Source: Halococcus saccharolyticus DSM 5350
GTDB lineage: Archaea > Halobacteriota > Halobacteria > Halobacteriales > Halococcaceae
Length of the DNA: 64,000 bases
Assembly: GCF_000336915.1 (NCBI RefSeq)
Contig: NZ_AOMD01000028.1
Location: forward strand, 1 to 64,000
Direction of reading: 5' to 3'
This document shows, piece after piece, positions 1 to 64,000 of the stretch. The notes below the pieces were generated by a model. It was not told the origin of the DNA, made no database searches, and saw nothing but the letters and a program-made list of their open reading frames with translations. Positions within the stretch are counted from its first letter, which is position 1; every line of letters starts with the position of its first letter. Made by a program: the position numbers and the translations under genes.

Positions 1-916
1 GGTCGTCGGGCACGTCGTCGGCCGACCGGTCGGGGAGTTCGTCTTCGGCTTCGAGCACGGTCCGGATTTCGGGATCGGCGTTGGCGTAGAACGCGCGCAC
101 CCACGCCATCGCGTCGTCTTCGCTCGCATCGCACGCCTCGCTCACCGCGCTGCCGAGCAGTCGGAGCTGGTGGACCAACGCCCGATCGATCACGTGAGTT
201 GCATCGGCAGAGCCGATCTCGAAGTTGGGTTTGAGCGTGACGTTGAACTCGTTGCCCTGGAGGTGACAGCCCCGCCGGATCTCCTCGGGGGCCTCCGAAA
301 GCACGTCAGAACGGAGTCGGTAGAAGACGTTCTGGATGGTCTCGTCCAGCTCCTCGTAGAGGAGCTGTTTGGTCTCTGGACCGTGACCGGGCGTAAATGC
401 TCCAGTGCCCGCCTCGTACACCACGCTGAGATCGCCGGAGTGGAAGATCTCGCTACCGAGACCCTGAATCAGGAATCCCTTCACGTTTTCGAGGGTCTGA
501 CCGGTGCAGATCACGATCGGCATCCCGGCCTCGTGGAACTCGGTCAGAAAGCCGAGCGTCTCACGGGGGATCTCGTTGTCGGTGCTCCCAGCGGAGCGCA
601 GCGTCTCGTCGACATCGAGCACGAAGGCGGAGACCGGCCGACCGTGACGTTCGCAGAGATCGAGCGCGGTGAACGCCTCGTCGCGCGAGGCGTGGGCCGC
701 GATCGCCGCGAGCGGTTCGCCTCGATCGAACGACTCCCGAATCTCGGCCTTCGACTCGGCGAGCGCGCTCTCTGCGTCCTGCCAGTGATCGAGCGCGACC
801 CGCGAGTCGACCGGCGGGAACACGTCGACGAACGTCTGATACGCCCGCAGCGTCCGGGTGTCGAACCGGTCGTAGAGCTCGTACAGAAGATCGTAGCGGT
901 CGCGAGTGCGGTTCAT
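1..916 (-). CDS. HAD-superfamily hydrolase (partial, 3' end outside window)
   Basis: This gene runs leftward off the window; 305 codons are visible from the ATG at 916. Near residues 99-106 it carries the HAD motif I DxDxT (D101, D103, T105), placing it among HAD phosphatases or hydrolases, which form an aspartyl-phosphate on the first Asp. About 100 residues of helical, acidic sequence precede the motif, which is long for simple HAD enzymes. The substrate cannot be read from the sequence. A TATA-like element about 27 bp upstream fits a leaderless transcript. Confidence 0.75.
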   Translation of the reverse strand, partial: MNRTRDRYDLLYELYDRFDTRTLRAYQTFVDVFPPVDSRVALDHWQDAESALAESKAEIRESFDRGEPLAAIAAHASRDEAFTALDLCERHGRPVSAFVLDVDETLRSAGSTDNEIPRETLGFLTEFHEAGMPIVICTGQTLENVKGFLIQGLGSEIFHSGDLSVVYEAGTGAFTPGHGPETKQLLYEELDETIQNVFYRLRSDVLSEAPEEIRRGCHLQGNEFNVTLKPNFEIGSADATHVIDRALVHQLRLLGSAVSEACDASEDDAMAWVRAFYANADPEIRTVLEAEDELPDRSADDVPDD

Positions 917-938
917 ACGGAAGAACGGCGACACGGCA

Positions 939-948
939 GTATAAATCT
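939..948 (-). promoter_or_regulatory. TATA box of the HAD hydrolase gene
   Basis: Read on the minus strand this is GATTTATACT. Its centre lies about 27 bp upstream of the ATG at 916, the spacing expected when transcription starts at or next to the start codon. Confidence 0.5.
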
Positions 949-1018
949 CCGCCAGCAACGCCGGCTCAGTCCTCGGCAGGCACCGATCGTCCCTCCTGGA
1001 GAGCGTCGAGATCGGCAG

Positions 1019-1144
1019 TTGCGTGATACCACAGAGGAAGTTGCGACGTACAAAGAGGCACGAAACCTCGACGAGCCGCTCCTCGATCGGTACACAGACT
1101 GGCTGATCGATGTGACGACGCTCGACCCACGGGTCGAGGAGTGA
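1019..1144 (+). pseudogene. possible small gene or gene remnant (41 codons)
   Basis: The 340-bp gap between the HAD gene and threonine aldolase holds one stretch that reads like haloarchaeal protein: about 40 codons, acidic (about 11 Asp/Glu), ending in DPRVEE and a TGA. The only start in this stretch is TTG at 1019; the frame stays open upstream without an ATG or GTG. This looks more like the 3' end of a decayed gene than a complete gene, but a short TTG-started gene is possible. The family is not recognised. The opposite strand also reads partly open there, with a Cys- and Arg-rich composition less typical of halophiles. Confidence 0.25.
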
Positions 1145-1255
1145 CGGGATCGGCGAAGAGGCCCGACACGGTTCACGACGATCCGATCGTCAGTGGATGG
1201 GGCAAACGAGTCGCCCATCGACAGCGTATTTCACCGTCGCGTCGCTACGGGCGGT

Positions 1256-2266
1256 ATGATCGATCTCCGGAGCGATACCGTCACGCGGCCCGACGATCGG
1301 ATGCGCACGGCGGCGAGCGAGGCCGACGTCGGCGACGACGTCTACCGCGAGGACCCGACCGTGAACGAGCTCGAAGCCGAGGCCGCGGCGGCGGTCGGGA
1401 TGGAGGCTGCCCTCTACGTGCCGACCGGGACGATGGGCAACCAGGTCGCGGCGCGCACCCACACCGATCGGGGCGAAGAGCTCCTCTGCGAACGCGAGAG
1501 CCACGTCTACAAGTGGGAGGTCGGCGGGCTCGCCCAACTTTCGGGCCTCCAGCCCCGCACCGTCGACGGCGGCCCCCGCGGGACGATCACGCCCGCCGAC
1601 GTCCGCGAGGAGTACGTCGAGGAGGACGTCCACCGACCCGGGACGGGGCTGCTCTGTCTCGAAAACACGCACAATAGCAAGGGCGGTGTCGCGATCGCCC
1701 CCGAGGAGATCGACGCCGCAGCCGACGCGGCTCACGACCTCGATGTTCCCGTCCACATCGATGGCGCGCGGGTCTTCAACGCCGCGGTCGCACACGGTGT
1801 GGACGCGAGCCGGGTCGTTCGGGAAGTGGATTCCGTGATGTTCTGTCTCTCGAAGGGCCTCGGCGCACCCGTCGGCTCGGTGCTCGCGGGGAGCGAAGCG
1901 TTCATCGAGCGCGCCCGCCGCCACCGGAAGCTGTTCGGCGGCGGGATGCGCCAGGCGGGGATCATCGCCGCACCCGGTCTCGAAGCGCTCTCGAACGTCG
2001 ATCGGCTGGCCGAGGACCACGAAAACGCCGCGTTGCTCGCCGAGGGCCTCGACGACACCGACGGACTCGACGTCCAGTCACCCGAAACCAACATCGTCCT
2101 CGTCGAGACCGAGTCGACCGCCGAGGAGTTCCTCGATCGGAGCGCCGACGAAGGCGTGCGAGGGACGGCGTTCGGCGAACACGTCGTCCGCTTTTGTACC
2201 CACCTCGATGTCGATCGATCGGACGTCGAGCGCGCCGTCGAGAACGTTCGACGGGCAGTAGCCTGA
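1256..2266 (+). CDS. ltaE: low-specificity L-threonine aldolase
   Basis: A 336-residue PLP enzyme of the beta-eliminating lyase/threonine aldolase family, which cleaves L-threonine or allo-threonine to glycine and acetaldehyde. The N-terminus IDLRSDTVT is the family hallmark. Lys200 in the SVMFCLSKG segment is the Schiff-base lysine, D169 in HIDGAR contacts the pyridine nitrogen, and H83 would stack on the cofactor. The ATG at 1256 is chosen over earlier in-frame starts because it places the conserved N-terminus directly after Met. Length is normal and the gene stands alone. Confidence 0.93.
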   Translation: MIDLRSDTVTRPDDRMRTAASEADVGDDVYREDPTVNELEAEAAAAVGMEAALYVPTGTMGNQVAARTHTDRGEELLCERESHVYKWEVGGLAQLSGLQPRTVDGGPRGTITPADVREEYVEEDVHRPGTGLLCLENTHNSKGGVAIAPEEIDAAADAAHDLDVPVHIDGARVFNAAVAHGVDASRVVREVDSVMFCLSKGLGAPVGSVLAGSEAFIERARRHRKLFGGGMRQAGIIAAPGLEALSNVDRLAEDHENAALLAEGLDDTDGLDVQSPETNIVLVETESTAEEFLDRSADEGVRGTAFGEHVVRFCTHLDVDRSDVERAVENVRRAVA

Positions 2267-2306
2267 GACGGCGTTCGGCGGGTGGTGGCAGTATTCGTCG
2301 TGTCGG

Positions 2307-2438
2307 CTACCGCCGGCCGCGTCTGCTGCCTTCGCGGAACGCGGTCGCGGTGCGCCGGAGCAACAGATAGGCCGCGAAGACGACGAGGAGAATCATCGCG
2401 AGAAGCCCGAGGAGCACCGGGTCGATGCCGAAGACCAT
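2307..2438 (-). CDS. 43-aa single-span membrane protein
   Basis: A short gene in the gap after threonine aldolase: ATG at 2438, TAG at 2307. The product starts MVFGIDPVLLG, has one hydrophobic helix of about 22 residues (residues 7-28) and ends in an Arg-rich tail, RRGRR, so the C-terminus is probably cytosolic by the positive-inside rule. Start, span and tail form a coherent unit, and upstream of the ATG the frame has no clear extension. The function is unknown; it resembles the many uncharacterised haloarchaeal one-helix proteins. Confidence 0.6.
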   Translation of the reverse strand: MVFGIDPVLLGLLAMILLVVFAAYLLLRRTATAFREGSRRGRR

Positions 2439-2493
2439 GTGTGACGATACCGTCGCCGGCCTAAAGCCGTTTCGGGGAGACGGGACGATCAGG

Positions 2494-3006
2494 CTACGTC
2501 GAGGCCCGGAACTCCTCGAAGACGGTTCCGTCTGGATCGCGGAGTCGACCGTCGAGGTCCGATCCAGCGTCGGTCACGATTTCGGCGTAGCCGGGACGGT
2601 TCCATCGCGGATCGGCGTGACTCCCCGGATTGAGGAGCGTGCATTCGCCCGTGTCGACGACTCCCGGACGATGTGAGTGCCCCGATATCACGAGGTCGGC
2701 GTGGTTCTGCCGGCCGAACAGACTCAGTCCCGTTTCGTCGCGGTCGTCGCCGTGGGTGAGCGCGATCCGGACTCCCTCGTGCTCGACGACGCGCTCGGCT
2801 GGCAGGCGGTCGCGGACCGCCGGCGTGGCGTTGTTGCCGTGGACGGCGACGAACTCCCGACACTCGGCTGCGAACGCATCGAGGACGGCCTCGGTGGTGA
2901 GATCGCCGGCGTGAACCACGAGATCGGCCGCACGGACGGTTTCGAGGAGTCGGTCGTTGAGGCAGTGGCCGTCCGTTCCGTGGGTATCGGCGAGGGCGAC
3001 GATCAC
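2494..3006 (-). CDS. YfcE/MJ0936-type metallophosphoesterase
   Basis: A 170-residue calcineurin-like phosphoesterase. From the GTG at 3006 the protein begins directly with the first beta strand, VIVALADTHG. All metal ligands are in order: D7 and H9, D35 in HAGD, N58 in GNN, H85 in THGD, H110 and H112 in GHSH. The family is a two-metal phosphodiesterase; the physiological substrate is not determined. An upstream TTG at 3045 would add 13 basic residues and abut the next gene, so the GTG is preferred. Confidence 0.85.
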   Translation of the reverse strand: MIVALADTHGTDGHCLNDRLLETVRAADLVVHAGDLTTEAVLDAFAAECREFVAVHGNNATPAVRDRLPAERVVEHEGVRIALTHGDDRDETGLSLFGRQNHADLVISGHSHRPGVVDTGECTLLNPGSHADPRWNRPGYAEIVTDAGSDLDGRLRDPDGTVFEEFRAST

Positions 3007-3045
3007 GGTCGGAGCTACGCGCCGGAGAGCAAAAATCGTCCGCAA

Positions 3046-3420
3046 TCAGAGGAATTCGCGGACTTCGGCGTACCACATGTCGTGATGGTCAAGCGCGTCG
3101 ATTCGGCGGGCGATCACGACCGCGAGGACGTGCCAGCACGCCTGGTCGGGGTCGTCGGGATCGAGGTTGTACGCCGAATCCTTGCAGGTACAGCCGCCGT
3201 CCTCGACGATGTACTCCTCGGTGTGGCCGACCACCACGGTGAAATCGCGGTACTGCTTCACGCGGCGCTCGGCGACCGCCTCGATCGCGCGCACGCCCCG
3301 GTCGCCGTGGGCGCGGATGATGCGCTCGGTCACGTCCGAGTCGAGTTCGCCTGCCTCGGCGAGCGCCGCTCGCCACTCCTCGGTCGCCGTCACGGCCGTC
3401 CGTTCGGGTGGATCGGTCAA
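3046..3420 (-). CDS. SWIM zinc-finger protein
   Basis: A 124-residue protein with a C-terminal SWIM finger, CxCx(n)CxH: CTC near residues 77-79 and CWH near 95-97, separated by an acidic loop. The preceding VKQYRDFTVVVGHTEEYIV strands match the usual beta hairpin before SWIM fingers. SWIM domains bind DNA or protein; no enzymatic domain is present. The start is uncertain: TTG at 3420 gives the full length, while a GTG at 3393 would remove nine residues. Its 3' end abuts the upstream region of the phosphoesterase, so the two may be co-transcribed. Confidence 0.75.
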   Translation of the reverse strand: MTDPPERTAVTATEEWRAALAEAGELDSDVTERIIRAHGDRGVRAIEAVAERRVKQYRDFTVVVGHTEEYIVEDGGCTCKDSAYNLDPDDPDQACWHVLAVVIARRIDALDHHDMWYAEVREFL

Positions 3421-3465
3421 AACACGTTCGATGGTCGGTGACCATGCGCGCCCCGTTCGAGCGGT

Positions 3466-3637
3466 TCAGAGACGCGCCTCGGGCGGGACGAACGGCCCGA
3501 CCGAGACCGTGTAGCGAGCCACCGAGGCGGTCCGGAGGATGTAGCTGAGGAGGATCGCGAGTGGGACGAACACGACCGCTGGCCGGGGTTACGACGACGA
3601 GCGCCGCGAGCAATCGGAGCCGGTATCGCTCGGCCAC
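3466..3637 (-). pseudogene. frameshifted small membrane protein (56 codons if repaired)
   Basis: From a GTG at 3637 the minus strand reads [16 protein letters not shown], a basic start and half of a membrane helix. The frame then becomes unlike protein. One base over, it continues coherently as [17 protein letters not shown], then VARYTVSVGPFVPPEARL and a TGA at 3466. The break falls in a run of four identical bases (3585-3588); removing one restores a continuous 56-residue one- to two-helix protein. Either the gene is inactivated or there is a homopolymer sequencing error. The family is not recognised. Confidence 0.5.
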
Positions 3638-3832
3638 TGCCCCACCGACAGAGGTTCGGGTCTTAGTCACTCCGGAAGTCTTCGCCTGCACCAAGGACGT
3701 GCGAAGGCTCACTGTAGCTGGCTGGAGTGCTGTTACGGTCGGGTTCGGCCACGATCGTACCTACAGACGCGCCCACTGCCAGTCGTGGCCACGGAGCGGG
3801 TCGCTTTTCGCGTTCGGCGACCCAGCCCCGCC

Positions 3833-4951
3833 ATGCAGGTTTCGGAGGGGGGGCTCTCCTTTCGCGTCCCCGAACAGCCCGAAGCGGGGATCGGCGACGA
3901 CGTCTTCTTCAATTCCGATCAGGAGTTGAACCGGGATCTCACCGTCGCAGTGCTTCGAACGGTGCGTGACCGCGAGGACCGCGAATCGTATCTCGACGCG
4001 ACCGCCGCGACCGGCGTACGGGGCGTGCGTGCGGCGAACGAGGGCTACGACGCGACGTTGTGTGATGTCGATTCCGACGCGACAGACCTCTGTCGAGCGA
4101 ATTTGGAGCGGAACGATCTCGACGGCAGGGTGAAAACCCGGAACGCGAACGCGCTCATGCACGAGGAGCGCTTCGACGTGGTCGATCTCGATCCGTTCGG
4201 CACGCCGATCCCCTTCGCCGACGCCGCCTTCCGGAGCGCGCGCCACCTCGTCTGCGTCACCGCGACCGACACCGCGCCGCTATGTGGCGCACACAAAGAA
4301 AGCGGTATCCGGTCGTACAGTGCCGTCCCGCAGAACACCGAGTACCACCCCGAGATGGGGCTCCGGATCTTGCTGGGGGCTCTCGTCCGGACCGCCGCAC
4401 GATACGACGTCGCCGCCATCCCCGTGCTGAGTCACGCCACGAGTCACTACGTCCGGACGTATCTCGACCTCTCCCGGCGGGCGAGCGACGCGAACGACGC
4501 GCTCGAATCGGTGGGACACGTCCACCACTGCTTTTCGTGTCTCCACCGAGAGTCCGAGACAGGTCTCACCGCTCGCCCGCCGGACGAATGTCCGGTCTGT
4601 GGGGCGAATATCCGAACCGCGGGCCCGCTCTGGCTCGACCAGCCCCACGACCGCGGGTTCGTCGGGGACGTCCGCGAACGACTCACCGACGAGTTGAGCA
4701 CCGCCGAGCGTGCCCGCGACCTGCTCGACACGCTCGACGGCGAACTCGATAGTCCGACGCACTACGACCAGCACCGGCTCTGCCGGGAGTGGGGCCGCTC
4801 CGCGAGCGCGATGGACGAGTTCCTCGATCGGCTCCGTGGAGACGGATTCACAGCCTCGCGGACCCACTACGGCGGAACGACGTTCAAAACCGACGCGACC
4901 GTGGCGGAGATCGAGACCGCCACCGAGCCGGACGGCGATCGAGACCGCTGA
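3833..4951 (+). CDS. trm1: tRNA (guanine(26)-N2)-dimethyltransferase
   Basis: 372-residue Trm1, which uses SAM to form N2,N2-dimethylguanosine at tRNA position 26. The start [10 protein letters not shown] is typical for the archaeal enzyme. The Rossmann core includes [10 protein letters not shown] near residue 55 (SAM binding) and the catalytic DLDPFGTP motif at 118-125. A zinc ribbon (C233, C236, C253, C256) lies in the C-terminal RNA-binding part. The ATG at 3833 is chosen over upstream in-frame starts because it fits the family N-terminus. Confidence 0.95.
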
Positions 4952-5025
4952 GGGAGTCGATCCATGCGGCCGTCCGAGCGCGACGGAGGGTGAACTACTT
5001 GTCGTCGGGGGCGGAACCCGGCGGC

Positions 5026-5862
5026 GTGGGTGTTCGCAAGCGCGCGCGTCGGCGGTTCGAAGGGATGGAGCCGGTAGCGCGGACGGTCGTCGCGGTGGCT
5101 CGCGAGGAACAGATCACGCTGCTGGCGGCGAGCCTCGCGTACTATCTGTTTCTCGCCTTGGTCCCGCTCGTGCTCTTCGCCGTGATCGGTCTCTCGCTGT
5201 TCGGGAACGGTCTCCTCTCGCAAGCGAGCACGGCGGCGTCGGGGACGGTGCTCCCGAACGGGACGTCGGTACCGCGACAGCTCCTGACCCAGACCAGCGG
5301 CCGGGTCCGGGCAGCGGCGCTAGGGGCCGTCATTCTCGGGTGGAGCGGGCTCCGGATGTTCGGTGCGCTCGACGGGGCGTTCGCAGCGGTTTACGACGAG
5401 CGCGAGGCAGTCTCGCTTACGGGAAAACTGATCGACGCGACGCTCGTGCTCGTGACAGTGACGACCGCAGCCACGGCACTCGCCGGCATCAGCCTCGCGT
5501 TCGCGGTCGTCGTCGAGAACGGCTCCGTGCTGCGATTGCTGAGTCCGCTCCTCCTGTTCGTCACACTGGCCGTCGCCTTCCTCCCGATGTTCTACGTCCT
5601 GCCCGAGGTCGACGGCGTCTCGATCCGCGAGATCCTTCCCGGGACGCTGTTCGCCGCGCTCGCGTGGACGGTATCGGGCGTGGTCGTCCGGCTGTACGCC
5701 ACCGCGTCGAGCAGCGTCGCCCTCTACGGCGTCGTTGGCGGCCTGTTACTCGTGCTCACGTGGCTCTACGTCGGGGGCCTCGCGTTGCTGGTAGGGGCGG
5801 CGCTCAACGCGACTCTCGCCGGGCGGGTCGATCCCGATACCGAATGGCTGCCGGCGCGATAG
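5026..5862 (+). CDS. YihY/BrkB-family (UPF0761) inner membrane protein
   Basis: About 278 residues with six predicted membrane helices. The family signature is visible: EEQITLLAASLAYY before the first helix, the GLRMFGALDGAFAAVYD segment, and FYVLPEVDGVSIREILPG in the middle. Members were once misnamed ribonuclease BN; the molecular role is unknown. GTG at 5026 is chosen because it gives an Arg-rich pre-helix tail; an ATG at 5065 is an alternative. The next gene is a clear paralogue, so the pair arose by tandem duplication. Confidence 0.8.
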   Translation: MGVRKRARRRFEGMEPVARTVVAVAREEQITLLAASLAYYLFLALVPLVLFAVIGLSLFGNGLLSQASTAASGTVLPNGTSVPRQLLTQTSGRVRAAALGAVILGWSGLRMFGALDGAFAAVYDEREAVSLTGKLIDATLVLVTVTTAATALAGISLAFAVVVENGSVLRLLSPLLLFVTLAVAFLPMFYVLPEVDGVSIREILPGTLFAALAWTVSGVVVRLYATASSSVALYGVVGGLLLVLTWLYVGGLALLVGAALNATLAGRVDPDTEWLPAR

Positions 5863-5925
5863 TGCCGGGCCGCGAGCGGCGTCACGGCCCCGACGCGGGG
5901 CTCGCGGGACGTGGGTTCCCGCCGA

Positions 5926-5934
5926 TTATATATA
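5926..5934 (+). promoter_or_regulatory. TATA box of the second YihY gene
   Basis: TTATATATA centred 27 bp upstream of the GTG at 5957, predicting a leaderless transcript. It shows that the second paralogue has its own promoter rather than depending only on the first gene. Confidence 0.6.
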
Positions 5935-5956
5935 CGCCTCGGTCGAAAGCGCGGTC

Positions 5957-6817
5957 GTGAGTACCAGCGCGCGCGCGACCTCCTTCGGCCGAGCGTTCGT
6001 CGGGGAGGTTCAGGAAAAAGAGATCACGTTCATCGCGGCGAGTATCGCGTACTACGCGTTCGTCTCGCTGATTCCCCTGCTGTTGCTCCTGCTCGTCACG
6101 GTGTCGGTCGTCGTCGACCAGTCGACGGCGAACGAGATCGTGAGCGGGGCAACGAGCTCGCTGCCGGCGAGCGCACAGGAACTCGTCGAGGGTGCAGTCA
6201 GCAACCAGGATGGAGCGGGGGGCGCAACGATCGTCAGTCTCGTTGCACTACTCTGGAGCGCGCTCAAGCTGTTTCGTGGGCTCGACACCGCGTTCTCGCG
6301 GGTATACGGCCGTGAATCCGGTGGGATCGCCGCACAGGTCAAAAACGGCGTCGTCACGCTGGCCGCGATCATCCTCGGCGCGATCGTCGCGGTCGGGATC
6401 GGCGTCGCGGTCTCGTTCTGGCCGGTCGAGGTCACGTTCGCCGGCATCTCCGCGGCGGCGATCGTCGGGACGCTCGCAACGCTGCTCGCGCTCACGATCG
6501 TCCTGCTGCCGCTCTATTACTTCCTCCCTGGAAGCGATGTGACGATCCGCGAGGCGGTACCGGGGGCAGTGCTGGCTGCCGTCGGACTCACCGTCCTCCA
6601 GGTCGTGTTCCGAATCTACGCGGCACGGGCCAGTGCGTTCGAGGCCTACGGGGTTCTCGGTGGGGTGTTGTTGCTGGTGACGGTGCTGTATTTCGCCGGG
6701 ATGGTGCTCCTGCTCGGCGTGTTGTTGAACGCCCTCCTCGCCGGGCGGGTCGCCGGCCGCGAGAGGACGAACGGCGGCGGGCTTGCAGCACGGCTGCGAT
6801 CGGGAGGCCGAGCATGA
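5957..6817 (+). CDS. YihY/BrkB-family membrane protein, second paralogue
   Basis: 286 residues, six predicted helices, colinear with the preceding gene: KEITFIAASIAYYAF corresponds to EEQITLLAASLAYYL, LKLFRGLDTAFSRVYG to LRMFGALDGAFAAVYD, and YYFLPGSDVTIREAVPG to the matching central motif. The GTG start at 5957 is supported by a TATA box 27 bp upstream. The stop overlaps the ATG of the next gene (ATGA), so the two are translationally coupled. Function is unknown beyond membership of the BrkB-type family. Confidence 0.85.
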   Translation: MSTSARATSFGRAFVGEVQEKEITFIAASIAYYAFVSLIPLLLLLLVTVSVVVDQSTANEIVSGATSSLPASAQELVEGAVSNQDGAGGATIVSLVALLWSALKLFRGLDTAFSRVYGRESGGIAAQVKNGVVTLAAIILGAIVAVGIGVAVSFWPVEVTFAGISAAAIVGTLATLLALTIVLLPLYYFLPGSDVTIREAVPGAVLAAVGLTVLQVVFRIYAARASAFEAYGVLGGVLLLVTVLYFAGMVLLLGVLLNALLAGRVAGRERTNGGGLAARLRSGGRA

Positions 6818-7260
6818 GCGAGGAGGAAACCGACGACGTCGGCGATCCGGTCCGAGAAGAGGAGGGCCTGGACGAACGTATCGACGGCGATCGCACCGAG
6901 ACCGCGACCGTCGAGGACGTCGAGACGCTCCGAGCCGATGTGGTGGCGTTCGCCGACGAGGTCGAAGACCGGATCATCAAACGCGACACGCTCGAAAGCG
7001 ATCTCAAACGCTACGTCCGCAAGCGCCAACGCCGCGGCCACGCTCGAGGCTGGGGGCCGTATCTCGTGCTGCTCTACGGCACCGCGATGACGATCGGCGC
7101 GTTCGCGCTTCTCAACGGTGGCTGGGCGATCCTCGCGATGATCGTGGTCTGGCTCTCGACGCTCGGCCTCTACGTGGTGATGGTGGTCGTCGGCCTGATC
7201 GGCGGGGCGCTCGGCCTGCCAGGACGGCTTCGGGACTGGATCAGCGGGCTGCGATCGTAA
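6814..7260 (+). CDS. acidic membrane protein coupled to YihY paralogue
   Basis: 148 residues. The first 65 are very acidic and include a possible coiled segment (VEDVETLRADVVAFADEVED), followed by a basic stretch (KRYVRKRQRRGHARG). Two to three membrane helices follow (about 75-95 and 98-135). The start overlaps the preceding stop by 4 bp, implying joint expression with the YihY protein and perhaps a shared complex. I do not recognise the family. The layout suggests a cytosolic N-terminal domain tethered to the membrane. Confidence 0.75.
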   Translation: MSEEETDDVGDPVREEEGLDERIDGDRTETATVEDVETLRADVVAFADEVEDRIIKRDTLESDLKRYVRKRQRRGHARGWGPYLVLLYGTAMTIGAFALLNGGWAILAMIVVWLSTLGLYVVMVVVGLIGGALGLPGRLRDWISGLRS

Positions 7261-7312
7261 ATCGAAGGAGAAGCAGAAAGTCGTCGACCCTGCGTGAGAG
7301 GATCGAGCCGAC

Positions 7313-8683
7313 TCAGAACGTTTCGAGGTAGCGGTCTTTCTCCCACTCGCTGACCGACACCCGGTAGTCGGTGACTTCCTCGCGTTTCGCCGCGACGAAC
7401 GTCTCGGTGACGTGGTCGCCGAGCGCGTCGAGCACGACCTCGTCGGCTTCGAGCGCGTCGATCGACTCGGCCAGCGTCGTCGGCAGGGTGTCGATCCCGT
7501 ACTCCGCGCGGCGTTCTTCGTCGAACTCGTAGATGTTTTCTCGTACTGGGTCGGGAGCCTCGAGTTCGCGCTCGATGCCGTCGATCCCGGCGGCGATCAT
7601 CACTGCGAGAGCGAGATACGGGTTACAGGAGGGATCGGGCGAGCGGAGCTCGACCCGGGAGGCCGCCGGCGTACGCGCGGCGGGTTTGCGAACCAGCGCC
7701 GAGCGGTTGCGGTCCGACCACGCGACGTAGACGGGAGCCTCGTAGCCCGGGACCAGACGCTTGTAGCTGTTGATCGTCGGGTTGCAGATCGCGGTGACGG
7801 CGGGCGCGTGATCGAGAATGCCCGCGACGAACTGTTTGGCGGTCTCGCTCAGATCGAACTCGTCGGCCCCGTCGTGGAAGGCGTTCTCGCCGTCGTCGAA
7901 CAGCGAGAGGTGAGTGTGCATCCCCGACCCGTTGACGCGCGCGATCGGTTTGGGCATGAAGGTCGCGTGGAGGTCGTGCTGGGCCGCGATCGCCCGGACC
8001 ACCGACCGGAACGTCGCGACGTTGTCCGCGGTCGTGAGCGCGTCGTCGTACTCGAAGTTGATCTCGTGTTGACCCTGGGCGACCTCGTGGTGGGAGGCCT
8101 CGATGTCGAAGCCCATGTCCTCCAGCCCGTAGATGATGTCCCGGCGGACGTCGCTCGCGAGGTCCTTCGGTGCGAGATCGAAGTAACCACCGGCGTCGTT
8201 GGTTTTCGTGGTCGCGCGACCCTCCTCGTCGTGTTCGAACAGGAAGAACTCGGGTTCGGGTGCGGCGTTGACGTCGTAGCCCATCCCTTCGGCGCGATCG
8301 AGCACACGCCGGAGCACACCCCGTGGATCGCCGTCGAACGGTTCGCCCGTCGAGGTGTTCATCACGTCGCAGATCAGCCGCGCACTCGCGGTGCCGTCGT
8401 CGCGGTCGCGCCACGGCAAGATCGCGAACGTCGTCGGGTCGGGCTTGAGCCGCATGTCCGATTCCTGAATGCGGACGAACCCCTCGATCGAGGAGCCGTC
8501 GAAGTAGATCCCTTCGGTGAACGCCTTCTCGGCCTGTGAGGCGGGGATGGAGACGTTTTTCACCGTGCCGAGGATGTCGGTGAACTGGAGCCGGAGGAAG
8601 TCGACGTTGTGCTCGTCGATCCGTTCGAGAACGCGGCGGGCGTCGGTCGAGAGGTCGCCATCAGTCGGAGTTTCGTTTGTCAT
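7313..8683 (-). CDS. glnA: glutamine synthetase, type I
   Basis: 456 residues; makes glutamine from glutamate, ammonium and ATP. Family signatures are all present: DGSSIEGF (62-69), EPEFFLFE (143-150), the ATP-binding NGSGMHTH (251-258), and the C-terminal [20 protein letters not shown] block. Length is normal for GSI. The gene lies divergent from an Lrp-type regulator, an arrangement known from other haloarchaea and consistent with control by nitrogen or amino-acid supply. Confidence 0.97.
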
Positions 8684-8701
8684 ACTTCGTGCCTACTCGG
8701 T

Positions 8702-8784
8702 GGGGGACCCCCGAATACAAAAACACTACCCTTCGTCGCAAATATTGAGTTTTGGGCTGGAAATGGATATTCGTAAAGTTTTAC
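8702..8784. promoter_or_regulatory. divergent glnA/lrp promoter region with dyads
   Basis: For glnA, TTTTTGTATT on the minus strand (8714-8723) sits about 35 bp from the ATG. Between it and the gene is a GGGGG-A-CCCCC dyad (8702-8712). For lrp, the dyad GTAAA-GT-TTTAC (8773-8784) lies about 32 bp before the ATG, overlapping the expected TATA/BRE position. That placement would suit autoregulation by Lrp. The dyads are visible; their role as Lrp operators is inferred. Confidence 0.4.
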
Positions 8785-8809
8785 TCCCCCGAATCGGTAC
8801 CGGAGTGTG

Positions 8810-9268
8810 ATGACGTACGAAAATCTCGATACGGAACTCGTGAACGCGCTGTTGGGCGATGGTCGTGCCAGCCTTCGGAGTCTCGCCGACGACCTCGACG
8901 TCTCGGTGACGACGGTCTCGAATCACCTCGCGGACCTCGAAGACGAGGGCGTCATCCGAGGCTACTCGCCCACGGTCGATTACAACGCGCTCGGCTACGA
9001 CGTCACCGCCGTGATCCAGCTCAAAGTCGACGGCAGCGCGCTACCCGACATCACCGACCGTCTCCGTGAGCACGACCAGATGATCTCGGTGTACGAAGTC
9101 ACCGGCGATCACGACGTCGTCGCGATCGGGAAGTTCGAAGACACCGACGACATGAACGACGCGATCAAGACGCTGCTCGCCGACGCCGACATCCGCGAGT
9201 CGAACACCAACGTCGTGCTCAATTCGGTGAGTGAGCACGAGCAGTTCGAACTCGACATCGAGGGTTAG
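8810..9268 (+). CDS. lrp: Lrp/AsnC-family transcriptional regulator
   Basis: 152 residues. The N-terminal winged helix-turn-helix (about residues 4-55; [26 protein letters not shown]) is followed by an AsnC ligand-binding domain with the [16 protein letters not shown] strand. Lrp proteins form dimers or octamers that sense amino acids. Position next to divergent glnA suggests it regulates glutamine synthesis. A GTG directly precedes the chosen ATG and is an equally possible start. The 3' end overlaps the convergent exchanger gene by 4 bp. Confidence 0.93.
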
Positions 9269-10194
9269 AGAGCGTCGAGCACCCAGCGCACCGCGACGGC
9301 AACCAGCACCGCCACCCCCTCGATGCGCGTCAGCCGCCGACCGGACCGGAGCGTGACGGCGGCGGCCACCGAGAGCGCGAACAGCCACGCCACGTCCCCC
9401 AGTGCCGCCGGGTCGACGTCCAGCGGCTGAATCGTGGCCGCCGCCCCGAGCACCCCGAGCAGGTTGAAGACGTTCGACCCGAGGACGTTGCCGACCGCGA
9501 CCGTCGCCAGCCCGCGCCGGGCAGCGACGACCGAGGCCGCGATCTCGGGCGCTGAGGTGCCGACGGCGACGACGGTCAGCCCGATGAGCCACTCCGACGC
9601 GCCGAGCAGCCGCGCGAGGTCGCTCGCCGAACTCACTAGCATCGTTGCCCCGCCGACGATGACCCCGAGACCGACGAGCGCCAACAGGGGCGAGAACCAG
9701 CGGGCGGGGGCCGTCGGCACGTCGGCGTTGGCGCTCGTTTCCGAGCGCAGGAGAACGGCGAGGTAGGCGAGAAACACCACGAGAAGCAAGAGTGCTTCGG
9801 GCCGCGAGACGCGGAGGTCGAACAGGAACAGACCGACCAGCGCCGTTGCGGCGGTCATGACTGGGGCGTCGCGGCGAACGAGCGCCCGCGGGACGCGAAC
9901 ACTCGCGCCCGCGACCAGCGCGACGCCGCCCAGAATGGCGAGGTTGAAGAGATTCGACCCGACGACGTTCGCCGCCGCGACGTCCGAGCTCCCGACGAGC
10001 GCCGCGTCGATAGTGACGGCGAACTCCGGCGCGGAGGTACCGAGCGACACCACCACCAGCCCGACCACGAGATCCGACAGCCCGACTCGTCGGGCGAGCC
10101 GCGCAGCGTGCTCGACGAACAACGTCGCTCCGAGCCACAGCCCCACGACGGCGACGGCAATCAGTCCCACGTCGACGACGACCGACCCGACCAT
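9265..10194 (-). CDS. CaCA-family sodium/calcium exchanger-like protein
   Basis: 309 residues, about 10 helices. Two inverted alpha repeats contain the ion-binding motifs: SLGTSAPEF plus VVGSNLFNL (about 50-85) and AVGTSAPEI plus VLGSNVFNL (about 210-245). The acidic GTSAPE residues form the cation site in this superfamily. Which ion is exchanged (Ca2+/Na+, Ca2+/H+ or K+) cannot be told. The ATG at 10194 is chosen; upstream sequence in frame is Arg-rich and not membrane-like. Confidence 0.9.
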
Positions 10195-10283
10195 GCCGGG
10201 ACGCCGCCCGCCCGAATCAAAGGTCGAACGGTTTCGGCCCTGCCGAGCCGCTGGCGTCGCAACTACTGGGCGAGAACCGTCCG

Positions 10284-10628
10284 CTACACGACCGCAAATG
10301 CGACCAGCAGGTTCAACCCCGTGACAGCGAGTCCGAGACCGATCAGAACGAGGAAAAAGCATCGCCAGCCCGGGACGGTGCGGACGAATCGCTCGCCGGC
10401 GAGCGCGACCGCACCCGCAAGCGCTGCCGCGGCGAGCTTGACACCGAGTGCGAGCGGCGGCGTCGGGAGCAACGCCCGGATGATCGGGTTCGTCTCGAAC
10501 TCCATCCCGACGACCGACGCGGCCAGCAGCGTCGAAACGCCGTCACAGACCCCCCAGACGATCACCATCCCGACGACGAGTGCGGCGTAGTCGGCGTCGC
10601 GTTCGGTCTCCGACGAACGGAACTGCAC
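10284..10628 (-). CDS. DUF5658-like small membrane protein
   Basis: 114 residues with three to four hydrophobic helices. The first helix ends in DGVSTLLAA and is followed by EFETNPIIRALLP, the conserved D..ST / E-NP-R pattern that I associate with DUF5658. No function is known for that family. It lies downstream of the thermosome gene and upstream of the exchanger, on the same strand, with separate spacing. Confidence 0.7.
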   Translation of the reverse strand: MQFRSSETERDADYAALVVGMVIVWGVCDGVSTLLAASVVGMEFETNPIIRALLPTPPLALGVKLAAAALAGAVALAGERFVRTVPGWRCFFLVLIGLGLAVTGLNLLVAFAVV

Positions 10629-10693
10629 GGGAGAACCTGGGGCTACACACGGAAGTGATCACTGGCTAGTGACGACATCGCGGCACTGCGCGC

Positions 10694-10698
10694 AAAAA
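10694..10698 (-). terminator. T-tract terminator after thsA
   Basis: A run of five T on the minus strand, 66 bp past the thermosome stop codon. Archaeal termination relies mainly on T-tracts, so this is a plausible end of the transcript. Single-tract evidence only. Confidence 0.3.
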
Positions 10699-10763
10699 TT
10701 CGGTGTCGTTCGGCCGGGGCGGTGCCGACGTGTGGTGTAAGTGGGTGTGTGACCTGGCCGGGC

Positions 10764-12461
10764 TTACATCATGCCGCCCATGCCACCCATACCGCCCATG
10801 CCACCCATACCGCCCATGCCGCCCATACCGCCACCGGGGCCGCCGGCGGGTGGGCCGCCGTCGTCGTCGTCGCCGGTCTGACCGCCCGCAAGGTCGCCCG
10901 CGGCGATCACGTCGTCGATCCGGAGGATCATGACGGCCGCCTCGGTCGCGGATTCGATCGCCTGGGTCTTGACGCGGAGGGGTTCGACGACGCCGTCCTC
11001 CTCCATGTCGACGACCTCACCGGTGTAGGCGTCGAGGCCGGTGGTGGTCTCGCCGCCGTCGTGTTTCGAGCGGAGGTCCACCAGCGAGTCGATCGGATCG
11101 AGACCGGCGTTCTCCGCGAGTGTGCGCGGGATGACGTCGATTGCATCCGCAAAGGCCTCGACGGCGAGCTGCTCGCGGCCGCCCACGCTGTCGGCGTAGT
11201 CGCGCAGGCCGAGCGAGAGCTCGGTCTCGGGCGCGCCGCCGCCGGGCAGCACCTTGCCGTCTTCGAGGGTCGTCCGGACGACGCCCAGCGAGTCGTCGAT
11301 GGCGCGCTCGACCTCGTCGACGACGTGCTCGGTGCCGCCACGGAGGATGAGCGTCACGGCCTTCGCATCGTCGACCTCCTCGACGAAGATCCGCTGGTCG
11401 CCGGCGATGTCGCGTTCGGCGACGCTCCCGGCGTAGCCGAGGTCCTCGGCGGTGATGTCGTCGAGGTTCGAGACGACGCGGCCACCCGTCGCGCGGGCGA
11501 GCCGGCTCATGTCGCTGGATTTGGCCCGGCGGACAGCCAGAATACCGTTCTCGGCGAGGTAGTGCTGGGCCATGTCGTCGATGCCGTTCTGACAGAACAC
11601 GACGTCAGCACCGACGTCGACGAGCTGGTCGACCATCTCCTGGAGCTGTTCCTCTTCCTGATCGAGGAACTGCTGGAGCTGGTCGGGATCGGTGACGTTG
11701 ACCTCGGCGTCGATCTCGGTCTCCTTGACCTCGATCGCGGAGTCGAGGAGCGCGACGTCGGCGTCCTCCTTGAAGTACGGCATGTTGTCGTGGACGCGCT
11801 CCTTGTCGATGATGACGCCCTCAACGAGTTCGGATTCCTCGACCGAACCGCCGACCGCCTTCTCGACTTTCACGTTGTCGGTGTCGACACCCTCGTCGTC
11901 GCTGACTGCGGTGACTGCGCTGACGACGAGCTCCGCGAGGAGGTCACGGGCGCTTTCGGCTCCCTTGCCCGTCATCGCGGTCGCGGCGATCTGTTCGAGG
12001 GTTTCGGTGTCCTCGGCGTCGACATCGATCGCGACGTCTTCGAGGATGTTCTTGGCTTCCTCGGCGGCCTCCCGGTAGCCCTGCGCGAGCGTGGTGGCGT
12101 GGATGTCCTGATCGAGGAGCTCCTCGGCCTCTTCGAGGAGTTCACCGGCCTCGACGACCGCAGTCGTGGTGCCGTCGCCGACCTCGTCCTCCTGGGTCTC
12201 GGCGACCTCGACGATCATGTTCGCCGCCGGGTGCTCGATGTCCATCTCCTTCAGAATGGTCACGCCGTCGTTCGTGACCACGACATCGCCCGCATCGGAG
12301 ACGAGCATCTTGTCCATTCCTTTCGGGCCGAGTGTGGTGCGGACGGCCTCGGCGACCGCCTGGCCCGCCGTGATGTTCATCGACTGTGCGTCCTTCCCGG
12401 ACGTTCGCTGTGAGTCGTCCGAGAGTACGATGAGGGGCTGGTTACCCATCTGCTGAGCCAT
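10764..12461 (-). CDS. thsA: thermosome (group II chaperonin) subunit
   Basis: 565 residues; ATP-driven protein folding in the cytosol as an eight-membered double ring. Visible motifs are [12 protein letters not shown] (42-53), TNDGVTIL (63-70) and GDGTTT (95-100, ATPase). The C-terminus is a GGM repeat (about six GGM units) typical of haloarchaeal CCT subunits, projecting into the central cavity. ATG at 12461 is chosen; a GTG two codons upstream is possible. A strong TATA box lies 27-35 bp before it. Confidence 0.97.
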
Positions 12462-12487
12462 AGTCACCTACCGATTGAATGGAGTTC

Positions 12488-12496
12488 TATATAAAA
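12488..12496 (-). promoter_or_regulatory. TATA box of thsA
   Basis: TTTTATATA on the minus strand, centred about 31 bp from the ATG. A second TATA-like element (12571-12577) lies farther upstream, so the chaperonin gene may have two promoters. Heat control is likely from general knowledge of thermosomes but is not shown by the sequence. Confidence 0.55.
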
Positions 12497-12590
12497 CCAT
12501 CGGAACGGTTCGATCCGATCGACACACGCGAGCGCTCAGCGGCGTATGATAGCGGGTGACAATCGTGGATTTATATACTGAACGCTGGAG

Positions 12591-13559
12591 TCAGCCGAAC
12601 CGATCGAGGCCCGCCTGACGGCGGCGCTGCCCGTCGGGATCACGCACCCACGGCGACCGGTGATCGCGTTCGCTTTCGAGGTCCACGTCGGGTGGGTCGG
12701 CGGGATCGTGGCCCGGACAGGAGACCGCACACTCGGCCGCCGGGTGGACGAATCGGTCCTTCCAGCGACAGAACGGGAGTCCGTTCGTGCCCGCGTACGC
12801 GCGGGGTTCGATCTTCTCGCACGACGGGAACCCGTAGGTGCGCCAGCCCTTCCCGTAGGCGCGCTCGGCGAGCCGACGACGGGTACGGGTTTTTTCGGCC
12901 ACGGATACCACGCGCACGTCGGTCTGCGTCGCGCCGCGATCGAGGGGTTCGAGCCCGGGTTCCGTGGGTGCGAGCGGTGTCGGCTCGCGGACGATCTCAC
13001 GGGTTTCGGTTTCGGGATCGAACCGCCAGACGCCGATTGCCTCTGGGATGCGGTTCAGATGCGCGCCGGTGACGTGGGAGGCGGTCGCGAGGATCGCCTC
13101 GTCGAACAGCCCGAGGCTCGCGTCGGTTCGGAGCTGGTTTTCGAGGTTTCCGGGAGTACCGAGATCGGGCTTGTTCTCGATCCCGACGATCCGCCCGAAC
13201 CAGTCGTCGGGGTAGCGTGCGACCTGGCGGACGTACTCCCGGCCGCCACGGCGCTCGGATTCGAAAAAGCCGATCTCGATCGCACGATCGGTCACGCCGC
13301 GCGCGTGGTCGGGGTGACAGTCGAAGCAGTCCTTCCAGTAGCGTGCCTCGCCAGCACCGACGCGGCTCTCGATCGCGGCGTCGGGGATCGTTTCGGGCGT
13401 GATCCGGGTACGGTCGTCGAAGCCGGGCCCCGGCTCGATGCAGGCGACGTCGATCACCCGTGTATGACTACTGCTCGCGCCGAGCTGACGGCTCACGATC
13501 CCATCGAACCTGTCTTCGAGGTGGGCGCACAGCGCCAGCTCGAACGCGAACTCGCGCAC
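12591..13559 (-). CDS. DUF5787-type protein with PD-(D/E)XK-like core and cysteine cluster
   Basis: 322 residues from a GTG at 13559. The N-terminus REFAFELALCAHLE matches what I recall of the haloarchaeal DUF5787 family, of unknown function. The centre reads YPDDW (116-120), then GIENK (126-130), then a helix (LENQLRTDASLGLFDEAILATAS). This order, Asp, hydrophobic strand with ExK, helix, strand, resembles PD-(D/E)XK nucleases. Cysteines occur at 78/81 and, clustered, at 247, 264, 277 and 281, which could bind zinc or a 4Fe-4S cluster. The nuclease reading is inference. Confidence 0.65.
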   Translation of the reverse strand: MREFAFELALCAHLEDRFDGIVSRQLGASSSHTRVIDVACIEPGPGFDDRTRITPETIPDAAIESRVGAGEARYWKDCFDCHPDHARGVTDRAIEIGFFESERRGGREYVRQVARYPDDWFGRIVGIENKPDLGTPGNLENQLRTDASLGLFDEAILATASHVTGAHLNRIPEAIGVWRFDPETETREIVREPTPLAPTEPGLEPLDRGATQTDVRVVSVAEKTRTRRRLAERAYGKGWRTYGFPSCEKIEPRAYAGTNGLPFCRWKDRFVHPAAECAVSCPGHDPADPPDVDLESERDHRSPWVRDPDGQRRRQAGLDRFG

Positions 13560-13691
13560 ACCAGTGTTCGGACCGCGAGCAGGAAAAGCGTCGCGCCGTC
13601 GATCACGCCATTCATGATTCGGGGTTCTCGACTATCACTCCGTGAGGAGGACGAACGTCCGTACCAGCGGTCGAATCCAGGTGGTGATGAG

Positions 13692-14468
13692 ATGATCGAC
13701 CTCGCGCTGTCGTTCGGGGTGGCAGCCGCGCTTGTCGGGATCGCCTTCGTCTCCGGCATCGGGATCACCACCATCGGTCCCGGCGGCATTTTCCTCACCA
13801 TCGCGCTGTACGCGCTCACGCCGGTGGGTTCGGACGTCATCGCCGGCACAGTACAAGTGGCGTTCATCGCCACCGGACTGCTCGGCACGGTCGCGTACGT
13901 TCGGTCGGGCGAGCTCTCCGGCGAGAACTGGCGGCTGACCGGGCTGCTCTGCGGCGGGAGCGTCGGCGGCGCGCTGTTCGGCGCGTGGCTGAACGGGTTC
14001 GTCTCGCGCGAGCTGTTCGGCCTGCTGCTCGGTACGCTCGCCGGCACGGCGGGGCTGCTCATCATCTACCGCGAGCGTCGGGATCTCGGCACGATGCGGT
14101 CGATCGATCCCGAAACCGTTCGGGGGTCGATCGGCTACGCCGTGCTCGGGTTCGTCCTCGGGGCGTTCAGCGGCCTGCTCGGCGTCGGCGGCCCGGTCAT
14201 CGCGGTACCGGCGCTCGTCGTGCTCGGCGTCCCGATGCTGTTCGCGGTCGCGGTCGCGCAGGCCCAGGCCGTGGTCATCGCCACCTTCGCCGCGCTCGGC
14301 TACCTCGTCCAGGGGGCGGTGTCGCTCGGCCTCGTCGCGCTCGTCGGCGTTCCGCTGCTCGCCGGCGTCGCCGTGGGCTGGCGAGTCGCTCACCTGATCG
14401 ATCCCGACCGGCTGAAGGTGGCGCTCGGCGGCGTGCTCCTCGTCGTCGCACCGTATCTCGCACTCTAA
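13692..14468 (+). CDS. TauE/SafE-family anion exporter
   Basis: 258 residues, about eight helices. The first half contains GIGITTIGPGGIFLT and the second FSGLLGVGGPVIAVPALV; these paired glycine-rich motifs mark the TauE/SafE (DUF81) family, which exports sulfite or organosulfonates. The substrate here is unknown. ATG at 13692 sits just before the first helix. It is divergent from the DUF5787 gene, with about 130 bp between them. Confidence 0.88.
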   Translation: MIDLALSFGVAAALVGIAFVSGIGITTIGPGGIFLTIALYALTPVGSDVIAGTVQVAFIATGLLGTVAYVRSGELSGENWRLTGLLCGGSVGGALFGAWLNGFVSRELFGLLLGTLAGTAGLLIIYRERRDLGTMRSIDPETVRGSIGYAVLGFVLGAFSGLLGVGGPVIAVPALVVLGVPMLFAVAVAQAQAVVIATFAALGYLVQGAVSLGLVALVGVPLLAGVAVGWRVAHLIDPDRLKVALGGVLLVVAPYLAL

Positions 14469-14504
14469 CCCGTCTGCTCCGACCGTCCAGGAACGATCTT
14501 CGGC

Positions 14505-15188
14505 TCAGACCCCGAGTTCGTCGGCGAGGTCGTGGAACGTCTCGATCGTGAGGTCCGGATCGCCGTCGAAAGGGTCCCACGGCGATCCCTTCCGGTCGAC
14601 CCAGACGCCCTGCATCCCGGCGTGCGTCGCACCCTGGACGTCGAACCACCCCGCCGAGACGTGGGCGATCTCGTCGATCGGCGTCCCAGTTCTTCCGGCG
14701 GCGTGGCGGTAGATTTCGGCGTCCGGTTTGAAGGTCCCGATTTCATCGGCGCTGATCGTGTCTTCGAGGAGGTCGCCGATTGCAGCCCCCTCGACCATCG
14801 AGTCGAGCATTGCGGGGTTGCCGTTCGAGACCACGTAGCAGTCGTAACCACCCTCTCGGAGGCGTTCGATCCCGTCGCGCACGTCGTCGAACACATCCAG
14901 ATCGTGGTAGGTTTCGAGGATCGCCTCACGCTCGTCTTCGTCGAGATCGACGCCGTGGGCGGCGAGGGAGTGAGAGAGCGCGTCGCGGTTCATCTCGTAA
15001 AACGGCTTGTAGGCGTCGATGTGGTTGGCGACGAACGTATATTCGAGCGAGCGCGCGCGCCAGAGCCGCGAGACGGGTTCGGGGTCGTCGACGTGGGCGG
15101 CGAGGGCGGCCTCCACCGCGTCGACGTCGACGATGGTACTGTACGAGTCGAAGGTGATCGTCGAGACCTGGTCCGGATCGAAGGCCAT
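14505..15188 (-). CDS. HAD hydrolase, haloacid dehalogenase type II
   Basis: 227 residues with the type II (L-2-haloacid dehalogenase) signature set: nucleophile D14 in ITFDSYSTI, the cap Arg region RARSLEYTF (44-52), S121-N122 in VVSNGN, K154 in [10 protein letters not shown], and D183 in [10 protein letters not shown]. Family enzymes hydrolyse 2-haloalkanoic acids to hydroxyacids, although many genomic homologues act on other substrates. The gene is monocistronic and convergent with the TauE gene. Confidence 0.88.
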
Positions 15189-15340
15189 ACTCGATCGAGC
15201 AGCCGATCGGCCTTGAACCCTCTCCGGGCGTGCGTCGAGTGCGACGGCCCGGTCGGAACAGACACCGAACGGTGGAAAGTGGGTCGTCCACGGAACAGCA
15301 GGCTTATGAACGGTTCGGGGCTAATGGACCGTATTACTAC

Positions 15341-16570
15341 ATGACACGGAACGACCGACACCCGGAGGTGAACATCGGCCTGGTGGGCCACGTCGACCAC
15401 GGCAAGACGACGCTGGTCGAGGCGCTGAGTGGCTCCTGGACCGACCAACACTCCGAGGAGATGAAGCGCGGCATCTCCATTCGTCTGGGCTACGCCGACG
15501 CCACCTTCCGGCAGTGTCCGGACATGGACGCCCCCGAGTGTTACACCGTCGCCGAGACTTGTCCCGACGGGTCCGAGAGCGAGCGCCTTCGGACTGTGTC
15601 GTTCGTCGACGCACCGGGCCACGAGACACTGATGGCGACCATGCTCTCGGGCGCGTCGCTGATGGACGGCGCGGTGCTCGTGGTGAGCGCGACCGAGACC
15701 GTGCCGCAGGCCCAGACCCAAGAGCACCTGATGGCGCTCGATTCGATCGGGATCGAGAACATCGTGATCGCCCAGAACAAGATCGACCTCGTCGACGCCG
15801 ACCGCGCGCGCCAGAACTACGAGGAGATCGAGGAATTCGTCGAGGGAACGGTCGCCGAAGGCGCACCGGTCGTTCCGATCAGCGCGGGCCAGGAAGCGAA
15901 CCTCGATCTCCTGATCGAGGCGATCGAGGAGGAGATCCCCACGCCGGAACGCGATCCCGGGGCCGACGCCCGAATGCACGTCGCCCGGAGTTTCGACATC
16001 AACAAGCCCGGGACACGGGCCGACGAACTCCTCGGGGGCGTGCTCGGCGGGAGCCTCGTCGCGGGCGAACTCGACGTGGGCGACGAGATCGAACTCCGGC
16101 CGGGCCGCGAAGTCGAACACGGTGGCGAGGCCGAGTGGCAGCCGATCACCACCGACGTGCGCTCGCTCCAGGCTGGTGGCGAGTCCGCCGAGACGGTGAC
16201 GCCTGGCGGACTTCTCGGTGTCGGCACCGGTCTCGATCCGAGTCTCACGAAAAGCGATGGGCTCGCGGGCCAGATCGCCGGACCACCGGGATCGCTCCCG
16301 CCGACCCGCGAGGAGTTCACGATGAGCGTCTCACTGCTCGATCGGGTGGTCGGCGAGGGCGACGCGATCGAGCCGATATCGACGGGCGAGCCGTTGATGC
16401 TCACGGTAGGGACGGCAACGACCGTCGGCTCGGTGACGAGCGCGCGCGACGACGAGTGTGAAGTCCGGCTGAAACGGCCGGTGTGCGCGGCCGACGGGAC
16501 GCAGATCGCGATCAACCGCCGGGTCGGCACGCGGTGGCGGCTGATCGGTATCGGCACGCTCAGGGGATGA
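15341..16570 (+). CDS. eif2g: translation initiation factor aIF2, gamma subunit
   Basis: 409-residue GTPase that carries initiator Met-tRNA to the small ribosomal subunit. G1 is GHVDHGKTT (16-24); DAPGH and NKID follow. The switch-region zinc knuckle is visible as Cys residues in [19 protein letters not shown]. Domains II and III follow at normal length. It opens the conserved archaeal operon with a PIN protein, RpoE1 and Spt4. Its stop overlaps the next start (ATGA). Confidence 0.97.
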
Positions 16571-16953
16571 ATCCGAGGGTACTCATGGACGCGAACGGGC
16601 TGATGATGCCGGTCGAATGCGATGTCCGCGTGTTCGAGGAACTCGATCGCGTGCTGGGCCCCCACGACCGGCTCGTGCCGCGCGCAGTCCTCGACGAGCT
16701 CGACGGACTCGCGGGCGGTCGCGGTGCGGCGGGGGTTGCGGCGAGCGTCGGGGCCGATCTCGCGCGCGATCGGTGCCGGACGATCGATCACGAGGCCCCG
16801 GATGCGGACGACGCGTGCGTCGAACTCGCCGAGGAGCGCGCGTGCGATCTAGTGTTGACGAACGACCGCCCGCTGCGCGACCGAGTACTCGAGATCGGCG
16901 TCCCGGTCGTGGGGCTGCGGGGGACGGATACGCTTGCGGTAACGGAGCCATAA
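16567..16953 (+). CDS. PIN-domain protein of the aIF2-gamma operon
   Basis: 128 residues of the FCF1/UTP24-like PIN class (COG1412 by context). D8 in VLMDANGLM, the acidic DELDGL segment and D in VLTNDRPL supply the metal-binding acids of a PIN nuclease. Position between aIF2-gamma and RpoE1 is conserved across archaea, so a role in rRNA or translation-linked RNA processing is likely, not toxin action. It overlaps both neighbours by 4 and 1 bp. Confidence 0.85.
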
Positions 16954-17525
16954 TGTACAAACGAGTCGAACTCACGGACACGATCGAAGTACCGCCACCC
17001 CTGCTCGGCGACGTTTCGCCCGGGCTGGTGAAACGACTGCTTCAGGACAAGCTCGAAGGCCGCCTCGACGAGGACGTCGGCAGCGTCGTCAGCGTGATCG
17101 ACGTCCACGACATCGGCGACGGCCGGGTGCTCCCTGGGCGGCGCGGTCACGAGGGCTCGGTCTACTACGAGGCGACGTTCGACGCGGTCACCTTCGACCC
17201 CCAGATGCAGGAGGTCGTCGACGGCGAGGTCGTCGAGATCGTCAACTTCGGGGCGTTCGTCGGGATCGGTCCCGTCGACGGCCTGCTCCACGTCTCCCAG
17301 ATCAGCGACGAGTATCTCGCCTTCGACGAGGAGAACCAGCAGCTCGCCTCCCGCGAATCGAACCAGACCCTCGGGGTGGGCGACGCGGTCCGGGCCCGGA
17401 TCGTGACCAAGAGTATCGACGAGCGCAACCCGCGTGACTCGAAGATCGGGCTGACCGCGAAGCAAGTCGGACTGGGGAAACACGGCTGGCTCCGCGAGGA
17501 GCGCGCACCCGCGGCGGGTGAGTGA
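16953..17525 (+). CDS. rpoE1: DNA-directed RNA polymerase subunit Rpo7 (RpoE')
   Basis: 190 residues, the archaeal Rpb7 homologue that forms the polymerase stalk with RpoF. The N-terminal RNP-like domain starts [15 protein letters not shown]; the C-terminal S1 domain includes VDGEVVEIVNFGAFVGIGPVDGLLHVSQ. The start codon shares one base with the previous stop. Spt4 follows after 2 bp. Confidence 0.96.
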   Translation: MYKRVELTDTIEVPPPLLGDVSPGLVKRLLQDKLEGRLDEDVGSVVSVIDVHDIGDGRVLPGRRGHEGSVYYEATFDAVTFDPQMQEVVDGEVVEIVNFGAFVGIGPVDGLLHVSQISDEYLAFDEENQQLASRESNQTLGVGDAVRARIVTKSIDERNPRDSKIGLTAKQVGLGKHGWLREERAPAAGE

Positions 17526-17527
17526 GC

Positions 17528-17725
17528 ATGGCCGACAGACGCGTGTGCCGCGAGTGCCACCGTGTTCTCGACTCGCCCGACCAGCAGACCTGTCCTGCGT
17601 GTGGTTCGTCGAGCCTCACCGAGGACTGGGCTGGCTACGTGGTGATCGCTCACCCCGAGACCAGCCAGATCGCCGAAGAGATGCAGGTCACCGAGCCGGG
17701 TCGCTACGCCCTGAAGGTCCGGTAA
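17528..17725 (+). CDS. spt4: transcription elongation factor Spt4 (RpoE'')
   Basis: 65 residues. The zinc ribbon is C7/C10 and C22/C25. The rest (DWAGYVVIAHPETSQIAE) is the NGN-binding face that pairs with Spt5 on elongating polymerase. The ATG at 17528 is preferred to a GTG two codons earlier. It is translationally linked to rpoE1 upstream and followed after 1 bp by the dephospho-CoA kinase gene. Confidence 0.95.
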   Translation: MADRRVCRECHRVLDSPDQQTCPACGSSSLTEDWAGYVVIAHPETSQIAEEMQVTEPGRYALKVR

Positions 17726-17726
17726 C

Positions 17727-18356
17727 GTGCCGGCGGACGGCGACGGCGGCACCGACGATTCACACGACGATGCGGGCGACGATCGGAACGACCCGAAGCC
17801 CGAAGCGGATGACATCGTTCTCACGCTGCCCGACGAGCTACGGGCGGCATTCAAGGATCCGATGGGGCCCGTCTACACCGATTCCGAACAGTTGCGGAAG
17901 GAGCTCGGTTCGCCGATCGTGGCGGTCGGCGACGTCGTGACCCGCCACCTCACCGACGCGGGCGCACGCCCTGATCTCGCGGTCGTCGACTGGGTGACCG
18001 AGCGCGAAACGCTCCCGGCAGCCGACCGGCCCGAAATCGAAGGGTACGATACCAGAATCGACGTGACGAACCCCGCAGCGGTGCTCACCGACGATCTCCT
18101 CGCCGCGCTTCGGGCGGGTGTCGAACACGACGGGACCACCGTGATCGTGGTCGACGGCGAGGAGGACCTCGCAACGCTGCCGGCGCTCGTGGCGGCACCG
18201 GCGGGCGCGAGCGTGATCTACGGCCAGCCGGGCGAGGGGATGGTCCACGTTCGGGTCGACGACGCGGCGAGCGAGCGGGCGCGTGGCCTGCTCGCGCGGA
18301 TGGACGGCGATCACGACCAGGCGTGGAGCGCGCTCGGCGTCGAGCCAGACGACTGA
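17727..18356 (+). CDS. GTP-dependent dephospho-CoA kinase (DUF359)
   Basis: 209 residues from a GTG. After an acidic N-terminal tail of about 30 residues, the DUF359 core begins (LTLPDELRAAFKDPMGPVYTD). It includes GDVVTRHL, VVDWVTER and the VVDGEEDLATLPAL and YGQPGEGMV motifs. The family, known from Thermococcus, phosphorylates dephospho-CoA using GTP. It sits in its conserved place after spt4. Its last codons and stop lie inside a 38-bp tandem duplication, so an extra copy of the 3' end follows the gene. Confidence 0.9.
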   Translation: MPADGDGGTDDSHDDAGDDRNDPKPEADDIVLTLPDELRAAFKDPMGPVYTDSEQLRKELGSPIVAVGDVVTRHLTDAGARPDLAVVDWVTERETLPAADRPEIEGYDTRIDVTNPAAVLTDDLLAALRAGVEHDGTTVIVVDGEEDLATLPALVAAPAGASVIYGQPGEGMVHVRVDDAASERARGLLARMDGDHDQAWSALGVEPDD

Positions 18357-18415
18357 GCGCCGAACGGTCGCTCGGCGTCGAGCCAGACGACTGAGCGCCG
18401 AACGGTCGCTCGGCG
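18331..18415 (+). repeat. 38-bp tandem duplication at the 3' end of the DUF359 gene
   Basis: The unit at 18331-18368 is repeated exactly at 18369-18406, and nine further bases of a third copy follow (18407-18415). The first copy carries the last codons and stop of the dephospho-CoA kinase gene; the second is noncoding. The duplication lies exactly where the conserved ribosomal/transcription superoperon is interrupted by two unrelated genes. Confidence 0.9.
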
Positions 18416-18474
18416 GTGGATCGATACCTGTCGTTGGCCGAAGAACTATGCTATCAGCGCGGTAGTACTTATCT

Positions 18475-18942
18475 ATGGCCCACACTCGTGTGCGTTCGTT
18501 CGTCCGCGACGCCGTGGTTGGGACGGCGGTTATCGCCGGTCTGTACGGGCTGGCCTACGTCGAGTTCCAGCCGGCCCAGATTCCGGGCTACCTCATCATC
18601 ATGGGGTTCGGCATGCTCGAAGGAGTTCTCGGGCCCGTACAGTCGAACTTCGATCTGGTGTTCGGGCTGTATCTCATCGGGCTCGGGCTGGTCGGAGCGG
18701 CGGTCGTCACCGGTCTTCGGAAGGTAACGGGTGAACGCGGGCGTCCCGTCTGGCAGTCCGGCGTGGCCGGTGCGCTCGCCGTGGTCGGCGTCCTGTCGCT
18801 CGTGTTCGCGCTGTTCGTTCTCTTCGGATCCACCCAGTTGGATCCCGTCCTCATCACCGGTGCGGTGGGGCTGGTTTTCCTCGCGCTCGCGGCCTGGCTC
18901 GTCGGCGTGTTCGACGAGAGTACGGTCTCGGCCTCGAAGTGA
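18475..18942 (+). CDS. four-helix membrane protein, unknown
   Basis: 155 residues with four predicted helices (about 13-30, 38-55, 60-80, 95-145 region). The N-terminus MAHTRVRSFVRDAVVG is basic and probably cytosolic. I do not recognise the family. It is one of two genes inserted between the dephospho-CoA kinase and rps24e. A possible TATA (GTACTTATCT, near 18464) just before the ATG is too close for a leaderless start. Confidence 0.7.
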   Translation: MAHTRVRSFVRDAVVGTAVIAGLYGLAYVEFQPAQIPGYLIIMGFGMLEGVLGPVQSNFDLVFGLYLIGLGLVGAAVVTGLRKVTGERGRPVWQSGVAGALAVVGVLSLVFALFVLFGSTQLDPVLITGAVGLVFLALAAWLVGVFDESTVSASK

Positions 18943-19016
18943 GGGGCCACACTGAGCGTTCGGGGTGACGGAAACGACCGACACATCTACACACGGCACG
19001 CACGGACCGAGGGACG

Positions 19017-20000
19017 ATGGATCACCGACAGCTCGGTTCGACGGGGTACGACGTTTCCGAAGTCGGACTTGGCACGTGGAACGTCGGCGGCGACTGGGGT
19101 GACGTCTCCGAGGACGAGGGCCGCGCCGCGATCGACGCAGCGATCGACGAGGGCGTGACCTTCGTCGATACCGCCGACGTCTACGGCGACGGCCGGAGCG
19201 AGCGCCTCATTCGCGAGGTGCTCGCCGACCGCTCCGAGGACCCGATCGTGGCGACGAAGGCCGGCCGCCGGCTCGACCCCCACGAGGCCGCGAGCTACAC
19301 CGAGGACAACCTCCGCGAGTTCGTGGATCGCAGCCGGGAGAACCTCGGGGTCGACACGCTCGATCTCCTCCAGCTCCACTGTCCGCCGACCGACGCGTAC
19401 TACCGGCCGGCGACGTTCGAGGCGCTCGACACCCTCGCCGACGAGGATCGGATCTCCCACTACGGCGTCAGCGTCGAACGGATCGAGGAGGGACTCAAGG
19501 CGATCGAGTATCCCGGCGTCGAGACGATCCAAGTCATCTTCAACCCGTTCCGCCAGCGCCCGGTCGAGCAGCTGTTCGACGCGGCCGATCGGGCGGACGT
19601 GGGGATCATCGTGCGCGTACCGCTGGCCTCGGGGCTGCTGACCGGGACCATCGACGCCGACGACGAGTTCCCCGACAATGACCACCGGAACTTCAACCGC
19701 GACGGCGAGGCGTTCGACGTCGGCGAGACGTTCGCGGGCGTCCCGCTCGAACCGGGCGTCGTGGCCGTCGAGAAACTCCAGCAGGCAGTACCGGAAGAGC
19801 TGACGGTGGCGCAGTTCGCGCTCCGGTGGATCCTCGACTTCGACGCGGTTTCGACCGTGATTCCCGGTTCGACCGCACCGGACCACATCGCGGAGAACGT
19901 CGCGGCCGCCGACGCCGACCCGCTGAGTCACGAACGCCACGGCGTGGTACGGGACGTCTACGAGGAGCGGATCGCGCCACACGTCCACCAGCGGTGGTGA
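19017..20000 (+). CDS. aldo/keto reductase
   Basis: 327 residues, TIM-barrel NAD(P)H-dependent oxidoreductase. Catalytic tetrad: D51 (FVDTAD), Y56 (DVYGDG), K81 (VATKAG) and H121 (LQLHCPP). The C-terminal cofactor part includes VIPGSTAPDHIAENV. The substrate is unknown; these enzymes reduce aldehydes and ketones. It is the second gene inserted in the superoperon, on the same strand as its flanks, with 74 bp upstream and 88 bp before rps24e. Confidence 0.92.
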   Translation: MDHRQLGSTGYDVSEVGLGTWNVGGDWGDVSEDEGRAAIDAAIDEGVTFVDTADVYGDGRSERLIREVLADRSEDPIVATKAGRRLDPHEAASYTEDNLREFVDRSRENLGVDTLDLLQLHCPPTDAYYRPATFEALDTLADEDRISHYGVSVERIEEGLKAIEYPGVETIQVIFNPFRQRPVEQLFDAADRADVGIIVRVPLASGLLTGTIDADDEFPDNDHRNFNRDGEAFDVGETFAGVPLEPGVVAVEKLQQAVPEELTVAQFALRWILDFDAVSTVIPGSTAPDHIAENVAAADADPLSHERHGVVRDVYEERIAPHVHQRW

Positions 20001-20088
20001 AAGAGCAGTCGAGAGGGACTCCTGAAATCGCGAACGGCTGCGAACGGCTTCGAAATCCTTTTTGCCGCTTCCGGGCGACGTAGGCGTA

Positions 20089-20406
20089 ATGGACATCGAC
20101 ATCACCGCCGAGGACGAAAACCCCATGCTCCACCGGACGGACGTGCGCTTCGAACTCAGCCACGACGAGGCCACGCCGTCGCGGCTCTCGGTCCGGGACA
20201 GCCTCGCCGCGATGCTCAACAAGGACGCCGGCGAGGTCGTGGTCCACGAACTCGACACCAAGTTCGGGCTCCGGAAGACGCTCGGTTACGCGAAGGTGTA
20301 CGAGTCGTCCGACGCCGCCCGCGACGTCGAGCAGGAGTACATGCTCGAACGCAACAAGATCGCCGGCGAGGACGACGAGACCGACGCGGAAGCGGGTGAG
20401 GCCTGA
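20089..20406 (+). CDS. rps24e: 30S ribosomal protein S24e
   Basis: 105 residues, beginning MDIDITAEDENPMLHRTDVRF and containing the conserved HELDTKFGLRKTLGYAKVYES block. The C-terminal tail is acidic, as usual in halophiles. ATG at 20089 gives the family start; an upstream in-frame start is not family-like. The stop is followed directly by the ATG of rps27ae. Confidence 0.96.
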   Translation: MDIDITAEDENPMLHRTDVRFELSHDEATPSRLSVRDSLAAMLNKDAGEVVVHELDTKFGLRKTLGYAKVYESSDAARDVEQEYMLERNKIAGEDDETDAEAGEA

Positions 20407-20541
20407 ATGACCCGCTACGAGATCTACGATGACGACGGCACGACCGACCGCGAGCAGTGTCCCCGGTGTGGCGACGCGTTTCTCGCCTCCCACGGCGACC
20501 GCCTCCACTGCGGTCGGTGTGACTACACCGAGTGGAACTGA
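20407..20541 (+). CDS. rps27ae: 30S ribosomal protein S27ae
   Basis: A 44-residue zinc-ribbon ribosomal protein. [11 protein letters not shown] is followed by CPRCGD and, fourteen residues on, CGRCDY; the four cysteines bind zinc. It starts immediately after the S24e stop, so the two are co-translated, as in most archaea. Confidence 0.94.
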
Positions 20542-20566
20542 CGCCGACTGAGTAACGAGGGACACG

Positions 20567-22264
20567 ATGCGTGTGCTCGGTATCGAGGGCACCGCGTGGG
20601 CCGCGAGCGCGGCGTACTACGACACCGCGACCGACGAGGTGTCGATCGAGACTGACGCTTACCTCCCGGAGAGCGGCGGCATTCACCCGCGCGAGGCCGC
20701 CGAGCACATGCGTGAGGCGATTCCTGCAGTGGTCGAAGCAACCCTCAATGAAGCCGACGGCCCGATCGACGCGGTCGCGTTCTCGCGGGGCCCCGGACTC
20801 GGTCCCTGTCTCCGGATCGCCGGAACGGCCGCCCGCGCGCTCGCCGGTTCGCTGGACGTGCCGCTCGTCGGCGTGAACCACATGCTCGCTCACGCCGAGA
20901 TCGGGCGACACCGATCGGGATTCGCCTCACCTGTGTGTCTGAACGCGAGCGGCGCGAACGCCCACGTCCTCGGCTACACCAACGGTCGCTACCGGATTCT
21001 CGGCGAGACCACCGACACGGGAGTGGGCAACGCGCTCGACAAATTCACCCGCCACGTCGGGTGGTCCCATCCCGGCGGGCCGAAGATCGAGCGCGCGGCC
21101 GAAGACGGCGAGTACGTCGATCTCCCCTACGTCGTCACCGGGATGGATTTTTCCTTCTCGGGGATCATGAGTGCGGCCAAGGCGGCCGTCGACGAGGACA
21201 TACCCGTCGAGGACGTCTGTTTCTCGCTCCAAGAGACCGTCTTCGGGATGTTGACCGAGGTCGCCGAGCGCGCGCTCTCGCTGACACGCTCGTCCGAGCT
21301 CGTCCTCGGTGGGGGAGTCGGCCAGAACGCGCGGCTGCGAGAGATGCTGACGACGATGTGTGAGGAACGCGGCGCGGAGTTTTTCGCGCCCGAAGCGCAC
21401 TTTCTCCGAGACAACGCCGGGATGATCGCGGTGCTCGGCGCGAAGATGGCCGTCGCGGGCGACACCATCGAAATCGCCGACTCGCGAGTGGATTCGGGGT
21501 TCAGACCCGACGACGTACCCGTGACGTGGCGCGAGAATAGCGGCGGACGCGAGGCCATCGAAGAACGCCAGAATGACGAAACGCGCCAGACCGGAAGCGT
21601 CGACGCGTACCAGGGTGCCGAGGCCACAGTCGAGATCGCGGGCGATCACGTCGTGAAACGTCGGCGGTCGAAAGCCTACCGCCATCCCAAACTCGACGAA
21701 CGGCTGCGTCGCGACCGGATCGTCCAGGAAGCGCGTCTCACGAGCGCGGCGCGGCGCGAAGGCGTGCCGACACCGGTCGTCCACGATGTCGACACGCACG
21801 AAGCGGCGCTGACGCTCGAACGCGTCGGCGAGTGTGATTTGCGCGAGATCGTCGAGCCTGGCGATGGCGGCCACGACGCCACTACCGCGACCACACGCGG
21901 TGAGCGGGAAGTGCGGACGGTGGCCGGACACCTCGCGACACTTCACGCCGCAGGGTTCGTCCACGGCGATCCCACGACGCGGAACGTCCGGGTGAGTTCG
22001 TCGTCGGCGTCCGGCGGCGGGGACGAAGGGAACGACGACATGGGCGACGAGTTGACCTACCTGATCGACTTCGGACTCGGCTACCACACCGACAGCATCG
22101 AGGACTACGCGATGGACTGTCACGTGTTCGAGCGAAGCCTCGACGGGACGGCCGCTGTGCCCGATCCACTCCGTGCAGCCTTCGAGGAGGGCTACGGGGA
22201 GACGGGGAACCCCGACGTGCTCGATCGTCTTCGCGAGATCGAGGGCCGGGGCAGATACCAGTAA
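20567..22264 (+). CDS. kae1: Kae1-Bud32 fusion, tRNA t6A synthesis
   Basis: 565 residues. Residues 1-325 are Kae1 (TsaD family): H105 and H109 in HMLAHAEIG hold iron, and AGITD-type segments follow. Residues about 345-565 are the Bud32 kinase/ATPase: KRRRSKAYRHP, catalytic HGDPTTRN near 465 and DFGLG near 500. Together they act in the KEOPS complex to make threonylcarbamoyl-adenosine at tRNA position 37. The fused form is common in haloarchaea. It belongs to the conserved cluster after S27ae. Confidence 0.97.
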   Translation: MRVLGIEGTAWAASAAYYDTATDEVSIETDAYLPESGGIHPREAAEHMREAIPAVVEATLNEADGPIDAVAFSRGPGLGPCLRIAGTAARALAGSLDVPLVGVNHMLAHAEIGRHRSGFASPVCLNASGANAHVLGYTNGRYRILGETTDTGVGNALDKFTRHVGWSHPGGPKIERAAEDGEYVDLPYVVTGMDFSFSGIMSAAKAAVDEDIPVEDVCFSLQETVFGMLTEVAERALSLTRSSELVLGGGVGQNARLREMLTTMCEERGAEFFAPEAHFLRDNAGMIAVLGAKMAVAGDTIEIADSRVDSGFRPDDVPVTWRENSGGREAIEERQNDETRQTGSVDAYQGAEATVEIAGDHVVKRRRSKAYRHPKLDERLRRDRIVQEARLTSAARREGVPTPVVHDVDTHEAALTLERVGECDLREIVEPGDGGHDATTATTRGEREVRTVAGHLATLHAAGFVHGDPTTRNVRVSSSSASGGGDEGNDDMGDELTYLIDFGLGYHTDSIEDYAMDCHVFERSLDGTAAVPDPLRAAFEEGYGETGNPDVLDRLREIEGRGRYQ

Positions 22265-22296
22265 ATCACTTAACGGGGGCGCGCGTATGACGTGGC

Positions 22297-22566
22297 ATGG
22301 CCGACAGACCACCGTCCGGCGAGATCTTCGGCGTCCCGTACAACTTCGAACGACCGAGCCTCGGACGCATCCTCTCGGCGTACTGGCAGCCCGGTGAGGA
22401 GATGCTGGTCGAGAAGCCGTTCGGGATCGGCTACACACTGAACCTCGCCAACTGGCGGTCGTGGATCGCGCTCGCGGTCGTCGCCGCGCTGCTCGCCCAA
22501 GAGAACCGCTCCGGAGACGAGACGAGCGAGGCCGACGAGGAACCGGTCGAAGTCGTGGTCGACTGA
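22297..22566 (+). CDS. DUF5808-like protein
   Basis: 89 residues. The conserved part is GEIFGVPYNFERPSLGRIL and PFGIGYTLNLANWRSW; I associate it with DUF5808, of unknown function. One hydrophobic stretch (WIALAVVAALLAQ) could be a single membrane helix; the tail is acidic. It lies between kae1 and the RdgB gene on the same strand. Confidence 0.75.
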   Translation: MADRPPSGEIFGVPYNFERPSLGRILSAYWQPGEEMLVEKPFGIGYTLNLANWRSWIALAVVAALLAQENRSGDETSEADEEPVEVVVD

Positions 22567-22604
22567 ACCGACGGCTACTTCTCCCCGAGCGCCCCCCATA
22601 GCAC

Positions 22605-23270
22605 GTGCTCCGCTACGTCACCACCAACGAGGGAAAGGTCGCTGAGGCCCGTGAGTATCTCGACGACGTGTCGGCGCTCGATTTCGATTATACCGAAATC
22701 CAAAGCGACAGCCTCGTCGACATCGCCGCGAGGGGCGCGCGCGAGGCCCACGCCCACGCCGACGAGCCGGTGATCGTCGACGACGCCGGGCTGTTCGTCG
22801 ATTCGCTCGGCGGGTTCCCCGGACCATACTCCGCCTACGTCGAGGACACGGTCGGGATCGAGGCCGTCGGACGACTCGCCGAACGCGAGCGCGGCAACGA
22901 GGAGGACGGTCGGGCGGCCTTCCGGTGTGTGATCGCGTACTGCGACGGCGAGGAGTTCGCCGCCAGCCCCGACCCCGTCGATCGGGGCGACCGCGTGACT
23001 GCGGCCGCGACGGATCTCGACGAGGACGAGGAATCGGGCGACGAGGACGCAGACGACGGCAGCAGCCCGAGCGGCCCGCCGGTCAAACTGTTCGAAGGCG
23101 TGGTGCGCGGGCGGATCGTCGAGCCGCGGGGCGACGGCGGGTTCGGCTACGATCCGATCTTCGAACACGACGGGACGACGATGGCGGAGATGAGCACCGT
23201 GGAAAAAAACGCCATCTCACACCGCGGTCGCGCGCTCGCGAAGTTCGGAGAGTGGTATCATGAGCGATAG
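22605..23270 (+). CDS. rdgB: non-canonical purine NTP pyrophosphatase (XTP/dITP)
   Basis: 221 residues from a GTG. Family motifs are VTTNEGKVAEAREYL (substrate and metal), VDDAGLFVDSLGGFPGPYS, and GDGGFGYDPIFE near 180; EKNAISHRGRAL closes the active site. The enzyme removes ITP, XTP and dITP. About 40 acidic residues (roughly 120-160) are inserted between strands, a halophile-specific loop. The gene ends the conserved superoperon. Confidence 0.94.
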   Translation: MLRYVTTNEGKVAEAREYLDDVSALDFDYTEIQSDSLVDIAARGAREAHAHADEPVIVDDAGLFVDSLGGFPGPYSAYVEDTVGIEAVGRLAERERGNEEDGRAAFRCVIAYCDGEEFAASPDPVDRGDRVTAAATDLDEDEESGDEDADDGSSPSGPPVKLFEGVVRGRIVEPRGDGGFGYDPIFEHDGTTMAEMSTVEKNAISHRGRALAKFGEWYHER

Positions 23271-23394
23271 CGAAGCAAACCAGACGAGACGCAGCGCGAC
23301 CGTCTTGGCGGTGGTTCGCCGAACGAGAGTAAGGCGACAGCCACCGCTGCACGACCGTTCGGTTTGATACGCGTTCGTGACGGATCGAGAGACC

Positions 23395-23853
23395 ATGTAT
23401 GTCCGCCTCGCGACCCACGAGGACCGCGCCGCGCTGCCCGCCCTCCACACCGCCGCCGTCGAAGCGTTCGGCCCCGATGGCTACGACGCCGACCAAGTCC
23501 GGAAGTGGGCGAAAGCCGACGAACGCTCGCCCGACGATTACGACGTCGACGCCACGGACGAGCACTTCACCGTCGCGGTTCGCGAAAGTGAGGTCGCGGG
23601 ATTCGGCCACCTCGTCCTCGACGCCGGCGAGGTCCACGCGGTCTACGTCCATCCCGACCACGCGGGCCGCGGCGTCGGGAGCGCGCTACTCGCCGAGTTA
23701 GAGGGGTACGCCCGTGGACGGGGCTGTTCGGTACTCACTCTCCAGTCGTCGCTGAACGCGGCCGGGTTCTACGAGAAGGCAGGCTACGAGCGAGTGGGCG
23801 AGAGCGAGAGTCCCGGCGGATTGGCGGTCGTGGAGATGCGAAAGGAGCTGTAG
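23395..23853 (+). CDS. GNAT N-acetyltransferase
   Basis: 152 residues. Motif A is VHAVYVHPDHAGRGVGSALLAELEGYA, where RGVGSA binds the acetyl-CoA pyrophosphate; NAAGFYEKAGYERVG is motif B. The acceptor is unknown. A GTG at 23377 would add six residues; the ATG at 23395 places MYVRLATHED at the usual start. Monocistronic. Confidence 0.88.
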   Translation: MYVRLATHEDRAALPALHTAAVEAFGPDGYDADQVRKWAKADERSPDDYDVDATDEHFTVAVRESEVAGFGHLVLDAGEVHAVYVHPDHAGRGVGSALLAELEGYARGRGCSVLTLQSSLNAAGFYEKAGYERVGESESPGGLAVVEMRKEL

Positions 23854-23859
23854 AATGGA

Positions 23860-24330
23860 TCAGGACCGCGGATCGCGGTCTGGACCGGGGTATGCGCCAT
23901 CGCCGACCACCGGCCACAGCCGCTCGGGATCGAACAGACGGGCGAAAGCGGTGGGGTCCTTGACGCTGGTGGCGACGTGGGAGCGGATCTCGACGCCGGC
24001 CGCGGCTCCCTGGAGGCGATCGTCGAACGAGAGGACGTGGGCGGCGTCGCCCGTCGCCGCCGATGCGAGTGCCGGATGGTCGTCCTCGGGGTGATCGACA
24101 CGCATCCGGAGGGCGTCGAGCTTGTCGCGGTGGGCGGCCGCGAGGCCGGCATCGGCGAGTGCCGCAACGATCGACTCGCAATCGTTGAGCAGTGGGTCAC
24201 TCGCCACGAGATCGACCCACGAGTGGCTCCGAACGATGTCGAGTGCGGTACGTGCGGGGCCGCCGACGAGGAGGTCTGCCGCGAGCACGTCGGCATCGGC
24301 GACCACTCGCGCCGGGTTCGGCTCATCCAT
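23860..24330 (-). CDS. PIN-like domain protein
   Basis: 156 residues. VVADADVLAADLL (D12, D14) resembles the first acidic strand of PIN nucleases, and DHPALASAATGDAAHVLSFDDRL matches the central D..(A)..A..A..(L)(S)..D pattern. Its ATG overlaps the region of the stop codon of a 32-codon upstream gene (TGA 24323-24325, ATG 24328-24330). The layout looks like a toxin-antitoxin pair, but a housekeeping RNA-processing role is equally possible. Confidence 0.65.
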   Translation of the reverse strand: MDEPNPARVVADADVLAADLLVGGPARTALDIVRSHSWVDLVASDPLLNDCESIVAALADAGLAAAHRDKLDALRMRVDHPEDDHPALASAATGDAAHVLSFDDRLQGAAAGVEIRSHVATSVKDPTAFARLFDPERLWPVVGDGAYPGPDRDPRS

Positions 24331-24421
24331 CCCGGCGCTCCGCGAGGGCGTCTTGGAGGGCGTCGAGCGTCACGTCGTGGTCGTCCGCGCGATCGAACAA
24401 TCCGTCCCACGAGTCGGTCAT
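24323..24421 (-). CDS. 32-aa protein upstream of and overlapping the PIN gene
   Basis: ATG at 24421, TGA at 24323. The product, MTDSWDGLFDRA then DDHDVTLDALQDALAERRDG, is acidic and predicted helical. Its last codons overlap the first codons of the PIN-like gene in another frame, so translation is coupled. Size, charge and position recall an antitoxin fragment or a small dimerising partner. No DNA-binding motif is evident. Confidence 0.55.
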   Translation of the reverse strand: MTDSWDGLFDRADDHDVTLDALQDALAERRDG

Positions 24422-24478
24422 GTGACGACTCGCAGCGCGACCGGCAAAACGGCTCGGACCCGTGGCTCGGTCAGTGAC

Positions 24479-25117
24479 TCACCCGGTCACGGTGGGTGAG
24501 GAGTCGCCGACGCTCACGGCCCGTGGCCGGCGGACGAGTCGCGAGCGAGGGAACGAGTACCGGCGCTCGCTACCGGGATAGACGGCTTCGACCACCGGCT
24601 CGGCGGAGTCGTACGCACGATTCGTCGGGTGGGCCGCGACGGTCGAGTCGGTGGCCGTGATCTCCACTTCGTCGGCCCGGCGATCGGTGACGGCGACCAC
24701 GGTGAGCAGATCGCCGGTCTCTCGGTCACGAACCCGATCTCCGGGCTCGAACCCGCAGGTGAAACAGAGCGGGAGCCGGATCGCGTCGGGAACGAACGTC
24801 TCACGACCGCAGGCGAGACAGTCGGCGGCGCGGAACCCGGGCGGCGGGATCCGACCCTCGGTCACCTCGATCGCGACCCGACGAAGGTGCTTGCACCGCT
24901 CGCCACGGATCGAGTGATCGGGACAGGAACACCGGCTATTGGGGAGCGAAACAACGTAAGTCGCACCGCTCGCGCTCTCGACGACGTACCGCCCGCCGTC
25001 GAGCGGATCGACCGCCATGCGTTCGCGCCACGCGCGGGCGGCCCGGTCGGCCATCCCATCGAGATCGGGGGCGAGCGACTGCTTTCGTGACACGGGTGTG
25101 TTTCGAGTGTGTGTCAT
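24479..25117 (-). CDS. SWIM zinc-finger protein with additional cysteine pairs
   Basis: 212 residues. The SWIM finger CSCPDHSIRGERCKH lies near residues 63-77. It is followed by a zinc-ribbon-like pair, CLACG and CFTCG (about 99-122), then a beta-rich domain (GDRVRDRETGDLLTVVAV...) of about 80 residues. It may bind nucleic acid through two zinc modules. The function is unknown. This is the second SWIM protein in the window after 3046-3420. Confidence 0.78.
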   Translation of the reverse strand: MTHTRNTPVSRKQSLAPDLDGMADRAARAWRERMAVDPLDGGRYVVESASGATYVVSLPNSRCSCPDHSIRGERCKHLRRVAIEVTEGRIPPPGFRAADCLACGRETFVPDAIRLPLCFTCGFEPGDRVRDRETGDLLTVVAVTDRRADEVEITATDSTVAAHPTNRAYDSAEPVVEAVYPGSERRYSFPRSRLVRRPRAVSVGDSSPTVTG

Positions 25118-25239
25118 GGTTTCACCGACGTTTTATCTGCTGCTATCGTTGGTTCCGTCTACAAACGAAATAGGGGTTGGAACACCCTAAACCCGTCGTC
25201 CGTCTACTTCGACGCGCTTTTCTCGCGGCCGCCGCAAGT

Positions 25240-25434
25240 ATGTGTATGGAACGGGAGACGTTCGTCGAGACTGCCGTCTCTAGCGCTGCGGTTGCGCTGT
25301 TTCTCGTGGCCATCGTGGCCGTTGGTCTGATGTACCCGAACCTCGAGGGTGCTGGCGGGTTCGCGCTGGTCGGGAGTCTGGTCTTCTTCGTGGTGGTGAT
25401 GGTGGCGACTGGCTACTGGCTCTCGAGGCAGTAG
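25240..25434 (+). CDS. small two-helix membrane protein
   Basis: 64 residues, MCMERETFVET then two hydrophobic helices (SSAAVALFLVAIVAVGLMY and FALVGSLVFFVVVMVATGYW). ATG at 25240; a second ATG two codons on is possible. Unknown function; its neighbours on both sides are on the minus strand. Confidence 0.65.
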   Translation: MCMERETFVETAVSSAAVALFLVAIVAVGLMYPNLEGAGGFALVGSLVFFVVVMVATGYWLSRQ

Positions 25435-25478
25435 GATCGATTCGGGCGGCGCGGTCGACAGCAGCCAGCGGTCGCGGC

Positions 25479-26600
25479 TCAGGCGTCGGCTTCGGTTTCG
25501 CGCCAGTCGGCGATTTCCTCGTCGTCGGCGTCGTCGAGCGCGCCCTCGTAGTACGCCATCGGATGCGAGATCGTCTCGCAGCGATCGTCCATGTTGACAC
25601 AATCCCCATACGATTGCATCGTGGCACACGACGGCGGCGAGTACTCCGTGGGGCTGGTTTCGCCACGAATGTGGTCGGTCTGGTAGCGTGTCATCTCCTC
25701 GCCGAAGCCCGGGTTCACCGAATAAAATTCCACGATCTCGTCGGTCGTCATCCCGATCGAGGTCAGGAAGGCCGTGATCGCAAACCGCGAGTGGTGTTCG
25801 AGGTGTTCGCCCTTCCGTACCGAGTCGAGCAGCGCGCGCATACACGGCGGGAAGAGGTCGGGCACCACGGTGTCGATCTCGCGGGTGAGTTCGAGCTCCG
25901 AAAGGGTCTCTCGCACCTGGCTCTCGGCGTCGGCGAGCGCGTCGCCGACCGACTCGGGCACCGCAAGCGGGAGCCCATCGGAGATCCGGCGTTCGATCGC
26001 CTTTTCGAGGAGATCGCCGAGTTCGGCGTGCGTGATCGGGACCTGTCCCTCGGCGAGCGGGCGGTTGACCAGCCGCCACTCGTCGCCCCACATGTCGGCG
26101 GCGAGGCTGAGGTACGCGCCGACGTCGACCCGATACGCGTCCTGACTCCCGGTGCTGGCGTCACGACTGCCGACTCCGGGCTCGCCGCCGCCAGCATCGG
26201 CGTCGACGGCATGGACGTGGCGGGCGAGGTCGAACTCGGTGAGGAGTTCGGTCGTTGTCACGCGGTCGTCGCGGGTGCTCTTGAGTTCCGCGCCATCGGC
26301 GGCTGCGTCGATGCGGTCGTGGGCGGCGCTGGCCTCGGCGCGGGCGTACTTCCGTGTGAGGACGTGTTCGTCGACCAGCGAGACGAGCACGCGCGCGAGC
26401 GGATACGAGAGGAGTTCGACGCGCGTACTCCGACGAGGGTCGCCGATCGTTCCGTCAGAGAGGGCGCGCTCAACGCGTTCGGTGGCGCGTTCGACCACCC
26501 GCTCCTCGTCGCGGGCGATGGCGAGCAGGTCGACGTCGGCGTGTTCGACCGCCTCGCGGGCCGCGTCGAGAAACGGGTAGCGGGCGTGGCGGCGTTCCAT
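25479..26600 (-). CDS. priL: DNA primase, large subunit
   Basis: 373 residues. The N-terminal helical part starts RRHARYPFLDAAREAV; an acidic insertion rich in Gly/Ser/Asp lies near 140-160. The C-terminal domain carries the four cysteines of the 4Fe-4S cluster: PPCMRALL, PPSCATM, GDCVN and DDRC. With PriS it synthesises RNA/DNA primers. ATG at 26600 gives the family start; farther upstream the reading is not protein-like. priS is not in the window. Confidence 0.93.
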   Translation of the reverse strand: MERRHARYPFLDAAREAVEHADVDLLAIARDEERVVERATERVERALSDGTIGDPRRSTRVELLSYPLARVLVSLVDEHVLTRKYARAEASAAHDRIDAAADGAELKSTRDDRVTTTELLTEFDLARHVHAVDADAGGGEPGVGSRDASTGSQDAYRVDVGAYLSLAADMWGDEWRLVNRPLAEGQVPITHAELGDLLEKAIERRISDGLPLAVPESVGDALADAESQVRETLSELELTREIDTVVPDLFPPCMRALLDSVRKGEHLEHHSRFAITAFLTSIGMTTDEIVEFYSVNPGFGEEMTRYQTDHIRGETSPTEYSPPSCATMQSYGDCVNMDDRCETISHPMAYYEGALDDADDEEIADWRETEADA

Positions 26601-26734
26601 CCGTCGTCCGTTGCGCGGCGCGTTCAATAAGTGCGGTGGTCGATGCGATGGAGTGGTAGAGGAAGTGGGGCGGTCGGTGAACGGGGCCGGTCGGACCGGA
26701 AGACATTCCTTTCCGATGGAAATAGCGAGTATCG

Positions 26735-27370
26735 ATGCGGATCGCCTCGCACGCGTGGCGGTACGCCGCGCCGGCGTTCGTCCTCGCGCCAGTCGCGGGC
26801 CTGCTCTCGCCCGTCGCGGGCGTGGTAGCGCTCGCACTCGCCGGTCTCGTGCTCGTCTTCCACCGCGATCCCGAGCGGCAAGTGCCGTCGTCGGGGATCG
26901 TCGCACCCGCCGATGGCAGAGTGTCGGTCGTGCGACGGGAGGGCGAGCAGTTGCGCGTCGGGATCTACATGGGCGTCACCGACGTCCACGTGAACCGTGC
27001 GCCGCTCGCAGGCACAGTACGCGAGGTAAGCCACTCACCGGGCGCGAACCGTCCAGCATTCTCGAAGGAGTCGGATCGTAACGAGAACGTCGAGATCGAC
27101 TGCGGCACGTTCTCGATTGTCCAGATCGCCGGCGCGTTCGCACGACGCATTCATCCGTCGGTCGAGCCGGGTGACGAGATCGCGCGCGGCGAGCGGATCG
27201 GCCATATCAGTTTCGGGAGTCGGGTCGACGTCGTGCTGCCCGAAGGCATCGAACGTGAAGACCTCGACATCCGGAAGGGCGAGCGCGTCGTCGCCGGCGA
27301 AACGGTGCTCGCAGAGCACGAAGAGGCGGTCGCCGAGCAGCGGACGCAACCGCGCGTGGTCCAGGAGTAG
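26735..27370 (+). CDS. asd: archaetidylserine decarboxylase (PSD family)
   Basis: 211 residues. Begins with a membrane helix (AWRYAAPAFVLAPVAGLLS), then APADGRVSVV, MGVTDVHVNRAPLAG and ENVEIDCG. The FGSRVD segment near residue 165 holds the Gly-Ser cleavage site that becomes the pyruvoyl cofactor. It converts archaetidylserine to archaetidylethanolamine at the membrane. Short form typical of archaea. Convergent with PCNA across the hairpin region. Confidence 0.88.
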   Translation: MRIASHAWRYAAPAFVLAPVAGLLSPVAGVVALALAGLVLVFHRDPERQVPSSGIVAPADGRVSVVRREGEQLRVGIYMGVTDVHVNRAPLAGTVREVSHSPGANRPAFSKESDRNENVEIDCGTFSIVQIAGAFARRIHPSVEPGDEIARGERIGHISFGSRVDVVLPEGIEREDLDIRKGERVVAGETVLAEHEEAVAEQRTQPRVVQE

Positions 27371-27835
27371 GCGGTGCGGTCGCGGGCCTGGCGGATGAAG
27401 AGCGAGGGAACGAACGCCGGAGCACGCGCTGCGCGTGGTTCGAGGGAGCGAAGCTCCCTCGTCATCACGAAAGGCGCTTCGCGCCTTTCGAACGACTCCG
27501 AGCTCTCGTTCGCTTCGTCTGCTCACGGGCGCGAAGCGTCCTCAGAACGGCAAAGCCGTTCTGACGGGCTGCACGAGAGCTTCGCTCTCGTGAACGGAGT
27601 GAGTGACCGAGGGCTTCGGCGGTGCTGTGCGGTGGCGGTTGCGGAGTGAGAGTGATTCCACCGCGAGCGACCGCAGGAAGCGAGCGGAAGTTTTTGGTCC
27701 AGATTTTTGCGGGGGATTGAGCGCGCGAGCGGTGCGAGGCGCGAACGAAGTGAGCGTCTCGATGCGAACAGGGAGCGTAGCGACCCGTGAGCAGAGCGAG
27801 CGCGCGATTCCCCGAAGTAAAAAGGTGGGAGCTGG
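27371..27835. repeat. hairpin series in a 465-bp convergent intergenic region
   Basis: No credible gene is present. Five inverted repeats lie at 27423-27437, 27441-27461, 27468-27490, 27542-27564 and 27572-27592. The last four are perfect 9-10 bp stems with 3-nt loops (GAA, TTC, AAA, TTC), each loop flanked by GC on both sides. Farther right are T-tracts on the plus strand (near 27690-27715) that could end the asd transcript, and purine-rich GAGCGAA-type repeats (27720-27810). The segment at 27435-27454 recurs with one mismatch at 34660-34679. Confidence 0.75.
27819..27823 (-). terminator. T-tract terminator after pcn
   Basis: Five T on the minus strand, 13 bp past the PCNA stop codon, preceded by a purine-rich run; a likely transcript end. 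Confidence 0.35.
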
Positions 27836-28579
27836 CTAGTCAGACTGGATCCGCGGTGCGAGCATGAACGTGACCGAGCCCTCGGCCTCGGCGATGTCGA
27901 AGTGGAACTTCACGGGGAACTCCTCGCCAAGATCGAGCGTAACCTCGGCGTCGCTCGGGATCGCCTTGTTCATGTCCTTCAGGTAGTCGAGGCTGTACAG
28001 TGAGTGCGCCGGGCCGACGGTGAGATCGATGAGGTCGTCGCGGTCGAGCTCGAAGTGGACGTCGTCGGTGTCACCCTCGGCATCGACGTAGAACTGTTCT
28101 GCGTCCTCGTTCACGCCGAGCGCGATGTGATCGCTCACCATGTCCGCGGCCGTCACCGCGCGATCGACGTCGCGACCTTCGAGGACGATCGTCGCAGGGA
28201 GATCGAGGTCGGGGATATCGGGTTCCTGGCGGATGGAGTCGGGGTCGATTAGCGCGAGGGTGTATTCGAGGCCGTCGATCGAGATGTGGAGCTTGCGGGT
28301 CTCCTCGTCGAGTTCGAGATGCACGAGGTCGTCGGAGCCGGCCATCCCGGCGATGTCCTGGAGCCGCGAGAGGTTGACGCCGATCACGCCACCGTCGGCC
28401 TCGTAGGACTCGAAGGCCGCTTCCGAGAGCGTGAGGTCGACCATCCCGACGTTCGCGGGGTCCACCGCTCGAATCGCGATCCCGTCGTCGTTGAGATGGA
28501 TCTTACACTCCTCAACCAGCACGCTCACCGAATCGAGAGCCGTTCCGAGCGTCCCGGCGCTCACGATGGCGTTGAACAT
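27836..28579 (-). CDS. pcn: DNA polymerase sliding clamp PCNA
   Basis: 247 residues, beginning [49 protein letters not shown] (interdomain connector) and LAPRIQSD at the C-terminus are characteristic. It forms the trimeric ring that tethers replicative polymerases. ATG at 28579 is supported by the TATA box at 28601-28610; an upstream GTG in the same frame would give a non-family extension. Confidence 0.97.
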
Positions 28580-28600
28580 GGACGCGGTACGACCAGCCAG

Positions 28601-28610
28601 GTTATAAAAG
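28601..28610 (-). promoter_or_regulatory. TATA box of pcn
   Basis: CTTTTATAAC on the minus strand, centred about 26 bp before the PCNA ATG; predicts a leaderless transcript. Confidence 0.65.
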
Positions 28611-28646
28611 GTGCGCGTTGCGGGCGGTCGGAGACGAGTGCAGTGC

Positions 28647-29603
28647 TCAGCCGAACTTGCCGGTGATGTAGTCCTCGACACGTTGGCTCTCGGGGTTCTC
28701 GAAGATCTGATCGGTGTCGCCGTACTCGACGAGTTCGCCGCCGGTGAGGAACACGGCGGTCTGGTCGGAGATGCGGGCGGCCTGCTGCATGTTGTGAGTC
28801 ACGATCACCACGGTGTACTCCTCGGCGAGATCTTCGATGAGATCCTCGATCTTCGAGGTGGCGATGGGGTCGAGCGCGCTCGCGGGCTCGTCCATCAGGA
28901 TGACGTCGGGATCGACTGCGAGACACCGGGCGATACAGAGACGCTGCTGTTGGCCGCCCGACAGCCCAAGCGCGTTGTCGTCGAGTCGGTCGTTCACCTC
29001 GTCCCAGATCGCCGCCTGCCGGAGCGAGCGCTCGACGAGGTCGTCCTCCTTCTCGCTCGTGTCCCGACCGAACAATCGCGACAGGACGCCCGTGTTGATC
29101 TCACCGTGCTTTCGCGGGCCGTAGACGACGTTGTCCCGGATCGATTTCGGGAACGGGTTCGGCTGCTGGAACACCATTCCGACGCGCTTTCGCAGCTCGA
29201 CGAGGTTCGCGCCGTCACGGTAGATCTCCTCGCCGTCGACCGCGACCGAGCCGTCGATCGACGCCGCACGGATCCGGTCGTTCATCCGGTTGAGACACCG
29301 GAGGAACGTCGATTTGCCACAGCCCGACGGTCCGATCAGCGCGGTCACACTCTCCTCGGGGATCTCGATCGAGATGTCCTTGATCGCGTGATCGTCGCCG
29401 TAGTGGACGTTGAGATCGGTGGTGGTGACCTTCGCCGCACCGGCGTACTCGTACTGGACCCACTCGTCGTGAACCGTCTCTTCGGTCTCACCGGCCGTGG
29501 TTTGCTGCCCCGATAGTCGCGTTTCGGTTGCTGTTCCGTCGGTCCGGTCGGTGTCGCCCGTCGTCGCAGTGTCGGTCCGTGGTTGGTTCTCTGTTTCACT
29601 CAT
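28647..29603 (-). CDS. pstB: phosphate ABC transporter ATPase
   Basis: 318 residues. A Thr/Asp-rich N-terminal tail of about 50 residues precedes the ATPase. Walker [10 protein letters not shown] (91-99), Q-loop [11 protein letters not shown], signature LSGGQQQR, Walker B VILMDEP and H-loop THNMQQA are all present and match PstB. It overlaps the end of pstA by 8 bp. It is the last gene of the pst set here; no phoU follows within the window. Confidence 0.95.
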
Positions 29604-31164
29604 AGCGTAGTTTCCTCCGGAAGTACGCCCGCGTCGCGATCCCGATGGCGTAAAACGACAGCACGACGAGCAGCAGGACCAGCGCCGTCCCCCACCCGAA
29701 CGCCTCGACATCCGTCGCACCGACGCCCGCGGTGATCGTCGCGTAAAGCTGGTAGGGAAGCGCGCTGGCCGAGGTCAGCAGCGCGTCGTTGGTGATGAAC
29801 GGCGGCGTCGCGGTGAACGCGAACGAGCCCAACACGTTCGGCGTGGAGTTCGGGAACGGCGATCCCGCCATCACGACGAGGATCGGTGCGGTCTCGCCCG
29901 CGATCCGGCCGACACCGAGGATTACACCAGTGACGATGCCCGGCACCGACGCCGGCAACACCACGCTACGGATGGTCTGCCACTGGCTCACCCCGAGCGC
30001 GGCGCTCGCGTCGCGGTACTCGTCGGGGACGCTCATGATCGCCTCGCGGCTCGTGATGAGCACCAGCGGCAGCAGCATGAACCCGAGCACCAGCATTCCT
30101 GCAAAGAGCGAGGTGGTGTTGCCGAAGCGCGGAACGAGGAAGGCGTACCCGAACAGCCCGAAGACGATGCTCGGTGTGCTCCAGAGGCCGTTGGTCGCGA
30201 TCTCGACGACGCGGGTGAATCCACCTTCGTCGGCGTACTCGGTGAGAAAGAGCGCCGCACCGACACCGAGCGGTACCGCGAAGACCACTGCGCCGACGAC
30301 GAGCCACGCGGTTCCGAGGATCGCCGGCAGCACGCCCGGAATATCGACGTAGATACCCTGCGAAACGTTCGTCACGAACGGCCACGCGAACCCGTCGAGA
30401 CCGATCTCAAGGCCGTCGGTGAGCTTCGGCAGTCCTCGCATGGCGACGAACGCGACCAGTAAGACGAGGATCGCGAGGATCGAGAACGTGTTGATCCCGA
30501 TCAGCAGGTACGCACCGGTCTGTCGTCCTCGGCTACCGAAGCCCGCGCTCGCCTTCGCGGCCGGCCACGCCGCGAGCAGACTACAGAAGATCGTCAGCAA
30601 CGGAACGACCACCGGCGCATGGAACGAGGCTGCGAACCCCGTCGGAGACCACACCCACTCCGGACCGATGACGCCCGTGAGGAACGTGAGGCCGACGCCG
30701 ACGGCAATGGTTCCCGCCGGAATCGTCGCGCCGACGTCCTCGCGCGCGCCCACCACGGCGGCTGCCGTCACCGCTCCGGCGACCAGCGCGGCCAGCAACC
30801 ACGCGACCGTCCCCAGCCCGAACGTCTGCGAGACGACTAGTCCTGTGGCGATCAGTGCCGTGAGGCCAAACGCGACCGCAGCAGCGATTCCTCCCGTATC
30901 GCTCGGCGTCGTCGTGACGGTACCCGTTCGCGAGGCGACACCGAGGCCGATCACGATCGCCCCCACGACGACCAGGCCGGCCCCGAAGAGGTCGTAGAGG
31001 GTGAGGCCAAGCAGTTCGGTCGTCGGTGGCGTGATCCGGAACAGTGCCGTCCACGAGAACAGGAAGGCGAGGAAACCGAGACCGACCGCGAGTGCGCTCG
31101 CACGCTCGAACATGGACGATCGGCCCTCGACGAGCGTCGAATCAGTCCCATAGGCGTCACTCAT
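29596..31164 (-). CDS. pstA: phosphate ABC transporter permease PstA
   Basis: 522 residues, larger than the bacterial protein (about 290). The first about 220 residues hold four to six extra hydrophobic helices; the conserved permease part follows (LPKLTDGL..., [42 protein letters not shown] with the EAA loop). ATG at 31164 overlaps the pstC stop (ATGA). Forms the membrane channel with PstC. Confidence 0.92.
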
Positions 31165-32252
31165 TGGTTCCCTCCGAGGTTCCGTTCCATTCGCTCCTCG
31201 ATCAGTTGGGAGCCGATCGAGAGGAAGAGAACAGTGACGAACAGTACGACGCCCGCGCCGAACAGCGCACTCAGGTGGAGTCCCTGGGCGACGCCGTACT
31301 GGTTGGCGATCACGCTGGTCAGCGTGATGGTGTTGTCGAAGGCGTCGAACAGCGGTCCGGGGAACTCGGTGACGTTCGCGAGGATCACCGTCGCGGCCAT
31401 CGTCTCGCCGACCGCACGACCGACGCCGAGCAGGACGGCGGCCGAGACGCCCGAGAACGCCGCCGGGATCGTGATCCCCATCGTAGTCTGCCACTCGGTT
31501 GAACCGAGCGCGAGCGACCCGCTCTTCATCGACTCGGGAATGGACGTCAGCGCGTCTTCGGCGACCGAGACCACGGTGGGCAGCGCCATCAGCCCGATCA
31601 CCATTCCTGCGACGATCAGGCTCCCGTTCGAGGCGAGGTCGAACGTGTCCGAGCGGCTGAAGTAGCCGTTGATGACGATGAACCCGAGCCAGCCGTAGAC
31701 GATCGACGGGATTCCAGCGAGGATCTCGACGCCCGGTTTCACGATGTCTCGGAGCCAACCGGGAGCGATCTCCGCGATGAAGACGGCGCTCGCGATCCCG
31801 AGCGGCCCCGCGATCGCCATCGCGAGGATCGTCGTTACGACGGTCCCCCAAATCATCGGTGTGAGCGAATATACCGAGTCAGCGGTGCTCCAGAGTCCAG
31901 TCTCGCCGGGATCGATACGCGTGACGAGATCGAGCCCCATCAGCTCGAACACCGGCCACGCCTCCCGGAAGAGAAAGACGATGATGAGTCCCATCACGGC
32001 GACCGTGAACACCGTCGCGAGGAAGGTCAGGGCCTTCGCCGTTTCCGCCTGATGGGCGTACCAGCCGAACCCCACCACGACGAGAAAACCCAGCAGGAAC
32101 ACTGCCGTCAAACTGGATTGGATCAGGAACCCGACCGCGACACCAGCGAGCAAGAGCACACCGACCGCACCCGCAACGAGGGCGCTCCGGTCGGTATCAG
32201 CGGTCCTGTCGCCGAGGCGGCTCGGTAGCCACCGTTCAGGGATCATCGACAT
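31161..32252 (-). CDS. pstC: phosphate ABC transporter permease PstC
   Basis: 363 residues, about seven helices. The conserved region contains GPLGIASAVFIAEIAP, the EAA loop LALGSTEWQTTMGITIPAAFSGVSAAVLLGVGRAVGETMAA and LTSVIANQYG. Lies downstream of pstS by 64 bp and overlaps pstA by 4 bp, so all four pst genes are one operon. Confidence 0.94.
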   Translation of the reverse strand: MSMIPERWLPSRLGDRTADTDRSALVAGAVGVLLLAGVAVGFLIQSSLTAVFLLGFLVVVGFGWYAHQAETAKALTFLATVFTVAVMGLIIVFLFREAWPVFELMGLDLVTRIDPGETGLWSTADSVYSLTPMIWGTVVTTILAMAIAGPLGIASAVFIAEIAPGWLRDIVKPGVEILAGIPSIVYGWLGFIVINGYFSRSDTFDLASNGSLIVAGMVIGLMALPTVVSVAEDALTSIPESMKSGSLALGSTEWQTTMGITIPAAFSGVSAAVLLGVGRAVGETMAATVILANVTEFPGPLFDAFDNTITLTSVIANQYGVAQGLHLSALFGAGVVLFVTVLFLSIGSQLIEERMERNLGGNQ

Positions 32253-32316
32253 CTGAGTGTTGTTGTGTCATTTGATATTCGAATTATGAGATGTCCGGAT
32301 CGGTCGAACGACGGCC

Positions 32317-33558
32317 TCAGCTGCTCGTGTTGCCGGACGAGGCGTTCCCCGAGGACGCGTTGCCGGACGAGGCGTTACCACCACTGTACTCGATGTCCTT
32401 CTCGGGTTCGGCGAGTTTGCTGCGCTCCTCCTCGCGGCGATTAGGCGGCAGCTTGAAGTAATCGTTCGCCTCGACGAACTGCGTCTGGCCGAACTCGGTG
32501 AGCAGCATGTTGATGAACGCGGACTCCTTCGGCGAGGTGTCCTGCCACGTGTAGCAGTGGAGATCGCGCGAGAGCGGGTAATCCTTCGAACCGAGGTTCT
32601 TGCCGAGCTCGTAGGTGGTCCCGTCGAGTTCGAGCGCGATCGCCGGTGCGCCGTTGCCGGTGAACGCCAGCGCGATGTACGCGATCGCGTTATCGGAGTT
32701 GAGCACCGTCGATCGAACCTGCTGATTCTGTCCGATCCGCTGGGAGCAAGCGATCTCGGCGTTCGGATCGCCGAGGAAGTTCGCCCGGAAGGCGGTGTCG
32801 GTTCCCGAACCCTCCGCCCGACAGATGTTCTGGATCTCCTTGTCGTCGCCGGAGTACGAATCGATCTCCGACCAGTTCGTGATCTCACCGGTGTAAATCC
32901 CGCGGAGCTGCTCGCCGGTGAGTTTCGTCACGCCGGCATCGGCGATCGCCTGACTGACTATGACCGGCTGGCCGTCGACGCCGACGACGTGGTCGACGAA
33001 GTCGTCGTAGCTCTCGCGCTCGGGGAGTTCGTCCTGGACGGGTGCGCTGGAGTCACCGATGTCGACCTGATCGTTCATCAGCTTCTCGATCCCCGTGCCG
33101 GAGTGACTGAGACCGACGTTGACCTGGTACGGATCGAGCCCGTAGATGCTCGCGAAGAACTCGGCCATCGGCATGTCGGGGCTGCCGAGCGCCTCGTAGC
33201 CAGGGGCAGTCCCTTCGTCGTTCGATCCCCAGTACTCCCCGTCGTCGGCGGGCGGGTTGGAGTTCCAGACCGATGCGCCGTCGCTCGTGATCGGATACAC
33301 AGTAGAAGAGCCATCAGCAGTCAGCGCCCCGCTCGACTGCTGTGCGCTGCCCCCGCTGGTCCCCTGGCCACCGCTCGTGGAACCGCCACCGCCACTCGCG
33401 TTCGCGCTGCTGTCGTTGCCGCCACCGCTCGCGTTACTGCCGCTGTCGTTGTCACCACCGCTGCCGTTGCCGGAACCGCCGGTACAGCCAGCAACCCCGA
33501 TTGCGGTCCCGGTGCCGATCCCCATCAGTACGCGGCGTCGCGTCGCTTTGCGCGTCAT
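32317..33558 (-). CDS. pstS: phosphate-binding lipoprotein
   Basis: 413 residues. Tat signal with twin Arg (TRRRVLMG) and a lipobox ending AGC, so it is exported folded and lipid-anchored. A Gly/Ser/Asn-rich linker (about residues 28-75) follows, then the PBP fold: TADGSSTVYPIT, SHSGTGIEKL and AEGSGTDTAF bind phosphate. The C-terminus has short SSGNA repeats, encoded by 15-bp repeats. ATG at 33558 chosen; a GTG directly precedes it. Confidence 0.94.
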   Translation of the reverse strand: MTRKATRRRVLMGIGTGTAIGVAGCTGGSGNGSGGDNDSGSNASGGGNDSSANASGGGGSTSGGQGTSGGSAQQSSGALTADGSSTVYPITSDGASVWNSNPPADDGEYWGSNDEGTAPGYEALGSPDMPMAEFFASIYGLDPYQVNVGLSHSGTGIEKLMNDQVDIGDSSAPVQDELPERESYDDFVDHVVGVDGQPVIVSQAIADAGVTKLTGEQLRGIYTGEITNWSEIDSYSGDDKEIQNICRAEGSGTDTAFRANFLGDPNAEIACSQRIGQNQQVRSTVLNSDNAIAYIALAFTGNGAPAIALELDGTTYELGKNLGSKDYPLSRDLHCYTWQDTSPKESAFINMLLTEFGQTQFVEANDYFKLPPNRREEERSKLAEPEKDIEYSGGNASSGNASSGNASSGNTSS

Positions 33559-33596
33559 CACGTGAATGGGAGGGAGATTACTACATAGTTGCTGCT

Positions 33597-33610
33597 AATA
33601 TATATAAATT
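33597..33610 (-). promoter_or_regulatory. TATA box of the pst operon
   Basis: AATTTATATATATT on the minus strand, centred about 45 bp before the pstS start. It predicts a leader of about 18 nt, unlike the leaderless genes elsewhere in the window. Phosphate control is expected for this operon but no named Pho element is recognised. Confidence 0.55.
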
Positions 33611-33777
33611 GAAGCAGGGAGCGGGACATTCCGCTATATATTGCTACGATGTCGTCCGTACAGCCAGTGAGAAGTCGTCGTGGGCCGATGATTATCGACA
33701 ACACCGCTTGCCGACCGAACCGGGATGACGGCTGAACGAAGGGCGTTTACGCACACACGGTCTACGCCGACCAAGAG

Positions 33778-34533
33778 ATGTCGGGTCGGGACGAATACTA
33801 CAACAAAGCCAAACAGCAGGGCTACCGCTCGCGATCGGCGTACAAGCTCCAGCAGCTCGACGACACCGCCGATCTCATCGCTTCGGGCGACACCGTGATC
33901 GACCTCGGGGCCGCGCCGGGTGGCTGGCTCCAGGTCGCTGCCGAGCGGACAGACGACGGCCGCGTGGTGGGCGTCGACCGCCAGCGCATCGAGTCGATCG
34001 ACGGCGTCGAGACGGTCCGCGGAGACCTCACCGAGGACGACACCCAGGCGGAGCTTGCGGAACGGGTCGGGGAAGCGGATCTCGTGCTTTCGGACATGGC
34101 CCCGAACATGACCGGCGAGTACGACCTCGATCACGCTCGTTCCGTCCATCTCGCGCGCCAGGCGCTCGACGTGGCGCGGACCGTACTCGCGCCCGGCGGC
34201 GACCTCGTCGTGAAGGTCTTCGACGGCCGCGATCTCGATGATCTCGAAGCCGACATCGAAGACGAGTTCGAGTACGTCAGAACCGTGCGCCCCGAGGCCT
34301 CGCGCGACGAATCCTCCGAGCTCTATCTCGTCGGGAAGGGGCGGATGACAGCGCCGGTCGAAACGGGCGACGAACTGTCCGTCGAGATCACCGACACGGG
34401 CGACGAGGGCGACGGGATCGCGAAAGTCGAGGAGTACACGCTGTTCGTTTCGGGTGCGGAGGAGGGCGAGACGGTTCGGGTGCGGATCGAGGACGTGAAA
34501 CCACGGTTCGGGTTCGCCGAGCGCATCGACTGA
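33778..34533 (+). CDS. rlmE: 23S rRNA 2'-O-methyltransferase RlmE with TRAM domain
   Basis: 251 residues. N-terminal RrmJ/FtsJ domain: KQQGYRSRSAYKL, SAM motif DLGAAPGGWLQ, SDMAPNMTG and VVKVFDG supply the K-D-K-E tetrad. A C-terminal TRAM domain (about 195-248; TGDELSVEITDTGDEGDGIAKV) adds RNA binding, as in other haloarchaeal homologues. It methylates a uridine in the large-subunit A loop in E. coli. Convergent with the VUT gene across 206 bp. Confidence 0.95.
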   Translation: MSGRDEYYNKAKQQGYRSRSAYKLQQLDDTADLIASGDTVIDLGAAPGGWLQVAAERTDDGRVVGVDRQRIESIDGVETVRGDLTEDDTQAELAERVGEADLVLSDMAPNMTGEYDLDHARSVHLARQALDVARTVLAPGGDLVVKVFDGRDLDDLEADIEDEFEYVRTVRPEASRDESSELYLVGKGRMTAPVETGDELSVEITDTGDEGDGIAKVEEYTLFVSGAEEGETVRVRIEDVKPRFGFAERID

Positions 34534-34659
34534 GTTCGGTCACGGCTTGGAGTCATGAATTTGGAGGGAGATCTGACGTTGTGAGTCCGAGATCGCGACA
34601 ATAGATGCCGATGCAACTGAGAAACCGCACCGCCCACACCCTCCCCAACCGATTCCTTC

Positions 34660-34718
34660 GTGGTTCGAGAGAGCGAAGCGAACGCAGTCGTCCCTCGCAC
34701 GAGTCGCGCCTTCGGCGC
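34660..34718. repeat. dispersed intergenic repeat related to the 27.4-kb hairpins
   Basis: Positions 34660-34679 match 27435-27454 in 19 of 20 bases. A small hairpin GCGCC-TTC-GGCGC follows at 34706-34718, with the same TTC loop as two of the hairpins there. Both copies lie between convergent genes. No coding capacity is evident in 34534-34739. Confidence 0.6.
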
Positions 34719-34739
34719 TCCCGCGCGCCAACCGCAAAA

Positions 34740-35456
34740 TCAGTCAGCGCTGGCGGTCGGTCGGGCGTCGGTCCGCGAGCGCGCGTAGCCGACGATGGCG
34801 TAGACCAGAGGGGTATCAAGGACGGCGATCAGCAATTTGAGGAGATACTGACCGACGCCGAGCGCGAGCAGGACCGAGACCGGGAGCGCGCTACCGAGAC
34901 CGAGGAGTTCCGGTGCGAGGTAGAAGGCGACACTCACGAAGATCACGGTGTCGAGCGCCTGGCTCGTCGCGGTCGAGCCGACGTTCCGGAGCCAGAGCGC
35001 CCGACCCTCGGTGTACTCCCGCAGCCGGTGAAAGACGAACACGTCCCAGTTCTGGCTCACGACGTACGCGAGCAGGCTCCCGAGCACGACGTTGGTGCTC
35101 GCGCCGAGCACCGTGGCGAACGCCGCGGGATCGACGCTCGACGTGGCGGCGGGTGCGGCGATCGTCCCCCAGACCAAGCCCAGAAGGACGAGGTTCATCG
35201 CAAAGCCGATGTTGACGAGGACGTGGGCCGCACGCCGGCCGTAGAGTTCGGCGTAGCAGTCGGAGGCGAGGAACGTCAGCGCGTACGCGAGCGACGCGCC
35301 GGGAAGGATCAGTGTGTCGCCCGTGATCGGGAGCGAGAACGGGATCGAAAAGCCGAGGATTTTGGTGGCGGTGAGCTGGGCGGTCACGAGCGCCGTCGTA
35401 AAGAGCGCGATCAACGCCACCTGCATGCCGGTCGCCCGGTTGTGGGACGTGCTCAT
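34740..35456 (-). CDS. VUT-family (YhhQ-type) 7-deazapurine precursor transporter
   Basis: 238 residues, six to seven helices. TAQLTATKILGFSIPF near the N-terminus, PGASLAYALTFLASDCYAELYGRR in the middle and TSQALDTVIFVSVAF near 165 match the YhhQ/DUF165 family. In bacteria it takes up queuosine precursors (preQ0/preQ1); in archaea the product would feed archaeosine synthesis. Archaeosine genes are not in the window. Confidence 0.85.
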   Translation of the reverse strand: MSTSHNRATGMQVALIALFTTALVTAQLTATKILGFSIPFSLPITGDTLILPGASLAYALTFLASDCYAELYGRRAAHVLVNIGFAMNLVLLGLVWGTIAAPAATSSVDPAAFATVLGASTNVVLGSLLAYVVSQNWDVFVFHRLREYTEGRALWLRNVGSTATSQALDTVIFVSVAFYLAPELLGLGSALPVSVLLALGVGQYLLKLLIAVLDTPLVYAIVGYARSRTDARPTASAD

Positions 35457-35537
35457 CGGTCGGCCCTCCCGGCACGTGTAGCTGCGTGTCGCTGGATCAT
35501 ACGCGGAAGTTCCCGGGCGCGCAATTAGGCCGTTCGA

Positions 35538-37811
35538 TCAGTCGGCGCTCTCGCCGGGCTCCCGGCCCCACGTCGCTCGTCGCCCGCCGAGGGTGTAGAG
35601 CCAGAGCAAGCCGAGCCCAAGCCCGTAACACAGCATGATCGGCACGCCGAGGATGAACATCATGAACACGCCGCGCGGCGAGACGTAGGCGGTGATCGCG
35701 AACACGCCGACGGTGACCTCACGCCACCGGTTGCGCATTCCGCGGTAGGGGATCAGACCACCGCGATGGAATAGCACCATCGTCACCGGGACGAGCGCGA
35801 GCAACCCGATTCCGGCGGTGGTGAAGAAGACCAGCCAGCCCGCCGCCGAGATGCGGTAGGACACCACCATCCCCGCGCCGATGGCGTCGGCAGCAAGCCA
35901 CGAGATCACCGCGGGCGCGATCGTGGTGTAGCCGACGGCGACCCCGCCGATGAGACTGACGAACAGCGCGCCGGCCCAGACGATGAGCACGCGCCGGTCG
36001 CCGGCCGTGATCCCGCGCTCGCGCAGTGCCGGCCACGCGTAGTAGAGTAGGAGCGGCAGGACCGCGAGCGCCGCGAACAGCGTACTCAGCTTGATCGCGA
36101 AGACGAGCCCCTCGGTCGGATGGAGTTCGACGATCCCCACCTGTTCGGGGCGAACGGTTGCGGGCAGCCGGCCGAGGAAGTCCGCGCGGATCTGGTCGAT
36201 CCCGGGAGCCGACTGCCCGGGGAGGTTCCCGAGGAACCAGAGGAAGGTCCCGGCGAGCACCGACATGAATATCGCGAGCAGCAAGAACGCCCGCGACCGG
36301 AGGCTGTCGAGCACAAAGGCGATGTCGTAGTAGTAGCCGCCGACGTCCTCCTCGGTGGTCTCCTCGGTCGTGAACGCGTCCACGACGCCCGTCGTGCGGC
36401 TCAGAAGCGGGTTCGCATCGTCCGCTGCGGCGTCGGGTGCCGAACCAGGTTCACCTGGATGTTCGGCTTCGTCGAGGGCAGTGTCGGACCCCTCCTCCGT
36501 CTCCGCGGCCGCCGCTTCCGCGGCTGCTTCCGCCTCGTCGAACCGATCAAGGATCGCCCGAGCCTTCTCGGGTTCGCCGTCGCTCGTCGCCATACTGGCC
36601 TGGGCGACCGCCTCCTGTTCGCTCAGGTCGTGAAACGCTTCGGTCGGGGCGGCCCGGACGCCTGCGGCGTCGAGAGGTTCGAGATCGATCGCGGTCGGAT
36701 CGCCGGCTCGGCCGGTCTCCGCTGCGGCGGCGCTGGCGGAGCGGTAGAGCGCGTACGCGAACGAGAGCACGAGAACGGCGACGAACACCGCCCCCGCGAC
36801 GACGGCGATCGCGAAGTCGCGCGGGAGGCCGAGCAGCGGGCCGATGTACTTAAACACCGGCTCGCTCGGCGAGAGGTAGGGGATCGCCGGCACCACGGTT
36901 TGATTCAAGAACCCGCCGACGCCGGCGACGATCAGGGCGGCGACCGCACCCGCCATGATCGTCGGTACCGCCAGAATCGCCCGCCAGCGCTCGCGGAGCA
37001 CCCGTCCCGCGTCGATCGCGCTGCCGCCGCGCTGGAGTGTCACCACGACCTTGGTGAGACCGAGACTGAGCGCGTAGAGTGCAATGATCGGCACGGCCCA
37101 GAGCACCTGCGTAAAGGGGTCGGGTGGCGAGAACAGCGCACCGAAGGCGAACGCACCGATGATGGCGTACTTCCACTTCTCACGCCACGTCTCGTAGGGG
37201 ACGATGCCGGTGAGCGAGAGGCCGGTCATCGCGAGCGGAAGCTGGGCGGCGAGCCCGAACGAAAGCATGAGCAGGAAAACGAACTGTGCCCAGAGCGTGA
37301 TCGAGTAGGTTGGCTGGAAGCCGGCCCTGACCGAAAGCTCTGCGAGGAACGAGAACATCAACGGGAAGAACACGAAGTAACCGTAGGCGACGCCACCGAG
37401 AAAGAGCAGGGCGGCGATCAGCCCGATGGCAGCCACTTTCCAGCGCGACCCGATGGTGATCCAGTAGCCGCGCTCGCGGAGTGCCTCGCGCGAGTAGTAG
37501 AGCAGGGCGGGGAGTGCAACGATCCCGCCGACCGCGAGTGCGATCTTCGCCTGCAACAGCGGCACTTCGAACGGGGTGGTGCCGATGACCGAGGTCTCCT
37601 CGGCGACATCAGCCGGAAGTTGCGCGAAGAGATCCGTCTGCAGGCGATCCCAGACGTAGAGCCAGAGTGCGTAAAACGAGCCGAGAAACCCGATCAGAAA
37701 GACGATCGCGACCTTCTGGAGATGGGTCTGGGCGGCCGACAGCATCGCTCCAAGCGTCTCCCGGCCACGCGCGACCGATCGGCGGACATCGTCGTCGACG
37801 GCTCCCGACAT
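35538..37811 (-). CDS. tatCt: TatCt, double-length Tat translocase subunit
   Basis: 757 residues: two TatC-like domains in one chain (about 45-265 and 530-740), joined by a long acidic linker (about 365-510; SDTALDEAEHPGEPG...). About 14 helices in all. The fusion is a haloarchaeal speciality. Tat is the main export route in these cells, fitting the several twin-Arg signal peptides in this window. ATG at 37811 leaves a normal cytosolic tail. Divergent from tatCo. Confidence 0.93.
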   Translation of the reverse strand: MSGAVDDDVRRSVARGRETLGAMLSAAQTHLQKVAIVFLIGFLGSFYALWLYVWDRLQTDLFAQLPADVAEETSVIGTTPFEVPLLQAKIALAVGGIVALPALLYYSREALRERGYWITIGSRWKVAAIGLIAALLFLGGVAYGYFVFFPLMFSFLAELSVRAGFQPTYSITLWAQFVFLLMLSFGLAAQLPLAMTGLSLTGIVPYETWREKWKYAIIGAFAFGALFSPPDPFTQVLWAVPIIALYALSLGLTKVVVTLQRGGSAIDAGRVLRERWRAILAVPTIMAGAVAALIVAGVGGFLNQTVVPAIPYLSPSEPVFKYIGPLLGLPRDFAIAVVAGAVFVAVLVLSFAYALYRSASAAAAETGRAGDPTAIDLEPLDAAGVRAAPTEAFHDLSEQEAVAQASMATSDGEPEKARAILDRFDEAEAAAEAAAAETEEGSDTALDEAEHPGEPGSAPDAAADDANPLLSRTTGVVDAFTTEETTEEDVGGYYYDIAFVLDSLRSRAFLLLAIFMSVLAGTFLWFLGNLPGQSAPGIDQIRADFLGRLPATVRPEQVGIVELHPTEGLVFAIKLSTLFAALAVLPLLLYYAWPALRERGITAGDRRVLIVWAGALFVSLIGGVAVGYTTIAPAVISWLAADAIGAGMVVSYRISAAGWLVFFTTAGIGLLALVPVTMVLFHRGGLIPYRGMRNRWREVTVGVFAITAYVSPRGVFMMFILGVPIMLCYGLGLGLLWLYTLGGRRATWGREPGESAD

Positions 37812-37927
37812 TCGTTGCTTCGGTGAGCGTAACCGATACCTCGTTATCAATCTTGTCTACCAGTGCTCGCGTGCTCCCGGCCGCCGAGAAGAAAGTTTAC
37901 AACGCTCACCGGCAAACGCACCGCCAG

Positions 37928-38737
37928 ATGGCCGAGACGACGGAGACGGGCGGGACCACCGCAGACGAGCCCGCCGGCACCGCGCCGCTCGACGACAGCG
38001 AGATGCCGCTCGCCGATCACATCGAGGAGATGGTCAAACGCCTCGGGATCGTGATCGTGGCGATGGGCGTCGTGAGCGGCATCGTCTTTCCGTTTGCCGA
38101 CGAGCTCATCAATTTTATCTGGTACGCCTTCCTCCCTGGTTCACCCACGGCCTGCCCGGTCGCGGCTGACCAGGCGAGTGCAGCCTGTCCGTACGTGTAC
38201 GACCCGCTCGCGCTCGTCCTCGCCCGGCTGAAGGCGGCATCGCTCGCGGGCTTCGTGGTCGCGCTGCCACTTTTCGTATATCAAACCTATCGGTTCATGC
38301 GCCCCGGTCTCTACCACAAAGAGCGTCGGTACTATCTCGCGGCAGTCCCCACGAGTCTCGTTTTTGCCATGATCGGGGTCGCGTTCGCCTTCTTCCTCGT
38401 CCTCCCGGTGATGTTCAACTACTTCCTTGGCTACTCGAAGCCCGTCGCAGAGATCGCGTTCGGGCTCGGTGATACGTTCGGGCTGATGACGCTGCTGATG
38501 GGGTTTTTCGCGCTGGTCTTCCAGATCCCGCTGTTCGTGATGCTCGCGATCATGATGGGGATCACGACGCGGGCGTGGCTCACGAGCCGGCGGCTCTACT
38601 TCTGGGGCGGGTTTGCTGGAGTTGCGTTCCTGTTCAGCCCCGACCCGACCGGAATGGCCCCCATCATCGTCGCCGCGACGATGATCGGGCTGTTCGAGGG
38701 CACGCTCCTTCTGCTCAGATGGACCGGACGCGGCTGA
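37928..38737 (+). CDS. tatCo: TatCo, single-domain Tat translocase subunit
   Basis: 269 residues, six helices. The start of the conserved domain, EMPLADHIEEMVKRL, corresponds to the TatC L-x-HL-x-ELR region. FMRPGLYHKERRYYLAA near 123 is the conserved FxxPGL loop, with glutamate E in HKER. It sits divergent from tatCt with 116 bp between, the standard haloarchaeal pairing. ATG at 37928 is preferred over upstream in-frame codons. Confidence 0.95.
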   Translation: MAETTETGGTTADEPAGTAPLDDSEMPLADHIEEMVKRLGIVIVAMGVVSGIVFPFADELINFIWYAFLPGSPTACPVAADQASAACPYVYDPLALVLARLKAASLAGFVVALPLFVYQTYRFMRPGLYHKERRYYLAAVPTSLVFAMIGVAFAFFLVLPVMFNYFLGYSKPVAEIAFGLGDTFGLMTLLMGFFALVFQIPLFVMLAIMMGITTRAWLTSRRLYFWGGFAGVAFLFSPDPTGMAPIIVAATMIGLFEGTLLLLRWTGRG

Positions 38738-38781
38738 TCGATCGCTGAGGGCGCAGCCGAGTGAAAGGGACCAGGACGGTT

Positions 38782-39900
38782 TCAGAGCCGATTGAGGATC
38801 ACGTCGGCATCGTGGGCGAGCGAGAGTTCGCGCGAGCGGCCGCGGCCTTCGACACTGGTGTAGCTGGCATCGACGAGGTCCAACTGATCGAGCTTGTTGA
38901 CCAGTTCGGAGTAGCGGGTGTAGCCGAGGTCGGTTTCGTCGTGAAACGCCTCGTACACCGTGCCGGCGCGCTCGCCGTCGTGATCGGCGATCACCCGCAG
39001 GAGCTCGCGTTCGGGATCGGTGAGTTCGCCCAGCCGCCGCGAGAGGTGGACGTGTTTCGCCTTCTCGTAGGCCGACTCGACGTCCTCGATTTCGACGGTG
39101 CGACTTCCACGGGCCTCGGCGTGGAGCCCCGCACGCCGGAGGAGATCGATCCCCACCCGGAGGTCGCCGGTCTCGGCGGTCAGCTCGGCCACCAGATCGA
39201 GCGGTCGCGGGCCGAGTACGTCGTTACGGAAGCCGCGATCGACGCGCTCGCGGAGGATGTCAACGATCTCGCTCTCGTCGTACGCCGGGAAGTACACCTC
39301 CTCGGGGCGGAACACCGACTGGACGCGGTTGTCGAGATCGGCGATCACGTCGAGATCGAGATCGGAGGAGACCAGAATGACGCCGACCTTCGCGCCCGCG
39401 TGGGTCTCGTGGGCGCGCAAGAGCGAGTAGAGAGTTTCGGAGGCCTCGCCCTCGTAGAAGAGGTAGTTCACGTCGTCGAGACACACGACTAGAACCTCGC
39501 CCTCGTCGGTGAGGTGATCGGTGATCTGCTCGAACAGGCTCTTGAACGAGATGCCGCTTGCGGGCGGTTCGTACTCAAAGATCGCCTCGAATAGCCGCGA
39601 GAACACCGCATACCGCGTCGAATCGACCTGGCAGTTCACTCGCACCGCTCGGACCCCACGCCGTGCGTCGAGTTCGCCGAACAGCTTCTGGACGGCGGTG
39701 GTTTTGCCGGTGCCGGGCGGCCCGCGAACCATCGCGTTCAGCGGGCGCGAGCCCCGGACGGCGGGCCGGAGCGCGTACTGGAGCCCGTCGAGCTGGTCGT
39801 CGCGGTGGTGGAACGTCTCCGGGAGGTAATCCACCTCGAAGACCCCCTCGTCCCGGAAGACCGACTCGTCCCACGAGAGCATGTCGCCGTCGTCGGCCAT
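38782..39900 (-). CDS. orc1: Orc1/Cdc6 replication initiator
   Basis: 372 residues, AAA+ ATPase with a C-terminal winged helix. Walker A GPPGTGKT (60-67), Walker B VVCLDD (138-143), sensor 1 ILVSSD and sensor 2 TGDLRVGIDLLRRAG are visible. The winged helix (about 290-372) binds origin repeats. ATG at 39900 chosen because the upstream frame begins another short Met segment with no family match. An inverted-repeat pair lies 140-200 bp upstream (see 40041-40098). Confidence 0.93.
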   Translation of the reverse strand: MADDGDMLSWDESVFRDEGVFEVDYLPETFHHRDDQLDGLQYALRPAVRGSRPLNAMVRGPPGTGKTTAVQKLFGELDARRGVRAVRVNCQVDSTRYAVFSRLFEAIFEYEPPASGISFKSLFEQITDHLTDEGEVLVVCLDDVNYLFYEGEASETLYSLLRAHETHAGAKVGVILVSSDLDLDVIADLDNRVQSVFRPEEVYFPAYDESEIVDILRERVDRGFRNDVLGPRPLDLVAELTAETGDLRVGIDLLRRAGLHAEARGSRTVEIEDVESAYEKAKHVHLSRRLGELTDPERELLRVIADHDGERAGTVYEAFHDETDLGYTRYSELVNKLDQLDLVDASYTSVEGRGRSRELSLAHDADVILNRL

Positions 39901-40040
39901 CACTTTCACCTCGCTCCCCGCCGGCTTCAAGCCTTCGGCGACCCGTGCCGCCAAGGTTTTGTTGCATCACGGGGTTGCGCGCCACAAATTGGATCATGAC
40001 CACTAGCATACGGCGGGATGCTATAGTTCCTCCGCGACTA

Positions 40041-40098
40041 TTTCACCAGACTGGGCAAGAATGATTTTTGATCAGGAATTCACTATTTAGTGGTGAAA
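40041..40098. other. AT-rich inverted-repeat element upstream of orc1 (origin-like, tentative)
   Basis: TTTCACCA (40041-40048) and its exact complement TGGTGAAA (40091-40098) flank an AT-rich 42-bp spacer. Flanking bases extend the resemblance to about 11 of 12 positions. Inverted origin-recognition boxes around an AT-rich unwinding element next to orc1 are the usual archaeal origin layout. However, the G-string and canonical ORB core are absent, so this is only a candidate. Confidence 0.22.
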
Positions 40099-40116
40099 CT
40101 ACAGGATCACAGATAG

Positions 40117-40623
40117 TCAATCAGCGCTGCGATATAGTTTTATTGATGATACAAAACCTATTATTATGAAAAGCATTCCGACGCCAGCAAACAGGAGTGG
40201 CGCATTCGTGGTCTGGTTTTTCAGAAATGCGTTATCTGGTTCGTCAGGATCGATATAGGCAGTAACCGTGTCACCGGTTTCGTAACCATCTATTACGGAT
40301 CGGGCCTCCGACCTTGTGTCGTAATCTGGAGACGTCTCTGCTGGAAATACGTTAGTTCCCGTATACGATGTTCCCTCGTAGTTATAGGTGAACCGAACCG
40401 TCGGTTTGTGATCAGCACCGAGACTACTGCCGGGTGAACTGGCTTCGACAACACCTGTTTCGGTGATCTCAGCGTTAACCTCAACCGAGTTTGCAACCGT
40501 GTCGGACTGTTGAATGTAATCGTACGCACCAAACCCGGTAGCCGCGAGGCCAATGACCAGCAGTATTACAGCACCACGAAGTGTATCCAGTCCGTCAATA
40601 GGCAAATTAAATCCATCAGACAT
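40117..40623 (-). CDS. DUF3592-type membrane protein
   Basis: 168 residues from ATG at 40623. One helix near 15-35 (GAVILLVIGLAATGFGAYDYI) and one near the C-terminus (LFAGVGMLFIIIGFVSSI) enclose an external beta domain (VEVNAEITETGVVEASS ... VRFTYNYEGTSYTGTN ... YIDPDEPDNAFL), the DUF3592 layout. Function unknown. Base composition is clearly more AT-rich than in the flanking housekeeping genes, suggesting recent acquisition. Confidence 0.75.
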   Translation of the reverse strand: MSDGFNLPIDGLDTLRGAVILLVIGLAATGFGAYDYIQQSDTVANSVEVNAEITETGVVEASSPGSSLGADHKPTVRFTYNYEGTSYTGTNVFPAETSPDYDTRSEARSVIDGYETGDTVTAYIDPDEPDNAFLKNQTTNAPLLFAGVGMLFIIIGFVSSIKLYRSAD

Positions 40624-40763
40624 TTTTGGCACCGCTTTTGTAAGTGAAATTGAAACTATGCGCGCATCGAGATCGTGACCGTTGGACTGTATTGAGAACA
40701 GGCATACTAAAAGAATAGGAACTGTATCCACAAACACCGTATGGGTGGTTTTCTCCAATCATG

Positions 40764-41108
40764 TCAAATGATCTCGGGAGCAAATGGATAGCTCCAAACG
40801 TCACCAGTCGTCGCCTTGTAGGTCGCATACAGAGAAAAAAGCAAATCAGCCACGACCAGGCCAAATATCATGAATCCTGCAATCACGCTCACAAGGTCCG
40901 ACCCGACGACGAAGAAGACTACGAGAAGCATGAAGAGTACACCAAGAAAGAACAACTGCCAATTCAACGCGCATCGCGCGTTCGCCTTTGAAAAATCGGC
41001 CGTCGATAGGATATACATGGGAATGGCTGCGAATACACCGAAGACCAACCCAAGGAGGTGAACAATGACCCCCACTATCGTTCGTTCTCGTCTATTCTGA
41101 TGGTTCAT
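40764..41108 (-). CDS. DUF4870-like membrane protein
   Basis: 114 residues, three to four helices. HLLGLVFGVFAAIPMYILS then ANARCALNWQLFFLGVLF match the DUF4870 pattern (HL-GL ... A--A-N-Q). Family members are small membrane proteins of unknown role. AT-rich, like its neighbour; the two may share a transcript, with 140 bp between them. Confidence 0.7.
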   Translation of the reverse strand: MNHQNRRERTIVGVIVHLLGLVFGVFAAIPMYILSTADFSKANARCALNWQLFFLGVLFMLLVVFFVVGSDLVSVIAGFMIFGLVVADLLFSLYATYKATTGDVWSYPFAPEII

Positions 41109-41165
41109 AATAGCTGAGTTAATTCAGTTCTGGAAGGCAAATAAGATTTTCTAAGACGCAACGAG

Positions 41166-41858
41166 TCAGAGGGTTCCCCCGACGTCTTCCTGCACGCAGA
41201 GGTACCGACCAGCAAACTCCCATCCGTTCTGTTCATAAGCGCTATCAGGCGCTACGTCAAGACAAACTTCGACTGAGGCACTGACCTCAAGCCCGGCTGG
41301 GTTGAGCGATGGCGCGAACCGGAAGCAGCCATCGACTCGCAGCGGAATGGCTTTAAGTTTCCCACGGATGTCTGCACAAATTTCAGCGTTAGAGTAACTA
41401 ATTCCGGCACCGAGAAGCGTTAGGCAGGTGTTATCGAAGCAAATCCCACCGGAGATAGAAACCTCGGTGAAGCCGAAAGTCGCATCGATCGTCAGGACGA
41501 TGTCGGTCCCGCCGATGACTGGAATCCTGTACGGAATCGTTGCGACATAGAACCTTGCGCTTGGGCTCGCAATAGCTTGTGGAGTGGGAGCCGGATCAGT
41601 GGATGGTGAGCCGGAGGTTACGTCGGTTTCGGTGTAGTTGACCGCAGAGTTTGTGGAAGTGATGTCGGTATCAAACTCTGACGGGTCGACAAGCGGTTCT
41701 TGCGACTCCTCAGCCGCTGCATTGCCAGTCATTCCCGTTGCTCCGAACGCTCCTACGCCTCCTGCCGCGCCGAGCGATTTGACGAAGCGTCGTCGATTGA
41801 CCGAGTTTGTGCCCTCGTTCGCATCACCGAATTCGTCCGTCGGGGGTTGCTTGGACAT
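41166..41858 (-). CDS. Tat-exported protein with six cysteines, unknown
   Basis: 230 residues. A twin-Arg signal (NRRRFVKSLGAAGGVGAFG, about 21-39) ends near AAAEE, without a lipobox, so the protein is probably released. A Thr/Ser/Pro-rich stretch (about 55-95) precedes a beta-rich domain. Six cysteines (CFDNTC, then four single ones) are unusual for haloarchaeal secreted proteins and suggest disulfides or metal binding. The family is not recognised. AT-rich composition. Confidence 0.7.
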   Translation of the reverse strand: MSKQPPTDEFGDANEGTNSVNRRRFVKSLGAAGGVGAFGATGMTGNAAAEESQEPLVDPSEFDTDITSTNSAVNYTETDVTSGSPSTDPAPTPQAIASPSARFYVATIPYRIPVIGGTDIVLTIDATFGFTEVSISGGICFDNTCLTLLGAGISYSNAEICADIRGKLKAIPLRVDGCFRFAPSLNPAGLEVSASVEVCLDVAPDSAYEQNGWEFAGRYLCVQEDVGGTL

Positions 41859-41918
41859 CGCATTTCAGACCATACCCGAGACTATTTTTACATTAATGCA
41901 TGAGCAAACAACAATCCG

Positions 41919-42044
41919 ATGAGCACCTATCCAGAGGATTGGCAACTACCAACTCAGTGGGCGAATGTTCACCCAGTGGACACCTGCCTAGCAGGTAAGG
42001 TGAAACCGACAACACCTGTAGCCTGCCGCAATGTCACTCATTGA
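41919..42044 (+). CDS. 41-aa ORF overlapping the next gene
   Basis: ATG at 41919, TGA at 42042-42044. The product MSTYPEDWQLPTQWANVHP then VDTCLAGKVKPTTPVACRNVTH has two cysteines and three histidines. Its last 14 bases overlap the start of the following gene in another frame, so the two would be translationally coupled. Too short for statistics, but the composition is protein-like. Unknown function. Confidence 0.45.
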   Translation: MSTYPEDWQLPTQWANVHPVDTCLAGKVKPTTPVACRNVTH

Positions 42045-42882
42045 TCGCCTTCGCCAGCCCGAATACACCGGCGAAAACCGTTGTACCCCCTGTACAACGG
42101 TCAACATCGCTATCGCTGCCGGGGCAAGCGTACTTGCCGCCGTTGCCTCGACCGTCCTCGGGGCCGGGGTATTCACGCTCTCGCTCGGTACCATCTACCT
42201 CCGTGGGTATCTCGTCCCGGGTACGCCCACGCTCACGAAACGCTATTTCCCTGAACGCGTCCTCGGGAGGTTCGAGAAAGACTCTACGACACCAGTGGCC
42301 GACGAGACCGTTGAAATCGACCCCGAGGGGGTACTCCTCGACGCCCACGCGGTCGAACCCTGCGGAGAGAGCACCGACCTTTGTCTCACTGCCGACTTTC
42401 AGCAAGCGTGGCGCGAAAGCATCCACACGGCCCGCACACACGATCTTGGCGAGGATCATCTCGCGGACATGCTTGATATCTCGACCACGGACGACCAGAT
42501 CACGGTCGATCAACACGGCGAGGCGTTCGTTGTCCGCACCGATGATGCCGTCGTCGGGCAATGGAGTTCACAGGCTGCGGCCGTCGCCGACGTCGCCGCC
42601 GCGACCGAACTCAACGAACGCCTTTCCCGCTGGCAGAACCTCGCCCCTGCCGAGATCGCGCGCGTGCTGATGAGCCTCCGTATCTTCATCGAACAGTGTC
42701 CCGACTGCGACGGTCCCGTGCAGGTGGAACAGGACGCCATCGAGTCGTGTTGTCGGTCGTATGATGTGATTATCTCAGCCTGTCAGGACTGTGACTGTCG
42801 CCTGTTCGAAATGGAATGGGACGATACCGACGCGGACGACGGACAAGAACAACCGAATCAGTCCACTCAAGCAACCGCATAA
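42031..42882 (+). CDS. zinc-ribbon membrane protein, unknown
   Basis: 283 residues. The N-terminal ENRCTPCTTVN (CxxC) is followed by two hydrophobic segments (about 25-60), then a soluble domain of about 150 residues. A C-terminal cysteine-rich module follows: CPDCDG, SCC and CQDCDCR (about 229-262), likely zinc-binding. The acidic tail is typical of halophiles. No enzymatic motif seen. Overlaps a 41-codon ORF upstream; convergent with the regulator, 12 bp away. Confidence 0.7.
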   Translation: MSLIDRLRQPEYTGENRCTPCTTVNIAIAAGASVLAAVASTVLGAGVFTLSLGTIYLRGYLVPGTPTLTKRYFPERVLGRFEKDSTTPVADETVEIDPEGVLLDAHAVEPCGESTDLCLTADFQQAWRESIHTARTHDLGEDHLADMLDISTTDDQITVDQHGEAFVVRTDDAVVGQWSSQAAAVADVAAATELNERLSRWQNLAPAEIARVLMSLRIFIEQCPDCDGPVQVEQDAIESCCRSYDVIISACQDCDCRLFEMEWDDTDADDGQEQPNQSTQATA

Positions 42883-42894
42883 ACAGGCAGAGGA

Positions 42895-43722
42895 CTAATT
42901 TGCTGGTTCAGTATCGGGTGCTCCGAGCGAAGTGTCCGTCTCGTGCGGCTGTATCGATTGATCTCTGTAGGCCTCATACACTCCCTCACCCCACTTGATG
43001 GCCGTCGCACTGGTTGATTCGACCACCGCTTGTATTCGACCGACTTCATTGTAGCCCACAAGCGCGAGTTGCTCGTCCGAAACGAATAGTCCATAGGACA
43101 AACTCCCTTCGTACACCCAAATATCGACATGAGTAGGTGGATCTATCTCAGCCACATCAGCGCTATCGCTGCCATACTGCTGGCGGAGTGTATCAAATGC
43201 ATCCGATGAGAGAACGTATTCGTACTCAGGAACACTTCCATCGTCCGTATCCACGCGACAAGAGAGTTCGATCGATAACGAGGAGACGACTGGCAGGAAT
43301 CCTCGGACACGATCAGTTCCTCCAAAGCTGTTGAACAACCGATTTATCAGGGACATCGGCTGACCCGAATCAGGAGTTATCACGAGCGCGTCAGATAATT
43401 GACTGATATCGATCTTCGGAGGCGTGTTTACTGCTTCGAGAAACGGTGCCAGACGCTTGATCGTATCGGCGGCCTCACTCGCCGACACGAATTCCTCACG
43501 AAGAAGACTTCCGACCGTGGTTGTCGTGTATCCAGAACAAGTATCTTCGATCCAACCCCGTTCTTCCAGTACAGAGAGGTTACGCTGGACGGTGGAACGT
43601 GGGCTATTCAATCTCTCCATCAAATCACGAACATCCATCTGTGCGTCATCGAGGACATCGAGTATACGAAGCCGTTGCGGTGAGTTGCAGAGGCATTCAA
43701 TTGCATCACAACGTTCGGTCAT
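42895..43722 (-). CDS. FilR1-type winged-helix transcriptional regulator
   Basis: 275 residues. N-terminal winged HTH (about 12-65; SPQRLRILDVLDDAQMDVRDLMERLNSPRSTVQRNLSVLEERGWI), then a long domain ending PTHVDIWVYEG / YGLFVSDEQLALVGYNE, which matches the haloarchaeal DUF1724/FilR1 middle domain. Family members regulate surface, motility and other genes. It lies within the accessory segment and may control its neighbours. The upstream region is AT-rich. Confidence 0.8.
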   Translation of the reverse strand: MTERCDAIECLCNSPQRLRILDVLDDAQMDVRDLMERLNSPRSTVQRNLSVLEERGWIEDTCSGYTTTTVGSLLREEFVSASEAADTIKRLAPFLEAVNTPPKIDISQLSDALVITPDSGQPMSLINRLFNSFGGTDRVRGFLPVVSSLSIELSCRVDTDDGSVPEYEYVLSSDAFDTLRQQYGSDSADVAEIDPPTHVDIWVYEGSLSYGLFVSDEQLALVGYNEVGRIQAVVESTSATAIKWGEGVYEAYRDQSIQPHETDTSLGAPDTEPAN

Positions 43723-43900
43723 GTATATTAATAATAACTATATCTGCCTTAAAATTACGTTGTGGGAGTTAATCACACTATTTCAACGTGTCTTTCTGTT
43801 ACAGGACAGGTGGGATAAGCGTAAATCTCGAATTGTTGACTGTAATTAGCAGGTGAGTACCTGGATTCGAACAAGAACCATGAGTGGAGGCCGATGAAGA
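43723..43900. other. AT-rich intergenic segment
   Basis: Contains the promoter region of the regulator (TATATTAATAATAACTATAT near 43725-43745) and no coding ORF of note. At 43858-43876 the minus strand has a GTTCGAATCC string like a tRNA T-loop, but no matching stem or tRNA body. It may mark the edge of the accessory segment; nothing else is supported. Confidence 0.4.
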
Positions 43901-45892
43901 TCACTCGAACTTCTCCAGCAAGCGTTCGTAGAACGACTCTACATCGCCCGCGGCCTCGCCGTCTCGGGTGGCGAGCTTCTCGACGATGAGTTCGGGCGTC
44001 GATCGCGCGAGCACGCCCTTCTTCGGCGAGCGCTCGACCACGAGTTCGCCCCCCTCCAGCCCGACCGCCTCGATGCCGTCGACAGGAATATCGAAGCCGG
44101 CGGCCTCGCGGATCTCGCCGGCGAGATGCGAGACGAACACCGCCGTGGTCTCGCCGCCCGCGAGTTCTTCGAGGATGCCAGCGATGATTCGGGCCGACGC
44201 ACCTGGTTCGGTGATGCTTTCGAGCTCGTCGACCAGCACGAGCCGCCGGCCCGTTCCGGAGACGAGGCCGGCGAACTCCCGGAGTGTGGACTCGAACGCG
44301 CCCGCGTCGAGAGTGCCCTGGCTCTTCTCCTGATAGTGCAGCGAGTCGTAGCGCTCGACGCGGGCTCGCTCGGCGGGGACGGGCAGCCCCATGTGCGCGA
44401 GCACCGTAACGAGCGCGAGGAGATCGAGGGTCGAGGTCTTCCCGCCACTGTTGACCCCCGAGAGCAGCGTCGGGCCCGCGACTCCGTAGTCGATCGGCTC
44501 GACCGCGTCGAAGGAGACGTCGAGCAGTGGCGAGCGGCCGGCCTCGATCGCGACCCCGCTGCCGCCGAGTTCGGGCAGCGTGCAGTCGAACTCGCGAGCG
44601 AAGCGCGCGACGGCGAGTTCGACGTCGCGTTCGAGCGCCGCGTGGACGAGTTCCTCACAGTCCTCCCGCAAGTCGGCGAGATCCGCCGCGAGGTCGCGTT
44701 TCAGCCGCGTCGCTCGACGGTCGCGCGCGGCGGTGAGCTCCTCGCGGAGCCGGCTCACGACCGCCTCGTCGTGCTCCACGGGAAAGGTGGGCTCCTCGGG
44801 GAACGCCTGCGCGGCGATTTCTGCCTCGCCAGCGTCGAGCGCAAGCGCGTCGACGAGGTGTTCGCGCGCGGCCTCGATCGCGGCGGCGTGTTCGTCTTCG
44901 AGCTCGCGCGAGAGCAGCGAGTCCACCCCCGCGCCCTGCTCGACGAGCGAGAGCAGGTCCGATCCTTCGATGGTGACGTCGCGCTCCTCGATCGCCTCAC
45001 GGAGTCGGTCGTTCGCCACGCTTTCACCCGTCGAGACCGCCGCGTCGAGATCGTCGACCGCCTGGCGCAGCCGCGCGAGTTCGTCGTCGGGTACCACGCT
45101 TCCCTCGTCGTCGAGCCGGGAAAGCGCGTCGTCGAGCACCGCGAGATCGCAGGGGGTATCGAGGTCGGCGGCCCGTGCGACCGCGGCGGCCGCCCGGAGC
45201 CGATCGCGGTTTTCGGCGAAAAAGGCGAGCAGCCGCTCGGGAACCACCATTGCGGGTTTTTCGAGCGCGTCGGGTTCGACTCGGACGTCACCCGCGATGT
45301 CGATCCCGGCGAAGGACTCGTCGAGTACAATAACTGTCGAGTAGCCCGTCGCGAGATCCGCGAGACCGCGGGCGTCCTCGACGATCTCGACCGAGATTTC
45401 GGGGTAGGCGGCCTCGGCCGCGGCGTGGCGCTCGGCGTCGGCGGTGGCGAGACACCGCTCGCGGACCCGAATTCCAGTGGGCGATTCGAGCGGTTCGACC
45501 CCGGAGAGTGCGTCGAGCACCTCGGGATCGGGATCGTGTTCCATCGCCTGCGTGGCCCACTCGCGGACCTCCTCGATCCGAGACGTGCTGGCCGCGGGAT
45601 AGAGGGTTTCGAGCCGCTTGGCGGCGTAGTCGGTGACCGCGCGGTCCTGGAGGAGGGCAAGCGCGTCGCGGTAGATCTCGCGGGCGCGATCGGTCGCGAG
45701 GAACTCCCCGGCATCGTCGTGTTCGGCCTTGATTGCCGCCCGTGCGATGGTCGCGGCACGCCCCGGCGTGACGCCGGGAGCCTCGGCGAGCGCCGCCACG
45801 TCGCCCGCCGCGAGCGCGCGTTCGGGCTCGTCGAGCGCCGCGAGGCGTTCGGCGGTTTTCGGGCCGACACCGGGGATGGATTCGAACTCCAT
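43901..45892 (-). CDS. MutS-like ATPase with N-terminal helix-hairpin-helix
   Basis: 663 residues. The N-terminus (MEFESIPGVGPKTAERLAAL) is a helix-hairpin-helix followed by another (EAPGVTPGRAATIARA). The middle is helical and acidic. The C-terminal MutS ATPase has Walker A GVNSGGKTS (about 480) and Walker B LVLVDELESI, with TTAVFVSHLAGEI after it. There is no Smr nuclease or mismatch-recognition domain, so this is the archaeal MutS-like/MutS5 type of uncertain function, perhaps in recombination. Confidence 0.85.
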   Translation of the reverse strand: MEFESIPGVGPKTAERLAALDEPERALAAGDVAALAEAPGVTPGRAATIARAAIKAEHDDAGEFLATDRAREIYRDALALLQDRAVTDYAAKRLETLYPAASTSRIEEVREWATQAMEHDPDPEVLDALSGVEPLESPTGIRVRERCLATADAERHAAAEAAYPEISVEIVEDARGLADLATGYSTVIVLDESFAGIDIAGDVRVEPDALEKPAMVVPERLLAFFAENRDRLRAAAAVARAADLDTPCDLAVLDDALSRLDDEGSVVPDDELARLRQAVDDLDAAVSTGESVANDRLREAIEERDVTIEGSDLLSLVEQGAGVDSLLSRELEDEHAAAIEAAREHLVDALALDAGEAEIAAQAFPEEPTFPVEHDEAVVSRLREELTAARDRRATRLKRDLAADLADLREDCEELVHAALERDVELAVARFAREFDCTLPELGGSGVAIEAGRSPLLDVSFDAVEPIDYGVAGPTLLSGVNSGGKTSTLDLLALVTVLAHMGLPVPAERARVERYDSLHYQEKSQGTLDAGAFESTLREFAGLVSGTGRRLVLVDELESITEPGASARIIAGILEELAGGETTAVFVSHLAGEIREAAGFDIPVDGIEAVGLEGGELVVERSPKKGVLARSTPELIVEKLATRDGEAAGDVESFYERLLEKFE

Positions 45893-46002
45893 CGCCTGCG
45901 TCAAGCCCCGCCGGGGAGAAAAACCATCCGGGGAGCGATCGGTACGCAGCCGGTCGCCGCCGAACGCAACGCGCTTTTGCCCCACGATCCCGAATCGGAA
46001 CC

Positions 46003-46908
46003 ATGAACGTCGAGGCGAAAGCAGCCGCCGTCCGCGAGGATCTCGCCGAACGCGATGGGGTCTTGATCGCGTTTTCCGGTGGTGTGGATTCGAGCGTGGT
46101 CGCGGCGCTCGCCCACGACGCGCTCGGTGAGGACGCCGTGGCCTGCACCGCCAAAAGCGAAACGCTGCCGGCGGCCGAACTCGACGACGCGAAACGGGTC
46201 ACGGAGGAGATCGGCGTTCGCCACGAGATCGTGGAGTTCTCGGAGCTCAGTAGTGATGAGTTCGTCGCGAACGACGGCGACCGGTGCTATCACTGCCGCA
46301 CGATGCGGCTCTCGGCGATGTTCGACGCCGCGCGGGAGTTGGGAATCACGACGGTCTGTGACGGGACGAACGCCTCCGATCCCGGCGAAGGCCACCGGCC
46401 AGGTCTCCGCGCGGTCGAGGAACTGAACGCCTACTCCCCACTATTGGAACACGACATCACGAAGGAGGAGGTGCGAGAAATCGCCCGCGAGTACGGGCTC
46501 TCGGTCGCGGACAAACCTTCGATGGCGTGTCTCTCCTCGCGGATTCCCACGGGCCTGAACGTCACCGAGGAGCGCCTCTCGCGGGTCGAGAAGGCCGAAA
46601 CCCTCCTTCGGACGTGGGGGTTCGAGCAGTTCCGAGTGCGCGATCACGACGGTCTCGCGCGTATCGAGGTCGCGCCCGAGGAGCTGGAGCGCGCGCTCGA
46701 TGCCGACTTCGTTCGAGCAGCCCGCGAGCATCTCACCGACATCGGTTTCGAGCACGTCACACTCGATCTCCACGGCTACCGCACCGGGAGCGTCAGCCCG
46801 GAAGACGATGCGGCGGCCGAGACTGCGGATGGGGCAGGAAGCGACGCGTCGGGGCCCGTTTCGGGCGATCTCGATCTCGGTGCGGAGTACCCGACCGCCG
46901 AGGATTGA
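46003..46908 (+). CDS. larE: LarE, sulfur transferase for nickel-pincer cofactor
   Basis: 301 residues. PP-loop SGGVDSS (25-31) activates with ATP; CYHC (95, 98) lies in the middle and C176 in ACLSSRIPTG is the sacrificial sulfur donor, at the same position number as in Lactobacillus LarE. The acidic C-terminal tail is halophile-like. LarB lies at 55821-56606 in this window; LarC is not present here. The cofactor serves lactate racemase-type enzymes. Confidence 0.93.
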   Translation: MNVEAKAAAVREDLAERDGVLIAFSGGVDSSVVAALAHDALGEDAVACTAKSETLPAAELDDAKRVTEEIGVRHEIVEFSELSSDEFVANDGDRCYHCRTMRLSAMFDAARELGITTVCDGTNASDPGEGHRPGLRAVEELNAYSPLLEHDITKEEVREIAREYGLSVADKPSMACLSSRIPTGLNVTEERLSRVEKAETLLRTWGFEQFRVRDHDGLARIEVAPEELERALDADFVRAAREHLTDIGFEHVTLDLHGYRTGSVSPEDDAAAETADGAGSDASGPVSGDLDLGAEYPTAED

Positions 46909-46932
46909 GGCCGTCGCGGGTTCGACACGACC

Positions 46933-47550
46933 TCACTCACGGTAGCTCGTGTCGTTCTCTCGGACGATCGCGAATCCCTCGTCAGGATCGCCCCGGAGTT
47001 CGTTCACTGCACAGTTTTTCTGTGACTCGCCGGCGATCGATTCCACGTAGTCGATCCCTTTGAGACGAGCGAGCAGCGCGTAGAGCGGTCCGCCGTGAGT
47101 GACGATCAAGACCGTTTCGTCCTCCGTATCGGCGACGAGACGATCGAACGCGGCGAGTACGCGCTCGCGGCAGTCGAGCAGGCTCTCGCCGCGCTCGGGG
47201 ACGGCTTCGAGCGCCGCGATGCCGGACTCGGTGACCGCGAACTCGGGATAGGTCTCGAACAGCGCCTCGTAGGAAAGCCCCTGGTACACCCCGAAATCGC
47301 GCTCGCGCCACGCCCGATGGAACGTCGGCTCGACATCGACGCCAGCTTCGTGGACGAGCACCGCTGTCTCACGGGTCCGCCGGAGGTCGGAGGCGACGAA
47401 ACGGTCGACGTCGTACGTTGCGGCGAGATGGTCGCCGACGAGCGTGGCTTGCTCGCGTCCCCGTTCGGAGAGCGGAACGGGTGCCCAGCCCTGGACTCGT
47501 CGGGCCGCGTTCCACGGGGTCTCACCGTGGCGGACGAGGAGAACGGTCAT
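46933..47550 (-). CDS. histidine phosphatase (phosphoglycerate mutase-like)
   Basis: 205 residues. Catalytic RHGE at 7-10 (H8), DLRRTRET near 55-62, E in WRERDFGVYQGL near 82, and the second His in VTHGGP near 150. Branch-1 histidine phosphatase. The substrate is not known; candidates include phosphoglycerate, adenosylcobalamin phosphate or sugar phosphates. Confidence 0.9.
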   Translation of the reverse strand: MTVLLVRHGETPWNAARRVQGWAPVPLSERGREQATLVGDHLAATYDVDRFVASDLRRTRETAVLVHEAGVDVEPTFHRAWRERDFGVYQGLSYEALFETYPEFAVTESGIAALEAVPERGESLLDCRERVLAAFDRLVADTEDETVLIVTHGGPLYALLARLKGIDYVESIAGESQKNCAVNELRGDPDEGFAIVRENDTSYRE

Positions 47551-47677
47551 GACCGTGTTTGGATGGCCGCTCGAATGAGCGTTGGTATCCCGACCCCGAG
47601 CGAGGAGTGGAAACTGGTTTTTCGGTTTCCCATGGGTCGTGTTGACACTCGAATGCGTGAGAGACCGTATCGTGGAG

Positions 47678-47684
47678 TATATAT
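47678..47684 (+). promoter_or_regulatory. TATA box of zinc microprotein gene
   Basis: TATATAT centred 28 bp before the ATG at 47709, supporting both the start and a leaderless transcript. Confidence 0.6.
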
Positions 47685-47708
47685 CCGGTGACGTGGAATC
47701 GAAGGCGT

Positions 47709-47867
47709 ATGCCTGAATGCCAGAACTGTGGTGCGTTCGTGACGGCGGCGTACGCCCGGGTTTTCACGCCGAGCGAAGTCGAGGACCCACGGGTGTGCCC
47801 GCAGTGTGAGGACAAGATCCGCGACGGCGCGGAAGTCAGGCAGGCGCGGTCGACGCGGCGCGGCTAG
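47709..47867 (+). CDS. zinc microprotein (DUF7563-like), 52 aa
   Basis: MPECQNCGAFVTAAYARVF then TPSEVEDPRVCPQCEDKIRDG: two CxxC pairs (C4/C7, C30/C33) form a zinc ribbon, and the tail is basic. A strong TATA box supports the start. I associate it with DUF7563, of unknown function. A second protein of the same plan lies at 56731-56880. The stop overlaps the glmM stop by 4 bp, convergently. Confidence 0.8.
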   Translation: MPECQNCGAFVTAAYARVFTPSEVEDPRVCPQCEDKIRDGAEVRQARSTRRG

Positions 47868-49183
47868 TTCTCGGCGTCGGCGACGATTTCTCGGACGGAC
47901 TCGAAGACTTCCTCAGCACGTGCTTCGTCGCGCGCCTCGGCAGTGATCCGCACGAGCGGTTGGGTCCCGCTCGCCCGCACCAGAAACCACGCGTCCCCGA
48001 GGTCGGCGCGGACGCCGTCGAGCGTTCGGACGTCGTCGTACTCCGCGATCACCCGCTCCTCGACGCGCTCCATCACGCCACCCTTGTCGGCGGTCTCGAC
48101 GTTCGCACGCCGGATCGGGTAGGTTTCGATCTCGGTAGCACGCTCGGCCAGCGGACGCTCGGCGGCGAGCGCCGCGAGGCGACAGGCTGCGAGCGGACCG
48201 TCGGGACAGAGGGTCTGAGCGGGCCAGATCCACGCGCCGCTCGGTTCGCCGCCGAACACCACGTCCGCCTCGGTCGCGCGCTCGGCCACGAACACGTCGC
48301 CGACTTTCGTGTGGGTGACCGTCGCTCCGAGCGGCGCGAGCGCATCGTCGACCGCGAGACTCGTGTCGACAGGAACTGCAACACGCGGTTCGGCGATATC
48401 GCTCCGCGCGACCGCCTCGCGCGCAAAGAGTGCAAGCAGGACGTCCCCGGAGAGGAACTCGCCCGCACCGGTGGCCGCCCGCAGCCGATCGGCGTCGCCG
48501 TCGTGGGCGATCCCGAGGTCGGCGTCCGTCGTTTCGACCAGTCTTCGAAGCGACTCGCAGTTCTCGGCGGTCGGCTCGGAGGGCCGGCCCGGGAACCCAC
48601 CATCAGGCTGGGCGTTGAGCGTCTCGACTGCACAGCCGAGGGCCTGGAGCGCGTCGACGGTGACGCCGCCGGCTCCGTTGCCGAGGTCGACCGCGACTGA
48701 GAGCGGGTCGTCGATCTCGACTGCTTCCACGAGCGACTCGACGTGGCGCTCGGCGGCGTCGGTCGGGGTGCGGTCGCCGAGACCGTCCCACGCCTGGAGA
48801 TCGGTCTCGTCCTCACGGACGCGCCGGGCGATCGTCTTGCGGGCGGCCTCGTCGAACGCCTGGCCGCTCGGCTGCCAGAGCTTGATCCCGTTGTCCGGTG
48901 CGGGGTTGTGCGACGCCGTGACCGAGATGCCGGCGTCGGCGTCGTGCCAGCCGACCGCGCGCGCCACCGTGGGAGTGGCTGCAAGCCCCAGATCGAATAC
49001 ATCAGTGCCGGATTCGCGGAGGCCGGCGGTCAGCGCGTCGGTGAGGAGCCGCCCGCTCTCGCGCGGGTCGCGACCGACCACGGCGCTGTCGGCGTCGATC
49101 CCGACCGCACGGCCGACGGCAAGCGCGAGGTCGGCCGTCACCGTCTCACCGACTGGCCCACGGATGCCGCTGGTGCCGAACAT
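47864..49183 (-). CDS. glmM: phosphoglucosamine mutase-type phosphohexomutase
   Basis: 439 residues. The start MFGTSGIRGP and catalytic S91 in TASHNP are typical. DGDADR near 226 binds magnesium; GGEPSG near 310 and RASGT near 410 bind sugar and phosphate. Interconverts glucosamine-6-P and glucosamine-1-P or similar hexose phosphates, for UDP-sugar and glycan synthesis. A second phosphohexomutase is at 58599-59999. Confidence 0.9.
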   Translation of the reverse strand: MFGTSGIRGPVGETVTADLALAVGRAVGIDADSAVVGRDPRESGRLLTDALTAGLRESGTDVFDLGLAATPTVARAVGWHDADAGISVTASHNPAPDNGIKLWQPSGQAFDEAARKTIARRVREDETDLQAWDGLGDRTPTDAAERHVESLVEAVEIDDPLSVAVDLGNGAGGVTVDALQALGCAVETLNAQPDGGFPGRPSEPTAENCESLRRLVETTDADLGIAHDGDADRLRAATGAGEFLSGDVLLALFAREAVARSDIAEPRVAVPVDTSLAVDDALAPLGATVTHTKVGDVFVAERATEADVVFGGEPSGAWIWPAQTLCPDGPLAACRLAALAAERPLAERATEIETYPIRRANVETADKGGVMERVEERVIAEYDDVRTLDGVRADLGDAWFLVRASGTQPLVRITAEARDEARAEEVFESVREIVADAEN

Positions 49184-49353
49184 GGGCGTGGTCTGGGAGC
49201 GTGCGGGTCAAGACAGTACTGGTGTTCGGTAGGGCGGTCCGTACGCGTCGTCACTCAATCTTGCCGTCGTACCGTATCCCCAATAAAGTCAGTTACAACA
49301 GTTTCCTCAGATTCCGAAAAACACTTACAATAGTAATGGTACCGTGATAGCAG

Positions 49354-50499
49354 ATGACAATGGATCAAAAAAGCCCCGATCGTCGTAACCTGTTGAAAAT
49401 TCTCGGTAGCGTGGCCGGAGTGGGGGGACTTGCCGGCTGCCTCGGTGACAGTGGTAATAGCAGCGGCGGCAGTGGTGGTGGCAACGATAGTGGAGGCGGT
49501 GGCGGTGGTGGCAACGGTAGCGGCGGCAGCAGCGGGAACAACAGCGGTAGTGGCAACGGTAGCGACGGTAGTGGTGGCGGCGGGGAGACCGGAATGGTGA
49601 TGCTCACCTCGACTTCGACCACCTCGGCCTACGCGATGAGCCAGGGCATCGCCGCAACCGTCAATCAGAACAACAACACGGTAAATGTCGACGCACGTCC
49701 AAGTGAAGGGACGAACGCGAACGTCGGCCAACTGCAGCGCCAGGCCGCCCAGATCGTCTACATCCAGAACTGGACAGCGAACAAGCTCCGGGAGGGCCAG
49801 GACCCCTTCTCGGACCTATCGTTCACCCCGAATCAGGTCCACCACCTCTACGATCTCGGCTGGTTTCTCTGTACCGGCAATCAGGGCTGGGAGACAGTCG
49901 CCGACATAGAGAGCGGCAGCCGGGTTTCGCCGACGCCTCGCGGGTCGGGGACCTCAGAGATGCTCCAGCAGGCGCTCGGTTACGCCACTGAGGATTACGA
50001 GCGTGTCAGTATCGACTACGGAAGTCAGGGCAGCGCGATGAGCGCGGGTCGGCTTGATGTCGGAGCCGGAACGTTCGTCAACTTCTCCGTCGAGCCAGGC
50101 TGGTTACAGGAGATGAAGGGAACTGTCGACCTCCGACTACTCGATTTCCCCGACAACGTCGCCTCGAAGCTCCGTCAGGACCCCGCAATCAACGTGACCG
50201 ATATCGACACGAGCCAGTTCGATGGGTTCGCGTACGCGCCCGACCAACTGACGACGCCGTCGCTGTCGTACAACTTCATCGCGCGTAACGATTTCAGCTA
50301 CGACGCGGTGTACAGCTATCTGGAGACGCTTCACGCCAACCGAGAAGGGTTGGAGGAGTACAACGCGCTGCTCGGCCCGCTAGCCGACGAACAGCAGTTC
50401 CTCGCCAACCCCTATGACATGCCGTTCCACCCAGCAGCGGCGGATTTCTACGAGGAGATCGGCATCTGGAACGACGACCTGACCAGAGGAGAAGAGTAA
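49354..50499 (+). CDS. TAXI-family TRAP transporter solute-binding lipoprotein
   Basis: 381 residues. Twin-Arg signal (DRRNLLKILGSVAGVGG) with lipobox ending at C29; a Gly/Ser/Asn-rich linker (about 31-75) follows, then the TAXI domain (SQGIAATVNQNNNTV, GQLQRQAAQIVYIQNWTA, VSPTPRGSGTSEM). Binds the substrate outside the cell for the permease downstream, whose start is 4 bp after its stop. The substrate is unknown; relatives carry glutamate or organic acids. Confidence 0.88.
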   Translation: MTMDQKSPDRRNLLKILGSVAGVGGLAGCLGDSGNSSGGSGGGNDSGGGGGGGNGSGGSSGNNSGSGNGSDGSGGGGETGMVMLTSTSTTSAYAMSQGIAATVNQNNNTVNVDARPSEGTNANVGQLQRQAAQIVYIQNWTANKLREGQDPFSDLSFTPNQVHHLYDLGWFLCTGNQGWETVADIESGSRVSPTPRGSGTSEMLQQALGYATEDYERVSIDYGSQGSAMSAGRLDVGAGTFVNFSVEPGWLQEMKGTVDLRLLDFPDNVASKLRQDPAINVTDIDTSQFDGFAYAPDQLTTPSLSYNFIARNDFSYDAVYSYLETLHANREGLEEYNALLGPLADEQQFLANPYDMPFHPAAADFYEEIGIWNDDLTRGEE

Positions 50500-50503
50500 C
50501 CAA

Positions 50504-52771
50504 ATGAGCACACTGGCGGACGCGGACGGTATCGGAACCGCGATCGGCGATGCTGTCAACCGCTGGACCGATGAGCGGACGACCGGCGAGCTCACACTCC
50601 GTGCCGTTATCGGGCTGTTCGCCGTCACGTTGAGTCTCTATACGTTCTACTTCGCCTACTCGCTCGTGTTCGTCCGAGTTCGTCACTCGAACATCTTTCT
50701 GGGGGTTGGGCTCGCCATCTTCTTTCTCTACGAGGCACAGAAGCACCTGTACGGCACCGCCGACGTAGCGGCCTACCGTGACCGCAAGACCGCGCCGGAG
50801 GGGTCAGTACTCTCCCGCGTGCGTTCGCAGTTGGGACGGTTCGACGGGCTGGTGATGATCATCGAGGCAGCCGGTGCGCTCCTCGGGGCGTGGTACGTCG
50901 AATCGAACTTCGACCGGCTGTTGAACGATGCAGTCATCGTGGGCTACACCCAGCAGGACTACCTCATGGGGCTGCTCATCATCGTTGTCGTCACCGACGC
51001 AACCCGGCGGGCGTACGGATGGGCAATCACGTCAGTCGTACTCTTCACCATCGCCTACGCGCTGGCCGGACCGTGGCTACCGGGTTTTCTCGGCCACACG
51101 GGGATGACGTGGCAGAACGTCGCCCGCTATGGAGCCATCGGGCTGTCGGGAACCTACGGGTTCATCCTCGGCATCGGAACGACGTGGGTCGCCGTGTTCA
51201 TCATCTTCGCCGGAATGGCGAAGACCTACGGTGCGCTCGAATACATCCTGAACGGCGGGCAACGGCTCGGAAACTACCTTCGAACCGGTGTCGTACAGGT
51301 GGCGGTCATCGCTAGCATGGCGATGGGATCGATCACCGGGTCGGCCGCTGCGAACACTGCAACCACCGGTAGTTTCACGATTCCGATGATGCAGGATCAG
51401 GGGGTTCGCGACGACTTTGCGGCGGCAATCGAGAGCGTTGCCTCCTCGGGTGGGCAGATGATGCCGCCCGTAATGGGTGTTGCCGCATTCATCATGGCCG
51501 ACATCCTCGGCGTCTCTTACGTCGAAATCATCCGCGCAGCCCTCATTCCGGCACTGTTGTTCTACTTCAGTGTCGGTATCGGGGTCCAGTTCGTCGTGCT
51601 ACGCTTCGGTTGGACAGCCGAGCAATCCGCCTCGGGAACGCTCGTCTCGTCGCTGTTCAGCCGCGATTCGCTCGTCGCCATCGGGTACGTCGCCCTCGTC
51701 GCGGTGGCCTTTGCGGTGCTCGACTCGGTCATCGGGCTGTCCGCGCTGTTCGCAGGGCTCGGCGCGCTCGGCGTCGTCGTTTTGGTTCGGCTGCTGCAGG
51801 CTTTGATCGCACAGGGCGACCCAACGGCGGCCCGCGCGGAGTTCGCGGTCGCAGCCGAGGGTTTCTTCGAAGGACCACATTTCCTCGTCCCGATGGCGGT
51901 GTTGGTCTACACCTTGGTCGTGATGCGGTTAACGCCGTTGTCAGCCGGACTATATACCGCGGTCACGCTGGTTGCGACCATCGTTGTCCGGTGTTTCGTC
52001 GTCGATTCGCTGCTCCGAGCACCGGTCACGGCGACGGTACAGACAGTCAAAGGTCTCCGTTCGGGCGCAATCGAGATGGCTCCGCTGGTCGGCGTTCTCG
52101 CCGCGATGGGTATCATCATCAGTATGCTCACCCAGACTGGCCTCTCCTCGAAAATCTCCATCCGGATGGTGGGGCTGGCTGGCGGCGTGTTCATCGCCGT
52201 GCTCCTGATGGCGATGTTCCTCAGTATCCTGTTCGGATTGGGGATGCCGACGCCCGCGGCATACATCCTCGTGGTCATCCTCGTCGCGCCCGGTATCATC
52301 GAGGTCGGTGTCCCCGAACTCACGGCTCACCTGTTCGTGTTCTACTTCGCAATGCTGTCGGCCATCACCCCGCCGGTCGCGGTGGCGGTGGCGGTCGGCT
52401 CGCGTATCGCGGACGCGAATTTCATTCAAACCGGGATTCAGGCCCTTCGCATCGGCGTTTCGGGCTTCTTCATCCCGTTCGCGTTCATTTCGAACGCGAG
52501 CCTCATCTATTGGACCTTTCCCGGAACGCTCGTACACACCACTATCGTTTTCGTCGGTGTTGTGGGATTGATCGCTTCGACGACGGCCTATGACGGTAAA
52601 AACGTTCTCAGCGCCGTGCCACGGTTCGTCTACTTCGGCCTCGCCCTCATCGCACTGTACGCACCAATGACCATCGTCCAAGCCATGGCGGCGATGCTCA
52701 TCGGTGTCGGTCTCGTGTTCGCTCAAATGGACCAGTTACCAGCGACGGTCACACCAGTAAAGGAACGCTGA
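50504..52771 (+). CDS. TRAP transporter fused DctQ-DctM permease
   Basis: 755 residues, about 18 helices. The first about 150 residues correspond to the small DctQ part, the rest to DctM: MGSITGSAAANTATTGSFTIPMM and VASSGGQMMPPVMGVAAFIMAD near 280-330, and FGLGMPTPAAYILVVILVAPG near 570. Such fusions pair with TAXI binding proteins, as here. Uses a sodium gradient in known members. Its end coincides with the truncation point of an R2-like gene fragment. Confidence 0.92.
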   Translation: MSTLADADGIGTAIGDAVNRWTDERTTGELTLRAVIGLFAVTLSLYTFYFAYSLVFVRVRHSNIFLGVGLAIFFLYEAQKHLYGTADVAAYRDRKTAPEGSVLSRVRSQLGRFDGLVMIIEAAGALLGAWYVESNFDRLLNDAVIVGYTQQDYLMGLLIIVVVTDATRRAYGWAITSVVLFTIAYALAGPWLPGFLGHTGMTWQNVARYGAIGLSGTYGFILGIGTTWVAVFIIFAGMAKTYGALEYILNGGQRLGNYLRTGVVQVAVIASMAMGSITGSAAANTATTGSFTIPMMQDQGVRDDFAAAIESVASSGGQMMPPVMGVAAFIMADILGVSYVEIIRAALIPALLFYFSVGIGVQFVVLRFGWTAEQSASGTLVSSLFSRDSLVAIGYVALVAVAFAVLDSVIGLSALFAGLGALGVVVLVRLLQALIAQGDPTAARAEFAVAAEGFFEGPHFLVPMAVLVYTLVVMRLTPLSAGLYTAVTLVATIVVRCFVVDSLLRAPVTATVQTVKGLRSGAIEMAPLVGVLAAMGIIISMLTQTGLSSKISIRMVGLAGGVFIAVLLMAMFLSILFGLGMPTPAAYILVVILVAPGIIEVGVPELTAHLFVFYFAMLSAITPPVAVAVAVGSRIADANFIQTGIQALRIGVSGFFIPFAFISNASLIYWTFPGTLVHTTIVFVGVVGLIASTTAYDGKNVLSAVPRFVYFGLALIALYAPMTIVQAMAAMLIGVGLVFAQMDQLPATVTPVKER

Positions 52772-52985
52772 GCGGTCGGTCGTCACGGAATCCTCGCCAG
52801 CGCCGAACAGCGCGAGCGTGGGCTTGAGACCCGCGAACCACTCGTCGTCGAGGTCGGCGATGGCCGCACGACGCGTCGCGAGATCGATCTCGTGGGGATC
52901 TCCAGTGTTTCTCAAGGACGTGACGGTAGTAGGTGAACGTTCGTGCATCGGTATCGATGCGCATCGGTGTCTCGGCAGTCGGCAT
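52772..52985 (-). pseudogene. 5' fragment of an R2-like ferritin/RNR-small-subunit family gene, frameshifted and truncated
   Basis: From ATG at 52985 the minus strand reads MPTAETPMRIDTDARTF then TYYRHVLEKHW. One extra base near 52901 breaks the frame; in the shifted frame it continues DPHEIDLATRRAAIADL then DDEWFAGLKPTLALFGAGEDSVTTD. The pattern W-x-P-x-EID ... LxxxLFxAGExSVT is that of R2/R2-like ligand-binding oxidase proteins. Homology stops at the end of the TRAP permease gene, so about 70 of roughly 300 codons remain. Nonfunctional. Confidence 0.6.
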
Positions 52986-53091
52986 GATAGTCCTCAGTAC
53001 ACCCGCGACTATACCAGCTTCGTGCCCCTCGGATCGTGATTCGAGGGTGGCTGGATCGGTGTATTCACGACCATCGGGCCGGGACAGCGAG
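52986..53091. other. gap between the R2-like remnant and the ABC permease
   Basis: A 106-bp stretch with nothing recognisable; it presumably carries the former promoter of the R2-like gene and the end of the permease transcript. Confidence 0.3.
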
Positions 53092-54108
53092 TCAGTCGCC
53101 AGTCTCGACGCGGGGATCGAACAGCGTGTAGTAGCTCTCCCGAGCGGCGTTCGTGACCGCGATCACCCCCGCCGGGAGCAACACGACCGCGAAGACGAGT
53201 CCGGGATGTCTGCTCGCGGCGGCATCGATGGTGAGGGACCCGAAACCGGGAGTGCGGCTGATCCACTCGATCACGTACAGTCCGACCAACACCAACCCCA
53301 GCATCTCGGACGTGAGCACCGTGGTCAGCCGTGCCGCCGAGTGGGCGAACACGTGACGGCAGAGCCGGAGCCGACCCAGTCCCTTCGCGCGGGCGACTTT
53401 GAGGAACGGCTCCTCGGCGTACCCTTCGAGGTCGGTGCCCGCCGCCCGGAGCTGGATGGCCAGCAGGTACAGCCCCATAGTGAGCGCCGGCCAGAGGAGC
53501 GCCTGGAGGTTCTGGGGATCGAAGGGCCCGAGCGCTGGGTTGTAGCCCAACTGCGTGATGGACTCCGTCGCGCCGAAGACGAACAGCGGGAGATAGCGCT
53601 CGATCAGGTACGCGACGAGAAACACCGGCACGGCGATGGCGGCCGCACCAGCCACCCCTGCCCACCGGTCGAGCGTCCCGCGTTCGCTGACGACCGCCAG
53701 CAACTGCAGCAGCGTGCCCGCGGCGACGGCAAAGGCGAGCGCCGGCCCGAGGTAGAGCAGCGTTACCGCCGCTGCGTCGAGGACGACGGACGTCGCAGAG
53801 ACGGCCTCGCCACGAATCGGGACCGTTCCGAGGTCAAGCGTGAGCAAGCGGCCGAGCCAGTCGACGTACTGAGCGAGGAGGGGCTCGGCGGCCGCCACGA
53901 ACCGGGGCTGGGCGTACGAGCCACCGAGCAGCCGGGGTGGGTATCCGCTGGTGACGTTTGGATTGCGCACGAACGAGAGGGCGAGGAACGAGCCGGTGAA
54001 CACCAACCAGAGCGACAGTATCGACTGGAGAAGCCGCCGGGCAACCGCGAGGAGGGTGACCTGTCGACTCGATAGCTCCGTGCGCCCGAACATCAGGGAA
54101 TCCGTCAC
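53092..54108 (-). CDS. DppB-type peptide ABC transporter permease
   Basis: 338 residues, about six helices. The order of an N-terminal helix (RRLLQSILSLWLVFTGSFLALSFVR), external loop and then membrane domain with the EAA loop (EEPFLKVARAKGLGRLRLCRHVFAHSAARL) matches DppB/OppB. The C-terminus has TPGFGSLTIDAAASRHPG. A DppC-type partner lies head to head 48 bp away. No ATPase or binding protein is adjacent. Confidence 0.85.
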   Translation of the reverse strand: MTDSLMFGRTELSSRQVTLLAVARRLLQSILSLWLVFTGSFLALSFVRNPNVTSGYPPRLLGGSYAQPRFVAAAEPLLAQYVDWLGRLLTLDLGTVPIRGEAVSATSVVLDAAAVTLLYLGPALAFAVAAGTLLQLLAVVSERGTLDRWAGVAGAAAIAVPVFLVAYLIERYLPLFVFGATESITQLGYNPALGPFDPQNLQALLWPALTMGLYLLAIQLRAAGTDLEGYAEEPFLKVARAKGLGRLRLCRHVFAHSAARLTTVLTSEMLGLVLVGLYVIEWISRTPGFGSLTIDAAASRHPGLVFAVVLLPAGVIAVTNAARESYYTLFDPRVETGD

Positions 54109-54156
54109 GTTCGGAAGCTATTAGTCGTTCCCTTTTCGAGAGAGATAGAGACACAC

Positions 54157-55344
54157 ATGCAGGACGATTCCCACTCGACCTCCAGTATGCGCTTCGATGC
54201 GGTCGACTGGGAGAGCTTCGATGCCGAGGGAACCGCTCCGACCGTCCCCCGGTGGCTCGTCGGCGGTACGCTCGCGTTCGTCGGTGGATTCGGCTACGAC
54301 TCCCTTTCGGCGACGGGGCTGCCCGTCGACCTGACTGGGCTCGACTGGCTGTTGGTCGCGGGGCTGTTCGGCTTTGGCTCGTTCGTGCTCGCGATCTCGC
54401 TGTACAGACCCCGGCAGCTGCGCCACTACTGGGAACAGTTCCGAACCGACCGGCTCGCCGTCGCCTGTTTGGGCGTTCTCACCGTGTTCTTCCTCGTCGG
54501 ACTGTTCGGGCCGTTCGTCGTCGCCGAGCCGAAACTCCATACCCTCGTCTCCTCACAGCCGCCCGTCTGGGGAAGCATCGACGCCGAGTTCGTTCCCACC
54601 TGTGCCGGCCCGGTCGTCGACGGCCGCTGTCAGGGAACGTGGCGGTTCCCGCTCGGGACGATGGCCATCAGCGGCAGGGACATGGTCGGCATGCTCGTGT
54701 TGGGGACGCGGACGAGCCTGAGCGTCGTGCTCGGCGCGGCGACGATCATCGTCCCGACCGGTGTCGGCGTCGGGGTCGTCGCCGCGACGGTCGGCGGTCG
54801 CACGAGGGATGCGCTGCTCTGGCTAGCCGAGCAGCTTCAGACGTTCCCCGGCATCCTCGCGTACCTGCTGTTGTTCTACTGGGTGGTCGAGGGCCGGCTC
54901 AGCCTCCTCATTGCGGTGTTCGGGCTGGCTGGCTGGGGAGGGCTCGCACGGCTCGTTCACGACGAGGTTCGCCTCCGTCGGAACGAACAGTACGCACGGG
55001 CGGCCGAACTCGGGGGCGTCGGCTCTCGACGGCTGCTGGGTCGTCACCTGCTCCCGAACGTCGCCCCTGCGATCGTGTCGAACGTCGCCCTCCAAGTGCC
55101 GCTGTTCGTGCTCATCGAGGCCAGCGTATCGTTCATCAGGCTTCCCGTCATGACCGGGTCCGCGACGCTTGGCGACCCGACGCAGATATCGTGGGGGCAG
55201 CTGATATACCGATCACTGTTCACCGCCGGGCTCCCTGCGGCGTGGTGGCTCGCGGGACTCCCGCTGCTGTTCCTGTTCCTGACGGTCTTTTGCTTCAACG
55301 TCGTCGGCGACGCGTTCGTTGACGCCCTCGAACCACGCGGCTGA
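54157..55344 (+). CDS. DppC-type peptide ABC transporter permease
   Basis: 395 residues. N-terminal soluble part plus two extra helices (about 30-90), then the DppC fold: FPLGTMAISGRDMVGMLVLGTRTSLSVVLGA, EAA loop EQYARAAELGGVGSRRLLGRHLLPNVAPAIVS and FCFNVVGDAFVDALEPR. It lies divergent from the DppB-type gene rather than behind it, so one shared promoter region would serve both. Substrate unknown. Confidence 0.85.
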   Translation: MQDDSHSTSSMRFDAVDWESFDAEGTAPTVPRWLVGGTLAFVGGFGYDSLSATGLPVDLTGLDWLLVAGLFGFGSFVLAISLYRPRQLRHYWEQFRTDRLAVACLGVLTVFFLVGLFGPFVVAEPKLHTLVSSQPPVWGSIDAEFVPTCAGPVVDGRCQGTWRFPLGTMAISGRDMVGMLVLGTRTSLSVVLGAATIIVPTGVGVGVVAATVGGRTRDALLWLAEQLQTFPGILAYLLLFYWVVEGRLSLLIAVFGLAGWGGLARLVHDEVRLRRNEQYARAAELGGVGSRRLLGRHLLPNVAPAIVSNVALQVPLFVLIEASVSFIRLPVMTGSATLGDPTQISWGQLIYRSLFTAGLPAAWWLAGLPLLFLFLTVFCFNVVGDAFVDALEPRG

Positions 55345-55525
55345 CCGCTCGCAGGAGCCTGCCCGCGAGAGACGACTACCGGAGTGCAACGTGTTTCGAT
55401 GATATCGTCACCGTTGGAGCACCGAAAGCGACCCCGGGCATCGGTCGGCGGTCGCCTCGGTTCTGGGTGGTGACCCTGGTGCTGTCGCTCGGCGGCCGAA
55501 AAACGTGAGAGGGGAAGGAACCGAC
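55345..55525. other. intergenic gap of 181 bp
   Basis: No convincing gene, repeat or RNA structure seen between the DppC-type gene and the histone-fold gene; it lies at the convergent ends of both transcripts. Confidence 0.3.
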
Positions 55526-55693
55526 TTACAGGTCGCGCGGCTGGACCGTCTTGCGGTCGTTCTCGTCGGCTCGTCGTGCGGCGTCGTCGAGGAGCTCCGT
55601 GACCTCCTCGTCGAGCGCGTCGTAGAAGTCCGACGCAACGTTCATGTCATTGAGCTCTTCTTTCACGGCGGCTTTGACGATCAGGTCTGCCAT
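55526..55693 (-). CDS. DUF1931 histone-fold protein, 55 aa
   Basis: MADLIVKAAVKEELNDMNV followed by SDFYDALDEEVTELLDDAARR then ADENDRKTVQPRDL: an acidic three-helix histone fold ending KTVQPRDL as in DUF1931 proteins. Such single-fold proteins resemble archaeal histones but are acidic; DNA binding is not certain. A TATA box 28 bp upstream (55718-55725) supports ATG 55693 and a leaderless transcript. Confidence 0.85.
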   Translation of the reverse strand: MADLIVKAAVKEELNDMNVASDFYDALDEEVTELLDDAARRADENDRKTVQPRDL

Positions 55694-55717
55694 ACGCAGC
55701 TTTGTTCCGAAGGGACC

Positions 55718-55725
55718 TTTATAAA
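55718..55725 (-). promoter_or_regulatory. TATA box of the DUF1931 gene
   Basis: TTTATAAA centred 28 bp before the ATG at 55693. Being self-complementary it could also face right, but LarB's start is about 100 bp away. Confidence 0.55.
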
Positions 55726-55820
55726 CGTTCCCATAATCGTTCGATTTCGGGGTTCTCGACCGGGTTCGCGGTCGAACGGGGAGTCGATGGGGAGTAATAG
55801 TTCGGGCTCCGACCGGGGGT

Positions 55821-56606
55821 ATGCGCGAGACGCTCGAAGCGCTCGCAGCGGGCGAGATCTCGGTGACGGCAGCGGAATCGCGGCTTGCAGGCTATGCGAC
55901 CGGCGAGGCGGGACGATTCGACGCCGCCCGCGAACAGCGCCGCGGTGTCCCCGAGGCGGTGCTCGCAGACGGGAAGACGTCCGCCGAAGTCGCCGAACTC
56001 GTCGCGCTCGCCGTCGAGACGACCGGCCGCGGGCTCGCGACGCGGGTCGATCCAGCGACCGCCGACGCAGTCGTCGATCGCCTCGCCGACGACCGCCCCG
56101 ATGCGACAGTGGCATTCGACGAGCGGACGGGCGTCCTCCGGGCGCACGCGGCCGAGTACGAGACACCCGACCTCGAAGCGGTCGTCGGCGTCGTGACGGC
56201 GGGGACCGCCGACACCGGACCAGCAGGTGAAGCCGCCGCCGTGGTGCGCGAGATGGGCGCGACGGTCGAGCAGGTCGACGACGTCGGCGTGGCCGGGCTT
56301 CACCGCGCGCTCGATCGGCTCGAGGACATCAGACGGACCGACGTCCTCGTGGTCGCCGCCGGCCGCGAGGGCGCGCTGCCGACGGTGCTGGCGGGGCTGG
56401 TCGACGCGCCAGTGATCGGGCTGCCGGTGGCCTCGGGCTACGGCCACGGCGGCGACGGCGAGGCCGCGCTCGCGGGACTCCTCCAGTCGTGTACCGTTCT
56501 GACGGTGGTGAACGTCGATGCGGGCTTCGTCGCGGGCGCACAGGCTGGGCTGATCGCACGGGCGGTCGACGCGGCGCGCGATCGGGAACCACAGCGGGAC
56601 GAGTAG
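55821..56606 (+). CDS. larB: LarB, nickel-pincer cofactor carboxylase/hydrolase
   Basis: 261 residues. N-terminal helical part, then a PurE-like domain: VVGVVTAGTADTGPAGEAAAVVREMG, VAAGREGALPTVLAGLVDAPVIGLPVASGYG. LarB carboxylates nicotinic acid adenine dinucleotide to start nickel-pincer nucleotide synthesis. LarE lies about 9 kb away at 46003-46908; LarC is not in the window. Monocistronic. Confidence 0.93.
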   Translation: MRETLEALAAGEISVTAAESRLAGYATGEAGRFDAAREQRRGVPEAVLADGKTSAEVAELVALAVETTGRGLATRVDPATADAVVDRLADDRPDATVAFDERTGVLRAHAAEYETPDLEAVVGVVTAGTADTGPAGEAAAVVREMGATVEQVDDVGVAGLHRALDRLEDIRRTDVLVVAAGREGALPTVLAGLVDAPVIGLPVASGYGHGGDGEAALAGLLQSCTVLTVVNVDAGFVAGAQAGLIARAVDAARDREPQRDE

Positions 56607-56730
56607 CGGTCCCGGATGGTAGCCGAGCAAAAGCACCGGAAATGCACGCCCAGCGGCCGGTCGGGGAGGATATTTACCGTTCGAGACCGTACTGTAGATC
56701 GTTGACAGCCGCCGCTGTCGACGAGTCCCC

Positions 56731-56880
56731 ATGCCAGAGTGTGACTACTGCGGCGCGCACGTCTCGGACCGGTTCGAGCGCGTCTTCGCCGACGAACACG
56801 GCCGGATCTTCGCGTGTCCCGGCTGTGCGGCGAACGCGGGCATCGCCGAGGCGGCCAAGGAACGAGCGAAAAACGCCTGA
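56731..56880 (+). CDS. zinc microprotein, 49 aa
   Basis: MPECDYCGAHVSDRFERVFA then DEHGRIFACPGCAANAGIA: CxxC pairs at C4/C7 and C29/C32 with the same plan (MPEC..CGA.V...RVF) as the 52-aa protein at 47709-47867. Two base pairs after its stop comes the GIY-YIG gene, so the two are probably co-transcribed. Function unknown. Confidence 0.78.
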   Translation: MPECDYCGAHVSDRFERVFADEHGRIFACPGCAANAGIAEAAKERAKNA

Positions 56881-56882
56881 CT

Positions 56883-57146
56883 GTGGCCCTCCAAGCGGAT
56901 CGCGTGTCCCATCACGTCTACGTGATCGAGTGTGACGACGGGAGCCTCTACACCGGCTATACCACCGATGTCGGCAGGCGCGTGCGTGAACACAACGCGG
57001 GCGAGGGCGCGAAGTACACCCGCGGCCGGACGCCGGTCGAACTCCGCCACGTCGAGACGTTCGCGGAGAAGGGAGCGGCGCTCTCCCGGGAGCACGCGAT
57101 CAAGCGCCTCTCACGAGCGGCAAAGGAATCGCTGCTCGGCGAGTGA
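56883..57146 (+). CDS. GIY-YIG domain protein (YhbQ-type)
   Basis: 87 residues from GTG at 56883. HHVYVIECDDGSLYTGYT is the GIY-YIG strand pair (Y13, Y23), followed by catalytic Arg in DVGRRVREHN and Glu near 58 (HVETFAEKGAA). Single-domain GIY-YIG proteins of the UPF0213 type are presumed nucleases. An alternative GTG start is at 56904. Its 3' end overlaps the convergent DUF389 gene by 47 bp. Confidence 0.85.
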   Translation: MALQADRVSHHVYVIECDDGSLYTGYTTDVGRRVREHNAGEGAKYTRGRTPVELRHVETFAEKGAALSREHAIKRLSRAAKESLLGE

Positions 57147-58473
57147 ACGACACTCGCTCGACGGGCATCTGTGCGCGGTGAGCCGACGCGTCGGGATCGA
57201 ACGTCCGACGATCCCGAACGGTGACCTCGACCGCCACCGACGTTCCGGTCCGGTCCTCGATCGTGCTCGCGAGCGCCTGTGGAAGATTCGGGTACGACCG
57301 GTCGGCGGGTTTGCTCACGGCAACGACGACCGAACGCTGCCCGCCGAGCACGTCCGCACCGACCACCTCGACCGAGAGATCTTCGAGTTCGACCGCTCCG
57401 TACCGCTCCTCGGCGAGTGTGTCGTCGGCAGCGTCGTTGACCGCGCGATCGAACTGGACCTGTGCGAGGAGTCCGAGCCCCGAGACGGCGAGAACGGCGA
57501 CCAGAACCACGAGCGCGATCGCCACCGGAGCGAACCGCCGACGGCCCCTGTCGTCGCCCCACGTCCCCGGCCGGTAGCCGAGATAGCCGAGCGCGAGAAA
57601 GCCCGAGAGGTTGACTGTGACGGTGTTGACGACGAGCAGCGCGAGCGCGCCGAGCGCGACCGCGGGCAAGCCCCACGCGACCCCGATCCCGACCGCCGCA
57701 GCGGCGGGAATGAGCGCGGCCGCGATCATCACGCCGACGAGTGCCTCCGAGAGTCCGGTCGAGAGCCCGAACGCGCCAGCGGCCCCCGCACAGACCGCCA
57801 CCGCGAACGCCAGCAGTCCGGGTGAGGTGCGCTGGGCGACCTGCGCGACGTTCGCGACGTCGAGGCCCGTCGGGACGAGTCCGGTGATTTCGAGGGCGAA
57901 CCCGAGGACGATCGCGGCGACGATCGCTGCCGCCAGCCCGCCGGTCTGTGAGCGGAGTCCGAGTCCGATCAGCTTCCGGTCGTTGAGCGCCATCCCGACG
58001 CTGGTCATCATCGCCGAACCCACCTGTGGCGCGATCACCATCGCACCGACCACGATCGCCGCGGAATTGAGGAGGAGGCCGGCGGCCGCGACGACCGCGC
58101 TGAACACCGTCATCGCGTAGTAGGTCACGGGGTTGCGGTGCATGTCGAGCGCCTTCGCACGGATCTCCTCGTGGGCGACGCTGTCGTCCTCCTCGACGCC
58201 CGCAACGAACCGATCCTCGAGTTCGACGTAGTTGGCCGTCTTCGCGGTCTCCGCGCCGGAGATCACGGTGTAGCGGCTGTCGTCGAACCCCGCCTCACGG
58301 AGTTCGTCGAGGACGTACCCGACCGCCTGGGTCGGTAAGGGAAACTCTACCAGCGTCGACGAATCGCGCTCGCTCGCCTCCCGGGTGACGACGCGATCGA
58401 TGTTCTCCTCGCGGAGCACGTCGAGGACCGCCTCGCGCTCGTCGTCGGGGACGATGAGCTTGATGAGCCGCAT
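57100..58473 (-). CDS. DUF389 membrane protein (TIGR00341 type)
   Basis: 457 residues. MRLIKLIVPDDEREAVLDVL is the usual N-terminal ACT-like domain, followed by eight or so helices containing NPVTYYAMTVFSAVVAAAGLLLNSAAIVVGAMVIAPQVGS, with the conserved GAMVIAP. A C-terminal soluble domain (about 340-457) ends in an Arg-rich tail that reads across the GIY-YIG gene; this tail looks non-homologous. Function unknown. ATG at 58473 matches the family start. Confidence 0.88.
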   Translation of the reverse strand: MRLIKLIVPDDEREAVLDVLREENIDRVVTREASERDSSTLVEFPLPTQAVGYVLDELREAGFDDSRYTVISGAETAKTANYVELEDRFVAGVEEDDSVAHEEIRAKALDMHRNPVTYYAMTVFSAVVAAAGLLLNSAAIVVGAMVIAPQVGSAMMTSVGMALNDRKLIGLGLRSQTGGLAAAIVAAIVLGFALEITGLVPTGLDVANVAQVAQRTSPGLLAFAVAVCAGAAGAFGLSTGLSEALVGVMIAAALIPAAAAVGIGVAWGLPAVALGALALLVVNTVTVNLSGFLALGYLGYRPGTWGDDRGRRRFAPVAIALVVLVAVLAVSGLGLLAQVQFDRAVNDAADDTLAEERYGAVELEDLSVEVVGADVLGGQRSVVVAVSKPADRSYPNLPQALASTIEDRTGTSVAVEVTVRDRRTFDPDASAHRAQMPVERVSFTRRAAIPLPLVRGA

Positions 58474-58598
58474 CGATAGCGGGAGTGTGAGTCCCCGCCG
58501 AATAGTCGTTGGCAAAGGCCGCTGTGCCGTTTGCTCGATAGCCGTGAGGCGGCCGCGTCTGACGGGGGACTTTTGTTCACGGGGCGGACAGCCAACGC

Positions 58599-59999
58599 AT
58601 GGATGCGATCTCGTTCGGCACCGACGGCTGGCGCGCGACGCTCGACACCTTCACCGCGCCGCGGGTGCGGATGGTCGGTCAGGCGGTCGCCACCTATCTC
58701 GACGAGGCCGGCCACGACGCGCCGGTGGCGGTGAGCTACGACGCCCGCGAGACCTCCCGTGGGTTCGCCGAGGAACTCGCCCGCGTGCTCGCGGCCAACG
58801 GCTTCGACGTCCTCCTTCCCGAACGCGACCGCCCGACCCCGCTGCTCGCGTGGACGATCGTCGACCGCGACCTCGCGGGCGGACTGATGGTGACTGCCTC
58901 GCACAACCCACCGGAATACAACGGCGTGAAGTTCATTCCCGACGACGGCGCGCCCGCGCTCCCCGAGGTCACCGAGCGGATCGAGGAGTGTCTCGCCGAT
59001 CCCGACCCACTTCCGGAAGCGGAGTGGGGCACCGTCGAGGAGATCGACTTCGTGGATTCACACGCCGACCACGCGCTCGACCTCGTGGCCGATCGAGCGG
59101 GTGCGTCACGCGGTGACGCCTTCCTCGACGGCGTAACAGTGGCTTACGACGCAATGTGCGGCAGCGGCCGGGACGTGACCGACGCGCTGCTCGAACGAGC
59201 GGGCGCGGACGTCGATCGACTCCACTGCGAGCAGCGCGACGACTTCGGCGGCACACCGCCGGAACCGAGCGCCGAGCACCTCGCAGAGCTGGCAGAACGG
59301 GTCCGGACCGGTGACGCCGCCCTCGGAATCGCGAACGACGGCGACGCCGACCGGCTCGCAGTCGTCACGCCCGAGCGGGGCTACCTCGACGAGAACCTGT
59401 TTTTCGCCGCGATCTACGACTATCTCCTGGAATCGGACGCTGGCCCGGCCGTCCGCACGGTCTCCACGACGTTCCTGATCGACCGAATCGCCGAGGCCCA
59501 CAACGAGGACGTGATCGAGACACCGGTCGGATTCAAGTGGGTCGCAGAGGCGATGGGCGAGGCCGAGGCCCTGATGGGCGGCGAGGAGTCGGGCGGGTTC
59601 TCGATCCGCGGCCACGTCCGCGAGAAGGACGGCGTGTTGCTGGCGCTGCTCGCGGCGGCCGCCGCACAGGAAACACCGCTCGACGACCGGGTGGACCGGC
59701 TGTTCGACGAGCACGGCGCGATCCGCCAGGCGAAGATCAGCGTCGACTGCCCCGACGACGAGAAGGCGCGCGTGCTCGACGATCTGGAGGGGGAGCTGCC
59801 CGAGCGGGTCGCAGGCGAGTCGGTCGCCGAGGTGGTCACGAAGGACGGGTTCAAGATCCTGCTGGAGAGCGGTGCGTGGCTGCTGGCTCGGCCGAGCGGG
59901 ACCGAACCCGTCCTTCGGGTGTACGCCGAAGCCGAGAGTGAGGGACGGGTCGACGAACTGCTCGACGCCGGCCGGGACCTCGTCGCGCCGCTCGTATAG
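58599..59999 (+). CDS. phosphoglucomutase/phosphomannomutase family protein
   Basis: 466 residues. Start DAISFGTDGWRA; catalytic S101 in TASHNPPEYNG; magnesium loop NDGDADRL near 245; sugar loop GGEESGG near 327; phosphate loop RPSGTEP near 436. Longer than the GlmM-like protein at 47864-49183 and closer to bifunctional hexomutases. Supplies sugar-1-phosphates for glycan and polysaccharide synthesis. Confidence 0.93.
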   Translation: MDAISFGTDGWRATLDTFTAPRVRMVGQAVATYLDEAGHDAPVAVSYDARETSRGFAEELARVLAANGFDVLLPERDRPTPLLAWTIVDRDLAGGLMVTASHNPPEYNGVKFIPDDGAPALPEVTERIEECLADPDPLPEAEWGTVEEIDFVDSHADHALDLVADRAGASRGDAFLDGVTVAYDAMCGSGRDVTDALLERAGADVDRLHCEQRDDFGGTPPEPSAEHLAELAERVRTGDAALGIANDGDADRLAVVTPERGYLDENLFFAAIYDYLLESDAGPAVRTVSTTFLIDRIAEAHNEDVIETPVGFKWVAEAMGEAEALMGGEESGGFSIRGHVREKDGVLLALLAAAAAQETPLDDRVDRLFDEHGAIRQAKISVDCPDDEKARVLDDLEGELPERVAGESVAEVVTKDGFKILLESGAWLLARPSGTEPVLRVYAEAESEGRVDELLDAGRDLVAPLV

Positions 60000-60010
60000 G
60001 ACCGAAGAAG

Positions 60011-60016
60011 TATATT
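60011..60016 (+). promoter_or_regulatory. TATA box of the carbonic anhydrase gene
   Basis: TATATT centred about 27 bp before the ATG at 60040; predicts a leaderless transcript separate from the mutase gene 40 bp upstream. Confidence 0.5.
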
Positions 60017-60039
60017 CCACGAGCGGGTTCCGGACAGTC

Positions 60040-60723
60040 ATGAACCAGACGGTTGTCGACCTACTAGAGCGAAACGCCGATCACGCCGAGGAATTCGAAT
60101 CGCGATTCGACGACGTACAGGACTCACAGCACCCAGCAGTCGTCACGGTCTGCTGTTCCGATTCGCGCGTTCTCCAGGATCACATGTGGGAGAACGACGA
60201 GCCCGGACACGTCTTCACCTGTGCCAACATCGGGAATCGAGTATGCCAGCGGACCGACGCCGACGAGGTCGTCTCGGGAGATGTCCTGTACCCGATCGCC
60301 CACACCGGCACCGAGACCGCCGTCGTGGTCGGCCATACCGGCTGTGGAGCCGTCACCGCGGCGTACGACGCCATCACCGGCGACGCAGCCGGCGAGCCCG
60401 CTGGGATCGAACACGCTATCGGACTGCTGACACCACACCTCGAAGCGGGCGTCGAGGCGCTCCCCGCGGACGTGAGTCGCACCGAGGCCATCAACCAGCT
60501 CGTCGAGTACAACGTCGACCGCCAAGTAGCGGCGCTCCTCGAGAGCGAAGCGGTCCCCGACAGCGTCGATGTCGTCGGCGTCGTCTACGATTTTCAGGAC
60601 GTCTACGCCGAGCGTCGGGGCGAGGTCCACGTCGTCAACGTCGACGGCGAGACCGAGGTCGACGCGCTGCGCGACATCCATTCCGAGATCGCCGCACGGA
60701 TCGAGCGGCGGTGGGAGTACTGA
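60040..60723 (+). CDS. beta-class carbonic anhydrase
   Basis: 227 residues. Zinc ligands are C39 (VCCSDSR), H99 and C102 (GHTGCGA), with the D41-R43 dyad. Interconverts CO2 and bicarbonate in the cytosol. ATG at 60040 is chosen, giving MNQTVVDLLERNADHAEEF at the N-terminus. Confidence 0.94.
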   Translation: MNQTVVDLLERNADHAEEFESRFDDVQDSQHPAVVTVCCSDSRVLQDHMWENDEPGHVFTCANIGNRVCQRTDADEVVSGDVLYPIAHTGTETAVVVGHTGCGAVTAAYDAITGDAAGEPAGIEHAIGLLTPHLEAGVEALPADVSRTEAINQLVEYNVDRQVAALLESEAVPDSVDVVGVVYDFQDVYAERRGEVHVVNVDGETEVDALRDIHSEIAARIERRWEY

Positions 60724-60815
60724 GTGCGGGCGTAAGCCGCCACACGATCACGGCGGACGAATCGGCGAAAACGTTTTGCGGGCGAACGAAAAATCGTGAG
60801 TGATAGGACCGGGCC

Positions 60816-61538
60816 ATGATCGATCTCACTCTCGATGTCGAGCAGTACGACTGTCCGTATATCGCCACGACCGACGATCACGACGTGGCGTTCTCGACGC
60901 TCAACTGGGAGTTCGACCGCACAGTGGAACGGCTCGAAACCAGGATGGTGGTCGACGGTGGCGACCGCGCAACCCTCGATCGCGGCCTCGCGACGCTCCG
61001 CGAACACGACCAGATCCACGAGTACGAGCTGGTGGCCAAACGCGACGGTGTCGCCCGGATCCGCTCGACGATCCCGACCACGAACGCGATGGGCGTGATC
61101 CGCGATCACGACGGCTACGTCACCGGACCGTTCCACATCGAATCGGGGAGCGAGCGCTGGCAGGTGGGGTTCGACGGCGAGGGGGCTGCCGAGGCCGCGT
61201 TGTCGGCGCTGGAAGCCGACAACGAGTTCGCGGTCGAGGCGCGCGAGGAGATCGGCCTCCCCGAGATGGGCGGCTACGTCCAGTCGGTGGGTGCGGCGAT
61301 GACGCTCGTGGACGGCTGCCGTGACCTCTCCGAAACCGAGCGCCAGACCCTCGAAGCCGCCGTCGACGGTGGCTACTTCGACCGCCCGCGCAGCGCCGAT
61401 CTCGGGGCGCTCGCCGACGAGTTCGACGTCTCGAAGCCCGCGGTCTCGAACACCCTCCGGCGCGGCCAGGAACGCGTGCTCTCGCGGGTGGTCGACGCGC
61501 TAAACGACCTCGACGAACGACCGGAATCGCCAAACTGA
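60816..61538 (+). CDS. HTH-10 (bacterio-opsin activator-like) regulator
   Basis: 240 residues. The first about 155 form a haloarchaeal sensor-like domain (DVEQYDCPYI ... FDRTVERLETRMVVDGGD). The C-terminal HTH (about 170-230) reads LSETERQTLEAAVDGGYFDRPRSADLGALADEFDVSKPAVSNTLRRG, the HTH-10 motif of Bat-like regulators. Target genes unknown; follows the carbonic anhydrase with 92 bp between. Confidence 0.9.
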   Translation: MIDLTLDVEQYDCPYIATTDDHDVAFSTLNWEFDRTVERLETRMVVDGGDRATLDRGLATLREHDQIHEYELVAKRDGVARIRSTIPTTNAMGVIRDHDGYVTGPFHIESGSERWQVGFDGEGAAEAALSALEADNEFAVEAREEIGLPEMGGYVQSVGAAMTLVDGCRDLSETERQTLEAAVDGGYFDRPRSADLGALADEFDVSKPAVSNTLRRGQERVLSRVVDALNDLDERPESPN

Positions 61539-61582
61539 CTCACCTGGTTTGAGAGACGATCGCTTCGCGGCAGGCCTGTAGA

Positions 61583-61963
61583 TCAGGCTCGGGCTTGCCC
61601 CAGTATCTCTTCGCGGGCCTCCCGAGCACACTCGCGATTCCCCCGACCAAAATGGAGCGTGTTCTCGTTCACCGGATCGCTGAGCAGCCCGCCCGCGTCG
61701 ACCTCGACGCCGGTTTGTTCTATCTGGAGGTAGCCGATGGTGATTCCCTCCGAGTAGTCGACCCCACGGATCTCGTCACTCGAAATCGTCTTGTCGTCGA
61801 ACTTCGAGCGCCCGGCGCGTTCGATAACCACCCGATCCTCGTACACGGACAGGGTTCCGTCCTGAAACGCACAGACGACGATGGCGTCGGCGTGTTCCTC
61901 AACTGGGTCGGTGCCATCCTCTCCGGTCTCCCTGCCGCCCCTGCTCCACGGGAGGTCGACCAT
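61583..61963 (-). CDS. PH-like domain protein, unknown
   Basis: 126 residues from ATG at 61963. After a short acidic start the beta-rich core reads DGTLSVYEDRVVIERAGRSKFDDKTISSDEIRGVDYSEGITIGYLQI then NTLHFGRGNRECAREAREEI, the strand-strand-helix layout of bacterial PH-like domains. Function unknown. An alternative longer reading starts farther upstream, with a Cys-rich tail unlikely to be real. Confidence 0.7.
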   Translation of the reverse strand: MVDLPWSRGGRETGEDGTDPVEEHADAIVVCAFQDGTLSVYEDRVVIERAGRSKFDDKTISSDEIRGVDYSEGITIGYLQIEQTGVEVDAGGLLSDPVNENTLHFGRGNRECAREAREEILGQARA

Positions 61964-62069
61964 GACGTTCGTACATTGGAACGCGCAAAAAGCGTTCGTC
62001 CGTCGAAAGCGACAGTATCGTGTCGGCGGAACGTACCGACCACTGCACACCGCACCCTCCGGCAGCACT

Positions 62070-62978
62070 TCACGTCCGGTCGTGGAAGCGGTTCACGGCG
62101 TCGTAGAGCGCGCGGCGACGCTCGCTGTGCATGGCGTAGTGGTCCGCGCCCGCGAGTTCGAGGTACTCTGCATCGGGAGTGCCGAGTTCGTCGTACAGTG
62201 CGGTCGCGTCCGCGCGCCACGAGATTTCGTCGTCGGAGCCGCGAACGACGAGCGTCGGGACGTCGATGTTCACCGCGTCGTACGGCGGATCGTCGGCACA
62301 GCAGTCGGCGAAGTCCGCGAGCGCGCCCGTCTGAGCGATGTACCGGTTCTCGTCGACACCCTGGTTCGACTCGATCTGCGTTCGCCAGATCGCCTCGAAC
62401 AGCGCGTCCGTGTCCTCACCTTGCCGGCTCTCGACGGTTGCGCGGTCCTGGTAGTAGTACGCGTCGAGGTCGGGGTCGAGCCCGAGCGCCGCGAGGCCGT
62501 CTTCGACGTCGTACGGCGTCCGGTAGACCGGCGCGCACTGGACCAAGGAAGCCACAGCGGGATCATCACGCTCGACCAGCCGTCCGCAGATATTTGTCCC
62601 CCACGAGACGCCGACGAGGTGCACAGTGTCGAACCGCTCGCGAACGTACCCGAGCGCGTCGGCAGCGTCGTTCGCGGCGAGGTCCGCACGAACCGGCGGG
62701 CCGTTTTCCTCGGGTGGTTCGCACAGTTCTGCAGGGCGGTCGCTGTCGCCGTACCCCCGGATGTCGAGCGCGAACGACGTGCGACCCCGTTCTCCAGGGG
62801 CGGCGAGCCACGAGTACGAGTCGTCGCCCGTGACCGGCGGGGCGAACAGCGCCCGGGCGCAGGTAATGCTACCGTGGACGAAGAGCACGGCCTCGCCGTC
62901 GTTCGTGTCGGAGGACCGTTCCCAGAGATTGAGCGAGAGACCGTCGCGCGCCGCCACGTCGTGAGTCTGAAGCGCCAT
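62070..62978 (-). CDS. alpha/beta hydrolase
   Basis: 302 residues. Oxyanion motif FVHGS near 33-37, nucleophile S125 in GVSWGTN, acid in VVRGSDDE near 254, and His in GADHYAM near 283. A cap domain (about 145-220) lies between. Substrate unknown. ATG at 62978 preferred; an ATG at 63020 would put the start inside an inverted repeat. Confidence 0.87.
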   Translation of the reverse strand: MALQTHDVAARDGLSLNLWERSSDTNDGEAVLFVHGSITCARALFAPPVTGDDSYSWLAAPGERGRTSFALDIRGYGDSDRPAELCEPPEENGPPVRADLAANDAADALGYVRERFDTVHLVGVSWGTNICGRLVERDDPAVASLVQCAPVYRTPYDVEDGLAALGLDPDLDAYYYQDRATVESRQGEDTDALFEAIWRTQIESNQGVDENRYIAQTGALADFADCCADDPPYDAVNIDVPTLVVRGSDDEISWRADATALYDELGTPDAEYLELAGADHYAMHSERRRALYDAVNRFHDRT

Positions 62979-63014
62979 GTTGACACCGCAATCCCAGACA
63001 CCGAATAGAGTGTG

Positions 63015-63076
63015 GTTCACATGTTAGCATGCACGTCCACGCAGATCGGCGTGGTCAGGTGGATTAACATGTGAAC
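63015..63076. promoter_or_regulatory. nested dyad in the divergent region between hydrolase and 70-aa gene
   Basis: Perfect 12-bp arms, GTTCACATGTTA (63015-63026) and its complement (63065-63076), enclose 6-bp arms CCACGC (63037-63042) and GCGTGG (63049-63054). Both share the same centre, 63045.5. The site lies between divergent starts, where an operator would be expected. Alternatively it forms a hairpin in RNA. Confidence 0.6.
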
Positions 63077-63117
63077 ATCGGGGTTGACACTTTGAAAGAG
63101 ATATCGTACCATGTGTC

Positions 63118-63330
63118 ATGAATATGACCGTCACCGATACGCCGAAGGACGAAGGTGCATACACTCTCCAGCGCTATAACAATCAAGCGCGTTCGGAGAT
63201 GACGCTCGCCAACGGCGTCCCGAACGACAGCTGGGACGCGGCGATCAAGCCGAGCGACCCGATCGCGAGCGTCCCGGCGGATCAGACCATCATTCCCGAG
63301 AGTAGCTCCGAGATGGGCTGTTCGCTCTGA
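63118..63330 (+). CDS. 70-aa hypothetical protein
   Basis: MNMTVTDTPKDEGAYTLQR then YNNQARSEMTLANGVPNDSWDAAIKP ... IIPESSSEMGCSL. Soluble, not strongly acidic, one Cys near the end. It precedes the defective LivG-type gene by 7 bp, so the two may be co-transcribed. It could be a genuine short protein or the remains of a larger gene affected by the same deletion events. Not recognised. Confidence 0.45.
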   Translation: MNMTVTDTPKDEGAYTLQRYNNQARSEMTLANGVPNDSWDAAIKPSDPIASVPADQTIIPESSSEMGCSL

Positions 63331-63337
63331 GTCCCCC

Positions 63338-63832
63338 ATGTTGAGGACACGAGGACTCACGAAGCAGTTCGGGGGGCTAATCGCGGTCGATGACGTCGAT
63401 TTCGCGCTCGGCGACGAACTCTGCTCGCTGATCGGGCCGAACGGCGCGGGCAAGACCACGTTCTGCGATCTGCTGACCGGCGCGCTCGAACCTACCGCCG
63501 GAACGATCGAGCTCGCGGGCGATCTCGACGTCCTCCTGCTCGACGAACCTAACGCAGGCGTGTCGAGCGAGAGCGTCGACGAGATCATCGCGCTGATCGA
63601 CGACGTGGCCGACGATCACGCCGTACTGTTGGTCGAGCACAACATGGACGTCGTGATGAACGTCTCCGATCGGGTGGTCGTCCTCCATCAAGGGACGATC
63701 ATCGCCGACGGCGATCTCGAGACCGTCAGGAACGATCCCGCCGTCCAGGAGGCGTATCTCGGTGGGGACGAGCCAGATGCGGACAACACGGGCGAGACAA
63801 ACGCAACCGACACGGAGGGAAGCGCGGCGTGA
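63338..63832 (+). pseudogene. LivG-type ABC ATPase with in-frame internal deletion
   Basis: 164 residues, against about 240-250 for the family. Walker A GPNGAGKT (about 34-41) is followed after only about 20 residues by Walker B DVLLLDEPNAG (about 63-73), then VEHNMD. The Q-loop, helical domain and LSGGxxQ signature are missing, so the protein cannot form the ATP sandwich. About 85 residues were lost without changing frame. Followed by livF overlapping by 4 bp. Confidence 0.8.
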
Positions 63833-64000
63833 GCGCCGACACGCAGCCGGACTCGGCAGATGGTGAGGCGATCGGAGCAGCCACTACGGCCGACGATGGA
63901 TCGGAGCCGCTGCTCGCCCTCCGTGACGTCCACACCTACTACGGCGAGAGCCACGTGCTCGAAGGCGTCTCGCTCGATGTGAAAGAGGGTGAGGTGGTGG
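63829..64000 (+). CDS. livF: LivF-type ABC ATPase (partial, 3' end outside window)
   Basis: From GTG at 63829, overlapping the preceding stop by 4 bp. An acidic N-terminal tail of about 25 residues is followed by LLALRDVHTYYGESHVLEGVSLDVKEGEVV, the start of a LivF/UrtE-type ATPase. The gene runs off the window. Whether it is active without a functional LivG partner is doubtful. Confidence 0.8.
   Translation, partial: MSADTQPDSADGEAIGAATTADDGSEPLLALRDVHTYYGESHVLEGVSLDVKEGEVV

Follow-up and report, generated by a model that had tools for sequence, protein, structure and literature searches.

A dispersed composite hairpin element, probably a transcription-unit boundary, occupies the gap between asd and pcn in Halococcus saccharolyticus

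The window, by which we mean the whole 64,000-nt stretch of contig NZ_AOMD01000028.1 of Halococcus saccharolyticus DSM 5350 that was analyzed, carries asd on the forward strand and pcn on the reverse strand, and the stop codons of these convergent genes are separated by a 465-bp gap, as a sequence-only reading of this DNA had described. The PCNA encoded in the window is 91% identical to those of H. morrhuae and H. thailandensis. The earlier reading had drawn attention to a series of small hairpins in the gap, and we confirmed its four perfect inverted repeats with 3-nt loops at exactly the positions it gave, the GC...GC closing of the loops in all four, and a fifth, shorter hairpin (CACGCG-CTG-CGCGTG) (Table 1). 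The whole 64-kb window holds six perfect triloop stems of at least 9 bp, four of which lie in the asd-pcn gap, compared with about 1.1 expected per 64 kb in third-order Markov sequence; the reported hairpins are far above chance expectation. The sole other such stems lie at window positions 347-367, inside a predicted gene (CAGCTCCTC-GTA-GAGGAGCTG), and at 38663-38685 (ATCATCGTCG-CCG-CGACGATGAT). The predicted RNA fold of the entire gap lies 6.6 standard deviations below those of shuffled sequences.

Table 1. Features of the asd-pcn gap and its flanking genes, in window coordinates.
Feature	Position	Strand	Basis
asd, archaetidylserine decarboxylase; left neighbor, not needed by the element	26735..27370	+	NF038088, E=3e-92
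GCGGT-rich leader	27371..27386	+	
Module A, expandable hairpin	27387..27632	+	arms 27387-27406 and 27608-27632
Module A basal helix	GAAG 27397-27400 with CTTC 27614-27617	+	
Module A apical insert, 201 nt, contains the reported hairpins	27407..27607	+	
Short triloop hairpin	27423..27437	+	sequence
Hairpin 1, 9 bp, loop GAA; first half of two-hairpin cassette	27441..27461	+	
Hairpin 2, 10 bp, loop TTC; second half of two-hairpin cassette	27468..27490	+	
Hairpin 3, 10 bp, loop AAA (TTT or GAA in copies elsewhere)	27542..27564	+	
Hairpin 4, 9 bp, loop TTC	27572..27592	+	
Rod hairpin before U tract, CCGC-GA-GC-GA-CC-GCA-GG-AA-GC-GA-GCGG	27660..27690	+	covarying helices, GNA triloops
T5-GGTCCAGA-T5, candidate + strand terminator tracts	27691..27708	+	T5 in 119/136 copies, covariation
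Tail hairpin	27709..27818	+	
A5, read as T5 on the - strand; 12 nt past the pcn stop codon	27819..27823	-	
Right edge of the element, GGTGGGAGCTGG, pairing partner of the N8 spacer	27824..27835	-	
pcn, DNA polymerase sliding clamp; element at its 3' end	27836..28579	-	NF002222, E=2.5e-108

The gap is filled by one copy of a larger composite element, and the reported hairpins are a variable insert within it. Comparison of the gap with its own genome yielded 91 matching pieces in about 40 places, and the dispersed copies read within this genome gave a family consensus of CCTGGYGGATSRAGGGCGAG (insert) CGAGGGCTYSGGCGGTGCTGTGCGGT ... on the left, ACCGCGAGCGA-xy-GNA-y'x'-GAGCGAGCGG-n-TTTTT-N8-TTTTT (hairpin) in the middle, and AAAAA-GGTGGG-stop codon of the opposite gene at the right end. 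The core has a fixed order: the rod hairpin, which consists of tandem G·A pairs and is closed by a GNA triloop, then T5, N8, T5, a hairpin, A5, and finally the opposite gene's stop codon. The hairpin tips of the element are expandable and accept interchangeable cassettes, mainly triloop mini-hairpins; the reported array is the cassette group in the tip of module A, whose apical insert is 10 to 22 nt long in most copies versus 201 nt here. A further expandable tip, that of the tail hairpin, carries a 62-bp apical insert at 27727-27788 and is independent of the reported array. Short direct repeats of the GCGGT-rich leader recur 3' of module A and flank a block that is absent from the nearest relative. 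Module A is often directly preceded by a separate hairpin module, CTCAGGAGAGC-NNN-GCTCTCCTGG (loci L011, L013, L017, L030, L302, and L303).

A covariance model for the element, built from 13 copies, recovered about 80 strong copies in this genome and at least 72 to 113 copies in each of the 10 Halococcus genomes examined. In a related genus, four genomes hold 19 to 37 copies each, one genome of another genus holds 23, and weaker matches, probably partial, occur in 95 of 118 genomes of the order. Among the 147 genomes and 56 genera sampled from the order, a smaller core, TTTTTNNNCCANNTTTTT-hairpin-AAAAANGTGG, is present in 79 genomes and 36 genera, and the same pattern read backwards had 0 occurrences in the same genome sample. 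Outside Halococcus, the core often has a quite different hairpin right before the first T5; 15 of 20 right-hand genes there are encoded on the opposite strand, and nine of these end within 7 nt of the core. A search of plasmids returned one weak partial match only, in Natronococcus. Rfam gave no match at an E value of ≤1 for the window region or of ≤0.5 for four canonical copies, and our search of an open-access library turned up neither the core sequence nor any account of repetitive palindromes in haloarchaea; the element is apparently undescribed.

Three genomes supplied 136 copies for an evaluation of where the element lies relative to genes. In 112 of 134 copies (84%), the right-hand gene runs on the opposite strand, while the left gene may be on either strand (63 + and 70 -); neighbors are convergent at 53 copies and divergent at 12 of 134. 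The divergent-gene copies include L122, L008, and the orthologous L203, and one is conserved between two species. The + strand T5 was present in 119/136 copies and is kept whether the left gene points toward the element (45/53) or away from it (52/58). In most copies, the - strand T5 follows the right-hand stop codon by 3 to 11 nt; a T5 within 16 nt of the stop codon was found for 87 of 112 element genes versus 0 of 54 control genes, the latter being the other long genes of the window. Given the T5 at the right-hand stop codon and a left gene that points either way, we consider the element to belong to the 3' end of the right-hand gene. Between species, copies were found at the same gene as a copy here in 28 of 37 and 19 of 26 cases in two other species, and the matched flanks at these common sites always run left to left and right to right, so that orientation is kept. 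The similarity of copies at common sites was 0.688 versus 0.666 for unrelated copies, the module A subtype agreed at about the chance level (27 same, 22 different), and the module A insert was identical at only 1 of 49 common sites. Position and pairing are conserved between species, and the letters are not. Homogenization within genomes was rejected, as similarity was 0.657 within a genome and 0.666 between genomes.

The pairing of the element is strongly maintained. In alignments of 69 and 107 distinct copies, which were fitted to the covariance model and are biased toward it, 97.4% and 96.5% of the cells of modeled base pairs were paired, compared with 24 to 41% when the partners were slid, and 15 of 23 and 19 of 23 pairs, respectively, had changes on both sides. 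A model-free count of the module A helix in 131 copies gave GAAG/CTTC in 92, CGAG/CTCG in 38, and a broken helix in 1. The rod hairpin is supported by covarying helices 4-5 of A2 and 5-7 of A3, and a first long-range result from RNAalifold, in which module A paired with the T tract, was dropped, the local hairpins covarying instead. In the gap studied here, the CCA of the N8 spacer pairs with TGG beside the end of pcn; across copies, N8 covaries with the bases that follow A5 (CCA/TGG in 49, GAA/TTC in 12, and CGA/TCG in 5, with the rarer GTA/TAC in 4, AAA/TTT in 3, and GCA/TGC in 2), indicating that the tail hairpin extends to the end of the opposite gene. The inverted repeat even takes in the stop codon at L114, L130, and L161 (TGAACC...GGTTCA, TAAACG...CGTTTA), and thus the element there mirrors the end of the adjoining gene. 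The small hairpins have the form GA-xy-loop-y'x'-GA, with loops of three (210), four (15), or five (27) nucleotides. Perfect triloop stems of at least 8 bp numbered 121 in 133 element-bearing gaps versus 1.6 expected, which makes the hairpin architecture genus-wide; 100 of the 121 are closed by GC, and 52 distinct stems are represented. The commonest, found 13 times among the 121, is CAGGAGAGC, the stem of the separate module that often precedes module A.

For 80 of 80 copies, folding with either RNA or DNA parameters favored the + strand over its complement, and therefore the working form could be RNA, DNA, or both. The G-U pairs that are kept point to an RNA form, and the GNA triloops point to a DNA form. 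We considered that the + strand might give rise to a structured RNA or 3' untranslated region element that acts on mRNA stability or in trans. The strong + strand fold and the covariation would suit such an RNA, but only about half of the copies have a left gene on the + strand, so in the other half no neighboring mRNA carries the structured strand, and the lack of an Rfam match also counts against it; we regard this explanation as improbable. A locus-specific RNA was rejected because the family is dispersed, and a 3' untranslated region element of the left gene was rejected as a general rule because that gene points either way. GNA triloops and tandem G·A pairs are very stable DNA hairpin motifs. 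The presence of tandem G·A pairs, a GNA sequence in 177 of the 210 triloops, loops that flip orientation, and independence from transcription of the left gene would all be in keeping with a DNA structure element, in which very stable single-stranded hairpins or cruciforms formed by the + strand act on supercoiling, replication, or recombination. However, G-U pairs are kept at several positions, and the constant T tracts and the stop-codon placement point to transcription, making this the least probable of the explanations weighed here.

The array itself behaves as a dispersed cassette. The sequence-only reading had taken the hairpins for a structure under selection rather than a copied repeat; the second half of that statement does not stand, as a 96% identical full-length copy of the array is present in another Halococcus genome (G005), and array matches number 10 to 38 per genome in all ten Halococcus genomes. 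The two-hairpin unit reads GGTTCGA-hairpin-TCGTCATCACGA-hairpin-TCGAACGAC, with loops in both orientations (GAA/TTC and AAA/TTT). Its stems vary with pairing kept, CGAGGGAGC, CGAGAGAGC, CGAAACGGC, and others for hairpin 1 and CGAAAGGCGC, CGAAAGACGC, CGAAACGGC, and others for hairpin 2. Selection on structure is supported by the abundant compensatory changes in the host element and by array stems that occur in up to eight fully paired versions per hairpin. Among 54 array-like loci selected by similarity to the array alone, 37 have other features of the element, versus 6 of 56 background windows; the remaining 17 have no other element feature in the test used, and confinement of the cassettes to the element was rejected. 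Array cassettes are enriched at the element and are not exclusive to it. At L275, which belongs to another haloarchaeal genus, a mini-hairpin cassette with tandem G·A pairs (GAGCGAACGAAGTGAGCGAG) directly follows an apparent tRNA 3' part (GGTTCAAATCCGGTCCCGCGCA) that is repeated downstream.

These properties bring to mind a mosaic of the REP/BIME kind, in which selfish or semi-selfish palindromes spread among insertion-tolerant gene ends and the terminator-like features are incidental. Such a mosaic would account for about 100 extragenic, mosaic copies per genome, for cassettes that are present or absent at one site, and for the dispersal of the array in both orientations, but it fits poorly with sites and orientation that are conserved between species and with T tracts and pairing conserved up to the stop codon, and the genome also lacks a Y1/RAYT transposase: the PF01797 profile found no match in it, while control genomes were positive in the same search. 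We consider this explanation unlikely, and a REP with its own transposase was rejected on the absence of PF01797. The earlier suggestion of a mobile-element footprint holds for the cassettes, but the whole element is placed at conserved gene ends.

Behind pcn, the T5/hairpin/A5 core is intact in 8 of 10 genus genomes and interrupted in one (G005), and no core was found there in G008; the left neighbors are of three kinds, on either strand. The closest relative, G001 (PCNA 98%), retains asd together with the rod hairpin, the two T5 tracts, and the base of the tail, and two blocks are missing from it: 248 bp (~27384-27631), comprising module A and the whole array, and the 62-bp insert of the tail hairpin (~27727-27788). 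The array as such is thus not conserved at the pcn site. The GCGGT repeats flanking the larger block are short and common. The tail hairpin at the pcn end of G004 contains a related two-hairpin cassette that is inversely oriented. The sequence-only reading had looked to close relatives for the paired stems and for compensatory changes; the nearest relative lacks the array, whereas compensatory changes are abundant. Several Halococcus genomes also carry extra divergent PCNA genes, whose identity to the main copy is 30 to 63%; they are found at G000:C2:102211-102948 (L308) and at several places in G005 and G009 and are perhaps of plasmid or viral origin.

Collectively, these findings suggest that the gap holds a copy of a composite bidirectional transcription terminator, or transcription-unit boundary, of which there would be about 100 per Halococcus genome at gene 3' ends, and we assign this reading a probability of roughly 0.6. 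A termination or insulation device had been one of the functions proposed earlier, and it is the one best supported by the T tracts, the range of the core, and the covariation; termination itself we infer. RNA polymerase on the + strand would arrive by read-through from a convergent gene or by antisense transcription, make the rod hairpin, and terminate at the U tracts before the right-hand gene, so that rightward transcription would be stopped without an antisense run into that gene. The transcripts of the right-hand gene itself would end at the T5 directly behind its stop codon. The extra hairpins may add pausing or insulation or may be tolerated passengers, and either role would account for hairpins that vary in sequence and number yet stay paired. 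In Haloferax volcanii, T stretches serve as the intergenic termination signal, 503 mapped termination sites are preceded by hairpins, and a reporter assay of one hairpin gave 59% termination (PMC7237163). In the element, a stable hairpin directly precedes the T tract on the + strand only; on the - strand, the stop codon stands in that place. Several observations count against the terminator reading. The T5 tracts are 5' of the tail hairpin on both strands and do not follow a stem, unlike the tract of a textbook bacterial terminator. Module A and long arrays are absent at pcn in the nearest relative, the element occurs at only about 3% of genes, and a terminator is unexpected between divergent genes. 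A simple terminator and sigma-70 scan, which ignores tandem G·A pairs, called nothing in the window.

A broader and more speculative proposal, possible though doubtful, is that the Halobacteria have a class of bidirectional boundary elements not described before, each taking part of its structure from base pairing to the guarded gene's 3' end, and that in Halococcus the hairpin tips are docking sites for cassettes continually exchanged, with pairing preserved, by a DNA mechanism that also flips the loops (GAA/TTC and AAA/TTT). The insulation of neighboring archaeal transcription units is poorly mapped. The family offers about 100 natural variants per genome, replicated at the same genes across species, and together with the presence or absence of a cassette at one site, as at pcn here versus the closest relative, these make termination and insulation directly testable. 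Our findings also raise the question of what swaps hairpin cassettes with pairing kept, given that no Y1 transposase was found.

GNA-triloop DNA mini-hairpins such as d(GCGAAGC) are known mainly as isolated motifs. The hairpins of the element share with them a GNA triloop closed by G-C pairs beside tandem G·A pairs, but here the motif is reused in large numbers in one genus. Mini-hairpins of this type have been used in aptamers (PMC4686876). The element resembles archaeal intrinsic U-tract terminators, as mapped in H. volcanii (PMC7237163), in its T stretch, its preceding hairpin, and its location behind genes and between convergent genes. It differs from them in that a fixed spacer of 8 nt separates two T5 tracts, T5 and A5 lie within a tail stem extending to the stop codon of the opposite gene, the hairpin cassettes can be exchanged, and a conserved sequence is dispersed as a family. 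Like miniature inverted-repeat transposable elements, it exists as dispersed short noncoding copies with cassettes gained or lost at a site, but it has no visible common terminal inverted repeats or target duplications, and its sites are common to several species. It shares with bacterial REP/BIME sequences (PMC2817692) the roughly 100 or more extragenic palindromic copies, the mosaic makeup, and the location at gene ends, but it is a much longer compound structure with T tracts and with sites conserved between species, in a genome without a Y1 transposase match. In function, the element would be a bidirectional terminator, and in its dispersal, it is comparable to a REP mosaic.

What the first reader, a model, noticed from the sequence alone, without database searches (positions are those of the whole stretch)
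39960..43900. AT-richer accessory segment next to orc1
Between orc1 and the mutS-like gene the composition falls visibly. The genes are of different character: DUF3592 and DUF4870-like membrane proteins, a Tat-exported Cys-containing protein, a 41-aa ORF coupled to a zinc-ribbon membrane protein, and a FilR1-type regulator. Three membrane proteins, one secreted protein and one regulator could form a surface or defence module.
Basis: partly seen in the sequence, partly recalled or inferred. Interest (0 to 1): 0.5.

Follow-up and report, generated by a model that had tools for sequence, protein, structure and literature searches.

The report
Swappable halocin-type locus beside orc1
In this salt-loving archaeon a variable DNA site next to a replication gene appears to carry a halocin-like weapon locus: a fixed regulator, switch DNA and export signal that stay put while the exported protein and its membrane partners are exchanged between relatives, although no killing activity has been shown.

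Summary
The AT-rich segment is real (GC 0.523 against 0.663 outside) and is a variable insertion between a mutS-like gene and an orc gene that adjoin in many relatives. The 41-aa ORF is not a gene: it lies in an array of imperfect palindromes (TGGGCAnnTGCCCA) at exact 19-bp spacing between the divergent Tat-protein gene and the membrane zinc-ribbon gene (here p283). The same array occurs at the equivalent spot in two more genomes of the genus. In one of them a second, 7-unit array sits directly upstream of a gene that scores above cut-off for the halocin C8 domain (TIGR04449). A constant shell (FilR1-type regulator, array, p283, Tat leader) is shared; the mature exported protein and downstream genes differ, with a DNA breakpoint at the Tat signal. 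The window's cargo is a rare Cys-bearing, probably beta-rich Tat family, each of whose seven members has a membrane-protein gene beside it. Best reading: a modular halocin-type antagonism locus whose effector slot holds a new candidate effector with candidate immunity proteins. Activity, FilR1 binding and immunity are inferred, not shown. An anti-phage role has no support.

The parts
39955..43900 (.). variable insertion between the orc-type gene and the mutS-like gene
   Evidence: GC minimum of the window; in 10 of 20 relatives fetched the two genes lie 54-484 bp apart, in 6 the interval is 1.9-8.8 kb
42895..43722 (-). FilR1-type transcription regulator, part of the constant shell
   Evidence: FilR1_middle 78.7 bits, HVO_A0261_N 66.5 bits; 83% and 60% identical orthologues beside p283 in G003 and G008
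42031..42882 (+). p283, membrane protein with Cys motifs, divergent partner of the Tat precursor, part of the constant shell
   Evidence: 79% identical in G003 and G008; conserved Cys residues; model pLDDT 84.6 with two N-terminal hydrophobic helices
41901..41990 (.). array of five imperfect palindromes at exact 19-bp spacing (41901, 41920, 41939, 41958, 41977), operator candidate
41995..42005 (+). GTAAGGTGAAA, promoter-like motif at the end of the array, shared with G008 and with the G003 halocin C8-like gene
41919..42044 (+).
   Evidence: stops in the equivalent frame of relatives; overlies the array
41740..41858 (-). Tat leader of the exported protein, shared with other precursors of the genus that have unrelated mature parts; DNA homology to G003 ends near 41756
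41166..41858 (-). Tat-exported 230-aa precursor, mature part with 6 Cys: the variable cargo, candidate effector
   Evidence: family of seven full members, 8 of 391 class genomes with a match; low-confidence beta-rich model
40764..41108 (-). DUF4870 membrane protein, candidate immunity or handling partner of the cargo
   Evidence: 39.2 bits, cut-off 25; beside the cargo in four of seven loci
40117..40758 (-). DUF3592 membrane protein, third gene of the cargo cassette (true start probably the ATG near 40623)
   Evidence: 43.7 bits, cut-off 25.3; start judged by eye

Best explanation
A modular halocin-type antagonism locus. The shell is a FilR1-type regulator, a 19-bp-phased operator array between two divergent promoters, the membrane protein p283 and a Tat leader. 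The regulator is inferred to bind the array and to control p283 and the Tat precursor; the precursor is exported by Tat and matured outside the cell. The part behind the leader, with the genes downstream, is an exchangeable cassette. Here it is a 6-Cys, probably beta-rich protein plus DUF4870 and DUF3592 membrane proteins, which are inferred to give self-protection or to handle the precursor. Shown by computation: the variable site, the shared shell, the array, the leader/cargo chimera, and the array before a halocin-C8-domain gene in G003. Inferred: FilR1 binding, killing activity, immunity, maturation.
For: Variable site. Precursors with halocin C8 domain TIGR04449 over cut-off in the same interval of G003 (27.4 bits, cut-off 24) and facing a p283 copy in G002 (51.4 bits). 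Untrained array of seven 19-bp steps directly before the G003 C8-like gene, score 47.9 against 3.0 for the next unrelated locus. Six of seven close p283 loci in the genus face a Tat Cys-bearing precursor. Leader scores 81-103 with genus precursors of unrelated mature part, 38-65 with cargo relatives in other genera; mature parts the reverse. Every one of seven cargo loci has a membrane-protein gene beside it. FilR1-type genes in 6 of 30 TIGR04449 loci against 0 of 19 control loci of the same total length.
Against: The window's cargo has no TIGR04449 match and G000 has none anywhere. The p283 family is widespread and mostly in other contexts; p283 is beside only 2 of 30 TIGR04449 loci. G009 has p283 without a Cys-rich precursor. 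DUF4870 relatives that have been characterised act in protein targeting, not immunity (PMC11628618). One unrelated Tat leader of the genus also scores 73. The Tat-side promoter motif of G008 and G003 is not found on that side in the window. No activity is shown.
Confidence: 0.55

Rival explanations
1. A cell-surface or envelope module: the Tat protein is a structural, adhesive or redox-active surface protein, with DUF4870/DUF3592 assisting its targeting or anchoring, and FilR1 regulating it; no antagonism.
For: DUF4870 relatives act in protein targeting (PMC11628618). The cargo lacks the halocin C8 domain and in other genera is not beside halocin genes in the loci held.
Against: The same promoter, leader and partner drive C8-like Cys-rich precursors in relatives; rare, patchy cargo (8 of 391 genomes) and swapped partners fit conflict genes better.
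Confidence: 0.27
2. A tolerant insertion site that has gathered unrelated genes; the neighbours have no joint function.
For: The interval holds quite different genes in G001, G004, G005, G007 and G009.
Against: FilR1, p283 and a Tat precursor stay together at another site in G008; cargo and DUF4870 stay together in other genera; shared phased array.
Confidence: 0.12
3. An anti-phage defence island.
For: Accessory, AT-rich, variable site.
Against: PADLOC: no match for 4 of 5 proteins, and only helix-turn-helix matches for the fifth.
Confidence: 0.03

Closest known systems
Halocin C8 (ProC8) loci, TIGR04449
   Same: Tat-exported precursor with a Cys-bearing C-terminal part; C8-domain genes occur behind the same array (G003) and facing p283 (G002); FilR1-type genes are found near some C8 loci.
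   Different: The window's mature part has no C8 domain and is about 180 aa with separate membrane-protein genes. In halocin C8 one gene makes both the peptide and the immunity protein (PMC11509114, passages). The p283 partner is not usual at C8 loci (2 of 30).
HFX_0892 (HmHapP) protease-activated precursor of Haloferax mediterranei
   Same: Secreted haloarchaeal precursor from which an active part is released (PMC12893001, abstract and passages).
   Different: There the N-terminal part is active and alpha-helical; here the cargo is probably beta-rich (low-confidence model). The two sequences were not compared.
Polymorphic toxin systems (constant trafficking part, variable effector part; recalled concept)
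   Same: Constant leader joined to different mature parts, with partner genes downstream.
   Different: The constant part is only a Tat leader plus promoter/operator DNA; no known toxin domain was recognised.
DUF4870 / HOTT family (Tic20 superfamily)
   Same: PF09685 match over cut-off.
   Different: The characterised members work in magnetosome assembly (PMC11628618, passages); here it sits beside an exported protein.

Membership tests
Halocin C8 family (TIGR04449) | C8 domain over curated cut-off in the exported protein | tested here: not met
   no TIGR04449 match for the window's Tat protein; none in G000
Halocin C8 family (TIGR04449) | Tat signal on the precursor | tested here: met
   TIGR01409 18.8 bits, cut-off 16.7
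Halocin (functional class) | inhibits other haloarchaea | not testable with these tools
   needs a bench assay
Halocin (functional class) | gene arrangement shared with recognised halocin genes | tested here: met
   same array before a TIGR04449 gene in G003 and a TIGR04449 precursor facing p283 in G002
FilR1-type regulators | FilR1 middle domain over cut-off | tested here: met
   78.7 bits, cut-off 27
FilR1-type regulators | binds the 19-bp array | not testable with these tools
   only co-occurrence: array in the three genomes with a close orthologue beside p283
DUF4870 (PF09685) | domain over cut-off | tested here: met
   39.2 bits, cut-off 25
Known anti-phage defence system | PADLOC model match beyond a generic HTH | tested here: not met

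The most novel reading that the evidence does not exclude
Halococcus-group archaea keep a polymorphic halocin system: one dedicated regulator acting on a 19-bp-phased operator array drives whatever effector cassette sits behind a fixed Tat leader, cassettes are exchanged by recombination at the leader, and the window's cassette belongs to a new beta-rich, Cys-bearing effector family with interchangeable membrane immunity proteins (DUF4870, RDD, DUF6498).
Probability: 0.4. Interest if true: 0.75.

Novelty: new variant of a known kind. Interest (0 to 1): 0.6.

Why it matters
How halocins are regulated and how producers protect themselves is little known; a search of the held library for 'halocin' with 'transcriptional regulator', 'promoter' and 'operator' found no paper. 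The array gives a concrete, testable operator for a halocin-type gene. The leader/cargo chimera offers a way to find unknown archaeal effectors by their constant shell instead of by effector sequence.

Tried and rejected
Rejected: the 41-aa ORF as a gene; p283 as a general halocin partner (2 of 30 TIGR04449 loci; most p283 loci lie elsewhere); anti-phage defence; the G006 pattern hit as an array.

Led nowhere: Foldseek of the p283 model against PDB, best E 0.8. The cargo model is too poor for a fold search (pLDDT 53), so none was made. Rfam and tRNA scans of the window were empty. The segment has no match in phage records. In plasmid records the cargo protein matches one record (Halorussus pelagicus) and FilR1 one (Halorussus aquaticus).

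Full report
OBSERVATION. The stretch between the orc-type gene (38782-39954, NF001626 686.9 bits) and the mutS-like gene (43901-45985) has GC 0.523 against 0.663 for the rest of the window. It is the minimum of all equal-length stretches; the next minimum without overlap is 0.609. The gene list is confirmed except for the 41-aa ORF.

WHERE IT IS. The window lies in contig C28 of G000. Equal contig lengths link G009 with Halococcus thailandensis (51,775 bases) and G055 with Halorussus amylolyticus (30,376 bases), and G077 with Halorussus pelagicus (303,357 bases). The genus of the window is therefore taken to be Halococcus; this is an inference.

A VARIABLE SITE. Twenty relatives had their mutS-like region fetched. 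The orc gene follows within 54-484 bp in 10 (G002, G011, G012, G014, G016, G022, G033, G044, G060, G077). The interval is 1.9-8.8 kb in 6 (G001, G003, G004, G005, G007, G009). No orc was found in the stretch fetched in 4 (G006, G008, G010, G019). In G001, G004, G005, G007 and G009 the interval holds other genes of normal GC (read by eye). Within the genus the site is empty or filled in several ways, so the segment is not syntenic across the class.

SHELL AND CARGO. In G003 DNA homology to the window runs from the mutS-like gene through FilR1, p283 and the intergenic region to window 41756, about codon 34 of the Tat gene. It stops there and resumes in orc (41756-45999 at 85%, 38701-39947 at 88.7%). 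A 40-base scan gives identity 0.50-0.72 over the start of the Tat gene and 0.33-0.47 beyond it. In G008 FilR1, p283 and a Tat precursor lie together on a contig other than that of the mutS-like gene. In G002 three p283 copies, one a 38-residue remnant, each face a Tat Cys-bearing precursor within 20 kb. Of seven p283 loci of this closer type in the genus (window, G003, G008, three in G002, G009), six face such a precursor; G009 does not. Elsewhere only Haloferax larsenii (L174, p283 38% identical) showed a clear case among the 100 loci scanned. The other rows that the filter printed there were judged by eye to be antisense frames or membrane proteins and were dropped.

CHIMERA TEST. The window's first 53 residues score 101, 81, 103 and 90 against the precursors of G003, G008, G002a and G002b, which have different mature parts, and 65 against the G003 C8-like protein. 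They score 48, 58, 65, 38, 40 and 38 against six proteins with a homologous mature part in other genera. Seven unrelated Tat leaders gave 30-73; the 73 is a protein of the same genus, so leader similarity alone is weak evidence. Mature parts give the reverse picture: 29, 42, 35, 56 and 36 against 297, 323, 160, 134, 57 and 75. The G002c precursor, left out, has a more distant leader (44).

HALOCIN LINK. The G003 interval also holds an ABC transporter protein (PF12679, 134 bits) and a Tat gene whose C-terminus matches the halocin C8 domain TIGR04449 at 27.4 bits (cut-off 24). The G002b precursor matches at 51.4 bits. TIGR04449 occurs in 43 of 391 class genomes, not in G000. FilR1-type genes lie in 6 of 30 TIGR04449 loci (3 of them from one genus) against 0 of 19 mutS loci of the same total length, 2 of 79 distant p283 loci and 1 of 19 mutS-orc loci.

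OPERATOR-LIKE ARRAY. Between the divergent Tat gene and p283 lie imperfect palindromes of consensus TGGGCAnnTGCCCA at exact 19-bp steps: 41901, 41920, 41939, 41958 and 41977 in the window, five grid positions in G003 and seven in G008. Hits with up to 4 mismatches number 4, 4 and 7, against 0.40, 0.37 and 0.71 in single-base shuffles. At G002a, b and c there are 2, 1 and 2 hits and no 19-bp step. In the whole window the motif with up to 3 mismatches is not enriched (10 found, 16 expected), but four of the ten are these sites; the information is in the phasing. A weight matrix from the 17 sites, run over all loci then held, found one untrained array: L083 from 10284 on, seven 19-bp steps ending in GTAAGGTGAAA just before the TIGR04449 gene of G003, score 47.9 against 3.0 for the next unrelated locus. 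A pattern of three phased sites (2 mismatches) hit 10 of 391 genomes: G000, G003 and G008 have runs, seven others have isolated or short repeat hits, and a reversed control pattern hit 6 genomes. The G006 hit was inspected and is not an array; the other six were not inspected, apart from fetching the G009 stretch. The arrays occur in the three genomes with a close FilR1 orthologue beside p283 (21 genomes searched), so FilR1 is the natural candidate to bind them; this is inference.

THE CARGO. A profile of the cargo (A1) matches 8 of 391 genomes at E <= 1e-6; the G003 and G233 hits cover only the leader or N-terminal part. Seven full members were compared. Each has a membrane-protein gene beside it: DUF4870 in G000, G055, G186 and G077 C2, RDD in G077 C1, DUF6498 in G088, and in G382 a membrane protein that resembles the G088 one by eye and was not scanned. 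In G055 and G186, from different families, a third downstream gene with no Pfam match is also similar by eye. By contrast DUF4870 had no hit in 80 p283 loci. The G382 and G088 members have third-position GC of 0.42-0.43 among neighbours mostly at 0.65-0.9, which suggests recent transfer. The single-sequence model is of low confidence (pLDDT 53) and beta-rich.

P283. The family is in 79 of 99 relatives, mostly in other contexts. Conserved Cys motifs and two hydrophobic helices suggest a membrane zinc protein; no solved fold matched. Its role here, self-protection or precursor handling, is open.

READING. The segment is best explained as a halocin-type locus with a constant control and export shell and an exchangeable cargo. 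What is reported for halocin C8 (Tat-exported precursor giving both the peptide and its immunity protein; PMC11509114, passages) and for the protease-activated HFX_0892 (PMC12893001, abstract and passages) makes a precursor matured outside the cell plausible. It is not filed as a halocin C8 member because the C8 domain was tested and not met. DUF4870 as an immunity protein is the weakest step, since the characterised relatives act in protein targeting (PMC11628618, passages). Literature searches for this arrangement (listings and abstracts seen) found no description in the held library; this does not cover subscription journals, and a relevant 2019 paper is not held.

Noticed in passing
L102 (G002 C68:1-20000): Three p283/Tat-precursor pairs with different Cys-bearing C-termini, transposase-like genes and an ABC transporter lie within 20 kb, like a store of halocin cassettes.
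   Followed up: partly
L105, L106, L110, L111, L113: A distant p283 paralogue repeatedly lies beside a response-regulator/kinase-like gene and within a few kb of a second orc-type gene.
   Followed up: no
window 39897-39954: The orc start codon is probably over-extended in the ORF list: homology suggests a start near the internal ATG around 39897.
   Followed up: no
L087 (G007) 2352-6176: In G007 the same interval holds one long sensor-kinase-like gene (1274-aa frame), another sign of a variable site.
   Followed up: no
L174 (Haloferax larsenii) 7995-9942: A distant p283 gene faces a Tat precursor with ten Cys in its last 90 residues, so the pairing is not confined to the window's genus.
   Followed up: no
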